From: Odiellus spinosus
Taxonomy: Eukaryota; Arthropoda; Arachnida; Opiliones; Phalangiidae
DNA: 64,000 nucleotides
Assembly (NCBI GenBank): GCA_963920705.1
Contig: OY987231.1
Span: 7,495,424-7,559,423, forward strand
Reading direction: 5' to 3'
Part shown: positions 1-64,000 of the stretch, piece after piece
Position numbering within the stretch: position 1 is the first letter of the stretch
Layout of the letters: every line of letters starts with the position of its first letter
Translations under genes and position numbers: made by a program
Notes under the pieces: model-generated
Told to the model about the DNA's origin: nothing
What the model saw: only the letters and a program-made list of their open reading frames with translations
Database searches by the model: none

Positions 1-711
1 TCAAACCATGGTCAGACTATGGTCAAAGTATATTCACACTTTAGTCACACTATAGACTATGCAGACTATATTTAAGACTATTTATTGATCTATTATGACG
101 TAAGTGGCCTTATTTAATCGCTCTTTTTGAACTAGGCATAGAACGTTTATTTTCGCGAGTCGTATCCTTTAATAATTTAAATTTTCCCACGGAAATCCGA
201 TACACTCTCTATCCTAGAAACAACTCTTACGTTTTCAACTTTAGCACCATCCAGAAAAATGTCAGCTCGTACCAGTACGGCGCATTCGCGCGTATTCCTA
301 TGATTGGTTGAGAAATATATCCCACGACAGATTTAATGCCTCGAGATTACAGTGGCGAGCTTCTTATATTATTTACTTCTGATCTAAATTATTGATATTA
401 AAGTATATTTGTAAGCAAAATGTGGACTCTCGATAATTTTGGAGTATCTCACTCAAAAAAATACCATATTCGTGCAATTTGAAATGATGTTTTTGTTAAT
501 CTAATCAAATTTAATAACATTCTTATAGAATAAAAATACCTAACGTTGCGAAATTAAGAAGACAACGTGGCACGAATAAATTAAGATGTTAAAGAGGATA
601 AAAAGTCATGACAAGACTAGATTGAAATTACTAATAAGTGTAACTAATACCGACGTTTAGAATCTATAATTAAAGCTAATATATATCCATAACGCCTGAC
701 CGTGAAAAACA
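1..711. other. AT-rich DNA, no gene seen
   Basis: Nothing supportable beyond a short repeated GACTATG phrase at 1-90. Confidence 0.5.
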
Positions 712-1523
712 AAAGTGAGGCTGTCACAATTTTCGAATACCTATGGATTATATTTTTAGTTTTATCATAATATTAAAACGCCATATTCAATAATTTATAC
801 CTCTGCCAGTTCACGCGTTAGAAAGAAACTTTAAAATGAAAATGTTAAAAATATATGTCATTTTTTCCAGATATATGACGTGGTTAATTTCTAAAACATA
901 ATTAACGATAATTTTGATACGAAATGTACAACTTTCGGGATAAAGTACTTTCACGAAAAAGGCCGCGCGAAAGGTACCTTATTACGTGCCATAACATACG
1001 AGAATCAACTATAGGCTTTACAATAGACGAACTCAAAATTGAAGAGGAACTTGCAGGGGCAGCGCGCCATTGGGGTACACTATTTACGCGCCGATTTGTT
1101 AAGAGATGTCGCTATCATAGTTATCATTCTGATCCTATTCTGATTGGCTAAGCTATGACGAGAGAGACAAACCAGGCGGTAAACCCTTCCCTCGCGCTTC
1201 GAGACTAGACGCGTTTCTTATATCAACGGACGTAATACGTGGATAGGTACGAGAGCGAGAGATGGAGTGAGGCGCAGGCCCGCCATCTATTGCGACAATT
1301 CATCATTATATTTGTACCCCAATGGCCGTAACCCCTGGAAGTTGGTTTATGAGTATGGATATTTCGAATTCGTCAATAGCTACGCGACCACAGTGTCATG
1401 GCCGAAAATGGCTATTTTCAAGTATTTCGATGTTTCTATGACATAAGTGTATATATATTTTGAATCGATTTTAAACGATCTTTCCGAAAATGCTCGTGAA
1501 AAATTCGTGTCAGCCTCACTTTA
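712..1523. mobile_element. GAGGCTG-family TIR element, ~810 bp
   Basis: Starts AAAGTGAGGCTGTCAC and ends GTGTCAGCCTCACTTT. No transposase frame inside, so non-autonomous. A 75-codon frame at 924-1151 is chance. Confidence 0.8.
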
Positions 1524-1904
1524 AGAGATTGGACATTCAATAAAGTGGAGGTCTATAAATAACTGCCTTTAATTAGAGGCAGTACGGCGTTTGGCAGAAC
1601 GAAGAATGAAATAGTGACTCAAAAACATGTTTTCGCGTAACTAAAAACCAGTTTAGATTAATTAGGAATAACCTGATTCGTAGGCATTCTTTTGACACGC
1701 GGGTGATAATTAAGGTTTACTCTCACTCTCACTTTAAATCGAAGAATAAGGCATTAAAATAGACAGAAATATGATTAGAATTCAACAGCTCTACGTTGAA
1801 AATACGAGAGTCGCGCCTGCTCAATAGGAAATTTGGCTTTTTGAAACCGTTTCGAGTGTTCAAATCGACTCTAAAGATACGTTCACACTAGAGACTTTAG
1901 CTAC

Positions 1905-2735
1905 GGTCACCCTATCATTTCTTAATCGGTTTGAAACGGTAAAATCAAACCGATATTCAACTCGTCAGGAATCGTTTTAAGCCTCACGTGTTCACGCATT
2001 AGCCGCGTTCATACTAGGCCTTGGAATCGATTTAAACCGTTTGAAAACGTTTCTCTGGAGTCGTGTGAACGGGAAACCGTCTTTTATCGAATCGGTTTGA
2101 TTCGATTTCTCGAAACTGCTTCAGGAACCAGTTCCATACCGAATCGGTTTCAACAACCGATAGATGAAGCTACAATAAACCGATTTATAAAGATAATTTG
2201 TGAACGCGTGACGCTTAAAACGATTCCTGACGATTTGAATATCGGTTTGATTTTACCGTAGCTATAATCTTAATAAATCGATTTATCGTAGCTTCATCTA
2301 TCGGTTGTTGAAACCGAATCGGTATGAAACTGGTTCCGAAGCAGTTTCAAAAAATTGAATCAAATCGATTCGAGAAAAGTTTCCAATTCACAGGATTCCA
2401 GCGAAACGTTTTGAACCGATTTCAATAGCTACGGTCACACTAGCATTTCTTAATCGATTCGAAATGGTATAATCAAACCTATATTCAATCGTCAGGAATC
2501 GTTTCAAGCTTCACGTGTTCACACATTACCTTTATAAATCAATTTATTGTAGCTTCATCTATCGGTTGTTGAAACCGAAACGGTAGGAAACTGGTTCCCG
2601 AAGCAGTTTCGAGAAATCGAATCAAATCGATTCGAGAAAAGACTGTTTCCCGTTCACACGACTCTAGCGCAACGTTTTGAAACGGTTTAAAACGATTCCA
2701 AGGCCTAGTATGAACGCAGCTGATTGATTCCAAGG
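1905..2735. mobile_element. Cluster of foldback copies of the TTCACACTAG-type MITE
   Basis: Inverted arms: CAACCGATAGATGAAGCTAC at 2154-2173 pairs with its complement at 2288-2307, and a further partial copy follows at about 2425-2735. Frames at 2539-2733 are part of the repeat. Confidence 0.75.
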
Positions 2736-2739
2736 CCTA

Positions 2740-3015
2740 TGAACGCAGCTTTAGAAACCGTTTTCAAACCATTCTAAATCTTCGTGTCTTTGAAGATAAT
2801 ATTTATATATTTTGAGAAATAATCTTTACAGTTGACCTCAAAATTTTATAATTTGACCTTTATAAAACTGTTTCAAAGTCTCTAGTGCGAGCACGGCTTT
2901 CGAGATATTCTATTTTTTGATAGAATTAGAATTACACGGGTGACCACAAAATTTTATAATTTGACCATTACAACACGGTTCAAAACGGTTTGAACGTATC
3001 TAGTGTGAACGAGGG
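2740..3015. mobile_element. Short GTGTGAAC-ended elements (two overlapping fragments)
   Basis: CGCAGCTTTAGAAACCG... to GTCTCTAGTGCGAGCACGG, then a second right end ATCTAGTGTGAACGAGG. Same layout as 22860-23039. Confidence 0.6.
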
Positions 3016-3375
3016 TTTATTTGAAAAATACAACGTTTCATTATTTAAAGAGATTAGAAACTCCAGTAGAAAAGCCACGATCGAACCCAAGAAACTAAGC
3101 TTACAACGATGTTTATTATCTCCCGCAACAGGCGGTGCGAGCGTGCGATGGCCAAAAATAAATCGCGGAAGAAGAGGCGCGGTTCTAGCCTAGTTAAAAA
3201 TCACTTCGAGAAAAATAGGCACATTTCAGATCATCCACACGTGGTCTTTTAAATTACTTTTCAGTCTCACTCGCGATATATCCTACATCTCTTTTATATT
3301 TTCGACAATATTGTAGTATTTCTAGCAACGAACTGACAACTCAAATAAAATTAAGAAAAAAAAATTCTTAATTTG

Positions 3376-4074
3376 AAGGGAGGCTGTCATGGATTTTTCA
3401 TGAACTTCAAATGAAAATTGTGTAGCATTTTCGGAAAAATCGTTAAAAAACGATTCGAAATATATATAAGCTACGGTCACACTTGCATTTCTTAATCGGT
3501 TTGAAACGGTAAAATCAAAACGATATTAAAATCGCCAGGAATCGTTTTAAGCGTTACGTGTTCACGCGTTATCTTTATAAATCGATTTATTGTAGCTTCA
3601 TCTATCGGTTGTTGAAACCGAATCGGTATGAAACTGGTTCCCGAAGCAGTTTCCAGAAATCGAATCAAATTGATTTGAGAAAAGACGGTTTCCTGTTCAC
3701 ACGACTCTAGCGAAACGTTTTGAAACGGTTTAAATCGATTCCCAGGACTAGTGTGAACGCAGCTCAACATATGTTATAGAAACAATTTCCTCGACAGTAA
3801 AAATACAAATTTTATAATCGCCATTTTCGAAATTTTAAAAATAAAAATCAAATCCAACCTTTCGTATCAAAATTATGGTTAATTACGTTCCAGAAATAAA
3901 CTACGTCATATATCGAAAAAAAAAAAAAAATTATCTATAAATTTTTGAAATTTTCATTTTGAAGTTTCTAAAGAACCCAGAGGTATAAAATTTTAAATAT
4001 GACGTTTTAATAGTATGATAAAACTAAAACTATAATCCATAGGTATTCGAAAAAAATGGTGAGAGCCTCACTTT
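3376..4074. mobile_element. GAGGCTG-family element interrupted by a nested MITE
   Basis: Termini AGGGAGGCTGTCAT and GAGAGCCTCACTTT. The segment 3469-3764 interrupts a TATATATA...ATGTTATAG stretch that is continuous in the copy near 4690, showing a later insertion. Confidence 0.78.
3469..3764. mobile_element. TTCACACTAG-type MITE, ~296 bp, nested
   Basis: Ends AGCTACGGTCACACTTGC and GACTAGTGTGAACGCAGCT form an imperfect TIR. Internal TTGAAACGG/CCGATTT phrases are shared with 1905-2735 and 13660-14010. Confidence 0.78.
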
Positions 4075-4614
4075 GATTTAATAAAAATTTAAATATTTTT
4101 TAAGGGCATCTAGTATTTTTTTCACATGTTACAAAACCTTTTACTTCCACATAGCACCACTTTAATGTAGTAAAACCGGAAGTCTACGGCTTTAATTTAC
4201 TTCCGGTAAAACGTGTCTATAGTAAAATAGGTCGTGTGAATATTACGAGAGATCGTACCAACTTGTTTCTTTCTTTTCCGCTTGAAAAACAAAACTAGAA
4301 ATACACAGACCGACTGTCAACTTGGAAGAAGAACGCCCACGCACTCATTGAAGGAAAATATTGTAACTCCCCTCTGATTGATTGAACGGCGTAATACATA
4401 CGTTGAAAACCGCGTGGCGACTCGTATACTAACGAGATCTCTCGACTGATGTTAACTATCAGCGACTAAATTTTCTCAAAAATCAAAAACTAGATAATAT
4501 TTTTCCAGGTGAAAATAATAGGATTATTTTGTCGTCATTTTAAGATAATGATTAGTACAAATGACAGTTCAAAGAACTTAAAATATTTATAGATAATTGA
4601 ATTTAAATCATGAT

Positions 4615-5036
4615 AAAGTGAGGCTTTCACGAATTTTTCATGAACTCTAAATGGAAATTAAGTTGCATTTTCGGAAAGATCATCAAAAAATGATTCAAAA
4701 TATATATACTTATGTTATAGAACAAATTACAGCAAAAGTAAAATTACATATTTTATAATCGCCATTTTCGAAATTCATAAAATAAGATTTCCCCGCAATA
4801 CTACGTCATCATTACGGTCGTGTGGCTATTCCCGCGTGTTGATTCCCGCGCGTTCTGGCACCAATGATAAGGTCGCTTTCGCGCGGTCTTTTTCGTAAAA
4901 GTACATATCGTATAAACTACGTCATACATCGGGAAAACATTAGCTATATATTATTGAGATTTTTATTTTGAAGTTTCATAAGAACGCGTCAACCCAGAGA
5001 TATAAAATTTTGAATATAGTGTATTAATCAAACACT
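4615..5036. mobile_element. GAGGCTG-family element, 3'-truncated
   Basis: Begins AAAGTGAGGCTTTCACG with the typical TTTTTCATGAACT follow-on. It contains the conserved inner TTTCGCGCGGTC phrase and loses similarity before the heat-shock-element satellite, without a right TIR. Confidence 0.68.
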
Positions 5037-5132
5037 ATTAATTTACAATGTCCGTACGTGTGAACGTTCGTAACTTTTTCCATAATGTTCTAGAAGCCTG
5101 TTATATGTAGGAAAAGTCTACAACAAGCTAGA

Positions 5133-7973
5133 ACATTCTAGAAAATTCCACAACATTCTAGAAAATTCCACAACATTCTAGAAAATTCCACAACATTCTA
5201 GAAAATTCCACAACATTCTAGAAAATTCCACAACATTCTAGAAAATTCCACAACATTCTAGAAAATTCCACAACATTCTAGAAAATTCCACAACATTCTA
5301 GAAAATTCCACAACATTCTAGAAAATTCCACAACATTTCTAGAAAATTCCACAACATTTCTAGAAAATTCCACAACATTTCTAGAAAATTCCACAACATT
5401 TCTAGAAAATTCCACAACATTTCTAGAAAATTCCACAACATTTCTAGAAAATTCCACAACATTTCTAGAAAATTCCACAACATTTCTAGAAAATTCCACA
5501 ACATTTCTAGAAAATTCCACAACATTTCTAGAAAATTCCACAACATTTCTAGAAAATTCCACAACATTTCTAGAAAATTCCACAACATTTCTAGAAAATT
5601 CCACAACATTTCTAGAAAATTCCACAACATTTCTAGAAAATTCCACAACATTTCTAGAAAATTCCACAACATTTCTAGAAAATTCCACAACATTTCTAGA
5701 AAATTCCACAACATTTCTAGAAAATTCCACAACATTTCTAGAAAATTCCACAACATTTCTAGAAAATTCCACAACATTTCTAGAAAATTCCACAACATTT
5801 CTAGAAAATTCCACAACATTTCTAGAAAATTCCACAACATTTCTAGAAAATTCCACAACATTTCTAGAAAATTCCACAACATTTCTAGAAAATTCCACAA
5901 CATTTCTAGAAAATTCCACAACATTTCTAGAAAATTCCACAACATTTCTAGAAAATTCCACAACATTTCTAGAAAATTCCACAACATTTCTAGAAAATTC
6001 CACAACATTTCTAGAAAATTCCACAACATTTCTAGAAAATTCCACAACATTCTAGAAAATTCCACAACATTCTAGAAAATTCCTCAACATTCTAGAAAAT
6101 TCCTCAACATTCTAGAAAATTCCTCAACATTCTAGAAAATTCCACAACATTCTAGAAAATTCCACAACATTCTAGAAAATTCCACAACATTCTAGAAAAT
6201 TCCACAACATTCTAGAAAATTCCACAACATTCTAGAAAATTCCACAACATTCTAGAAAATTCCACAACATTCTAGAAAATTCCACAACATTCTAGAAAAT
6301 TCCACAACATTCTAGAAAATTCCACAACATTCTAGAAAATTCCACAACATTCTAGAAAATTCCACAACATTTCTAGAAAATTCCACAACATTTCTAGAAA
6401 ATTCCACAACATTCTAGAAAATTCCACAACATTCTAGAAAATTCCACAACATTCTAGAAAATTCCACAACATTCTAGAAAATTCCACAACATTCTAGAAA
6501 ATTCCACAACATTTCTAGAAAATTCCACAACATTTCTAGAAAATTCCACAACATTTCTAGAAAATTCCACAACATTTCTAGAAAATTCCACAACATTTCT
6601 AGAAAATTCCACAACATTTCTAGAAAATTCCACAACATTTCTAGAAAATTCCACAACATTTCTAGAAAATTCCACAACATTTCTAGAAAATTCCACAACA
6701 TTTCTAGAAAATTCCACAACATTTCTAGAAAATTCCACAACATTTCTAGAAAATTCCACAACATTTCTAGAAAATTCCACAACATTTCTAGAAAATTCCA
6801 CAACATTTCTAGAAAATTCCACAACATTTCTAGAAAATTCCACAACATTTCTAGAAAATTCCACAACATTTCTAGAAAATTCCACAACATTTCTAGAAAA
6901 TTCCACAACATTTCTAGAAAATTCCACAACATTTCTAGAAAATTCCACAACATTTCTAGAAAATTCCACAACATTTCTAGAAAATTCCACAACATTTCTA
7001 GAAAATTCCACAACATTTCTAGAAAATTCCACAACATTTCTAGAAAATTCCACAACATTTCTAGAAAATTCCACAACATTTCTAGAAAATTCCACAACAT
7101 TTCTAGAAAATTCCACAACATTTCTAGAAAATTCCACAACATTTCTAGAAAATTCCACACATTTCTAGAAAATTCCACACATTTCTAGAAAATTCCACAC
7201 ATTTCTAGAAAATTCCACACATTTCTAGAAAATTCCACACATTTCTAGAAAATTCCACACATTTCTAGAAAATTCCACACATTTCTAGAAAATTCCATCA
7301 CATTTCTAGAAAATTCCATCACATTTCTAGAAAATTCCATCACATTCTAGAAAATTCCATCACATTCTAGAAAATACCGCAACATTCTAGAAAATACCGC
7401 AACATTCTAGAAAATACCGCAACATTCTAGAAAATTCCTCAACATTCTAGAAAATTCCGCAACATTCTAGAAAATTCCGAAACATTCTAGAAAATTCCGA
7501 AACATTCTAGAAAATTCCGCAACATTCTAGAAAATTCCGCAACATTCTAGAAAATTCCGCAACATTCTAGAAAATTCCGCAACATTCTAGAAAATTCCGC
7601 AACATTCTAGAAAATTCCGCAACATTCTAGAAAATTCCGCAACATTCTAGAAAATTCCGCAACATTCTAGAAAATTCCGCAACATTCTAGAAAATTCCGC
7701 AACATTCTAGAAAATTCCGCAACATTCTAGAAAATTCCGCAACATTCTAGAAAATTCCGCAACATTCTAGAAAATTCCGCAACATTCTAGAAAATTCCGC
7801 AACATTCTAGAAAATTCCGCAACATTCTAGAAAATTCCGCAACATTCTAGAAAATTCCGCAACATTCTAGAAAATTCCGCAACATTCTAGAAAATTCCGC
7901 AACATTCTAGAAAATTCCACAACATTCTAGAAAATTCCACAACATTCTAGAAAATTCCACAACATTCTAGAAC
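5133..7973. repeat. Satellite of 20/21-bp units, each with a heat-shock-element match
   Basis: About 138 units of ACATTCTAGAAAATTCCACA (20 bp) or its 21-bp form with an extra T. Read as 5-bp modules the unit is aTTCt-aGAAa-aTTCc-acaac, so each copy has a three-module nTTCnnGAAnnTTCn site; 21-bp copies keep it. Variants are in blocks: 20 bp at both ends and about 6041-6500, 21 bp at about 5331-6040 and 6510-7145, a shortened CACA form at 7150-7300, and CCGCAAC units after about 7370. Long minus-strand open frames here are by-products. Confidence 0.95.
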
Positions 7974-8748
7974 ATTCAAAAAAGATCGTTTAAAAAATGC
8001 TTTTCTTTTCATGAACTTTCAGTTTTAAAATCTGTTTGCTAGCAGTATGATAAAACTAAAAATGTAATCCATGGGTATTCGAAATGGTTTCAGTTTGGAG
8101 GAAGGAAACCCCTTTCCTTCCGCCAAGGTTTCAGTCTCAGTTTAACCACGAGCATCCTGATATATTGTCAAAGATAAATAAATAATTATCAATACAAAAA
8201 TACGTCAAGATATACACCAGTTCTGAATCGTTTCGAACCTCAATCAACAAGTTGTCTATATAAAAACGAACCTGAACCGTTCAGAACTGACGAATCCCTT
8301 AAATTTTAGAGGCTTAAAAATACATTTAAAATTTGCGAATACGGCATTGGCTATAAAAACAAACTTGGAAATTAAAGTTCTCTAAGACGGGGTACCAAAA
8401 ATTATTCAAAATAAACAGGTTTTTCTTCGGCAAAGACGTAAAACCGTTAGAAGATAAGGCATCCAGCTGCGCGCTTAGATTTTAGACTTTAAAGAGTATT
8501 TTTGCATCCACGGATCTATAGTTGACATTTATTTAGGACACTCGTAAAAATTTGGGGAAGAAAAAAAAACCTTCCCCAACTGTTCTAAGTACATAAGAGT
8601 ATAGAACAGGGATCATAAAACAGTATGGAAATGGAGCATTTACGTTCGAAACGTAAGAAAAATACTAAGTATCGTAAATTTTAAAAGTTAAACAAGATAA
8701 TGATGGTAATTACGAGAAAATATTTCCTGCAATATACAATAATTTACT

Positions 8749-9589
8749 TAGAGCTCGGAATCAGATAATGAATAACTTAGGATATCCATGGCTTTTTTCA
8801 CGTATTTTAATCTCGGTTAAATTGTATGTTAATATAAAACCACTAATTATACATGTATAAACAGACGAGTATCAAATGGATACGAATTATACGGAGATAA
8901 AATTTTAAGCTTGATTAATAAACAAATTACGCGTTTATTCAAACGGATAATGCGAAGATAAAAATACAACGTTTTCGAAATCCGTGTAGAATGAAATATA
9001 ATAATTAAATTTTAATCTAAATTGAAGGAACAGCGACTAAATGACTACATTCTAGCTTTGAGACCTCAATTTGGGTTAAAATCAATGAAGAAACTCCAGT
9101 TTCAAATGTTTCTTATCGGCGAATGAATAACTCGTATAACCAAGAATCCATTCAGGTTCCATAAGAATATGGGAGCATAGCTTTAGCCTCTGGTACCATC
9201 CTCCCAAACTTTGTAACAAAAGTTCGTCTGCAATTTTCGCAACATTTGTACGCTTAGATCTTTTTTCGGTCGGCTCCATTTTTATTACCCAAAATATTAT
9301 TTCAAGGTCGTCAGTGGCGCGGGTTAATAATAGATGTCAGGAGCGATTTACTTGAAAAATCGATTCGAAGCAGACGAACTTTTGCTACAAAGTTTGTGAG
9401 GATGGATATTGAATCGCGGCCCTCCCATATTCTTATGGAACCTGAATGAATTCGAATAAAACTTTTGCCTTACATTCAGATACGTTAACTCGAATAAGAA
9501 ATGGATATTTTTCGCGAACTGTTAGTATTTGATTGACATTCACGATGGTCTTATTCAATTAACAAAAAATACATGAATTTCGAGTTCTA
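8749..9589. mobile_element. GAGCTCGGAAT-family TIR element with nested insertion
   Basis: Left TAGAGCTCGGAAT, right ATTTCGAGTTCTA. The host phrase GGCGAATGAATAACTCGTAT is cut by a second element at 9141; in the copies at 21370 and 34755 it is uninterrupted. Confidence 0.75.
9141..9452. mobile_element. CAAGAATCCATTCAGG-family MITE (nested copy)
   Basis: Long TIR: CAAGAATCCATTCAGGTTCC at the left, GGAACCTGAATGAATTC at the right. A 65-codon minus frame across it is not a gene. Confidence 0.8.
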
Positions 9590-9599
9590 AATTTAGTGA

Positions 9600-11200
9600 T
9601 ACGAGGTTCGTACATCATTTAGAAAATGAATTCAAAATAATGGTAGAAATATAGGAAAATAGGGCTGAAAATAAATTAGGGCGAGAGGTCGGTGTTGTGG
9701 TGCTATAAACTCGGTTCACTTTTTTTTTTTTAGTTTGCAACAGTTTTGAGGTTTTTTTTTTTTTATTATTATATAGGTTTCCTATGATTTTAACTAATAA
9801 TTTGAATTTCCCTGAGTTTATTTTACTAAAAATCAATTCCCCTGATATTTCCATATTTTCCATGTTTGAAGGTACTCATTCTAGAAACTTTGCTCTGTTG
9901 AAATTGGTTTAAAAACGGATTAGCATTTTAGGCCGAAGGTGCAATGGGTTAGGCTTCATCCGTAACACCAAAACACTACGGTTGGAACACTTTTAAAGGC
10001 GTAATAAAGAAATATTTGTCCGCAACAGACTTTTTGCGGATGGCCGCGTCATCCCTCCCTCTTTGCTAATCAAACTACAAATTAGATTTAGCCATTTCTT
10101 TAAACTTTCATGGACTTTTCTACCATTTCGCCGTTTTGTTTATCAAATTAGTTCAGTATTAGCTCTGTTAATTCACAAACTAAGATGTCTAAATTTTCTA
10201 CAAAATATCGGAGGTTCTTGGAAAAAACGGAAATTCTTGGAAAAATCGCAAATTCTTGGAAAACTTTTGATCCATCCACTATACTTCGACTTTCACGATC
10301 ACAAAAATATGGTCTATAGATGAAGGGACCAATTTGGAAGAATTAGAAGCCCAATTACTTCGACTCCAAGGACCCGACCAGAATTCGAGGTTCTTGTTGT
10401 CTCAACTATATCTACCATAGACGTATAATATATAAGAACTTATATATTATTATATGTCTATGATAACTACTCCACGAATCACGAGTCACGTTAAAAAGTT
10501 TCTTTCATAAACGCCGACTTCCCTAACAAAATTTAACTAATATGTTCCATATTTTGAATCGATACGAATTTTTGTGTACTGTGTATTGTACCGGCAACCA
10601 CATATTACCGACAAGACAAAAATCTGAATCTTTTCCGATTTTTCTTACAATTCAGAGACATTTCCCGATTGCTTCAATCAACGCGAACGAGTCATTATTA
10701 TTTTTCTGTGTCTTAAATATTACTCGTAACATAAAGAAATTACTAAATCGTTTGCTATAAATAAACCTAATATATTGATCTTCTTTAATTTGACATTTTT
10801 ATTGACATGGGAAATGTAAAACTTAAAAGAGGTTTCATTTTACAACCTAATTTTTCTGAACGCGCCAAAAACTTTAAAACGTGCTTAAGCGAAATACGAT
10901 TTGTTAAAATTAATTCAGTAAACGCGAAGTTCAGTTAGTTCTTGGCATCGACTATAGTAAAGCTATATCTTTCCGTAGCTTTGCCACTAATTGATAAGTC
11001 AAACTGATTTAAACGCACGCGCGCCGCAAATTTCAACCTGGATCAGCAAAAATTGGCGCCAAGATCTCGCGCGCTTTTTTTCTTTATTTTATGGAACGTA
11101 TTCTTACGTGTTTTATTACTTTAAAGGGAGGGTGTAAAGTTAAATTAAGTTATTAAGTAAATTAATTATAACTAATTCACGACGAAACATTACGGCAGGG
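9600..11200. other. Non-coding DNA
   Basis: Only a three-copy TTCTTGGAAAAA repeat at about 10212-10262 and a TATATA palindrome at 10428-10455. The short frames have no coding signature. Confidence 0.5.
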
Positions 11201-11440
11201 AGACCAGTCATTTAAATTAAATTTTCTTATAGGAATTAAAGGATTTTTCTCCAATATATAGGATATTATACAGGATACCAAATTTTGTTCTATAGGATAA
11301 TATAGGAAATAGAGAATTTTATAGTGAAAATTTCAGTAAACAATACCCTTTAAAAAATAATATTTTCAGGGAGTAAAGTCATAAATTTCAATTCCTTATA
11401 GGAAATATAGGATTTTTTCCAAAATATAGGATTATACAGA

Positions 11441-12592
11441 GTTTGTTTGAGATACCCTTACCCCTTTAGGCTGCTCCAGCTCTAATTGTTAAAAGCAATA
11501 TACAAATCTTAGCTAACTAAACATTCAGGTTTTTGACGACTGGGCGATATTTTTTGATTCAAAAATGACTATTAAAGTCTCAAAATTATAGGATTTTATA
11601 TGACATTTCAAGGAAATACAGGATAATATAGGACATGTTGGAAAATACAGGATAATATAGGACATGTTGGAAAATACAGGATAATATAGGACATGTTGGA
11701 AAATACAGGATAATATAGGACATGTTGGAAAATACAGGATAATATAGGACATGTTGGAAAATACAGGATAATATAGGACATGTTGGAAAATACAGGATAA
11801 TATAGGACATGTTGGAAAATACAGGATAATATAGGACATGTTGGAAAATACAGGATAATATAGGACATGTTGGAAAATACAGGATAATATAGGACATGTT
11901 GGAAAATACAGGATAATATAGGACATGTTGGAAAATACAGGATAATATAGGACATGTTGGAAAATACAGGATAATATAGGACATGTTGGAAAATACAGGA
12001 TAATATAGGACATGTTGGAAAATACAGGATAATATAGGACATGTTGGAAAATACAGGATAATATAGGACATGTTGGAAAATACAGGATAATATAGGACAT
12101 GTTGGAAAATACAGGATAATATAGGACATGTTGGAAAATACAGGATAATATAGGACATGTTGGAAAATACAGGATAATATAGGACATGTTGGAAAATACA
12201 GGATAATATAGGACATGTTGGAAAATACAGGATAATATAGGACATGTTGGAAAATACAGGATAATATAGGACATGTTGGAAAATACAGGATAATATAGGA
12301 CATGTTGGAAAATACAGGATAATATAGGACATGTTGGAAAATATAGGATTTAATAGGAATTATAGGACCACTGGGCTCCCTGTAATAATTTTATTTTCCA
12401 TTTATACGACATAGCCTAGCCACGACTCAGTATTCATTTAGATATTTAATTAGCTCGCAATCGTTAAGGGCTTGTTTGAGCTCCCCCACCCCTTTAGGTA
12501 GCTCCGGCTCTAATTGTGAGAAGCAATATACAAATCTAGCTAATAGGGCCTTGCTTTACGTGAAACATTCAATTTTTCGACGGAGGGGCGAT
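11441..12592. repeat. Direct repeat of about 110 bp flanking the 29-bp array
   Basis: The segment at 11441-11552 (CCCTTTAGG, CTCTAATTGT, AGCAATATACAAATCT, CATTCA, GGGCGAT) recurs at about 12473-12592 in the same orientation with small insertions, roughly 1.03 kb away. Confidence 0.75.
11613..12341. repeat. 29-bp minisatellite, about 25 near-identical copies
   Basis: Unit TACAGGATAATATAGGACA plus TGTTGGAAAA. Nearly perfect homogeneity indicates recent expansion. Flanks (11200-11610, 12342-12370) contain degenerate single versions of the same TATAGGA phrase, so the array grew inside an older sequence. Overlapping minus-strand frames are artefacts. Confidence 0.95.
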
Positions 12593-12659
12593 TATTGGAC
12601 TTTATAGGTCATTTCTAGAAAAACAGGACATGTTTCAGGAATGTTTTACAGGAATCATA

Positions 12660-13339
12660 GGACCACGCGATTTAGCGCAGCGGGTGTCGAACCCCACGTG
12701 TTGTGGCGATTTTATAATGTTAAATGCGATTGGTCAAAGGTCTTCAATTAATTTAATGTTAAATTTCTACGATTTATTTCCTCCTAAATGTTTACTATGC
12801 AAACATATTTTGCTTTAAGTAGAAACAAAAAAAATCTATAAAAATCACATGATTTTCCTCTTCGCTATATCTTTAAGACGGCAAAACGTTACGCCAATTC
12901 AACGTAGAATTCTTAGGGAGATTGTTGTGAAAAAATATAGAGTAGAAAACACTTTGTCGCGTCACGGGCCAGAGGTTTTAGTTCATTTCATTCATTATAT
13001 AACGCGACGCACCCTATAGACTAATACCTACAAGGTTTTCTTTACGGAAGATCCCTTAATATTGGGTATGATCCCCATAATGAACCACTGTCAAATATTT
13101 TAAACATATGGGTGAAGGAGAAAAATTCCAGAATTTCCCAAAATAAATAATTTAGTCACAAATTCAGGGAGTCGGCCATATTCTATAGATTCCAGTTGCA
13201 GAAGTTTTCATTAGCTTCGTAGAAAAGTTTTAGCTAAAGTATATTGGGCTAGTTAGCTCGTTCGTTACAGGATACGTCACGGGGTCGGGGAAGTCTTTTT
13301 AAACCAATACAGGCATTGAAACATTTTAAACGTACTTAA
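12660..13339. other. Non-coding DNA
   Basis: Nothing convincing. The TGTCGAACCCC phrase at about 12688 resembles a tRNA B-box but has no matching cloverleaf. Confidence 0.45.
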
Positions 13340-13655
13340 TGGGAAACTTAATTTCGAAATCACAATGCCAAAAAACGTATTCCAGAATTTTCAAACAATT
13401 ATTAGACACATTTTTGGTGTTTAAATTAATTTCTAAAGTTTAGTTACGTTCGAATAAAAGTATGTATAAATCCGAGCCATTCATATTATTTCAGCCTTCA
13501 GTAGTGCTTGTAGTGTTCTAACATTAAAAGAACAGGTCAGTTTTTGATGCCCAAGACCTTGGGCATCAAACGCAAGCCTATTCTCTTAATTTTAGGACTT
13601 TACAAGCGCTGTTGAAGGCTGAAATAATATGATTAGCCCGAATTTATACTTAATT
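13340..13655. mobile_element. Foldback element, left arm and centre (CGGAATCACC family)
   Basis: Shares CCAGAATTTTCAAACAATTA, GGTGTTTAAATTAATTTCT and a central hairpin CCCAAGACCTTGGGCATCAA with the 43850 copy. The right arm is replaced by the 13660 repeat. Confidence 0.75.
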
Positions 13656-13659
13656 TTAT

Positions 13660-14010
13660 TCACACGACTGCAGCAAAACGTTTTGAAACTATTTGAATCG
13701 ATTCCAATTTGGCATAGTATGAACACAGCTATATATTACACATTTTCAAGAAGCAGTTTCGAGAAATCGATTCAAATCGATTCAAGAAAAACAGTTTTCC
13801 GTTCACACGATGCACAGCAAAACGATTTGAAACGATTTGAATCGAATCCAAGGAATAGTATGAACGCAGTTATATATTACACATTTTCCAGAAGCAGTTT
13901 CGAGAAATCTATTCAAATCGATTCAAGAAAAACCGTTTTCGGTTCACACGACTGCAGCAAAACGATTTGAATCGAATCCAAGGCCTAGTATGAACGGAGC
14001 TATATATTAC
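13660..14010. mobile_element. Tandem fragments of the TTCACACGACT/TTTGAATCGA repeat
   Basis: Three successive ~130-bp units, each with TTCACACGA(C)TG, CAGCAAAACG and TATGAACNNAGCTATATATT. The 113-codon frame across it is repeat-derived. Confidence 0.7.
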
Positions 14011-14011
14011 A

Positions 14012-14888
14012 CATTTTCAAAATATTTGAATAAAACGGACATCCAATCATAACCAACCTAGTAATATCCCCAAAAACATCATAACACAGAGCGATTTAGT
14101 TTACTAAAACGACTTCTACCACGAGAGAGCTGGCGTTAAACTTTTTTTTCTTTTTCTTCAATACTCTTAATAAAGGGGAAATATAAGCTAAAAATTAAAC
14201 TTCAGAGTCACGGGGGAAAAACTTACCAATTGAATTTAATTAATAATATCCAAGGGTAAATTCTAATCAACTGTAAATTGAATTTTAAAAAGAGTTTTAA
14301 CTAATATTTGAATTCTATTAAGCCCTTCCGTTTACAGCTGATAGTTATCCTTAAATTTCCAGTCCTTCCAACGTTTTGGATGAAGGTTCTTATTTTCCCT
14401 CAGAAAACTTTTCTCATCGTGGCAGACGAAGAGGCGGAATACGAGTTTAAATTTAGATTTTCTTCGCCATAACCTAAGCAGCGTCAGTTGCGGGGCATAT
14501 CCTAAATCCAGCAGAAGAGAGAGAGGAGAGTGGAGTACTATACCTCTAACACTCCTTTTAACTTCTCCAAGCGGTTTATAGCAGGAGCTTAGGCCTAAAA
14601 GTTTTGAACCCAGCAGATTTTATTTTTTCCCTTTTTCCCGAACGTCCTCAAAAATAATTTTCTTTTTTTTTCTTCTTCTTCTTCTCGCGTACCGAAATTT
14701 TGGAAAAACTTTCCGAGTGTAAAGAATTCTCCCCAGTAGATAGCTAATCCCCTCGAACCGAAGAAGCCTTTAAGCCTAAGCTCCGTACAATTATTATTAA
14801 ATTTTAAACAAAAAAACAAAAAAATTATTTCAAATCGCGTTCGGTTATTTGTTTCGCTTGTCGGCTTAATTTTGATTAAAATAAAAGT
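14012..14888 (+). promoter_or_regulatory. Probable promoter and 5' UTR region of the SYNPO2L-like gene
   Basis: The ~900 bp before the start codon is mostly single-copy. It holds a TCAGTT initiator-like site (14484-14489), a GA-rich GAGAGAGAGGAGAG block at about 14517-14531 and several poly-pyrimidine tracts. No clear TATA box is at the expected distance. The transcription start is not determined. Confidence 0.3.
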
Positions 14889-14993
14889 ATGGCGTCCGAA
14901 GAACGAATAACTGTCAAATTATTGGGCGGTAGTCCTTGGGGATTTCGTTTAACTGGTGGAGCGGGTACTGGACAACCTCTAATCGTTAACAAG
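14889..14993 (+). CDS. SYNPO2L: SYNPO2L-like exon 1 (start codon, first half of PDZ)
   Basis: Encodes residues 1-35. It has the beta-A strand (ITVKLLGG) and the PWGFRL ligand loop typical of the SYNPO2/Zasp PDZ subgroup. It ends in AAG with donor GTAACT, phase 0. The GC-rich codons contrast with the AT-rich flanks. Confidence 0.9.
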
Positions 14994-17900
14994 GTAACTA
15001 AATTACTATATTTTTATTTAACTATATTTATATACCATAGGGGTTCTAGTTCAATTATATCTTCTTGTTTTTGGATAAATGCCCGCTGATATAGGGTCTT
15101 TTAGATTTGGATAATAGATTACAGTAGCCAAATTTGTTAACATTTACTAATTTATATATAAATGTTAAACCTAGGAAAGAGAAATTGTGCCAATGTAAGC
15201 GTATTTTAGTTAATTCAGTTTTTTTATTTTTTTATTTTTGTAAAAGATGGTGAGAGAGACTTTTAGGAGACATTACTTTTTATAATGAAGATTTAATTCA
15301 CCCTATAACTCGAAAGATGATTTCGTAATCTCACGAAGAATTGGGTTAATGCTTAATTTAGAATACCGCAAATTCCAGGGTTTAATTTGAAATAACATTT
15401 TTACGAATATATTTTGAATATGATCTCGAAAACAGTTTTAAGTTAATTATTTATGATAGAAATAGGCTTAACTTATTAGTTATAACCATAACTTTATTTA
15501 GAAACTCACGAAAATGCCAATTTATTTCTAAATAAAGGTTAAATTAAATATAATTTATTTTTGTATATTTATTTTCTGTAATTGAAAATTAATATATATT
15601 CTATTCGTAGAATTTTCTATTCACTAAAAAATTTTTTATTGAAAAATAATTAAAAATGTTTTTAGTGAAACTTTATTCATTGGAAAGAAATTCATTAGAA
15701 ATTCCTTTACTGGAATTTTTTTCATTCTAAATTTATTGATTGAAAATTAATTTATTCGTTGGAAATTAATTTATTCATTGGAAATTTTAGTGATTGGAAA
15801 TTTATTGATTGGAAACTAATTTATTCATTGGAAATTAATTTATTCATTGGAAATTAATATATTCATTGGAAATTAATTTATTCATTGGAAATTAATTTAT
15901 TCATTGGAAATTAATTTATTCATTGGAAATTAATTTATTCATTGGAAATTAATTTATTCATTGGAAATTAATTTATTCATTGGAAATTAATTTATTCATT
16001 GGAAATTAATTTATTCATTGGAAATTAATTTATTCATTGAAAATTAATTTATTCATTGGAAATTATTTATTGATTGGAAACTATTTATTGATTGGAAACT
16101 ATTTAGTCACTGGAAATTAATTTATTCATTGGAAATTTATTGAATGGAAACTATTCATTGGAAATTTTATTGATTGGTAATTATTTTAGTGTAATTTTAT
16201 GGAAATTTTATTCATTGGATATTAGTTTATGGAAATTTCATTCATAAGAAATTAATTTATGGAAAATGAAATGAAATTTTATTCATAAGAAATTAATTTA
16301 TGGTCATTAATTTATTGAAATTTTATTCATTGGAAATTTTATTCGTTGGAAATTAATTTATTCAAATATTATTTGTTGGAGATTAATTTATAGAATTTTA
16401 ATCATTGGAAATTAATTTATTCAAATTTTGTTCGTTGGAGATTAATTTATAGTAATTTTATTTTTTCAAATTAGAAAATATTTATTTATATTTGATTTGA
16501 TTTAATATATAAAATATTTGTGCAACTGGTTATCAGCTGTAAGCTGCAATACATTAATCATGTCCCTTTTGGTTTCTAAGCGAATAAATGCAATGCTTTT
16601 ATATTACGCACCACCAAAGTCTTCTATAAAAAAATATTTAGAAGTTTACAAAAAGCCGGAGCATGAATGGATTTTTCTATATGACCCAATTAGGAATGTA
16701 ATATAATCCTCATGAAATTAAATCCATAGACCTGGTAATTCAAGGTCCGATCGAGTAAGACAAAGAACTCCATTATTTAAATAATCAATTTTTTAAATTT
16801 AAATGTAAAATAAAAAATCAAATTCAATAACTGCCTTGTCAAATTTCATTAAGGTTTATTTATCTAGAGATCGGAATCGGATATCCATTATCTTCTGTTA
16901 TTCGTATATTTTCAGATATTTTATTTTCGGATATATTTAAATGTAACTAAAAAATGAAATTTGTATATTCGTATAATTGTTTAATGTATAAGGTTTACCC
17001 GAAGATAAGCATTGGCGCTTTATCTACGAACAAATTACTCGTATTGAAACGTATAACGATGGATAAGAAAATTCACGTTCCCTGAATTAGTTTAAAATAT
17101 AAGAAAAGTATTTCAAATTTACTTTTAAATTGAAGAATATAAATAAAACCACGAAACTAAGATTTTAAATCATCTTTTTATTCATTATTTTTTCGAAAAT
17201 AAATTTTGTAATTTTTTATCCGAACGTATAACACGGATAATATTGTAAGATAAGGCCATTTTCGGATAAAAACGGATTGTTTTTTACTGTATCTTCGAAT
17301 AGGTTAACTCGAATGAAAAATAGTCTATTTTTAATCAAACAGATAATATACAACAGAATTTAGTAGATTTTTATCCAATTAATAAAAATTATACGAATAC
17401 CGAGCTCTATATTTATCTTTATCGAGATTAATTTAATTGGAAACAGACAAACTCTTATTTAAAGTGAGGCTGTTATGAATTTTTCATGAATTTCAAATGG
17501 AAATTGAGTACGATTTTGAAAATATTCAAATATGAGAAATTAATGCGATAGTAAAAACGCATTTTATAATCGCCATTTTTGAAATTTTTCAAATAAAAAA
17601 TCCCTGAATTATTACGTCATCGCATTATGGTCGCGTGATTGATTGTCGCTTTCGCTCTGTCTTTTTCGTAAAAGTACTTAATCAAGAAAGTTCAACCTTT
17701 CGTAAGACAATTATCTTTAATTACGTTCCAGAAATAAACTAAAGTCATATATCAGATAAACAATGACCTGTATATTTTTAAAATTTTCATTTTGAAGGTT
17801 CTTTCGAGCGCGTCAACCGACAGAGATTTAAAATTTTGAATTTAGTGATAATCTCACTTTGAATTTTTTTTTGAAACTCGAAAAATATTTCAAATAATGT

Positions 17901-20900
17901 TTATAAAGCCGCGTTCACACTAGAAACTTTGAAACCGTTTTAACCATTTCGGAAAGGTCAAAATGGAACATATTAGGGTCAACTGTATAGCTTCTTTGTC
18001 AAAACAAATTGTTATTTGCTTGAAAAGTCGATTTGAACGGATTCTAAATGGTTTGAAAACCGTTTCAAAGTGTCTATAGTGTGAACGTAGCTTTAGTGTC
18101 AAAAATTGTATCGTTCGGTTCGTCTTTTTCAACACCCATTCCTCGCCGCTCGCCTTGGAAATAAACCATATGTTCTTTAAATTAAACATTGCCTTCGGCC
18201 TTCGCTACAAAGTTACTCTTAAAGGAATAATGAAGACGAGGGTGTCGGACAAATAAAAAAATTAAATTTTATTTTAAAATATCGAAAATGGCGATTATAA
18301 AATATGTATTTTTACTGCAGCGATAATTTTGTTCTATGACATAAGTATATATATTTTGAATCATCTTTTAACGATCTTTCCGAAAATAATACTTAATTTC
18401 CATTTGGAGTTCATGAAAAATCCGTGACAGCCTAACTTTAACAGAAAATTAATTAGTCGTCTTCGTTTAGAGATCGGGGTTTGGACAAAATAATCCACAA
18501 CTATCAGTTAATCAGTTAATCATAAAAAATAATCGGAAAATTATTCGCGATTACATTGGATTTATCATAGACTTTCCTCGAAAAATTTTAAGTTATGAAT
18601 AAAGATAAAATAATCAGAAATTTTCTTGTCCAAACCCCGATCTCTATCTTCGTTATACCTTTAACCCTTTGAATTTTAAAAATAGTTGAAGAATTTATTC
18701 TTAAGGGAATAACGGCGCGAGTGTTTAATTTTTTATTATTTATTTTTTATTTATTTTTATTTTTTTTGGTTTCGAGGTCGAAGAAACCAGATTTGATACA
18801 TTTCAGAAACGAATTCCTCTGGTATATTTCAGTGTTGTTCCAAAGACTTTTCATCATTTTCACGGTGAAAATGTTTAAAATGAAGGGGGTACTTAATGCC
18901 AGGCTTAAGAACAACATATTTAACTGATCTACAACTTCTGTATTTCGCTTGATCTTTGTTTTCTATCCATATCATTATTCCATAAAAATAAACAACGCCC
19001 TATAGCTTAATACTATCAGCAAAAATCCAGTTTTTCGTCATACCCCATCACTTACAAATAGCCAAAAAAGTCATCACCCCTGTCTGACTCGAGTGATTTG
19101 GACTCTTCCACGATATTTTGAGTCGGGAGAGAGAGGGATGGAATTTAGGCGGCCCGCGCTTGGCTATATTGTCTCCCCCAACTCCTGAATTTCTCCAAAG
19201 AGTGGCGCTTCCTCCGTTCAATATTTACTGCGTCTGCGCCCGCTAGAGTGTCTCGAATCAGAATCTGCCGGTACATTTACCAGAACCTTTGCTGACAGTA
19301 TGAAGCTTATGGGTGTTGTTTACTTTTATGGAATAAAATGATAGACTTTTGTATATGTCATAAAAAAATTAAGACAAAAAAAAAAATAAGCGAAATTTTT
19401 ACGAAATTTCTACTCAAATTCCATATAGTTTTCAACACTCTCCGTATATAGCTATCTTTCTATTGTCTGCTAAGTGTTTTTATTCTTTAACTACATTAGC
19501 ACTAGGCATATAGTTCCATTTTAATATACCATTCTTAATATTGACGTAATAGAAACACGTGGTTCGAATTATATTTATTTATTTATTTGTTACTATAGTT
19601 AAAACATTCAATTTTAAGTTTGTAATAAATGTTTTCGTTACAGATTCGACGCAAAAGCAAAGCTCAACATCAGTTGAAAGAAGGCGATTTCGTACTTGGT
19701 ATTAACGGGGTCAAATGTCAAACTTTGACATACGATGATGCCATGAATGTTGTCGATGAAGCCGCTGATTGTTTAATCATTGAAATACTCAGGTAATTTT
19801 TAAAACGATAATTATAAAGATTTGGAAATAATTAAGTGAGGCTGTTACCATTTGGTCGAATGCCCTATATTGAAATTAAAAAGGCATATTCAAAATTTTA
19901 TAACTCTGGGTTGACGCGTTCTTAAGACATTTTAAAATGAAAAGGTCAAAAATATAAAGATCTTTTTCATTTTATTTCTGGAACGTAATTATGGATAATT
20001 TTCAGAAGTAAGGTAGTTGACTTTCTGGATTAAGTATTTTTATGAAAAAGACTGCGCGAAAGCAACCTTAACTCGTCCCAGAATCAACTGTAGGCTCTAC
20101 AATAGTCACGTCCATAGGTTGATGACGTATAGTATTGTGGTAAATTTTTATTTTAAACATTTCGAAAATGGCGATTATGAAATAAGTACTTTTACTATTG
20201 CAGTAATTTGTTCTATGTCATACCAGAAGCCGATGAAACCCTCCTTTGAAGTCTATTACTTCCGGGTCTTGTATACCCCTCTCTTTATGGGTTAGTTTCA
20301 AAAAGCGTGATTCGTACGCCTCCTAACGGTAAGTATTTTCGGAGCGGGAGTTCGTCGAGCGAATATCTCTAGCAGCCTTGGAGTTCGTCAAAAAAGCGTC
20401 GTCGTTTGCGGAGAGAGAGAATTTTCAATTTTCCGTAGACAGGGGGTATGAAGTAGGACCCCCTCCGATCTCGTAAAATTGTGAATTTTACCCATACAGA
20501 GAGGAGCGCTATATGAAACAGAGTAGTAGACTTCGAAGGAGGGTTTCATCGGCTTCTGGTCATACATATATACATTTTTAATCTTTTCGAAAATTGTACT
20601 CAATTTCCATTTGGAGTTCATGAAAAATCCGTGACAGCCTCACTTTAATTTAATTAAACTTGAGAAATTTAGTTTAAATTGATACTTAAACGCTTCAACA
20701 TTATTTTGAACGTTGTACAGGCTAGGAAATATAGAAAATCATTTCTCTTAAGCATAAAATGTGAAATTTTTAAGTTTCATCATTATTTGATATTAAACTT
20801 CACGACCAATCAAGGCGTATTGAAAATTCAGACGCTAAAAGAGAAAAATCTCGTGTGGCGTGGTAATTAAGTCTTCGATTAATAACTCACACATCAAGAG

Positions 20901-23900
20901 ATTTTTCTATGTGGCGCCTTAATCGTCAAAAAGTGCTGCTTGTTCATATAATTTAAACCGATGAGGCAGTTCCAACTCCTATGAACTCTGGTAGTTATGC
21001 CAAGTGTCCAAAATTACGCGAGTTAAATTTAAAATTTTACAAATAAAGATGAAACTTTGAAATTTCGTATCTTAATCCTTAGGAAAAATTATTTTGTAAA
21101 ATTTTCAACGGATTAGTCGTCCGTACTCTCGAGTATAAATATACTTGTTGTATCTTTAAGTATCCCATTAAAATTCAAATGAATAAGGTTGAAAATAAGC
21201 AACAAAATAATTTCATATATATGTACATTAATGAACAAACCTAAACTTATTTTGCGCCTGTAGAAGTGTTCCAACCACATCGCGCGAGTGTACTAACGTC
21301 AAGGGGCAAATCCAGATTGAAAGAATATATTTACTTTATGCAGTAATACAAATCCCATTCAAATCAGTATAGAGCTCGGAATAATCGGATAATGAATAAC
21401 CTATACATTGAAAACTAGGCTTTTTTTCAGATATTCTAATCTCGAATAAATTGTTTGTCAATATAAAACCATAGATTCTATAAACAGATCTATCAAATGG
21501 ATACGAATTATCCGGGAATAAAATTTTAAGCTCGATTAATAAACAAATTACGCGTTTATTCAAACGGATAATGCGAAGATAAAAATTTATCGTTTCTCGA
21601 AATCCATGTAGAATGAAATATAATAATTGTATTTTAATTTAGATTGAAAGGAACAGCGACTAAATTACTACATTATACCATCGAGATCTCAATTTGGGTT
21701 AAAATCCGCGAAGAAACTCGAGTTTCAAATGTTTCTTATCGGCGAATGAATAACTCGTATAACTCTTATCAATTTCATATTACAATGAGTACGAATAGAA
21801 AGTTCAACTCTATCGCGATAATGCTGTTGAAAGCTGAAATAATATGATTGGCCCTAATTAATCCTAGATACTGAAATTCAAACCTAATACCCTTTTCAGA
21901 CAATTCGTATTTAACCGAGGTTTAATCCGATTTAACTGAAGTTTAACTGAACTGAGAAGGCTACGTAAACTTCGGTTATATCTGATTAAACCACGGCTAA
22001 TTACGCCTCGTCTGATGAGGGTATTACCCAAGCGCTAAAATTTAATGCAGGAAACCCTACCCTTCACATATTTAATATATATTTTTAATGCTATGATAAA
22101 ACTCGTAAAAATATAAACGAAATACATTCGAAAAAAATGTTGACGGCTCGTCACTTTGAAAGAGAGGTTATAAAAGATAAACTATTGAAAAAATAGACTT
22201 CGAAAGTTAAAATATATACATAAATCGACAATATTATAAGGTCTGGTCCCAGACTGAAGATTAGGTTTAAAGGCTCCAAAAAAGTAGGTCTCGACAAAGC
22301 TGTTTTCTTTGGCTAAAGAACTGCTTATCTTTTCCGCCGAGTCCGAGGAATTTTTTTTACAGCCTCTGGTTTCGAATGTTTCTGTTAACGCTTAACTTTT
22401 CTTAATTGCGTTTCAAGGCGAAACCTCACGCATAAACACTCATTTCTCAATAACAATTAGTAATTTATTAATATAATTTAAGAGACTGTTTAGCGTGGTT
22501 ACAAATGAGAGTTGATTAAATATACGTTGTTTATACGCGATAGCTGTCTTATAAATTGTTTTAATAAATTTCTAAGTTTAGGTAAAAAAAAATGCCATAG
22601 TGATATTTGTTCCGAAATTCAAACTAATTTTGCCAGATTTTCTCTGAAATCAAATAATGTGTATTTCTTTTTCCTTACATTGAATCTACTGTCTAAAATG
22701 CTCTATTCGTTGCCCAGCACCAAGGTTAGGTTTTGACCGCGAAAAACACAGCATTGTCGTTAATTTCTCCGGTTAATTTCGAGAGAAAGTAGCGAATATT
22801 TTGGGAAACACTCGTACATATTTGGTTCCTTCATAGTGCTCCTAGCTGAGCTTGAACATTAGCTACGTTCACGACTCTTTGGAACCGTTTTCAAACCATT
22901 TCGAATGTTCAAATCAACTTTTCGAGATATTTATTGTATTTTTTGATCGAAGATCTACACGGGTGACCCCAAAATTTTATAATTTGATCTTTCCAACACG
23001 GTTTAAAACTGTTTCAAAGTCTCTAGTGTGAACACGGCTAATGAACCAGTGTTATCGAATCAAAGTGTGGCAGTCACCATTTCTTCAAAATGGAAACGTC
23101 AAAAAATATTTAGGCAGTTTAGTTCTGGTACAAAATGATAATTTTGTATACGAAAGGTAGGACTTTCCTGATTAAGTACTTTTACGAGAAAGACCCCGCG
23201 AAAGCGACCTTATTACTCGATCGTGCCAGAACGCGGGAGAATCAACTGTAGGCTCAACAATAGCCACGCGACCTTAATTATGACTTAATATTGGGGGAAT
23301 TTTAATTTAATGGCTTTTCCAAAATGGCAATTACAAAATATATATATTTATTGTCACTAATCATTTTCCATATGGAGTTTATGAAAAATCCATGGTACTT
23401 AAGCATTTCACCCTTACATTTTTGATCTATAAGCGGAAACGTATAGCTTTGAGCGAATTGATTACTGAAACTGATTCGTTCTACGTAATACTATTCAAGA
23501 TAAAGGCCAAGGATTAAGAAATTTCTTTATAGGCAGCTACTTTATTAATAGATTTTCCGCAAGGCGGCAAACGTTCCGAATTAAAAGTTCTTCTTTCTCT
23601 ACGGAACTTAACTTTATTTTCGAGATTTGACCTAGATTTTTGAGATCATGCAAACAGCTACGTTTATTTTGCATTGTTTCGTGCGAAGAGAGAGTTATTG
23701 CCAAAAAAACCCCGACATTTTTCTATTTTCTTTTTGAAAAGCCTCTATACCCAATTAACTTCATTGTTAAACTCAAACTTTAAACTAAACGTGATTTTTG
23801 TTAGAAAAAAGTATAAAGGTGACTTAAATTTCTATCACACTTGTCTAAAAACGTAATACGCAGTATCCTTCAATAAGACAGGGTTCGTACCCAATTTTAA

Positions 23901-26900
23901 AAGTTAATTTCCCTGACTTTTTACCAGGTTTTCCCTGACCATTTCCAAATAATTTAACTGACCAATTTTATCTTTTTCCATGAATTTACTCTTATTAAGC
24001 GAGCTCTTGGAAATTCCCACATTATTTGACATAGTTTATCAGTCAGGGTCGATACTCAAAATATGAGAAAACATTTAATTACGTTACAATTAACTGATCA
24101 ACCAACCAACAGTTCCTTGACACGTACCAAAATATTTGACTTGATAATTAAAATATAGTTTAATTGTCAAGTCGCTCTATGAATTATATTTTATTAGTCA
24201 AGTCGTTCTATGAAATATATTTTAATAGTCAAGTCGTTCTATGACGTATATTTTAATTGTCGAGTCGCTCTATGAAATATATTTTAATTGAGCGACTTGA
24301 AAAATAAAATATATTTTAATTGAGCGACTTGAAAAATAAAATATATTTTAATTGAGCGACTTGAAAATTATAATATATTTAATAGAGCGACTTGAAAATT
24401 AAAATATATTTAATAGAGCGACTTGAAAATTAAAATATATTTAATAGAGCGACTTGAAAATTAAAATATATTTAATAGAGCGACTTGAAAATTAAAATAT
24501 ATTTAATAGAGCGACTTGAAAATTAAAATATATTTAATAGAGCGACTTGAAAATTAAAATATATTTAATAGAGCGACTTGACAATTAAAATATATTTAAT
24601 AGTGACCTGACTATTAAAATATACTTAATAGAGTGACCTGACTATTAAAATATACTTAATAGAGTGACCTGACTATTAAAATATACTTAATAGAGTGACT
24701 TGACAATTAAAATATATTTCATAGAGCGATTTGGCATTTAAAAATATATTTACTAGAGCGACTTGACAATTTAAATATACCGGTTACTATAAATTCTGAA
24801 CTTTTTACCTTGGCCATAGTCTCTAAATATTTTACAACTGTTATTTTGTTTTATTTTTTTTATTTTTTTATTTTTTTTTTTTTTTTTTTTGCAAAATAGG
24901 TCGATTTAGTGAACAAACTATAGTTTTAGGGGTTTGTTAATGACCCAAGAATAAATAGTGACTTTTAGCGTGAAAATAGTAAACGAGCTGGTGCCACTAC
25001 TCTACGCGAAAACTCAATAAAAAAGTGTTTATAAGCTTGATCTCTAAGAGGCAGGGTTCGTACTAAATTTTGAAAGTTAATTTCCCCGACTTTTCCAGGT
25101 AACCATGACCATTTATAATTAATTTCCCTGGCATGAATTTATTCTTCCGAGCGAGCTCTTCATAATTCCCACTTTTTATTTGACATAATTTATCAATCAG
25201 GAGTCAGGATAATTTACTCAGAATAAGAGAAAAAATTGAATCTTTAGGCAAATATTTTCAATTAAAAATAATTACGTTACAATTAATTGGTCAACTAAAT
25301 CATAAACAGACCATTCTAGCTCATGTCCATGACTTTTTCCTGACCTTATGGTCCAACTTTCGAATTCCCTGACCTTTTGGGCCAACTTTCGAATTCCCTG
25401 ACCTTTTGGGCCAACTTTCGAATTCCCTGACCTTTTGGGCCAACTTTCGAATTCCCTGACCTTTTGGGCCAACTTTCGAATTCCCTGACCTTTTGGGCCA
25501 ACTTTCGAATTCCCTGACCTTTTGGGCCAACTTTCGAATTCCCTGACCTTTTGGGCCAACTTTCGAATTCCCTGACCTTTTGGGTCAACTTTCGAATTCC
25601 CTGACCTTTTGGGTCAACTTTCGAATTCCCTGACATTTTGGGTCAACTTTCGAATTCCCTGACCTTTGGGGTCAACTTTCGAATTCCCTGACCTTTGGGG
25701 TCAACTTTCGAATTCCCTGACCTTTGGGGTCAACTTTCGAATTCCCTGACTTTTCCATGACCTTTGGGGCCAACTTTCGAATTCTATGACTTTTCCCTGG
25801 CCTATTTGGGCCAATTTCCAAATTCCATGATTTGTCAGGTTTCCCAGGTAGAGCAAGAACCAACCAGTATGGGTTAAGAAAGTAGGGGGAAAAACCTGAC
25901 ATCTGGAAACTAAATCCCAGCATTATCTGTTTTCATAAATTAATTCTTGTCGTAATTTCGATATAATGGCCCGGAAGTTAGGGTAGCTTGCATTTAGTGT
26001 TGATAAAATACGTTTTAAAAGCATTCGTAGTATATGGCGATATTTTTTTAAATAAAAAGCAAGAGAGTAAAAAAACGTTAGGTTTCAAATAATTTTTCAA
26101 GTCTGAGATGTTGTCGCGTCACGTAGCTATAGGGGGGCTTGGCTTACTCGATGCTCTAGTCGGCACATTGTTTTAGAAAAATCAAATAGACCTAGGATCT
26201 AGCTAGCGGGGCCTATATATCTTTTTTTGGCAAGCGACACCATCCTCATCTCGTGCAGTGTCGGAATTCGACGGGACAAGTGCCAAAATGGAAGATGGTG
26301 GTTATGCCGTGAGTCTCCAAACTCTTAAATTAAAAACAAACTCACTTTTTCTACAAGTTCTACCGCTATAAGATTATGTCTCGTCTAAGCGGGGAGATGT
26401 TAAGACTTCTAGATAAAAGTATAATGAAAATTTTTCGTCTCGGGCGCCCTCTTGGGAACATTGCGCGAGCGAGGAAACTCAAAATCAAGGTGAAAGTCGT
26501 ACAACGAAGCGTTCTATACCGGGTTGGTAACCGGCGCGATCATAGTTGGAACAAAAAGTATATAAGAAAAAGCCTTAAAAGAAACATCAAAGTCATCAAT
26601 CCCAAATGGATGTAAAATACGTCACCGTCAATGTGTCGCGATCAATGGACAAACCCGTACTCCTTGCTGCCACGGATTTTTTCTCTCAAAGAGTTTGTTG
26701 AGGAAAGTATCGACCTCATGGGTGGACCTGGACCAATGGCCCACGCCATGGCGACCCTCAGGAGGGCTTGGGCCCGCGTTTCAGTGGTACCTTTAATGTG
26801 CGGGGTCCTGGCGATAGTTCTCTTTTCGGCACTTGTCTTTTCAACGATACGAAATTTTCGAAAATTGAAAAAAACGAAAGAAGAGAAAGCCAAAAGGTAT

Positions 26901-29900
26901 TTTGACCATAGGACGATTTGACCATTCCAAAATGAATTACTAGTTGATATGGTGGAGTTATTGCCCTCGGGACTCTTTGATAGTTAAATTTAGTAAACGT
27001 TCTTAACGCCGCGAAATTCCCCAATCGAGGCACCCGATTAAAAACCTAAAAATGTTTTTATTGAAAGTTCGTCGACTTCATATTTTTCGATTGCCAGAAT
27101 TTTTTTCTTTTTTTTTTTTTTTTTGTTTTTCAAAAAGAGAATCTTTTGCCAAATTCTTTCGGTCTATAAAGATTCCCCCGAATCTAATTAATTAAGTTAA
27201 AAGAAACGACGCGCGTTTCAGCGCTTTTATGAAATATTTTTATCCCACGTGGATTTCTAAAAGTATTAAATGTCAAAAATCTGACTAAGCTTGGATCAAA
27301 AAATATGTAACAATGGGTTGATTTATTAATTTGAAGTTGGGTTTTAGAAGATATTCCGCTTCAACTGGAGTTTTTAAAGACTACTTTTATTACTTCGTAG
27401 TTAAATATTATGTAGTAATCCGCGTCGTATTTTTATTGTTTGTAAATTGTTTTTAAAGGGAGGGTGAAAATGATAAGTCATTTCTAATATTTTATGGATT
27501 TTACAAAGAATATGATAGAAAATTAGACAAGGAATGGCCGAGACAACTGAAACTCATCTAGCGAAGCGAAACCCAACGAGGGCGGAGCTTTAGACATGGG
27601 GGCGAGCTACGAAACTCCGCCCATAACCGGAAATATGCTAGGCTCTATTTAGTGATAAGAATTCTTAGTGTAATTTTCTATGAAATTCTTGATTTTTCTA
27701 CAAAAATAATTCAGGAAGTATCTAAAGGCAATTACAGTCAAGAGTTAAATCTTAATTAGTATAATAACCCCAAATTACCCATAATTAAAAATAATCAACA
27801 CTAGAAATCGTGGGAAGAATAATGTCGTGGGAGTTTTACGTTCCCCGAATTGATTTAATCACAATTTCTATTAATCTCTTAAAGTAATTCTGTTCCCATT
27901 TAATCTTTTTCGTATTATTAAGAACCTAAATTAAAATTTTTACACCTCTGGGTTGAAACGCGAACGAAATAAAATATATTAATTGAATTTTTGGTTTTTC
28001 AGCTTGATGACGTGGAATTAGGGAAAAACCTAATTAATGATATGTATAAAATGAAACTAAAGTTGTTCTCTATTATATGGAATTCAACTGGAACCAAAAA
28101 GTCACTCCCATGGAGCAATAATAAAGGGAGATACAACAATGTTTAACGGTGTTGGAACGGTCGAGGGGCTAACCCTAAAATCTGTACACCGAATTACGTA
28201 AATGATTATAGCCATTGGTAGTACTAAATTCATAGTCAGTTAAGAAATCACTTTAGTACAGCCGAAGTAATACAGGCGTGTACACCGATTACTGGGAGTG
28301 GTCTGCCCCTCTAGAATGGTCTCCATCTGTTATTGCTCCATGGAATGCTTTTTTTTTTTTATCCCAGTGTATTTCGCCATTAGTCTCTCAAGAAACAGAC
28401 CCACGAAAGCCACCGTAACAGAACAATCAACTGTTAATTGGGTCTAAAATAATCAAGGGACCGTTTGGAAAATTAAATTGTTACAGTATTTTTTCCCAAA
28501 TACCATTTTATTTTCACGAGTAATGGCTTTCTGGTCACAGAGTCACTTTAAATATTATTAAAACTATATTACTTCATATCAGGAATTAAGTCTTGAGAGT
28601 TAAAAGGTTCGTCTTTCATAGCTGGATTTAGGCTTAACGTGAAAATACTCGAAGAAGAATATATAGGAAGTAATGGAGCACGCGGGGCTAGGCTCTTATT
28701 CTCAAGTCGTTTCAAAAATAAAATTTTTGTGACGCTCGCTGGTTGCGGACATTATACTCCGTGGCTGGCATTTTTTGAAGCGAAAAAGGTCTCTTCCCTC
28801 TTCTCAATCTGGCAGTTACTAAAATTAGGTATGAAAACTATAAGGAAGGAAGAAGAAAGACGAGCGAGGAATACGTTGAATGAACCTTGCCTCTCAAAAA
28901 TTATATTTCAAGAGGTGTTGGCAAAATTGTCAAAGATGAGGAGGATTGTTTTACGCCATGTTAAACCTCATAGGTGAAAAAGTAATCGTTGCAAACTCCT
29001 CTTGAATACTTAGACGGCAACGATATCTGGCCATTTTTAATTATCATGACAAAATTGCTACAACTATTAGCTAAATTTTAACTGTCAATCATTTCGAATT
29101 ATTTTACTTTTTTGGCAGAGCTAAACCAGGAAAGGAAAATGTAGCCCCTCAAGCTCAAACTCAACAGCAACCGCAACGAGTTGCTGCAAAGACACCAGAA
29201 ATCGCGCCACTCAATCAAAAGGAAAATTACAGCGTGGTGGAGAACACAACCAAGGTATGAATTTTGACATTAAATTCAAGTTTTACGGTTGAACAAGTCG
29301 CAGAGAGCTACAAATTGAGACCATGTACTCCAAAATAGGCATATAATTAACAAAGTTACGAATTTTCGAAGATGAATAAAGTTGACTTCATCGGAAATAG
29401 TTTCGATTGTGACGTCAAACCGGACGTAGAGCTATAAAATTAACACTATCAATATCAAAGTCACGGGCTGATTTTATTAATGACTTAATTAAAAAATGTC
29501 TGTCTTAAAACCTGATTTCCGGAAGACATTTTAATAAACTATTAAAATTAATAACTGTCTTAATTATGGACCGATTTTGAGCTAATTTGTCTCATTTTGA
29601 AGCTGTCATTAAGTTCAACTACATTATTTAATTTTCTAAACCGTGCAATTATAATGTGAATTATTCTTTAAAGGGAGAATGCAACCTAGCAACAACAAAT
29701 TTTTAATCGATTCCTTATCGTTTTAATATTGCCTAATTCGTCAGTAAAAAATTTACAAACAAATATTAAACTAGAAATAAAATTTAAACTTACCCAGAAA
29801 ATAGTCTTAGCAGGATTCATGGAGACCCTGATTTCCTCGGGTATAAAGGCTAGCAACCAATGAGCAAAAGCTCGTCGTTAATTAGAGATCTCCACGAGAC

Positions 29901-32900
29901 TTCCAAAGCATTCGATTGGTCGCTAGTCCTTATACGCGAGAAAATCTTAATCAGGGTCTCCATGAATCGAGCTAAGCCTATTTTAAATTTATTTCTAGTT
30001 TAATATTTGTTCGTAATTTTTTTACTGATGGATTAGGCATATTTAAACGATATGGAATCGATTAAAAATCACTTGTTAGATTGCATTTTTCCTTTAAGCA
30101 GAACTATATAAAATTGTCCGTTTCTTTTCATTAGACCTTCGTTGAAGATCAAAGGTTGCAGTCATCATCCATTCAGCAACAAGAAACCAGCAGCAGCAGC
30201 ATCAGCCAGACGCAACAAATTCAACAAGAAACCAAAACGACTCAAATCGAACAAAACGCGACGACCAACGCTCCGAAAACCTCATTTTTTCCCCAGACGA
30301 AATTCTCGGTTCCCAAACCGGCCGAAATGGTCGCCAGCCAAGAATCAACCGTCCAACAATTTCAACAAAGTCAACAAGTTCAGCATACTTTTCAACAACA
30401 AGAAACGCAAACCCAATTCTATCAAGAGCACTTTCAACATCCGCAGTTTCAGCTACCACAAAAGCCTCACGCTCCTACGCAGCCACTATTGCCTCCTGTA
30501 CAGCACCCCGAGTTCCCTCAACCGCAAAGTCCCATGCAAAGTAGAGACCAAGCTCCGCAATTACAGCAATTGCCGCCTGAACCATTGTATCAAATGCCCC
30601 CTGAACCGCTGTATCAAATGCCACCGCAACAAACTTCACCCCAACAGCAATTTCAGCAACAACAACAGTCTCCTCAACAGCAATCGTCTCCTCAGCAGCA
30701 ATTTCAACAACAACAAGCTTCTCCGCAACAGCAATTTCAACAACAACCTTCACCCCAACAGCAATTTCAACATCCACCACCACCTCCCCCGCATAAACTT
30801 CAACAACAACCAATGGAACCGTTGTTTCAACCACAGCCACAACCGTTTCAAGTCCCATTAATCGGTCCCACATTTAACGCTAAGACCTCGCTACTGTCGT
30901 CATTACCGGGGCCTAAGCCGTTTCAAGCGCCAAGCGGGGATATAGGAGCCCAAGAAAAAACGGTCAGTTTCGAACAAACGTCCGACGACAAACATTTTCA
31001 CCAATTAAAAACGGAAGCCACGCGTCAAAAAACGGATAATTCCGAGACGCAGACGTTCATACGCGAAGAACAGTCTTTCACGAGGGATGGCGGAGGACCA
31101 ACGGAAACCGCGGAAGATCTGAAACCGGAAATCGAATCGAAACCGTCCAAACCGGTTTCTTCAATCATCCAAGATCTAGAGGAAGCTACTCGGGATTTTA
31201 ACAGGGTGGCCGAAGCTATGAGTTCAACGAGTTTGTCGAATACGTCAAAATCTATCGAATCTAGTTCGAGTCTGTATCAAGTGTCTAAATTCGAATCTAA
31301 GGAAGCCACGAGCGTCGAAAGTCATTCAATGTGGAGACCAACGTCGCCAATTTTCAACCAACCAATCGAGCCACCCAGCGAATTCAAAGGACAAACTACC
31401 CAGCACGATTCGACTCGAGATAATGCTCAGGTCAGAGGTCATTTAGTTTTTCTAATTATTAATAGCTAGCTTACAACGGATATTTTCTGGGGAAGTTTGA
31501 AAAAGTGCACGATCCCAAATCAAAAACAAGTAATTTACAGCAGCATTTGTGAACAGGCGTCCCAAAATTTGGTGTTTCGTTATTGTTCGGGGGAAAGGTT
31601 TGAAACTGGGGGGGGGGCGCCCATTTTGGCTCAAGCCTGAGTGTACGTTTGATTATCGCCCTAGGGAAAGCTTCAAAACTGAACTCCCCTTAATCCGCAT
31701 ATTGCCCCGAAAGGTATTAATTTGTTTACAATTTAATCATGACATTTTATATTTTGAAAGTTTAGTTTGCGAGTTTAGAAGATTGGAATATATAAGATAA
31801 ATCCTTTCTTAGAACCCTGCCATTTGAAAGATTGTGGGAATTCAAAAGGCAAAATCTTATTTTCTTTCCCAAGAATATTGGTTCCTCTAAGTTTTAATCA
31901 GTACTTTTCTGAGTATTTTAACTTAAAAATGAGCTCAAATTCAACCTGTTATGTCTGTGTACTACCATCACTTAAGAGGGTTCCCTTATAGGAAACAAAA
32001 TTGTGAAACCTTTTTTTCTGCTAGACAAATTCTCAAGGTCTTTGTCGGGTCGCCTTACAGACGAATCTTCTAAAAGATTCTATTTTTATACCTCGGAGTC
32101 ATATTTTAAGATTATAGTCTCCCACACTCATTCAAACTCGAAAAGACTTTTCTCATTTTATAATCTGGTAAATTTAATTTTAAAGTACAAGTCTTTCTAA
32201 ATTATTAAGTCTTCAAACTTATAATATTAACAAAAGTTGATAACTTATTCCAGAAAAATAGTTGCGTAACGATCTTAGCAAACAACAAAACCTGACGTTC
32301 ATATTACGGTACAACCAGTACATTCAAAAGTAGTAATTAACAAAATATCGTTTGTGGCAGAGGGTTTTGTGAGTTCCTACTTTTGCCTGCACTGTTTGCC
32401 GTTAGAGGACGCTTATCAACGCCTGCAGGTTTTGTAATTAATTTTTATCAGTTAAGATTCAAGCAGGCTAGAAAATTAATTTTTTTTTTATTAAACTGAG
32501 CATCTGAACAGTAGAGCCAAAGTAGTTTTATTAATAAACTGGATATTGGCCAGTTACAATATCTATCCTTGGAAATAAGTCATAGAAATGAAGTCCATTT
32601 CAATATTAAGTTGAATTCTCAAGGGAAAAACAAACTAAATTTAGATTTATATAGCTGGCCACAACGTCAATAGACCTCCTACCATATATTTTTGAACTGC
32701 CCAGCTAATTTTTAAACTGGACATTTGTCCAGTGAAACCGCCATATTTCCCACTCTCGATCAGGACCTTGGAACGGTAACCCCGAGATAGGTGGTTCAAT
32801 TACTTTAATACCGATAGGTAGTTTAAGGAACTTTGATTGAAATGAATCGAATCAGATCTACCTCTCGAGACTTTGTCATCATTTTGTCGTGGTATTGCGT

Positions 32901-35900
32901 GTACAAATAACTTAATCAGCAACCGTGACAGAGTTAAGAATATCCAATATCTAAAGTAAACACGCCGTAATTACGTAAACATTAATTCAGACGCGAATAA
33001 TAAAAAAATTAACTTTATGAATATGTTCTGACGAGAGACTTGTCCTTTAAATGTTTAACAGTTTATTTTTAGAATTTAATTTTGAGAAGTTACGAGGAAT
33101 TGAGAGTGGTGAAGGGATCATGGGAATTTCTTAATTTGAATTCCATTCCGGATAAATCATTATCGAGAGTTAAATCTGAGAAAAGAACCAGCGATCCCAA
33201 ACATCGTTGCCCTTAATTTTATACATAAGGTCAGGTTGTCATCTAAATTACCGAAATTACTAATTAAATCAGTAAAACTAACTCTATTATAAAACGTTTT
33301 TAATTGTACTTAACTGACGAAAAAAAATTCTTTTATATTCGGTAAACAAAATTAGGTTTTCCCCAAATATTTGAGGTACAACAAGTATTACAAACAAATT
33401 TTGAACTTTCTCGGATATTATGCTTAAAATGGAATAGCTTTTGAATTTATTTTCGGAATCACCGTGCCAAAATACGTATTCGAGAATTTTCAGACAATTA
33501 TTAGACACGTTTCTCATGTTTAAATGAATTTCTAAAGTTTAGTATAATTAAAGTTTGAAGAAAAGTAAGTATATTTCGGACCAATCATACGAGCGCTACT
33601 GAAGGCGTCAATAATATGATTGGTCCGAATTTATAATTACTTAAATTCAAACTTTACCAAATTTTAGAATTAATTTAACACCAAAAACGTGCCTGAAAAT
33701 TGTTTGAAAATTCTCGAATACGTTTTTTGCACGGTGATTCCGAAAAAAAAAAAAAAAAAAAAAAAAAGATGTTCCATTTTTACCCCCAAGTTTCCCTTTA
33801 ATATTTGTTTGTAAATTTTGCGGGTGGTTAATATTACTATTTTAATTAGTTAAAAAGACTTGACTATTACGCGAAAAAACTCGTACCGTGAACAGTTCCC
33901 GGTAAACAGCGTAGGAAAATATTAGGGGACGTAAAAATGATGGAACTACTTTTGATAAGTGTGTCAATAATTTTTATTATAAAATAACTTGTGGGTTTCT
34001 CGTCTTGTTCGCCACGAAATCACGTGGCAGTAGTTATTTCCGTTTTCATAAAACCTTGGGGGTCAGAGGGCTCGATACAGAAAAAATAAGCTTAAGAAAT
34101 GCTCGGTGCTCACGAGCGCTATGAGCTTTACAAGCTATGACGTAGGTGATGATGTCGACGGCAACATTCCCTAACTAAGCTCCTCCTCTTTTATGATAGC
34201 AATTATTCACCGATCTTCACGGTGAAACTTTCTCGTTCCGAGTTTTTAATATTTAAGTTTCATACTTTCCTTCAAAGTGGGTAATTCTTTATATACTTCT
34301 GGTAAGAACCGGGTTATATAATTAAAGTATTATACGAATACACGTAGTGGCACCCTTCATTAAATTTCAAGGGACAATTTATTTTTCTTCCGCAAAATCA
34401 TCAATTCTGTCTAAGCATTGAAGAGGCACTCAGTGGTAATAGAGAGGGGGTCAGTGTCCCCAAACATCCCCGTCCTCTTAAGATCCCGCGCGAGTTGTAT
34501 CTCCATCTTCATCACAAATCGGGAGAGAAGTCTGCCGTCCGTGCCATATAGTACTCGCTGTGTTTTACGCTCACTCGCTTCTACACAGAGCCAGCATTAT
34601 ATTCTACCAGCTTTGCACTTTCTAGAATCTAAAGCCACGTTTACATTGTTTCGACTATGAACTAATCGGAATCGAAATTAATTCAACCCTCTCTTAATTG
34701 GAGGTCGCGAATGACGACGAGTCTAAACGTGAGATTATTTAATAGCGATTTCTTTAGAGCTCGGAATCTGATAATGAATAACTTAGGATATCCATTGATA
34801 ACGAAGCTTTTTTCAGATAAATTGTTATTCGCAAATTATATAAATAGACGCGTATCAAATGGATACGAATTATGTTAAGGTAAAATTTTAAGCTTGATTA
34901 ATAAACAAATTACGCGTTTATTCAAACGGATAATGCAAAGATCAAAATACGACTTTTCTCGAAAACCGTGTAGAATGAAATATAATGATTAAATTTTAAT
35001 CTAAATTCTACCTTCGAGATCTCAATTTGGGTTAAAATCCCCGAAGAAACTCGAGTTTCAAATCTTTCTTATCGGCGAATGAATAACTCTTATAAGAAAT
35101 GGATATGTTTTACTGAACGGATAATATCTGATTGACATTCACGAATCACGATGGTCTTATTCAATTATCAAAAGTTATACGAATTCCGAGTTCTAGATTG
35201 CTTAATCGGTTAAGAGTCAGAATAACGTTTAGGAAATATTCCTAATACACTTAGGGCGAATCAGTGTTAGTTTGGACAAGGTTATGTTTGGACGATTTAC
35301 GAAAATAATAATATCATAATCGTCTGCTAAAAAGGCGTGAAATTCAGCCAATAAGGCTTGATTTAAATCGCGATGAACTCTAATCTTTCAGATAACTCAT
35401 TTTAGCGGACCAAGATATATTTTTCATAGCGTGTCCAAACTTAGCCTTGTACAAACTAACACAGATTCACTCTATATGTGAATTTCTGGTTTCTCGTTAT
35501 TTTACAGGCAATAAACAAAGTTGCGTTTTGAGCAACCAATGCTAAGCCTCGCTTCATTTGCAGAAAATTAATCAAACAGCGTTTAGGGTTTTATTTCGCA
35601 CGATTAAAATATTAAAAAGAGCTCTTTGATAAACCACGTTTTAACTCGTCTTTACTTTAAATTAGACTGGGTCATCATCAATTTTTGGTTTTAATCGTGG
35701 AAGATTGCGAATTTGTAAACGCCGCTTAAGAGTCTAATCTTATAACGCTTTCCATATATATGTGTATATATATATATTTATTTTATTTTTATTTCTACTT
35801 TGTCTTTTTCCCGCTTGTCTCGCCGAATCTTTTCCTTATCCTCGTCTTCTTCTTCCGTCTGATTTTGCACCTTTGCCAATTTTCTTCGCTTCTTCGCCTC

Positions 35901-38900
35901 AACCGTGAACTTTCCGGGCACCCCTCGCCATCGGCGGAGCTTTGTATGTTGGCTGGTACGCGGTATAACCCCGGCCTGGTATATATACCAAACAAACGCT
36001 TTTGTCTTTCGTTCGATCGGTGTTACACTCCGCACTGACAATAGTCCGGGGAAGTTAGTAGCGAGAAGGTGGCTCCTCAACAAGTACCGCCAAAACCCAA
36101 ACAAAGGCCCATCAGCGCGCCACCCATGGATACCAATATATTCGATAGCGCCATGCAAACTCAAATGGTAAGCGTTAACTAACTACGGATCGGGGATATC
36201 GCGCCGTATAGTACAATAATTAAAGGTTTTAAGTATGCCAAATACGTTCTTTCACGTTGAGCGCTTAGTGAACTCTCCCCCAGAGCAGCGACCTCAAGCG
36301 TCGGGATAATCTATCCACCTATTCCTACGGTAAAGACTCCGCACGGGTAATACTCAAAGTTTTGCCTTAATTTTAGTAAAAATAGTAACCAAATACTTTG
36401 AAAAAGGTAACTAAAAATGTGCAGTTTTGCACAAATTTTATGAAATAAATTTAATAAACATGGACGGTTTAGTCACGGAATTGCAATAATATATATTGAC
36501 ATAGTATCTTGGTGTTTTGAGTGCAAAATAAACTTTCCCTTTCTATTGAACAGACTAATCCTCTGCTAATGGTGTAATCGGTTTATGCCTAGCCAGGAGG
36601 TCCCAGAGAAAGGTTATATGGCCATTTGCATTTTAATATAGGGCTGAATTTTGGATTTTTGCTCGATTTCTACCGAGTGGCGAAACATAATTTTATGATC
36701 TTAAAATAATAAACGGAATGTCTACTTTCTATTGGTGCAATAGGTTTTTGCCTAGGAGGTTACAGAGAAAGGTTACGGCCATTTGCATTTTAATATAGGG
36801 CACGTTTTTGAACTTTTGCTCGATTTCTATTGAGTGGTGAAACACATTTAACACAGGGCTTATTTTATGCTAGAAAATATATTTTTCACTTGTAAATCAC
36901 GAGAATTATTATCTTTCATATAAATAATATAGTTAACTTGCCTAATTATGAAAATAGTAACTTTTAGTAACCTTTTTCAAAAATAGTAACTTTTAGTGGA
37001 ATTAGTAACTTAGTATTACCCCTGCTTCCGTTACATAGTCCAAATATATGGTCGGAATTGCGAATTGTTCTCAACAACCCTTATTATTGGAAATGCGCTT
37101 TACGGCATACTTATGTTTAATTATTGCACAACTTAAAAGTGTCATAAATAACAATGGGTGAGTTGGGTTCAGCGACGCGTATTGAAGCATTCGGTAGGCT
37201 ACCGTGCAATGTATTGCCTATGGAGATGGTATCTTCAGTACGAGTCGCTGAACGAAGACATAAACAATCCTAGATTTACGTGTAATCGTAAAATAACAAG
37301 AATCCATTCAGGTTCCATAAGAATAAGGGAGGGCCGCGATTCAATAACCATCCTCCCAAACTTTGTAGCAAAAGTTCGTCCGCTTCGAATCGATTTTCAA
37401 GTAAATCGCTCCTGACACCTATTATTAACCCGCGCCACTAACGACCTTGACATAATATTTTTGGGTAATAAAAATAGAGCCGACCGAAAAAAGATCTAAG
37501 CGTACAAATGTTGCGAAAATTGCGGACGAACTTTTGTTACGAAGTTTGGGAGGATGGTACCAGAGGCTAAAGCTGTGCTCCCATATTCTTATGGAACCTG
37601 AATGGATTCTTGAAAATAATATTTCATCGTGATGTTTTTCAAATGCTATATTTATTTCTAACATCATAACCAAATTGAACTAAAAAAAGTTGGTTTTGGG
37701 GTAAATTCTAAATATAAATTAATTTCGAATTAGAGTGAATCACTTGAATTCAATTAATCCTTACAAAATAACGTTACACTCGTGTAAAATATGAGATGGC
37801 TAATATATACTACCTTTTTCCCCATGAAGTTCAATATTAGGTATCAAATTCATTCCCGCCCTAGCTTTTGGGCATATTGAAAAATCACTCTCTAAAGGGA
37901 GAATGCAACCTAACAACAAGTAATTTTTTTTATCGATTCCTTATGTTTAAATAGGCCTAATCCAACAGTAATTACAAATATTTAACTAGAAATATACATA
38001 AAACTTACCTAGAAAATAGGCTTAGCTGGATTCCCCATATAAGGGCCATCGATCAATGCCATTGGTTACTAGTCCTTATATGGGAATGCAGGATATCCAT
38101 GAATCCAGCTAATCCAAAGTTTTAAATTTATTCCTAGTTTAATATTTGTTGGTTTTTATACTGGTGAATTAGGTATATTTAAACGATAAGGAATCGATAA
38201 AAAAATCCCTTGATGTTAGGTTTCATTCTCTCTTTAACAGCTCTAAGTATAATATATACTATATGTCATATACCACACATTGAAGGTTAGTTTACAGAAT
38301 GGTTTAAACTGTAGCGTATAGATACGCAATATTAAAACACGTAAGAAAAGTAGTCGTTGCCTAAATACACCCTTGAACGAGAATACGAAAAGCATAAACA
38401 TTATGACATCATCAAAAACAACCGGCTTGTCCTTCGGGAACGTTCCAGAGAATGAAAAATATTAAACTTCTAGCCGACAACAACGTACGTTAGATATATG
38501 GGATTCTCCCTGTACACATTTTGGAGTGAGTTGGTAATGTGAAAAAACTTTCGAGCGGATTGTTACGCAATGCTAAAACTAATAGAAAAATAGTTGTATC
38601 CACTCCCCTTCAACCCGAACTTTACAACTCCCATTCGAAACATTTCCAATGAGTTACGAAGCCTAATATTAACCCCAAATATCACACCATCCATCCCAAA
38701 AATGACGTTAAAGGGGTAGTACAATCGTGAAAAAATTCATGGAAATTAGAAATAAATCAGGAAAATCGGGGAAGTTTTTGAAGTAAGAGTACTTTGGCAT
38801 CAATATTGTTCTTGATATGGACCAGGACAAATCATAAGGTTTTATTAAAATCCCTGCAAATATCTGGGAAATTGGTTTTCCAAATGTTTAAGGAACTCTT

Positions 38901-41900
38901 GTAATTAACCATATATTTTATTCTTGTTTTAAACAGAGAATAGAGGTCCACAATAGATTAGTATATTCGGGATTTGTTTAAGCTTTTCATTCATCGTGTT
39001 TTTTGCCCCTGTTTGGTCACAGACCCTCGGCGAGACTAGCGACGTTTAGTCACGTGGTAAACGCCACAACTCTATAAGCCACTTCGATTTTAAAAAAGGG
39101 GGTAGGCTGACCGTAGGCATCCTTCAAATATTCAAATATTTCCAGTTTAAAATAATTATGTTACAATTAATTGGTTAACCAATTGATCATAAACAGTTCC
39201 TTGACACGTATCAAAATATTTAACTTATCAGACAATTCCCTGACCTTTCCCTGATCCTTTGGATCAATTTCCAAATTCCCTGACTTTTCCCTGACCTTTT
39301 GGGCCAATTTTAAATTCCCTGACTTTTCCTGGTAGTATAGGAACCCTGTAATAGCCTCTTCAGACGAGGCGGTATTAGCCAGTTTAAGATTTAACCGAGG
39401 ATTACGTAGCGTTCTCAGTTCTCGGTTGAATCTTATAAAACCGGGCTAATTACGCCTCGTCTGAAGAGGGTATAATGGGACCCGATACGCCCATCCTACC
39501 TTTAGTAAGGTAAATCCACTGTATAGCTGAGAAGCGCGCTTGTAAGGGGAGCTTGTCAGACACTAAGAGTTCCCTGCACGTTGAAAATAATTCCGCCCCA
39601 ATTAAAATTTTGACCAGTTTATGATTTACTATCCCTTGAAGCTGGAATACATAAAAAATTCGACTGAATGTATATACTACCTGCCAGTGGTTGTTTTTAA
39701 GCCAACAGTACATTCGAAAGAAGAAAAAAAAAAATCAAAAAGAAACGACAAGAGTTGAAAAAAAAAAAAAAAAAAAAAAAATCTATGGCACATGAAGCCC
39801 GTACAATTTAAATCTATTTTAAGTCCCTTTTGGCATGAGAGTAGTGACTCGGAGCTATGGGAATTCGTGGGGATCCCGCTCCTAAGTTTCGAGCCAAGTT
39901 TCTCCAATGAACGGTCGCCAGCGTTCGCAGCCACGGCAACCGCAATTTAAATTAAGTCAGATATTATAATAGTAGCAATGTTCATGTAACATATTGACAA
40001 GCGTCTTCTCTTAAATTGTAAGTACAGATAAATCTTTCGCGCGCCTTTAGAAGCTCAGTTTTAATCACTAATTGTCGTACTATTAGCGTTCTAATTACTT
40101 AATTGTCTAACTTCTTTAATTACTCGAGTAAAATAATACAATGAACTTGATAATACGTAATTGTAACATTACGAATGTGGAAAAGCGCTTTTTTAAATAC
40201 TTTTAGAGTTCAAATTGAGTGGCAAAGTCTTTTACCGTTGATCTATATCAATGTTTTTATATTTGTAATGAAATAAATGGTGATGTATAGATCTTGTTTT
40301 AACAAAAAGACAATGGTACAAGGTTAGTTTCCAACCAGAAATTCTTTGAATTTTTAGCAATTAGTACTTCCAGAAGTCTATATATCCCCTTGGGAAAGAA
40401 GTTCTTAACATAGAAATATCGAGGAGCCGATTACTATGTAGCATTATTAAAGGCTCTAATCAGTTACGTAACCACGTAATCGGTAATCAAATTTTACACG
40501 AAATATGTTCGCGATGGACTGCTGGTCCATGAACTCATCAGATGATTCTTTACTCAAAGACTTTGATAATTCATTTTCTTAGAGAGATTCAACCCTACTC
40601 GATTCGGGCCTTGTCAAACTGATCACGCGAATTTAATCACAATTCCAGAGGCTGTGGTGACGTTGGTTTTACTTTTCATTTCAATATGCTCGACTTACCA
40701 AATGAGGAAAATCTTATAATGTGGTCACAAATGGTTCAAATTGGACGATTCCAACAGAATAAGACAGAAAAATAGGCCAAATTAAGAAATCTGAATTCAA
40801 CAAAAGTCGGTCAGAGCAGAAGCCGATGAAACCCTCCTTTGAAGTCTATTACTCCCTGGTCTTGTCTACCCCTCTCTGTATGGGTTAGTTTCAAAAAGCG
40901 CGATTCGTACGCCTCCTAACGGTAGATATTTTCGGAGCGGGAGTTCGACGAGCGAATATCTCTAGCAGCCTTGGAGTTCGTCAAAAAAACGTCGTCGTTT
41001 GTGGAGAGAGAGAATTTCCAATTTTCCGTAGGCAAGGGGTATGAATTAGGACCCCTCCGATCTCGTAAAATTGGGAATTTTACCCATACAGAGAGGAGCG
41101 CTATATGGAACATTAGAGTAGTAGACTTCAAAGGAGGGTTTCATCTACTTCTGGTCAGAGGTATTTTCCATTTCGATTCACATCTGTTGAATTTATTTGG
41201 TATATTTTGTCGAACTCTGTAGGAAATTTTGAACCATTTTTTTACCAAATTATAAGATTTTTCACTTTGGAAAGACGATTTCTTTCGTTATTCATGGAAA
41301 TAAGTAAAACCGACGTCACGTAAAAACAGCATTTTTTAATTTCTTGCGATTAAATTCGTGAGTTTGGCAACAGATCAATTTGACGAGGTTCGAATGCAGT
41401 CAGGTTACTTGTCAACTTTAATATTACGAGAAGAGAGAATAACTTCCCTGGAAGTGGAATTTTAATAGATTTTTGATGCCTTTGAGTACAACTCAAGCAA
41501 AAAGACAGCAGACTACAAACTTATTTTAACTCTAAGAATTAAATAAGTTATAGAAAAGATTCAGTAGCATAATTTCTACCAATCTGAGCTCCTGGTGGTA
41601 AAAATAAAGCGCGGGAACCGTCTACATTTTGATATTTTCAATTCACCCTCAATTTCGTTTCGTCTAGAGGTCGGAGTTTGGACAAGATATAACAGCTTAT
41701 TTTATCTTTATTTGAAATTATCTAATGGAAGTCTATGATAAATCCAATGTAATCGAAATATTTAACTAATTATTATTAATAATTAACTGACTAAGCAAAT
41801 ATTTTTGTGAATTATCTTGCCCAAAATCGCGACCTCTAGTTTCGTCGTAATAAAGATTCGTGGTTAAAATTTTTGTGCCATAAATTAAATAAAAACTCTA

Positions 41901-44900
41901 AAAACACATCACGCATTTCGTCTAAAAACCGGGAATATTGCCAAAAAACACAAAAAAATTAAACTTATTCCGGTAAATACGGTAGTTTTGGGACACTAAC
42001 ATAAACCTACATAAACACGAAGCTTCGTATTATAGGGTATTTCAATTTTCATTATTTTATAGTCAAGTCAACGCTTTGAAAGCGGCACCAGCAGCGAGTT
42101 CAACGAATCAAAAATATCGAGCAGCGTATCAACTTCGGAGTTCTATTCTAGTTCCACAGCGACAAACGCGTATCAACCCTCACCGGAAGCGGACGAAATG
42201 GGGTCAACATCGCTGTTAAGCAGACGAAGTTTGTATTCATTTTTTCCTCGCAATAATATACAATTTAAAGTGATAATGAAGTTCGACATCAATTCACCAG
42301 TAAATGGTTTTACAAACATATTTGAAGAAATAAAATAGGCTTAAAAGCAACTGGCGGCTCTGGAGGAGCCCTCTTGAAAGTCTCTTTTCCTTAAGGCACG
42401 CCAAATATGCCCTGTCAAAAGCAGATGCCAATGGGGCCCACATACACTTATAAATCCCTCCATTCTGCCTTAAGGAAATTAATTGTGTAGCAGACAAGCG
42501 GACATTTAGGAGTTACTCTTGAGCCGCCAGAAGGAATCGAGATCTTCACTACCCCTTTAAATAATCCAAACAAACCCATACAGAAGATTGTTAGTCATAA
42601 AACGGGGCAAATCTAACTTTTGCGTTATGCATTCCAACTTCGGCTCGAAGGTAAAATTGTTGTAAAGTTCAATTTCACAGCCACTTAGTAAAATGTTGTC
42701 GACTATCGGTCTCAAACCAGACTAACCAACCAACTTATTAAACTATTTTACAAAATCAGTTAAAACTCAAAAATATGAGTTATTTCGGAAATTTCAGATT
42801 AAACTCCATGACCAAATAGGTATTTTAATACGTCACTAGGTATAGTAAGAAAAATCTTTCAAATCTATGATTAAAACCTGAAGCCTAGCTTTGACTGTAC
42901 AATTTGTTATGGTCAACCTCGTCTGCTAAGCTAGAAAAGAAGGAGACTTTAAAGGGGCGATTTAAAAATAGTATATAGTCCCTTTAAATAGTCAATTTTG
43001 AGACCTTAAAACTTAATCGAGATTCTCGAGATTAAATCCAATCGATGCCAAGGAATGCTAACCAATTTGGAAAACTGTCGATAGTCTAAAATATTTGTCC
43101 CAATTAAAATTTTACGAAATTTTAACGCCAATTTTAAACTAAATTATTTTTTTGAATTAGGAAAAATGTACACCTCGTCTAGTTTCTACGAGGAACCGGG
43201 CCAAATTTACCCGACAGTCGAGGAACAAGTGGAACTTTGCAGAAAAATTGCGGATTCCCTCTCCGCGGATACCAATAAGAAATCGAAAGGAGCTAACATG
43301 TTTTACAAGAGGGTCAAAAGGTCGCACAAATGGGTCCACGAGTGTAAGTCTAATGTATTTTGAAATACAGCCACCGGTAGAGACGAAAATTTCGAATCTT
43401 GGCAAATGAGGGGAGGGGGCGATTCAATTTTAGTCAAGTTGCCAAATATTTAGACACAAGCGGGCCTTTTTTTTATAAAAAAAAAACAGGATCCTCTTAC
43501 TGACATAAAAAATCAGCTATACGGAACAGATGGCGGAATGCCCACCTCATTTAGTACGATATAAAACTATTTTAAACAAAGAGTAACCTGAAAATATTTT
43601 ATTTTCTTCGAAATAAGGTCGATCACAATAAGTTTCGTTTGATCAGGATCTTTCGGAATCAAAATGACTCGCAGATTTGATCGGAATAAGTTAGGGTTGT
43701 TCAATATGATTAATTGTTGATACCAGAGATATTATTTAACCGCGTATATCGATATAAAATCTCAGGGTTGATACCTATCGTGAGCTACGAATAAGCTCCA
43801 TAGAATGTGGAAAGGTTTCTAAATATTTAAAGGCAAACTTGGAGCTAGAAATGGAACAGCTTTTGAATTTATTTTCGGAATCACCGAATGCCAAAAAAAT
43901 GTATTCGAGAATTTTCAAACAATTTTTAGACCCGTTTTTGGTGTTTAAATTAATTTCTACCGTTTGGTTAATTTTGAATGTAAGAATAAATTCGGCCAAT
44001 CATATTATTTCAGTCTTAAAAACACCTGTAATGTCCTAAAATTAAAAGAATAGGCCGTCGTTTGATGCCTAAGACCTTGGCCTTCAAACGCCGGCCTATT
44101 ATTTTAATGTTAGGACATTACAAGCGCTGTTGAAGGCTGAAATAATAAGATTTACCCGAATTTATATTAATGTTATTCAAATTTTACCAAACTTTAGAAA
44201 TTAATTTAAACACCAAAAATGTGTCTAAAAATTTATTGAAAATTCTCAAATACGTTTTGGGCCCGGTAATTACGAAAATAAATTCAAAAGCTTTACATTT
44301 TAAGTAAGTTTAGTATAGAAAAAAATCGGTTCTCTACAAAAACACACTTTACTTTCCCGACAGTCGCTCAGGGCAACAATGCGCACATATAGCTATGGGA
44401 ACTTGGGAAGAACAATTATGATTTGGCTATTGTAGAAATGTTTATTCCCCATAAATTCCCCAAAAATTCGGCAATCATTCTTCGTATTATTTTGCTTCGA
44501 GTTTATCGAGTTATTTCTGATCTAATCTATTCTTAAAACAGCCGGGTTCGACCCGTACTCGAGCGACGGAAATACCACGGACTCGGAGCGGGACATACAT
44601 ACGCCTGATCTGGCTTCCGCCCCTTACATCAAAGTCAGCAAGGGCCCACCAAAATTGAAGCTGATTATGGCACCCAGAGAAATTATCGACATGCAAAAAC
44701 TTCGATCGTCCGGCCAATTGGTCAACGAACACAACGTCATCAGTCCGGACATTTGTATGGACATCGTCCGGGACCTGAATTCGCCTCGCGGTCGAGGCGC
44801 CGCCCTCTTCGCCAAGAGGAAACAGAGAGCCGAAGACTGGGTCGTCGACGAAGAGAAAGTCAAAGCCAAGACGGAAGCCAGGAAGGCTTCGATGGCCACT

Positions 44901-45892
44901 TTGGAACAACTGTCCGAAGTGTTCCCGCCACCCGTGGCCTTGAACCCTCGGGTGAAACTGGTTAAGAGCCCGTGGGAAGCCGCCATGGAATCGCCCATCG
45001 GTAGTTGCGACGCGGCCTTCGTCGAATTGCCCCCAGTCGTGGGCAACTTTATGGCTCACACTATTATACAAGCTGCCGAGAACAAATTGGCAAGTACCAG
45101 TCCGGAAGGATTTGATCAGTCCACGGAGTACCATCCACCGGGACACAAGCGACCGGAGCCCATCTACAAGCCAGTGGCTCCGGTTAGCATCGATATCTAT
45201 CGACCAAAAGCACCGAAAGGTTGGAAGGGAACAACTCAAGGTAAGATATCGTGTCCGTGGTTCAGTTAACGATACAAAAGATTACTTGTCGTCGAGAGAA
45301 GCTAGTGTTCCACAAATATAGGCAACTGTATAACGCGTTTCTTACAAATATCAGAAAAGGTGAGAAAATTGAAGCTTATACGGGTTACAATAATCGAATT
45401 ATCCCCACCCCCCCCCCTTTATCGAATTGCGCGGGTAGCGGTATTTTTCTTGTTGCCCACCACTCATAAATCTTAACTTTACCACTCATAACGTCTACTT
45501 TTAAGCACTTTGCTTTAGGCCTACGAGGAAAACCCTATAATAAAGTGATTTCACGTTAGAATAGGGACATATATTAGTGGCAACATTCTCTGAATATATT
45601 CGCTTAAAACTGACAATAAATACTTGTATTTGTAGAAAGCGTCCCGACAAACAGGGTCGAACCCGAATTGGCGCCATTCGCGCCCCAAGCCGCGCAACCC
45701 GTGACCAGCAGCAGCAACGCCCAAAGCGAAGCTGGTCATCAAGCATTGTCGCGAGTTCCAACCACCGCTCCGCGACCCCAATCTTTCCACGACTTCAACA
45801 CCATCCCTCGTTCGTGGACGAAGGTCAAATCGAATCCTCCGAACAGAACTGCTTCTTTTAGACCAGTCCAACCGCCAAGCACCCATTTCTAA
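14889..45892 (+). CDS. SYNPO2L: Synaptopodin-2 / SYNPO2L-like PDZ scaffold, complete nine-exon CDS
   Basis: Spliced CDS, join 14889-14993, 19644-19792, 29119-29254, 30135-31430, 36045-36167, 42063-42228, 43161-43343, 44542-45240, 45636-45892; 3114 nt, 1037 residues plus stop, with all junction phases consistent and GT-AG introns. Seen: a PDZ domain at about residues 7-84 with the PWGF carboxylate-binding loop; a Gln/Pro-rich disordered stretch at about 137-340; a Ser/Thr/Glu-rich middle; two basic motifs, GANMFYKR (about 702) and GAALFAKRKQRAEDWVVD (about 805); and a Pro-rich tail. Family knowledge: vertebrate SYNPO2 and SYNPO2L combine a PDZ of this type with GAxLFxxR...V-type motifs, bind actin, alpha-actinin and filamin, and sit at muscle Z-discs. 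Inference: an actin/Z-disc scaffold in this organism. The start ATG at 14889 has an A-rich upstream context and opens directly into the PDZ domain. Alternative: an ALP/Zasp-type PDZ protein, but no LIM domain or ZM motif was seen. The 9.3-kb second intron and 5.9-kb fifth intron are swollen by repeats. Confidence 0.88.
15690..16460. repeat. AT-rich 20-bp minisatellite (TTATTCATTGGAAATTAATT)
   Basis: Regular at about 15811-16070 and degenerate on both sides. Located in the first intron of the SYNPO2L-like gene. Confidence 0.92.
16865..17409. mobile_element. GAGCTCGGAAT-family element
   Basis: TAGAGATCGGAATCGGATA to GAATACCGAGCTCTA. Several CGGATAA motifs inside. Confidence 0.7.
17461..17860. 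mobile_element. GAGGCTG-family element, short copy
   Basis: AAAGTGAGGCTGTTATG to AATCTCACTTT, with an internal deletion relative to the 810-bp copies. Confidence 0.7.
17906..18092. mobile_element. TTCACACTAG MITE, ~187 bp
   Basis: AGCCGCGTTCACACTAGAAA to ATAGTGTGAACGTAGCT, with TTTGAAACCGTTTT arms. Confidence 0.78.
18270..18439. mobile_element. Right half of a GAGGCTG-family element
   Basis: ATCGAAAATGGCGATTATAA through GTGACAGCCTAACTTTA. The left end is absent. Confidence 0.6.
19644..19792 (+). CDS. SYNPO2L: SYNPO2L-like exon 2 (second half of PDZ)
   Basis: Acceptor TTACAG, then IRRKSKA...EGDFVLGINGV...EILR, the remaining strands and alpha-2 helix of the PDZ domain (residues 36-84, plus two bases of the next Arg codon). 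The donor AG|GTAATT splits that Arg. A TIR element begins only 42 bp downstream. Confidence 0.92.
19834..20645. mobile_element. GAGGCTG-family TIR element, 812 bp, with nested MITE
   Basis: AAGTGAGGCTGTTACC to CCTCACTT, flanked by TAATT on both sides (19829-19833, 20646-20650), a possible 5-bp duplication. Interrupted by 20224-20558. Confidence 0.82.
20224..20558. mobile_element. CAGAAGCCGATG-family MITE, 335 bp, 7-bp target duplication
   Basis: TIR CAGAAGCCGATGAAACCCTC and its complement at the right. GTCATAC at 20217-20223 and 20559-20565. Nested in 19834-20645, so younger than it. Confidence 0.9.
21370..21795. mobile_element. GAGCTCGGAAT-family element, right end lost
   Basis: TAGAGCTCGGAATAATCGG, then an interior nearly identical to the 8749 copy (ACAAATTACGCGTTTATTCA). 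It ends in a fragment of the foldback family. Confidence 0.72.
21890..22027. mobile_element. Small GACGAG palindromic MITE
   Basis: ACCCTTTTCAGAC... and CGCCTCGTCTGATGAGGGT, with inner TTTAACCGAGG / CCACGGCTAATTACG. Confidence 0.6.
22030..22859. other. Intron 2 sequence, no feature
   Basis: AT-rich; open frames lack coding character. Confidence 0.5.
22860..23039. mobile_element. TTCACACTAG MITE, ~180 bp
   Basis: AGCTACGTTCACGACTCTTTG to CTCTAGTGTGAACACGGCT. Confidence 0.75.
23879..24130. mobile_element. CAGGGTTCGTAC element, left part next to 31-bp array
   Basis: CAGGGTTCGTACCCAATTTT, then repeated TTCCCTGAC phrases and AGTTCCTTGACACGTA. The 31-bp array starts within its TTGACTTGATAATTAAAATA segment. 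Confidence 0.7.
24130..24785. repeat. 31-bp minisatellite with an internal orientation switch
   Basis: Units of GAGCGACTTGAAAATTAAAA plus TATATTTAATA on the plus strand from about 24289; before that the same unit runs in reverse complement (GTCAAGTCGCTCTATGAA). The head-to-head junction is near 24285-24295. Confidence 0.88.
24858..24890. repeat. Poly-T-rich tract
   Basis: T-runs broken by single A residues, between the 31-bp and 29-bp arrays. Confidence 0.85.
25053..25868. mobile_element. CAGGGTTCGTAC element carrying the 29-bp array
   Basis: CAGGGTTCGTACTAAATTTTG left end, the same TTACAATTAATTGGTCAACT interior as the other copies, and a degraded right end near AAGAACC. Confidence 0.68.
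25346..25790. repeat. 29-bp minisatellite (CCTGACCTTTTGGGCCAACT)
   Basis: About 14 copies that also contain TTTCGAATTC. GGGCC changes to GGGTC along the array. It sits inside a CAGGGTTCGTAC-type element starting at about 25053. Minus-strand frames here are artefacts. Confidence 0.93.
26288..26308 (+). CDS. Candidate short first exon (MEDGGYA), nested gene or alternative start
   Basis: ATG in a strong context (CCAAAATGG), seven codons, then donor GTGAGT. A TATATAT sits at 26214-26220, about 70 bp upstream. Two readings fit. (1) First exon of a small nested gene joined in phase 0 to 26694-26921. (2) Alternative first exon of the SYNPO2L-like gene joined to exon 4 (30135, phase 0), giving an isoform without the PDZ; phase rules out joining exon 3. 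A third possibility is a 49-bp intron into a basic open frame at 26358-26615 (acceptor CTACAAG). Confidence 0.4.
26694..26921 (+). CDS. Candidate exon of a small single-pass membrane protein
   Basis: An open frame ending in TGA, 75 codons after a pyrimidine-rich acceptor (TTTTTTCTCTCAAAGAG). If joined to 26288-26308 it makes an 82-residue protein: an acidic N-terminus, a Gly/Pro/Met stretch (MGGPGPMAHAMATL), a hydrophobic segment at about residues 36-58 (two pieces around MCGVLAIVLFSALVF), then a strongly basic tail (FRKLKKTKEEKAKR). Positive-inside logic would put the C-terminus in the cytoplasm. GC is far above the intron around it, and the third codon positions are GC-rich in the first part. 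I do not recognise the family. The frame remains open upstream to an ATG at 26631, so the start is uncertain. Confidence 0.4.
   Translation, partial: FVEESIDLMGGPGPMAHAMATLRRAWARVSVVPLMCGVLAIVLFSALVFSTIRNFRKLKKTKEEKAKRYFDHRTI
26922..28111. other. Intron 2 sequence after the candidate small gene
   Basis: T-run at 27110-27124; an AAAGGGAGGGTG phrase at 27457 recurs at 11125. No gene seen. Confidence 0.5.
28112..28350. mobile_element. ATGGAGCAATAA palindromic MITE
   Basis: CCATGGAGCAATAATAAAGG and ...GTTATTGCTCCATGG, with internal TGTACACCGA in both halves. Confidence 0.72.
28639..28977 (+). other. Unexplained 112-codon open frame in intron 2
   Basis: Open from ATG to TGA with no recognised domain; a basic C-terminal third (RKEEERRARN, KMRRIVLRHVKPHR). 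No strong start context and no clear GC rise, so chance is likely. Confidence 0.2.
29119..29254 (+). CDS. SYNPO2L: SYNPO2L-like exon 3 (linker)
   Basis: Acceptor TTGGCAG. One base completes the split Arg, then 45 codons begin AKPGKENVAPQ and end ENTTK before donor GTATGA. Low-complexity Gln-rich linker without a recognised fold. Supported by the frame link between exons 2 and 4 and by raised GC. Confidence 0.85.
29667..30098. mobile_element. Long-TIR element AAAGGGAGAATGCAACC, ~430 bp
   Basis: CTTTAAAGGGAGAATGCAAC to GATTGCATTTTTCCTTTAAG; arms ~190 bp around CTCCACGAGA. It fills half of intron 3 and ends about 36 bp before exon 4. Confidence 0.82.
30135..31430 (+). CDS. SYNPO2L: SYNPO2L-like exon 4 (large Gln/Pro-rich exon)
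   Basis: Exactly 432 codons, phase 0 at both ends (acceptor CATTAG, donor CTCAG|GTCAGA). The first two-thirds is dominated by Gln and Pro, with repeated PEPLYQMPP and SPQQQFQQ-type blocks. The rest is rich in Ser, Thr and Glu, including a short amphipathic stretch around IIQDLEEATRDFNRVAEAM. No globular domain is seen; probably disordered. CAG/CAA runs make it prone to length change. Confidence 0.88.
31431..32279. other. Intron 4, first part
   Basis: A G-run at 31611-31617; otherwise nothing. Confidence 0.5.
32280..32435. mobile_element. Small AACAAAACCTG / CAGGTTTTGT palindromic element
   Basis: Inverted ends and a GTAGTAATTA / CCTACTTTTG-type interior, ~155 bp. Confidence 0.45.
32505..32775. 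mobile_element. Diverged relative of the 53747 hAT-like MITE
   Basis: Shares TTTTATTAATAAACTGGA, TTTTTAAACTGGAC and the CGCCATATTTCCCA end. The TIRs are degraded. Confidence 0.6.
33423..33745. mobile_element. Foldback element, ~320 bp near-perfect inverted repeat
   Basis: Left arm TTATTTTCGGAATCACCGTG... mirrored by ...CACGGTGATTCCG. The centre around AAGGCGTCAATAATATGATT is short. An A-run follows at 33748. Confidence 0.8.
34000..34754. other. Intron 4, mostly unique DNA with a GC rise
   Basis: About 34400-34640 is more GC-rich than its surroundings and not repeated elsewhere in the window. It might hold a regulatory element or unrecognised exon; no well-supported splice pair was found. 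Confidence 0.35.
34755..35197. mobile_element. GAGCTCGGAAT-family element, 443 bp, both ends
   Basis: TAGAGCTCGGAATCTGATAA to ATTCCGAGTTCTA, with the same interior as 8749 and 21370. Confidence 0.78.
35198..36044. other. Intron 4, last part, leading to exon 5
   Basis: Pyrimidine-rich at 35790-35900, which creates antisense open frames. No separate gene seen. Confidence 0.45.
36045..36167 (+). CDS. SYNPO2L: SYNPO2L-like exon 5
   Basis: Acceptor ACAATAG, 41 codons in phase 0, ending in ATG before donor GTAAGC. It encodes a basic Pro-rich peptide (VPPKPKQRPISAPP) followed by DTNIFDSAMQTQM. The PxxP-like content could bind SH3 domains, but that is inference. Confidence 0.8.
36344..37022. mobile_element. 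GGGTAATACT TIR element with internal direct repeat
   Basis: CGGGTAATACTCAAAGT left, ACTTAGTATTACCCCTG right, both with AGTAACTTTT phrases. Inside, ~120 bp occurs twice (36563-36688, 36731-36844; GAGAAAGGTTA, GGCCATTTGCATTTTAATAT). Confidence 0.75.
37297..37612. mobile_element. CAAGAATCCATTCAGG-family MITE, 316 bp, intact
   Basis: Perfect ends CAAGAATCC / GGATTCTTG flanked by AAAATAA at 37290-37296 and 37613-37619, a 7-bp target duplication. Inverted relative to the 9141 copy. Confidence 0.88.
37891..38238. mobile_element. Long-TIR element AAAGGGAGAATGCAACC, second copy
   Basis: TCTAAAGGGAGAATGCAACC to GGTTTCATTCTCTCTTTA. Interior shared with 29667 (GCTGGATTC, AGTCCTTATA). Confidence 0.82.
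39120..39353. mobile_element. CAGGGTTCGTAC element, right part
   Basis: Contains TTGACACGTATCAAAATATT, TTCCCTGACCTTTTGGGCC-like single units and the right end GTATAGGAACCCTG. It shows the unexpanded state of the 29-bp unit. Confidence 0.7.
39355..39470. mobile_element. Small GACGAG palindromic MITE
   Basis: CCTCTTCAGACGAGGCG and its complement CGCCTCGTCTGAAGAGG are perfect arms; ~116 bp. Confidence 0.8.
40817..41153. mobile_element. CAGAAGCCGATG-family MITE, 337 bp, 7-bp target duplication
   Basis: Second full copy, nearly identical to 20224-20558, same orientation. GTCAGAG at 40810-40816 and 41154-41160. Located in intron 5 of the SYNPO2L-like gene. Confidence 0.9.
42063..42228 (+). CDS. 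SYNPO2L: SYNPO2L-like exon 6 (Ser-rich)
   Basis: Acceptor TTTATAG, 55 codons plus one base; donor A|GTTTGT splits an Arg codon. Ser-rich (SGTSSEF, ISSSVSTSEFYSSST), likely disordered. The frame joins exons 5 and 7 without a stop. The donor is weaker than its neighbours, so the exact end is slightly less certain. Confidence 0.78.
42885..42995. mobile_element. TGTACAATTTGTTATGG short interspersed repeat
   Basis: CTAGCTTTGACTGTACAATT, GTCTGCTAAGCTAGAAA and AGTCCCTTTAAA; further copies at 49600-49705 (reverse) and 52903-53005. Confidence 0.7.
43161..43343 (+). CDS. SYNPO2L: SYNPO2L-like exon 7 (first synaptopodin-type motif)
   Basis: Acceptor GAATTAG; two bases complete an Arg codon, then 60 codons and one base before donor GTAAGT. 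It contains QIYPTVEEQVELCRKIADSL, a likely amphipathic helix, then KGANMFYKRVKRSHKWV. The latter resembles the GAxLFxxR basic motif of SYNPO2 proteins and is repeated in exon 8. Confidence 0.88.
43850..44293. mobile_element. Foldback element, ~440 bp, full copy with central hairpin
   Basis: Arms from AGCTTTTGAATTTATTTTCG to its complement CGAAAATAAATTCAAAAGCT. An inner palindrome AATAGGCC...GGCCTATT surrounds CCTAAGACCTTGGCC. In intron 7 of the SYNPO2L-like gene. Confidence 0.85.
44542..45240 (+). CDS. SYNPO2L: SYNPO2L-like exon 8 (main conserved synaptopodin region)
   Basis: Acceptor AAAACAG, 232 full codons, donor G|GTAAGA. Features in order: an acidic Ser/Thr start; a conserved block MAPREIIDMQKLRSS; the motif RGAALFAKRKQRAEDWVVDE at about residues 804-823, the clearest family signature; Pro-rich NPRVKLVKSPWE; a C-terminal PEPIYKPVAP; and APKGWKG. 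GC is well above the surroundings. Open frames on the opposite strand here are shadows. Confidence 0.92.
45636..45892 (+). CDS. SYNPO2L: SYNPO2L-like exon 9 (C-terminus and stop)
   Basis: Acceptor TTTGTAG after a pyrimidine-rich stretch; two bases complete the split Glu, then 84 codons and TAA at 45890-45892. The tail is Pro/Gln/Ser-rich with FNTIPRSWTKVK, echoing APKGWKG in exon 8. It ends in PPSTHF. Confidence 0.88.
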
Positions 45893-46750
45893 CGCGTAAA
45901 TAAAATCATATCTAATCGAAAAGGAATACCAATCTAAAAGAAACCGTCCCCTCTAACGATTCTATATCAAACCGCGGTTTATATTCGAGATTTTGAGATG
46001 GAAATGTTTATTCAAAATGGTGCTTCAATCTAAAAATAAAGCCGATGGAACTTATCATACATAAGGCTGAAGTGTTAAGTTTTTTTAAAAAAAAAAAAAA
46101 AAAGCGTGTATGTGTGGGACAAATTTCAAAAGAAAAATGTGTTTTTTTTTTTTCGTCGTAAAATTGAGCTGTGATCATTAAAACGCTGTATATACATAAG
46201 TCGGTGATTATCTCTCTAATTGTACATGTTAAATGTATGTACCGGTTAAAAATTATATATATTATAATAATTATTACAGTCAGCAGTAATAGACTTACAT
46301 AAACCTCTCCCCAGTTTTAATTCTTAACGAAAACAAAATTAGTTTATCAAATTACGCTTAAAAATGGTTTATTCTGAATATCTCTTGAAGCTAATGGCAT
46401 AAGTGATATATATAATTGATAAAAGTATGACACTTTCTATTGTTTTAATGCTGAATTTCTAAGTCAAGGTGTGTTTCTTTGTGATAGAACGAGAATAGAA
46501 AAGGCAACTCAAAAACCTGGGTCCTTATTCATCTGAATAATTCAAAACTGACCAATCGAAACATTCTATAAAAAAATATTCGTAATAAATATGCGTTCGT
46601 TGGTTTTTACGACAATTATTCTTTTAATACGGAGGATAAAATGAATCTGAGAAAGATAGCGGTGTAATATCGCCATTAGCAGACTAAAATTTAAGCCTTG
46701 GGCTAAATTTAAATTCGATAATTTGGCGTCAGGGGTCTCTTAATTCGGCA
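45893..46750 (+). other. 3' UTR and downstream flank of the SYNPO2L-like gene
   Basis: AT-rich non-coding DNA. AATAAA hexamers occur at 45899-45904, too close to the stop to be the likely main site, and at 46035-46040; more lie further on. The real cleavage site cannot be chosen from sequence alone. Confidence 0.4.
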
Positions 46751-46929
46751 GTGTTCACACTAGACACTTTGAAACCGATTTTAACCGTTTCATAAAGGTC
46801 AAACTGTAAAATTATGAGGTCAACTGTAAAGATCATTTCTGAAAAATATATAATTAATATCTTGAAAAGTTGATTAAGATTCAAAATGATTTGAAAACGG
46901 TTTCAAATTCTCTAGTGTGAACGTTGCTT
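46747..46929. mobile_element. TTCACACTAG MITE, ~183 bp
   Basis: GCAGTGTTCACACTAGACAC to CTCTAGTGTGAACGTTGC. A 30-bp phrase AAATTCGATAATTTGGNG flanks it on both sides (46709, 46954) as a larger direct repeat. Confidence 0.75.
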
Positions 46930-47874
46930 ACTTATGTAGACGACAAATCGATTTAAATTCGATAATTTGGTGCCAAGGGTCTCTATTTTGGCTGACGACA
47001 AATCTAGCTGCATTACGAAACACACCGTGACTAGGTTTTACATTTATAACCCCGCCCCACCCCCAAATCAAATCTAAATTAGGCTTAATTAGCCTAATCT
47101 ACCATTACATAGTCCGCGTGTTTTTTTCTGACTGGATAAATTATACCCTTAGCGTGTTTATTTTCTGTTCAAAATACCATAGGTGTAATTAGGATTAGCG
47201 AATTAAATATAATGCCAATTAAACTTAAGATATTATTTTCAAATTCCAACAGGATACCCAATCCCAAGTATTATAACGCTATATTAAAGTATATCATTTA
47301 AGTTTATTCGTCGCGTTTTTTGCGTGATTCTTATTTCTATCGCGTTTGATACCCGATTAATTAAAGTTTCTTAATTATATTAATCGTTAATTTCTTCGTA
47401 AGTTTCTTATATAAAAGTAAACGGCCCGAAAACGTTACGCAGCTATAATTAAAAGTTTAAAACCATAGTCATAAACAATGGAACTCGACGTATACCCGAG
47501 GGAATCTTGGGCCCTTGGCAATTTGTTATATAAACATTTGTTAAAAAATCCCTATGTTCCTAACCTCTCAATTAGAATTTGTTTCTTTGCTAAATTAGAT
47601 TTCAAAGATGTTTTTTTTTTTTTCTTACAAAAAGGAGTGTGTCCGATTCAGTTTAATTTTAATGTATAAGATTATCATTTGATCTCTTTCTATCTCTTCT
47701 CTTATTTTTCATGTAGTCTTAGGTCCGATTACTGATTCAATAAATTCATTTGCTTGGGAAAATTTCACACGCTTTTTTTATATTGTCATATGCTGCTTTG
47801 TTTCTAACTCCTTATTAGTTTGTCTAAATCTAATAACAGGACCTCGAGCCGTTCATGCAAAATTTGAAATAGGA

Positions 47875-48915
47875 TTATATGGGGCATTTTCTACGAAGTT
47901 ATAGGATTGTATAGGACATTTTTTTACGACATTATAGGATTATATAGGGCCTTTTTTACGAAATTATAGGATTGTATAGGACATTTTCTGCGAAATTATA
48001 ATATTATATAGGGCATTTTCCGCGAAATTATAGGATTACATAGGGCATCTTTTACGAAATTATAGGATTATATAGGGCATGTTTTATGAAATTATAGAGC
48101 ATTTTCTACGAAATTACATGATTGTATAGGACATTTTCTACGAAATTATAATATGTAGGGCATTTTCTGCGAAATTATAGGATTACATAGGGCTTTTTTT
48201 TACGAAATTATAGGATATAGGGCATTTTTTTACGAAATTATAGGATATAGGGCGTTTTTTACGAAATTATAGGATTACATAGGGCATTTTTTACGAAATT
48301 ATAGTATTACATAGGGCATTTTTTACGAAATTATTTAATTATACAGGGCATTTCCTACGAAATTATAGGATTGTATAGGACATTTTCTACGAAATTATAA
48401 TATTATACAAGGCATTTTCTGCGAAATTATAGGATTATATAGGGCAGTTTCTGCGAAATTATAGGATTACATAGGGCTTTTTTTTACGAAATTATAGGAT
48501 ATAGGGCATTTTTTACGAAATTATAGGATTACATAGGGCATATTTTACGAAATTATAGGATTACATAGGGCATATTTTACGAAATCATAGGATTACATAG
48601 GGCATTTTTTACGAAATTATAGGATTATATAGGGCATTTCCTACGAAATTATAGGATTGTATAGGACATTTTCTACGAAATTATAATATTATACAAGGCA
48701 TTTTCTGCGAAATTATAGGATTATATAGGGCATTTTCTGCGAAATTATAGGATTATATAGGGCAGTTTCTGCGAAATTATAGGATTACATAGATAATTTT
48801 CTACGAAATTACAGGATTGTATAGGACATTTTCTACGAATTTGTAGGATTGTAGTTTCTACGAATTTGTAGGATTGTAGTTTCTACGAAATTATAGTATT
48901 ATATAGGTCATTTTG
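47875..48915. repeat. Degenerate ~32-bp minisatellite (TATAGGGCATTTTCTACGAA)
   Basis: About 30 imperfect units also containing ATTATAGGATTA, with small internal duplications and many single-base changes, so older than the 29-bp array at 11.6 kb. Its flanks share the TATAGGA phrase with that locus. Confidence 0.9.
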
Positions 48916-49599
48916 AATAAATTTGCTTTCGCATCTTATTATTTTACTAAAATTAAATAAAGATACTATTTTAAACGGAACAGAACCACAAAGATTTGTT
49001 GACCTCATGGTTCTGGAAATTTACAGATTTGTGAAATTATTGAATTTTTTATATAGGACACTTTCAAAAATGTAGAATTTTAAAGGAATTATAGGGTCTC
49101 TTGCAGCCCTGAAATAATGAAGGCAGAGATTTTTTCCGCATCATTAAAAAACGTCATGAAATCGCGATGCACAGTGGCCTTTTAACATATTAAACATATC
49201 TCTTCGAGAAAACTACGCTTTCTCCAGAACCGGGCGTCAATTAATGAAAGAGGTCAACTTCTATCTTACCTTGGAATAAATCGCTGGTTAGATATTTTAA
49301 TATTATCACCCGTATAATTTTGTTGAATAATTTGTATTTGGGTATTTATGGCATCAAATAATATTCGAAATCTGCCCTTAAGTGATGTCCATTTTATATA
49401 CGATAGTCTAAATAATTACACTTGGAAGATATGGAATGCTAAAATTTCATCACTTCTATGTTTGATTGGTACAATTAACGTACTAAATACTTATACCAAG
49501 AATGCTGATAGATTTGGTATCAAGAAACCCGTCTAGGGTTAGTTTCGCTCGTTTTACTGACTCTTTGCTCGTTATTGGATTCCCTTCCGGCCTTGTAGA

Positions 49600-49705
49600 T
49601 TTATTCCCTTTAAAGGGACTATATGCGTTTTTAAAGCCACTTTAAAGTCGCATTTGTTTCTAGCTGAGCAGACGACGTTGTCCATAACAAATTGTACAGT
49701 CAAAA
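49600..49705. mobile_element. TGTACAATTTGTTATGG repeat, reverse copy
   Basis: TTTAAAGGGACTATATGCG... to AAATTGTACAGTC. Confidence 0.7.
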
Positions 49706-49988
49706 CTATTCTGTGTGCATAACAGAAGATAATTTTAAAGATCCAAATTTCAAAGCTGATAGGGCCTTTAATTCTTCTGGTTGAAATAATCACCATTCCC
49801 TCCCAGACTTCAACTGTTGCCACGTGGTCAATCCTCAAACATTGAAAATGTATATTCAGTATTCACTATAATACTTGTGTTTACCTATTCGATAAGCTGC
49901 ACTTATAAGCTATAGCCTACGTGTAAATTTCAAAGTCGCAGTAAAATCCACTCAAATTGGCTTAGAAAACAAACGATAGGGGTATCAA

Positions 49989-51693
49989 AATCTCCTCAAA
50001 AGGCGCCTCAAACATCCTCTCAAAAGCCGATTCAAAAATCCTCTCAAAAGGCGCCTCAAAAATCCTCTCAAAAGACGCCTCAAAAATTTTCTCAAAAGGC
50101 ACCTCAAAAATCCTCTCAAAAGGCACCTCAAAAATCCTCTCAAAAGGCACCGCAAAAATCCTCTCAAAAGGCACCGCAAAAATCCTCTCAAAAGGCACCG
50201 CAAAAATCCTCTCAAATCGCGCCTCAAAAATCCTCTCAAAAGGCGCCTCAAAAATCTTCTCAAAAGGCGCCTCAAAAATCTTCTCAAAAGGCGCCTCAAA
50301 AATCTTCTCAAAAGGCGCCTCAAAAATCTTCTCAAAAGGCGCCTCAAAAATCTTCTCAAAAGGCGCCTCAAAAATCTTCTCAAAAGGCGCCTCAAAAATC
50401 TTCTCAAAAGGCGCCTCAAAAATCTTCTCAAAAGGCGCCTCAAAAATCTTCTCAAAAGGCGCCTCAAAAATCTTCTCAAAAGGCGCCTCAAAAATCTTCT
50501 CAAAAGGCGCCTCAAAAATCTTCTCAAAAGGCGCCTCAAAAATCTCAAAAGGCGCCTCAAAAATCTTCTCAAAAGGCGCCTCAAAAATCTTCTCAAAAGG
50601 CGCCTCAAAAATCTTCTCAAAAGGCGCCTCAAAAATCTTCTCAAAAGGCGCCTCAAAAATCTTCTCAAAAGGCGCCTCAAAAATCTTCTCAAAAGGCGCC
50701 TCAAAAATCTTCTCAAAAGGCGCCTCAAAAATCTTCTCAAAAGGCGCCTCAAAAATCTTCTCAAAAGGCGCCTCAAAAATCTTCTCAAAAGGCGCCTCAA
50801 AAATCTTCTCAAAAGGCGCCTCAAAAATCTTCTCAAAAGGCGCCTCAAAAATCTTCTCAAAGGGCGCCTCAAAAATCTTCTCAAAAGGCGCCTCAAAAAT
50901 CCTCTCAAAAGGCGCCTCAAAAATCCTCTCAAAAGAGGCCTCGAAATCCTCTCAAAAGAGGCCTCGAAATCCTCTCAAAAGAGGCCTCGAAATCCTCTCA
51001 AAAGAGGCCTCGAAATCCTCTCAAAAGAGGCCTCGAAATCCTCTCAAAAGAGGTTTCGAAATCCTCTCAAAAGAGGCCTCGAAATCCTCTCAAAAGAGGC
51101 CTCGAAATTCTCTCAAAAGAGGCCTCGAAATTCTCTCAAAAGAGGCCTCGAAATTCTCTCAAAAGAGGCCTCGAAATTCTCTCAAAAGAGGCCTCGAAAT
51201 TCTCTCAAAAGAGGCCTCGAAATTCTCTCAAAAGAGGCCTCGAAATTCTCTCAAAAGAGGCCTCGAAATTCTCTCAAAAGAGGCCTCGAAATTCTCTCAA
51301 AAGAGGCCTCGAAATTCTCTCAAAAGAGGCCTCGAAATTCTCTCAAAAGAGGCCTCGAAATTCTCTCAAAAGAGGCCTCGAAATTCTCTCAAAAGAGGCC
51401 TCGAAATTCTCTCAAAAGAGGCCTCGAAATTCTCTCAAAAGAGGCCTCGAAATTCTCTCAAAAGAGGCCTCGAAATTCTCTCAAAAGAGGCCTCGAAATT
51501 CTCTCAAAAGAGGCCTCGAAATTCTCTCAAAAGAGGCCTCAAAATACTATAAAAGGGGCCTCAAAATACTATAAAAGGGGCCTCAAAATACTATAAAAGG
51601 GGCCTCAAAATACTATAAAAGGGGCCTCAAAATACTATAAAAGGGGCCTCAAAATACTATAAAAGGGGCCTCAAAATACTATAAAGGGGCCTC
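49989..51693. repeat. Three-zone minisatellite with 24-, 23- and 22-bp units
   Basis: Zone 1 (to about 50934): TCTCAAAAGGCGCCTCAAAA plus ATCT, 24 bp. Zone 2 (to about 51540): CTCTCAAAAGAGGCCTCGAA plus ATT/ATC, 23 bp. Zone 3: CTATAAAAGGGGCCTCAAAA plus TA, 22 bp. Each has a GC palindrome core. Zone 1 is open on both strands because 24 is a multiple of 3; zones 2-3 break the frame, so no protein is proposed. Confidence 0.94.
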
Positions 51694-51863
51694 TTCATTA
51701 CTGCAGAACAAAAAAAGTCAGCTACAACGAAAATGTGGGCTTATAAAAGTTATCAGCCTATACGTAAAAAATAATGGCGTCAAAAGTCTCGTGGTAATCC
51801 ATGGTTAAAGGCTCTATCTGCTCTGAAATTTGCCCCTTTAAGATACTCTTCCCTTATGCACAC

Positions 51864-52902
51864 AGTCTAGCTTTGATCCCCCCGCGTGTCACCACCTTCC
51901 CGTGGTGGGGGGGGTTGAGCTGAGTTCCTAGGCCTTAAGGACTCATGACCAAGAGTGACACACTCCCTTTCTACTGAGTTGAGGTGTGATCGGTCTTGCC
52001 GGATTAAGTAGCCCCCGTGGGGAGGTAACAGTCTCCTGGGTGTGTGAAGACCCTGAGGCGGTAGCTCCAATATGTGATCACATCTCGGGCTCAGACTTTG
52101 ATTGGGTAGAGTTCTGGGGTGGATGGTGCATTAGTGTTGAAGGAGCTCTCCGCTGTCGGCTCCCTAGGTCTTATGTTACCAAAGCCTCACCGAGTCGAGG
52201 ACGACAGTCAAGCTCACTATGGGTTTGGTTGGTTCGCTCTGTACTTTGCTGACCACTTTCCATGGAGGTGGTTTTGCTGGTATTGACCTTCTCGGTCCTG
52301 GACGCGGTGATGATATGACGGCGGATATAGCGCTGTTATGTGAGAAACGATATAGCGCTATAGAAATCTCCAAACTGAGTCTAGCTTTGATTCCCCCAGC
52401 GTGTCACCACCTTCTCGTGGTGGTGGGGGGGGGGGGGGGGTTGAGCTGAGTTCCTAGGCCTAAAGGACTCATGACTAAGAGTGACACACTCCCTTTCTAC
52501 TGAGTTGAGGTGTGATCGGTTTTGCCGGACGAAGTAGCCCCCATGGAGAGGTTAAAGTCTCCTGGGTGTGTGAAGCTACTAAGGGGGTAGCTCCACTTAT
52601 GTGATCACATCTCGGGCTCAGGCTTTGATTGGGTAGAGTTCTGGGGTGGATGGTGCATTAGTGTCGAAGGAGCTCTCCGCTTTCGACTCCCTAGGTCTTA
52701 TGTTACCTAAGCCTCACCGAGTCGAGGACAACAGTCAAGCTCATTATGGGTTTGGTTGGTTCGCTCTGTACTTTGCTGACCTCTTTCCTGGGATGGGGTT
52801 TTGCTGGTATCGACCTTCTCGGTCCTGGACGCGGTGATGATATGACGGCGGATACAGCGCTGGTGTGTGCAAACGGTACAGCGCTATATAAATCTCCAAC
52901 TG
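51864..52902. repeat. GC-rich tandem dimer, units of 514 and 525 bp
   Basis: Two diverged direct copies (51864-52377, 52378-52902), each beginning AGTCTAGCTTTGAT; the third occurrence (AGTCTAGCTCTGAT) marks the right end at 52903. GC is much higher than the surroundings. Both copies have a G-run after CGTGGTGG. Looks like a retroposed or otherwise mobile unit; no protein domain was recognised in its short frames. Confidence 0.82.
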
Positions 52903-53005
52903 AGTCTAGCTCTGATTGTACAGTTTTTATAGTTAACGTCGTCTGCTAAGCTAGAAAAAAAGGCGACTTCAAAATGGGATTGAAAAATCGCATAGAGTCG
53001 CTTTA
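52903..53005. mobile_element. TGTACAATTTGTTATGG repeat, right of the tandem dimer
   Basis: AGTCTAGCTCTGATTGTACA then TCGTCTGCTAAGCTAGAAAA. The dimer appears inserted in the AGTCTAGCT-TGAT start of this repeat. Confidence 0.68.
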
Positions 53006-53746
53006 AATATCAAAATTGGGATATTAGAGTAGAAGAAAAATTCACTGGTAATATTATTTGGATTGATTTAGCATAAATTAAACCAATTTACGCGAAGATA
53101 GTAGAAGGAACCCCACAAATTACTTCATGTTACACTCAATTCTCAACAGAGGGTATTAAATTATTCAATTTCAATATCGTAACCACGATAAAACTAATAT
53201 CCCCACATAAAAGCACAAACATGGAATTTATGTAAAAACTTACCAGTTTGAAGGTCTACGATGAATGATGTTTGTGTTTATCCAAAATAACGCATTGGTC
53301 CATAAGGTTCACACTTCGCACTCACGCGCAAAACCCGAAAATTACACAAACGCGAATCAACACGCTCGCCGGGTCTTGGAAAGTAGAGCTCGTTGGTAAC
53401 CTGTACCATACTTTCAGAGCATTTTACGGTCACATTTTTTTCGCGAATGGTCTTTTAGGATGTGTTTGAGCTTGCTAAATCGGCGTCGGCCACTCGAGTG
53501 CTTTTTCACGGCGATGCTGTATGACTCCACATTATTTCATCGTTCGTTTACCTAAAATATATTTAAAATAATTAATGTCTTTTTAAACTATTTGAAAACT
53601 AGGTTGAGCTAAATCCAATATTATACTTTGTAAAACATAAATAGCAGGATTTCTGGTAATATGAATACAAGCAATTGTTTTTCTCAAATAATTGAAGTAT
53701 TAAATTGTAATTTTGGTAGTTTCTCCCTCCGTTTTTAGGTTAGCGC

Positions 53747-54038
53747 CAGGCTGGGAAATAAGGCGGTTTTACTGGACAAAAGTCCAGTTTAAAAATTTGC
53801 TGGGCCAGTTTAAAAATTAAATGCTTGGGGGTCTACTGGCCTTGTGGCGAGTTAATTAATTCCAAATTTTGTTTTGTTTCTTAGCCTACGTCATAGTGAC
53901 GTCATAGTCCTACGTCATAATGACAGATTGTCAAGCTCATGAAAATTGTTACTGGCCAATGTCCAGTTTTTTAATAAAACTGCTTGGGCTCTACTGGCCA
54001 CAAGTCCAGTTTAATAATAATCCTTATTTCCCAGCCTG
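53747..54038. mobile_element. hAT-like MITE, 292 bp, with 8-bp target duplication
   Basis: Perfect TIR CAGGCTGGGAAATAAGG / CCTTATTTCCCAGCCTG, flanked by GTTAGCGC at 53739-53746 and 54039-54046. CAG ends plus an 8-bp duplication fit the hAT superfamily. The interior repeats ACTGGAC/GTCCAGT in both orientations. A diverged relative is at about 32505-32775. Confidence 0.9.
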
Positions 54039-54050
54039 GTTAGCGCCCGT

Positions 54051-54245
54051 CAAGAATCCATTCAGGTTCCATAAGAATATGGGAGCATAGCTTTAGACTC
54101 TGGTACCATCCTCCCAAACTTTGTAACAAAAGTTCGTCTGCAATTTTCGCAACATTTGTACGCTTAGATCTTTTTTCGGTCGGCTCCATTTTTATTGCCC
54201 AATATGTTATGTGGCGCGTGTTAATAATAGATGTCAGGAGCGAAT
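54051..54245. mobile_element. CAAGAATCCATTCAGG-family MITE, right end missing
   Basis: Left half only. It abuts the target duplication of the hAT-like MITE on one side and the first 545-bp unit on the other. Confidence 0.8.
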
Positions 54246-54246
54246 C

Positions 54247-56640
54247 TGGAACTTTTTTTGATGGATTTCGGTTGGTTTTAGGGTCCTATTTCCATTAAAG
54301 CGAGTTCAGACCGATCAGTTCATTAGTTTTGTATAAATAAAATATTTAAAATCCAAATTTCGCCATGTTATTCTCCATAGGGTCCCAATTAATGTTTTAT
54401 TTGAATTATTTGGTTGATTTTAAAAAGGGTTTTTTCTCGTTAAAAGACACTTAAACGACATGATTATAATTTACGTAACTAATTACGAGGAAAAGTCGCG
54501 GTCAGGATGAATCAACTACTCTAACTAATACATTATCCGCGCCCTATGGGTTTTTATAATGGGGAATCTGGATTTTAAATATTTTATTTTTACAAAACTA
54601 ATGAACTGATCGGTCTCAACTCGCTTTAATGGAAATAGGACCCCAAAACCAACATAAAATCACCAAGAAAAGTTTCAGATTAGAAACTTTATTTTTGGCC
54701 ATTTTCAAAAAAACGAAAAAGCGAAAAAAAGGAGAATGAAATTTTGAGATTTTTGCCGAGTTCGAAAATGTCAAAAATAAAGTTTCTAATCCGGAACTTT
54801 TTTTGTTGGATTTCGGTTGGTTTTGAGGTCCTATTTCCATTAAAGCGAGTTGAGACCGATCAGTTCATTAATTTTGTCAAAATAAAATGTTTAAAATCAG
54901 ATTTCGCCATGTTATTCTCCATAGGGCACCAATTAATGTTTTCTTTAAATTATTTGGTTGATTTTAACCGGGTTTTTTCTCGTTAAAAGACACTTAAACG
55001 GCGTAATTATTATTTACTTAACTAATTACGAGGATAAAACCCGGTCAGGATGAACCAACTACTCAAAATAATACATTAACAGCGCTCTATGGGGATTTAT
55101 AATGGGGAATCTGGATTTTAAATATTTTATTTTGACAAAACTAATGAACTGATCGGTCTCAACTCGCTTTAATGGAAATAGGACCCCAAAACCAACATAA
55201 TACCACCAAAAAAAGTTTCAGATTCGAAACTTTATTTTTGGCCATTTTCAAAAAAAAGAAAAAGCGAAAAAAGGGAGAATGAAATTTTGAGATTTTCGCC
55301 GAGTTCGAAAATGTCAAAAGTAAAGTTTCGAATCCGGAACTTTTTTTGTTGGATTTCGGTTGGTTTTGAGGTCCTATTTCCATTAAAGCGAGTTGAGACC
55401 GATCAGTTCATTAGTTTTGTCAAAATAAAATGTTTAAAATCAGATTTCGCCATGTTAATCTCCATAGGGCCAACAATTAATGTTTTATTTGAATTATTTG
55501 GTTGATTTTACCGGGGGTTTTTATTCTTGTTGAAAGACACTTAAACGACGTAATTATTATTTACGTAACTAATTACGAGGAAAAAACCCGGTCAGAATGA
55601 ATTAGATACTCAAAATAATACATTATCCGCGCCCTATGGGTTTTTATAATGGGGAATCTGGATTTTAAATATTTTATTTTGACAAAACTAATGAACTGAT
55701 CGGTCTCAACTCCCTTTAATGGAAATAGGACCTCAAAACCAACCGAAATCCATCAAAAAAAGTTCCGGATTCGAAACTTTATTTTTGGCCCTTTTCAAAA
55801 TAACGAAAAAGCGAAAAAAAAGGGAGAATGAAATTTTGTGATTTTTGCCGAGTTCGAAAATGTCAAAAATAAAGTTTCGAATCTGGAACTTTTTTTGATG
55901 GATTTCGGTTGGTTTTGGGGTCCTATTTCCATTAAAGCGAGTTGAGTCCGATCAGTTCATTAGTTTTGTCAAAATAAAATATTTAAAATCCAGATTCCCC
56001 ATTATAAAAACCCATAGGGCGATGATAATGTATTATTTTGAGTATCTAATTAATTCTGACCGGGTTTTTTCCTCGTAATTAGTTACCTTAATTATAATCA
56101 TGTCGTTTAAGTGTCTATTAACGAGAAAAAACCCGGTTAAAATCAAGCAAATAATTCAAATAAAACATTAATTGATGCCCTAGGGAGATTAACATGACGA
56201 AATCTGATTTTAAATATTTTATTTTTACAAAACTAATGAACTGATCGGTCTGAACTCGCTTTAATGGAAATAGGACCCCAAAACCAACCGAAATCCATCA
56301 AAAAAAAGTTCCAGATTCGAAACTTTATTTTTGGCCATTTTCAAAAAAGCGAAAAAGCGAAAAAAAGGGGGAATGAAATTTTGAGATTTTCGCGGAGTTC
56401 GAAAATAAAGTTTCGAATCTGGAACTTTTTTTTGCTGGTTTTATGTTGGTTTTGATTTCCTATTTCCATTAAAGCGAGTTCAGACCGATCAGTTCATTAG
56501 TTTTGTAAAAATAAAATATTTTAAATTTTAGATTCCCCATTATAAAAACCCATAGGGCGCGGATAATGTATTATTTTGAGTATCTAGTTCATTCTGACCA
56601 AGATGTTTTCTCGAAATTAAAATTGCGAATGGGGACCATA
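54247..56640. repeat. Tandem array of ~545-bp palindromic units (about 4.4 copies)
   Basis: Units start near 54247, 54795, 55340, 55890 and 56435. Each has arms TTCCATTAAAGCGAGTT...GATCAGTTCATTAG and the reverse complement, around a core with CCGGGTTTTTT / AAAAAACCCGG. The core of the fourth and the truncated fifth unit reads as the reverse complement of units 1-3 while the arms keep their order. Confidence 0.9.
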
Positions 56641-56920
56641 GTGAATGGGAACCATATATAGATAGGGGGCAATAGAGGATGGTGGCTAAAGTGAAAGGGG
56701 CGATAGCTTTTCAGTGACTCCAAAGACGAGCTTCTCCCCCGTTTCCCCCAATTTTAGGGTTAAATTAATTTGATAATATTTAATTGGAAGTAGTAAACGA
56801 GTGTTTTCTAGAATTAAAACCGCGGAACGTATATTTCGAGAACTGGATATCTCTCAGCCGTTCCCCTCGAACCCCCACCCCATCCAGCCTATAAAATGGT
56901 AAAAATGAAAGTTTCGAAGG

Positions 56921-56921
<1 letters not shown>

Positions 56922-56977
<56 letters not shown>
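56922..56977. repeat. Poly-T run of about 56 bases
   Basis: Preceded by GAAGGC and followed by CAAATTAAAACATG. It could be the A-tail of a minus-strand retroposed copy, but no body or duplication was identified. Confidence 0.9.
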
Positions 56978-57063
56978 CAAATTAAAACATGAAGCATTCG
57001 GTAAATCGTAATCCTTGGCTATGTAAAGGGGAGGTTTCCGTTAACAGGCCTCCCACTAAATAA

Positions 57064-57363
57064 CGATGGTTAAGACCTGGGGAGTTCAGAAAAAATAATA
57101 AAAAATATCTCCGACCACCGGAAGTTTGAGAAAAACGTATTTGAAAATTTGAAATTCCCAGGCAAAAATCCCATAGAATGCGCCATAGGTTGGGTTACGT
57201 TGGGTTAGCTTTTTTTAGGTTTGGTTTGGTTAGAATCTATGGGATTTAATACGCAAACTTCAAATTTTGAAATGCGTTTTTCTCAAACTTCCGATGGTTG
57301 AAGATTTTTTTTAAGTATTTTTTCTGAACTCCCCAGGTTCTAATTAGTTCAAAACCATCGTTA
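57064..57363. mobile_element. Palindromic MITE (AACGATGGTT ends)
   Basis: AACGATGGTTAAGACCTGGG to CCAGGTTCTAATTAGTTC then AAAACCATCGTT; arms contain GAGTTCAGAAAAAATA and AACTTCCGATGG. A relative lies at about 61352-61505 in a HERC4-like intron. Confidence 0.75.
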
Positions 57364-58125
57364 TTTTGTGTATGTGTGTGGGGGGGGGGGGGTCGGTTAT
57401 CGGAAACCTTGCCTTTACAAGGATTAGATTAACAAATACTCAAAATTACCTTTAAAACTTGAAGAATAAAATCATTATCACTATTGTAAACGAAATCCTC
57501 AAAATAAACCATTCCGTCACAAAGGAGACTTGGTAACCATAAATATAGATTACCGTATCTTGTACCAAGGACAAATTAAAGCTTTATACACATTACGTTA
57601 TCCTACGCTTGACAATTACTGTAATTTACTTTCAAATAAAGGTTAACTAGAAAGTTAAACTTAATAAGCCGCTCGTAACTGGGGCTACCAACGACAAGAG
57701 AGCGACAGTCATTGGTCATTGATCCCGGCTTGTCTCTTTCCAAAAAAGTCCGCTGGACTCGCGACAACAGTTTTATCTATAATTGATTTCAGAGTCTCTC
57801 TTCAATCTTTTTATTTACAATTCAGTGACAGGTACCGGAAATACCGGCTCCATAGTAAATACATTAAGCGCTTCGGTATAAACAAGAGCAGAACTTTACT
57901 GGCATAGAGAATGAATCCGTGTAGACGAATCGTTGAAAGCTATCACCCTACAGCTGGTGGACTCTCTTTATTTTGGCCTACCTTAATTTTTAAACTATGT
58001 GAAAGCCACCTGCAAGCCCTAATAATGTTACGCCAAGAAACATACCCAGTATTAAAAACTTTATGCCTATCATTGGCCCAAAACTAACTATCTACATGAA
58101 AATCTTACAAGCTCATCGGGTTTAA

Positions 58126-58149
58126 AAAAATAATAATAATAATAATAAA
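58126..58149. repeat. AAT microsatellite
   Basis: About seven AAT units. Confidence 0.8.
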
Positions 58150-58953
58150 CAATGATAATTTACATGTACTCACCGAAAATTAAAGTTAATATCCAAAAAT
58201 ATGACTGAAGTTAAGTTTCTGCTTGGTGTTGAGTATTCAAATTGCTGGATTTATAGCCTAGGCTAGGCGCAAAAGTTTTTTGTTTTAAATGGCGGCTTAC
58301 CCACTGCTTATCTTTCATTTCGAAAAGAGCCGGGCAACGGTTTTTGACGATATTACTTTCGCTCGTAAATACTGCTTATAGCGTTTGATTTCGGGTAAAA
58401 ATGCTTAATTCTTTTTCCTCCAACAATTAGAAAAACGATCTTAATAAAATTAACTTTTAAAACTTCGAAAAAACGATACTTTGGCAAGTTTCATTTTGAG
58501 AACCTCCGACGGTTGTAACTGTGTTGCTAAGTCGTTGCGAACTTGCGATGGTCTACTATGATTGGTCTAGAGTTGACAAAGGACGAATATGAGCAAAAAA
58601 TATAGTAGATTTTCAAACTCTTTTAGATACTACATTTTTGCTATAAATGGAATTAAAGATTTTTTTAAAATTCAGATTAATTTTTGAAATTTTGAACTAA
58701 ATGTATTTTTAGCTATACCAATACCATAAATTAAATAATAAAAATAATAATAGTCTTAAATCTAATTCCATCTATTATTGAATATGGATTACAAATCAAC
58801 TGGTTTAGAACTTATTACTGTGAGGGAAGAGTGAAAGAGACTCCGCACCAAAAACTCGTAGTTTACATAACATATATTTCTAAAACTATTATGAATAGGC
58901 AGGGTATGGACATAGATTTGCTGACTTTATGTTAAGCCCCTTTACACCAGTTT

Positions 58954-59190
58954 TTGCACTTCCTCTGGGAGCGTTTTTTTAACACGGAGTTATTTAGCAG
59001 CTCCCAGACGCCAGACCTCCTGAGGACTGAGGAGGAGACCTCCTCCAATGTTCTGTGTAGCTGTGGTAACTACTCGGCACAGAGATTTAAGCATCTCGGT
59101 ATGCATCAAATGGAAACCCATGAGGTTTCTGACATCCAGGTGAAGCAAATACTTCGCTTCATCACAGAAATGGGACTTTTTAAGTCTTAA
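58954..59190 (+). pseudogene. Possible remnant ORF with zinc-finger-like Cys/His spacing
   Basis: 78 codons in a GC-richer island (about 58920-59340). It contains C-S-C, then 13 residues, H, four residues, H (LCSCGNYSAQRF...GMHQMETH), a degenerate C2H2-like spacing, then VKQILRFITEMGLF. It is followed by a perfect GGCCGGA...TCCGGCC hairpin at about 59231-59249. Could be a decayed retroelement fragment or a chance frame. Confidence 0.3.
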
Positions 59191-59360
59191 GTTGTCTGAG
59201 GCTGTACAATGGACTACTTGTCGAAGTGGTTGGCCGGACTTATCCGGCCACCCCTCTCTTAACAATAATAGCTCCCAGACCACCCCAAGATGGGGGAAGA
59301 CCGTAGTGCATCATACATATCTCTATGCAACTGAGTTAAAAACGCTTCCTGGACAAAAAA

Positions 59361-59930
59361 AATGGTAATTTTGCGAACTTAGCAAAAGTTGAAGTGGATT
59401 TGATTAACTTATTTCACAGGCCACAGAGGAAATAAAACCATAATTTTACAATCTTGGAATGAAATTAAAATACAAAGCACCTTCAAATCTTGCTTATTAC
59501 CGAATAATTCTGCAAGATATTTAAATTTAATAAAAAAATAACTAAACAAAAGAAACAATTTCGAACAAATATTTTATTTCATTTTAAGAAAAAAACATTC
59601 CTAATTATGTAATATTTACCATTTTACTTTAATAAAAAAATTTGCATTACAGCAAAAAGATCGAAGAAATATAATTTTTAAATAAACAATTTTGGGTAGG
59701 TGACGCTGGATATTATTTTTTGTTGTTGTTGTTGAAAAGTAGTTTCCCTTAACTCAGGCTGGCAATAAACATTTTATCACAGTTTTACCTTCGTGCATAT
59801 ATAACTTGTTGTCTTAAATTTTAAACAATTCTTTAAAAATCTTTTTCAACAATTTTTTTTTTTAACTCGATTCCGTTTTAATTTTTTAAAACCGTCACAA
59901 TTTTGACGCCGAACAAACCTTTCATTTTTT
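59361..59930 (-). other. Probable 3' UTR of the HERC4-like gene
   Basis: AT-rich sequence after the stop. On the minus strand an AATAAA hexamer lies at 59578-59573; other close variants exist. No repeats of note apart from homopolymer runs. Confidence 0.45.
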
Positions 59931-63695
<3,765 letters not shown>

Positions 63696-63764
63696 CTGAA
63701 GAAATAATAAGAAACAATCTTTCAATTTAAAATTTGAAGAGATGAAAGTTCCTGATAATGAGTG

Positions 63765-64000
63765 GTTTTCTTAGGCTTAGTTTTTGACAGACAAATACTT
63801 AGCTTTTTGACAAGCAATGGCTTAGCTTTTTGACAGACAAAGGCTTAGCTTTTTGACAGACAAAGGCTTAGCTTTTTGACAGACAAAGGCTTAGCTTTTT
63901 GACAGCCAAAGGCTTAGCTTTTTGACAGCCAAAGGCTTAGCTTTTTGACAGCCAAAGGCTTAGCTTTTTGACAGTCAAAGGCTTAGCTTTTTGACAGTCA
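63765..64000. repeat. Intronic 23-bp minisatellite, inverted orientation, runs off the window
   Basis: About ten units of GGCTTAGCTTTTTGACAGAC plus AAA, the reverse complement of the CTAAGCC units in the two downstream introns. Located upstream of the first visible HERC4-like exon. Confidence 0.9.

What the first reader, a model, noticed from the sequence alone, without database searches (positions are those of the whole stretch)
5133..7973. A satellite built of about 138 canonical heat-shock elements
Each 20-bp unit is four 5-bp modules, three of which form nTTCn-nGAAn-nTTCn, the textbook HSF trimer site; the 21-bp variants keep it. The 20-21 bp period is close to two helical turns, so sites would lie on one DNA face. 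Local blocks of variants show the array has been homogenised by unequal exchange, yet the TTC-GAA-TTC positions stay fixed in nearly every unit while the fourth module varies (ACAAC, CACA, CATCAC, CGCAAC). Known parallel: human satellite III is bound by HSF1 and transcribed on stress. Inference: a possible HSF sink or stress-induced non-coding transcription site upstream of a muscle-type scaffold gene.
Basis: partly seen in the sequence, partly recalled or inferred. Interest (0 to 1): 0.78.

Follow-up and report, generated by a model that had tools for sequence, protein, structure and literature searches.

The report
Heat-shock-site array inside a transposon
A 2.8-kb run of about 138 heat-shock-factor binding motifs in a probable arthropod genome turns out to be the swollen middle of a rolling-circle transposon (a Helitron), whose family accounts for most of the strong motif clusters sampled; a similar pattern was reported before in Caenorhabditis worms.

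Summary
In detail: 5132-7977 is a tandem array of ~138 units of 20-21 bp with 136 TTCnnGAAnnTTC sites, against 8 three-module sites in the other 61 kb. The interpretation needs replacing. The array is the inside of a Helitron copy, 5028-8042. Its 5' end exactly matches a terminus with 413 places in the genome (mirror control 1). The family's 3' end is a hairpin plus CTAG (199 places, control 0). A paralogous empty site at 4010/4011 shows insertion after A without target duplication. This copy has CTAG but lacks the hairpin. Of 29 six-module clusters sampled, 24 hold this 5' end. A second, unrelated repeat family has similar arrays with TATAAAAG on 9 of 10 edges examined, 59-61 bp before an ATG on 5 of them: a heat-shock-promoter layout. 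So mobile elements spread these motifs, probably because heat-shock factor drives them; binding is inferred. Selection on core bases is only partly supported. An HSF sink, a satellite-III-like RNA, or control of the PDZ gene 6.8 kb away is untested. The closest published case is Caenorhabditis (PMC6927752).

The parts
5028..8042 (+). Helitron copy, 3,015 bp, from T5028 (5' TC) to the G of CTAG at 8042
   Evidence: 5' terminus exact match at G000:C7:7500450-7500473 = window 5027-5050; profile hit 5020-5149, E 3e-22; 3' body and CTAG by local alignment; paralogous empty site
5028..5074 (+). 5' terminus of the Helitron (TCAAACACTATTAATTTACAATGTCCGTACG...CGTAAC)
   Evidence: aligned with 31 other copies in held loci; 413 places in the genome at up to 3 mismatches, mirrored control 1
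5075..5131 (+). degenerate remains of the family's 5' heat-shock-element block (TTTTTCCATAATGTTCTAGAAG...)
   Evidence: aligned to the family's first block
5132..7977 (+). heat-shock-element minisatellite: ~138 units of 20-21 bp, ATTCT-AGAAA-ATTCC-ACAAC, 136 TTCnnGAAnnTTC
7978..8034 (+). 3' body of the Helitron (contains ATGCTTTTCTTTTCATGAACTTTCAGTTTTAAAATCT)
   Evidence: local alignment scores 63, 55, 41 and 39 to copies L039, L040, L035, L013 against maxima of 36, 32, 33, 32 in 100 shuffles each
8035..8042 (+). TTTGCTAG, 3' end; the family's hairpin (CCCGTGA-TTTT-TCACGGG) was not found in this copy
   Evidence: score 50 to L042 across the end and its flank, shuffled maximum 34; family 3' end; no window match to the 3' profile, and only heat-shock-element-like stretches of the window tail matched
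3974..4049 (+). paralogous copy of the host repeat without the Helitron: empty site between A4010 and T4011
   Evidence: 37 bp left of the site 31 identical, 39 bp right 35 identical to the flanks of the filled site (my count on the alignments; over the longer stretches aligned there, with gaps, identity is 62-70%)
14889..15089 (+). probable first coding exon of a PDZ-domain gene (MASEERITVKLLGGSPWGFRLTGG...), 6.8 kb from the element
   Evidence: open frame, ATG; by eye, no Pfam hit on its own
19629..19796 (+). second half of the PDZ domain
   Evidence: PF00595, E 2.6e-5

Best explanation
The array is the expanded interior of a non-autonomous Helitron. Shown: the copy runs from 5028 to 8042, sits after an A in a host repeat without target duplication, and belongs to a family with 413 recognisable 5' ends; in the 31 sources that I aligned the plan is a 5' TC terminus and a block of GAA/TTC modules starting about 50 bp inside, and, where found, a 3' hairpin with CTAG or a relic of it; in some copies the block has grown into arrays of up to 2.8 kb. 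Inferred: the modules are real heat-shock elements that let heat-shock factor activate the element (or an autonomous relative), because they sit just behind the 5' end and because an unrelated repeat family in the same genome carries the same kind of array with TATA boxes at its edges. Unequal exchange or rolling-circle replication then lengthened the block, here from a unit whose fourth module had probably been broken (AGAAC to ACAAC). This copy lacks the 3' hairpin and is probably immobile; it would remain a dense cluster of factor-binding sites.
For: 5' terminus: 413 places against 1 mirrored, window copy exact; 3' hairpin plus CTAG: 199 against 0; alignments of both ends, A before the 5' end in most copies by eye; empty site. 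All 29 six-module HSE clusters in the printed part were fetched: 24 hold this 5' terminus, with the nearest six-module run 29-1090 bp inward; L041 and L054 have weak 3'-end profile hits (2.1e-5, 7.9e-4) and L045 a degenerate 5' end by eye; L049 belongs to the second family; L051 is unresolved. Six-module pattern: 471 sites, mirror pattern 0. The genome has one match to the HSF DNA-binding domain (with a stop inside the matched stretch) and at least 150 Helitron_like_N matches, many in long open frames. Second family: the script found ten array edges in L014, L016, L018, L023 and L025; nine read TATAAAAG and one (L014) CATAAAAAG; on five of the nine an ATGGCATC lies 59-61 bp further on.
Against: No binding or expression data. 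All held copies were picked by heat-shock modules or by likeness to the array, so how many of the 413 ends carry modules is not known. Core conservation is mixed: supported at A/T positions, not clearly at the C and G that heat-shock factor needs; in the family's first block, core 89.9%, linkers 84.6%, but plain terminus 90.0% identity in 15 copies. Only 4 of the 10 copies aligned at the 3' end read exactly CTAG. The base after CTAG in the window is C, not T, and the hairpin is missing. Three BLAST-picked arrays (L009, L012, L027) show neither family's ends. In the second family L016, L023 and L025 are 96-99% identical copies and so not independent; four of the nine TATA edges have no ATG at that place, and L049 gave no such edge. 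No autonomous element was linked to these termini.
Confidence: 0.77

Rival explanations
1. Neutral passenger: a Helitron-internal minisatellite whose 10-bp palindromic sub-repeat happens to read as alternating GAA/TTC. Slippage and exchange between 10-bp sub-units keep the shared core and let the linkers drift, with no role for heat-shock factor.
For: C/G core positions change about as often as C/G linker positions in the 20 BLAST-picked arrays; the plain terminus is as conserved as the core; the window array was apparently amplified from a unit with a broken fourth module; other minisatellites of 19-32 bp are common in the window.
Against: Arrays of the same motif in an unrelated repeat family with TATA boxes at the edges; strict 2-bp spacing; mirrored 10-bp palindrome absent from the genome; A/T core positions clearly more constant, 17 of 20 arrays, and 9 of 13 pattern-picked arrays.
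Confidence: 0.3
2. One reading: a stress satellite acting as an HSF sink or as the source of a stress-induced non-coding RNA, like human satellite III.
For: 136 sites within 2.8 kb could hold many trimers; more such arrays exist.
Against: It is an inserted transposon copy, not a chromosomal satellite; the arrays seen are about 0.2-2.8 kb and dispersed over many contigs. No transcript data.
Confidence: 0.07
3. The insertion has made the nearby PDZ gene heat-responsive, as reported for Helitron insertions in C. elegans.
For: The element lies 6.8 kb before the probable first coding exon, which is on the + strand; precedent in PMC6927752 (abstract and sections 6, 9 and 12 read).
Against: Long distance, unknown transcription start, no expression data.
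Confidence: 0.12

Closest known systems
HSE-bearing Helitrons of Caenorhabditis (Garrigues et al. 2019, eLife, PMC6927752)
   Same: Helitrons carrying dense clusters of heat-shock elements, some copies with more than 100 (section 6 read), dispersed through the genome.
   Different: Probably another phylum (TTAGG repeats point to an arthropod), near-uniform 20-21 bp units here; the termini were not compared. That paper found enrichment only in Caenorhabditis and no high-density clusters in the other animals scanned (sections 9 and 12 read), but it used another pattern and only genomes with annotated Helitrons. HSF-1 binding was shown there, not here.
Helitron-internal satellite arrays (e.g. Pacific oyster, PMC8268682, passages read; Drosophila DINE-1 elements, recalled)
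   Same: Tandem repeats in the middle of Helitrons, spread by the element.
   Different: Oyster monomers labelled Helitron are 134 bp or longer in the table rows seen, and no factor-binding motif appears in the passages seen.
Heat-activated ONSEN/COPIA retrotransposons of Brassicaceae (PMC5059998, abstract read)
   Same: Heat-shock-factor sites in a transposon's own control region, gained repeatedly; ONSEN's by duplication of a proto-site.
   Different: LTR retrotransposons of plants; activation by heat shown there.
Human satellite III (PMC9032817, passages read)
   Same: Tandem repeat linked to heat-shock elements and HSF1.
   Different: Pericentric satellite; here a transposon interior.

Membership tests
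Helitron | 5' end begins TC | tested here: met
   TCAAAC at 5028; exact family terminus
Helitron | 3' end with short hairpin followed by CTRR | tested here: inconclusive
   Family: hairpin seen in the 10-copy alignment, 4 of 10 with exact CTAG; 199 places for hairpin plus CTAG at up to 3 mismatches. Window copy: CTAG at 8039-8042 but no hairpin found
Helitron | Insertion between A and T, no target-site duplication | tested here: met
   Paralogous empty site A4010|T4011; in the window copy the base after CTAG is now C
Helitron | Rep/helicase supplied by an autonomous relative | not tested
Heat-shock element (HSF site) | At least three alternating nGAAn/nTTCn modules | tested here: met
   136 in the array; runs of up to 46 modules in relatives (L015)
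Heat-shock element (HSF site) | Bound by HSF and drives heat-induced transcription | not testable with these tools
   No binding or expression data
Helitron-acquired HSEs as in Caenorhabditis | HSE clusters concentrated in Helitrons | tested here: met
   24 of 29 sampled six-module clusters hold the 5' terminus; 27 of 29 if two weak 3'-end hits and one end judged by eye are added
Satellite III-like stress satellite | Large pericentric tandem satellite | tested here: not met
   Size and setting: 2.8 kb inside a transposon copy, other arrays dispersed over contigs. Position relative to a centromere was not tested

The most novel reading that the evidence does not exclude
In this arthropod at least two unrelated mobile-element families (a Helitron, and a repeat with TATA-flanked arrays next to SWIM-like and DDE_Tnp_4 reading frames) have independently built long heat-shock-element arrays as their own promoters, making much of the mobilome heat-inducible and turning mobile elements into the main source of strong heat-shock elements in the genome. 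This would be convergent with Caenorhabditis and with plant COPIA elements.
Probability: 0.45. Interest if true: 0.82.

Novelty: new member of a known kind. Interest (0 to 1): 0.68.

Why it matters
Helitron-borne heat-shock-element clusters were reported as possibly restricted to Caenorhabditis (PMC6927752, section 9). A second occurrence, probably in another phylum, plus a second repeat type with a heat-shock-promoter layout in the same genome, suggests that capture of heat-shock factor by mobile elements is recurrent in animals, as it is in Brassicaceae. [quoted passage not shown] It also corrects the reading of this array as a host satellite.

Tried and rejected
Free-standing satellite: rejected by the termini and the empty site. 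STAT-type sites (TTCN3GAA): none in the array. Coding sequence: the long open frames over the array are repeat translations. Structured RNA: no Rfam match at the gathering threshold in the window; no tRNA. A viral relative of the terminus: 0 exact matches in viral contigs (the tool notes that records of this or a very near genome may be left out). 3' hairpin in the window copy: not found; the CTAG end was recovered by local alignment. Comparison with the genome's own hsp70 promoters: genes located, but the letters could not be fetched. Autonomous partner: not linked.

Constraint tests: (34 arrays, core lower in 29) includes one unrelated array (L022 221-1226, where core is higher) and pattern-picked loci, so, which drops that array and separates picking methods and base classes, is the one to trust: BLAST-picked plus window, 20 arrays, as in the report; pattern-picked, 13 arrays, A/T core 6.0% against linker 13.8% (lower in 9 of 13), C/G 8.3% against 15.8%. 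L026 was left out of both as a near-duplicate of L025. In one search, 17 of 32 copies were dropped because the picking pattern lay in the tested block.

Literature: eight searches of the held library; no title or abstract start in their listings reports HSE-bearing Helitrons outside Caenorhabditis, but the papers themselves were mostly not read. Seven papers were opened: PMC6927752 (abstract, outline, sections 6, 9, 12 and found passages), PMC5059998 (abstract and outline), and passages only of PMC8896005, PMC8268682, PMC9032817, PMC13104882 and PMC9148306.

Full report
What is in the window. The array is real and close to the given coordinates: 5132-7977, 138.9 copies of a 20-21 bp unit at 99% match. 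Splitting it at TCTAGAA gives 139 pieces, 69 of 21 bp, 69 of 20 bp and a cut last one, in nine full unit types arranged in blocks. A unit holds ATTCT-AGAAA-ATTCC, three alternating heat-shock modules (three units have TAC for the second TTC); 136 TTCnnGAAnnTTC sites lie in the array, 8 three-module sites in the rest of the window and one across the left edge. The spacing is the heat-shock one: TTCN3GAA and TTCN4GAA do not occur in the array. At the array edges the fourth module reads AGAAC, a good module, where the units read ACAAC, so the amplified unit was probably a four-module site with one module broken.

The genome. The window lies at C7:7495424-7559423 of a 443-Mb assembly. Six TTAGG in a row match 7014 times on one strand and 2583 on the other, with a long run near the end of contig C1; TTAGG telomeres are typical of arthropods (established knowledge), so I take this to be an arthropod, probably an insect. 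It has one match to the HSF DNA-binding domain, with a stop inside the matched stretch, HSP70 genes, and at least 150 Helitron_like_N matches, many in long open frames.

Relatives elsewhere. A 63-base query from the array matched 147 places, many of them in arrays on other contigs with different linkers and the same kind of modules. The six-module pattern TTCnnGAA x3 has 471 sites in the genome while the mirror pattern has none; because it is its own reverse complement, both strands give the same 471. This excess by itself only shows amplification, not function.

The Helitron. Dispersed six-module sites shared flanks. Alignment gave a sharp left boundary, mostly preceded by A: TCAAACACTATTAATTTACAATGTCCGTACG...GTAAC, followed by heat-shock modules (32 copies in 31 sources including the window). 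On the other side, ten copies align over a hairpin, CCCGTGA-TTTT-TCACGGG in the best ones, then TTTTTG and CTAG; four of the ten read exactly CTAG, the others are decayed there. These are the ends that define Helitrons (established knowledge). The 5' end occurs 413 times at up to 3 mismatches (mirror control 1), hairpin plus CTAG 199 times (control 0). Both lists print only their first 100 or so places; within them some ends pair into short elements, for example C3:13989397-13989549 and C2:15711072-15711540. All copies that I hold were picked by heat-shock modules or likeness to the array, so the share of the 413 ends with modules is unknown. In the window the 5' end is an exact match at 5027-5050. 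Downstream, 7966-8033 aligns with the 3' body of other copies (scores 63, 55, 41, 39 against maxima of 36, 32, 33, 32 in 100 shuffles each), and TTTGCTAG follows at 8035-8042. No hairpin was found in this copy.

Empty site. The window holds a second copy of the host repeat in which the Helitron sits. Its sequence crosses A4010|T4011 without an insert. Next to the site the flanks of the filled copy match it in 31 of 37 bases on the left and 35 of 39 on the right, by my count on the alignments; over the longer, gapped alignments there identity is 62-70%. There is no target duplication. L042 and L044 carry the Helitron at the same site of the same repeat, L042 with matching right flank too, so these three may descend from one insertion. 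The element is therefore 5028-8042, 3,015 bp, of which 2,846 bp is array.

How general. I fetched all 29 six-module clusters in the printed part (C1 to C3:10.7 Mb). 24 of 29 hold the Helitron 5' terminus, with the nearest six-module run always on its inner side; L041 and L054 have weak 3'-end profile hits and L045 a degenerate 5' end by eye; L049 belongs to another family; L051 is unresolved. Of the 19 BLAST-picked loci (L009-L027; L011 is also among the 29), seven hold the 5' terminus (L010, L011, L013, L019, L021, L022, L024; L010 and L021 have no six-module run, and in L022 the nearest one lies on the outer side); L015, L017 and L020 have 3'-end hits; L014, L016, L018, L023, L025 and its near-duplicate L026 belong to the second family; L009, L012 and L027 are unresolved.

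A second repeat family. Outside its array, L016 shares a module (about 1639-3025) with L018 (1,390 bp, 94.3%), L025 (1,372 bp, 96.6%) and L049 (1,364 bp, 97.5%), a longer stretch with L023 (99.6%), and pieces with L014 (422 bp at 93.8%, 149 bp at 94.6%). The flanks of L014, L016, L018, L023, L025 and L049 gave no match to either Helitron end. In L016 a DDE_Tnp_4 domain (PF13359, E 1.1e-12) lies on the far side; like frames are seen in L023 and L025, but these copies are nearly identical, so its membership of the element is not established. A SWIM-type finger in the shared module (L018) is below the Pfam cut-off (E 0.0094). The arrays have a 10- or 20-bp period. The script found ten array edges in L014, L016, L018, L023 and L025: nine read TATAAAAG, one in L014 reads CATAAAAAG. 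On five of the nine an ATGGCATC lies 59-61 bp further on (one in L016, two in L018, one in L023, one in L025); on the other four it does not (one in L014, where the place reads GTGGCATC, and the far edges of L016, L023 and L025). The ATG opens a 129-codon frame in L016 and L023 and a 71-codon one in L049, which gave no TATA edge; in the others the frame is short. An HSE array, a TATA box and a start codon at that spacing is the layout of a heat-shock promoter (established knowledge).

Is the core under selection? Within 20 arrays (BLAST-picked plus window, one unrelated array and one duplicate dropped), A/T core bases differ from the array consensus in 2.9% and A/T linker bases in 8.4% of cells, lower in 17 of 20 arrays (Wilcoxon 1e-4); but C/G core bases differ in 10.8% and C/G linker bases in 12.6%. 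The 13 pattern-picked arrays give 6.0% against 13.8% and 8.3% against 15.8%, but were chosen for intact modules. In 15 copies compared over the first block after the 5' end, identity is 89.9% in cores, 84.6% in linkers and 90.0% in the plain terminus. Units within an array are not independent, and exchange between 10-bp sub-units could favour the core without selection. I call this mixed.

Mechanism. Shown: a Helitron family in which the sampled copies carry heat-shock modules just inside the 5' end, some with swollen arrays. Inferred: heat-shock factor binds and activates the elements, favouring copies with many modules; unequal exchange or rolling-circle replication lengthens the block. Not shown: binding, transcription, transposition, any effect on the PDZ gene. 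The gene itself is only partly confirmed: second half of a PDZ domain at 19629-19796, probable start codon at 14889 by eye, 6.8 kb from the element.

Place among known things. Garrigues et al. 2019 (PMC6927752; abstract, outline and sections 6, 9, 12 read, other passages by search) found that 61.4% of C. elegans heat-shock elements lie in Helitrons, that eight HelitronY4_CE copies have more than 100, and that HSF-1 binds them; among the genomes scanned they found enrichment only in Caenorhabditis and wrote that it may be restricted to that genus. My case is a new member of that kind, probably in another phylum. Internal tandem repeats in Helitrons are known (PMC8268682, passages read). Repeated gain of heat-shock sites by transposons is known in Brassicaceae (PMC5059998, abstract read). 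Most heat-shock elements tested from C. elegans bind HSF-1 DNA-binding domains cooperatively (PMC9148306, passages including part of the abstract read), which would suit such arrays. The verdict: observation confirmed, satellite interpretation replaced by a transposon, heat-shock role likely but unproven.

Noticed in passing
L016 1639-5300, L018, L023, L025, L014, L049: Second repeat family with heat-shock-element arrays edged by TATAAAAG; in L014 the two flanks are 94% inverted copies over about 520 bp.
   Followed up: partly
window 3974-4049 and 4908-5027 + 8043-8090; L042, L044, L046: A host repeat with the junction GTTTTAA|TAGTATGATAAAACTAAAA occurs several times; three held copies (window, L042, L044) carry the Helitron at the same site.
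   Followed up: partly
window 11614-12349, 15730-16141, 24151-24779, 25339-25830, 47869-48850, 49987-51676, 60462-60670, 63773-63997: Many other minisatellites, with main units of 19-32 bp; whether they too are transposon interiors was not checked.
   Followed up: no
L009 1883-3961: Three different 20-21 bp arrays lie close together, the last one heat-shock-like; no Helitron end found.
   Followed up: no
window 61821-63770 minus strand: Open frames that look by eye like a HECT-type ubiquitin ligase gene; not tested.
   Followed up: no
genome G000, C1: TTAGG repeats occur at many internal places of contig C1 as well as near its end (only the first ~100 places are printed).
   Followed up: no
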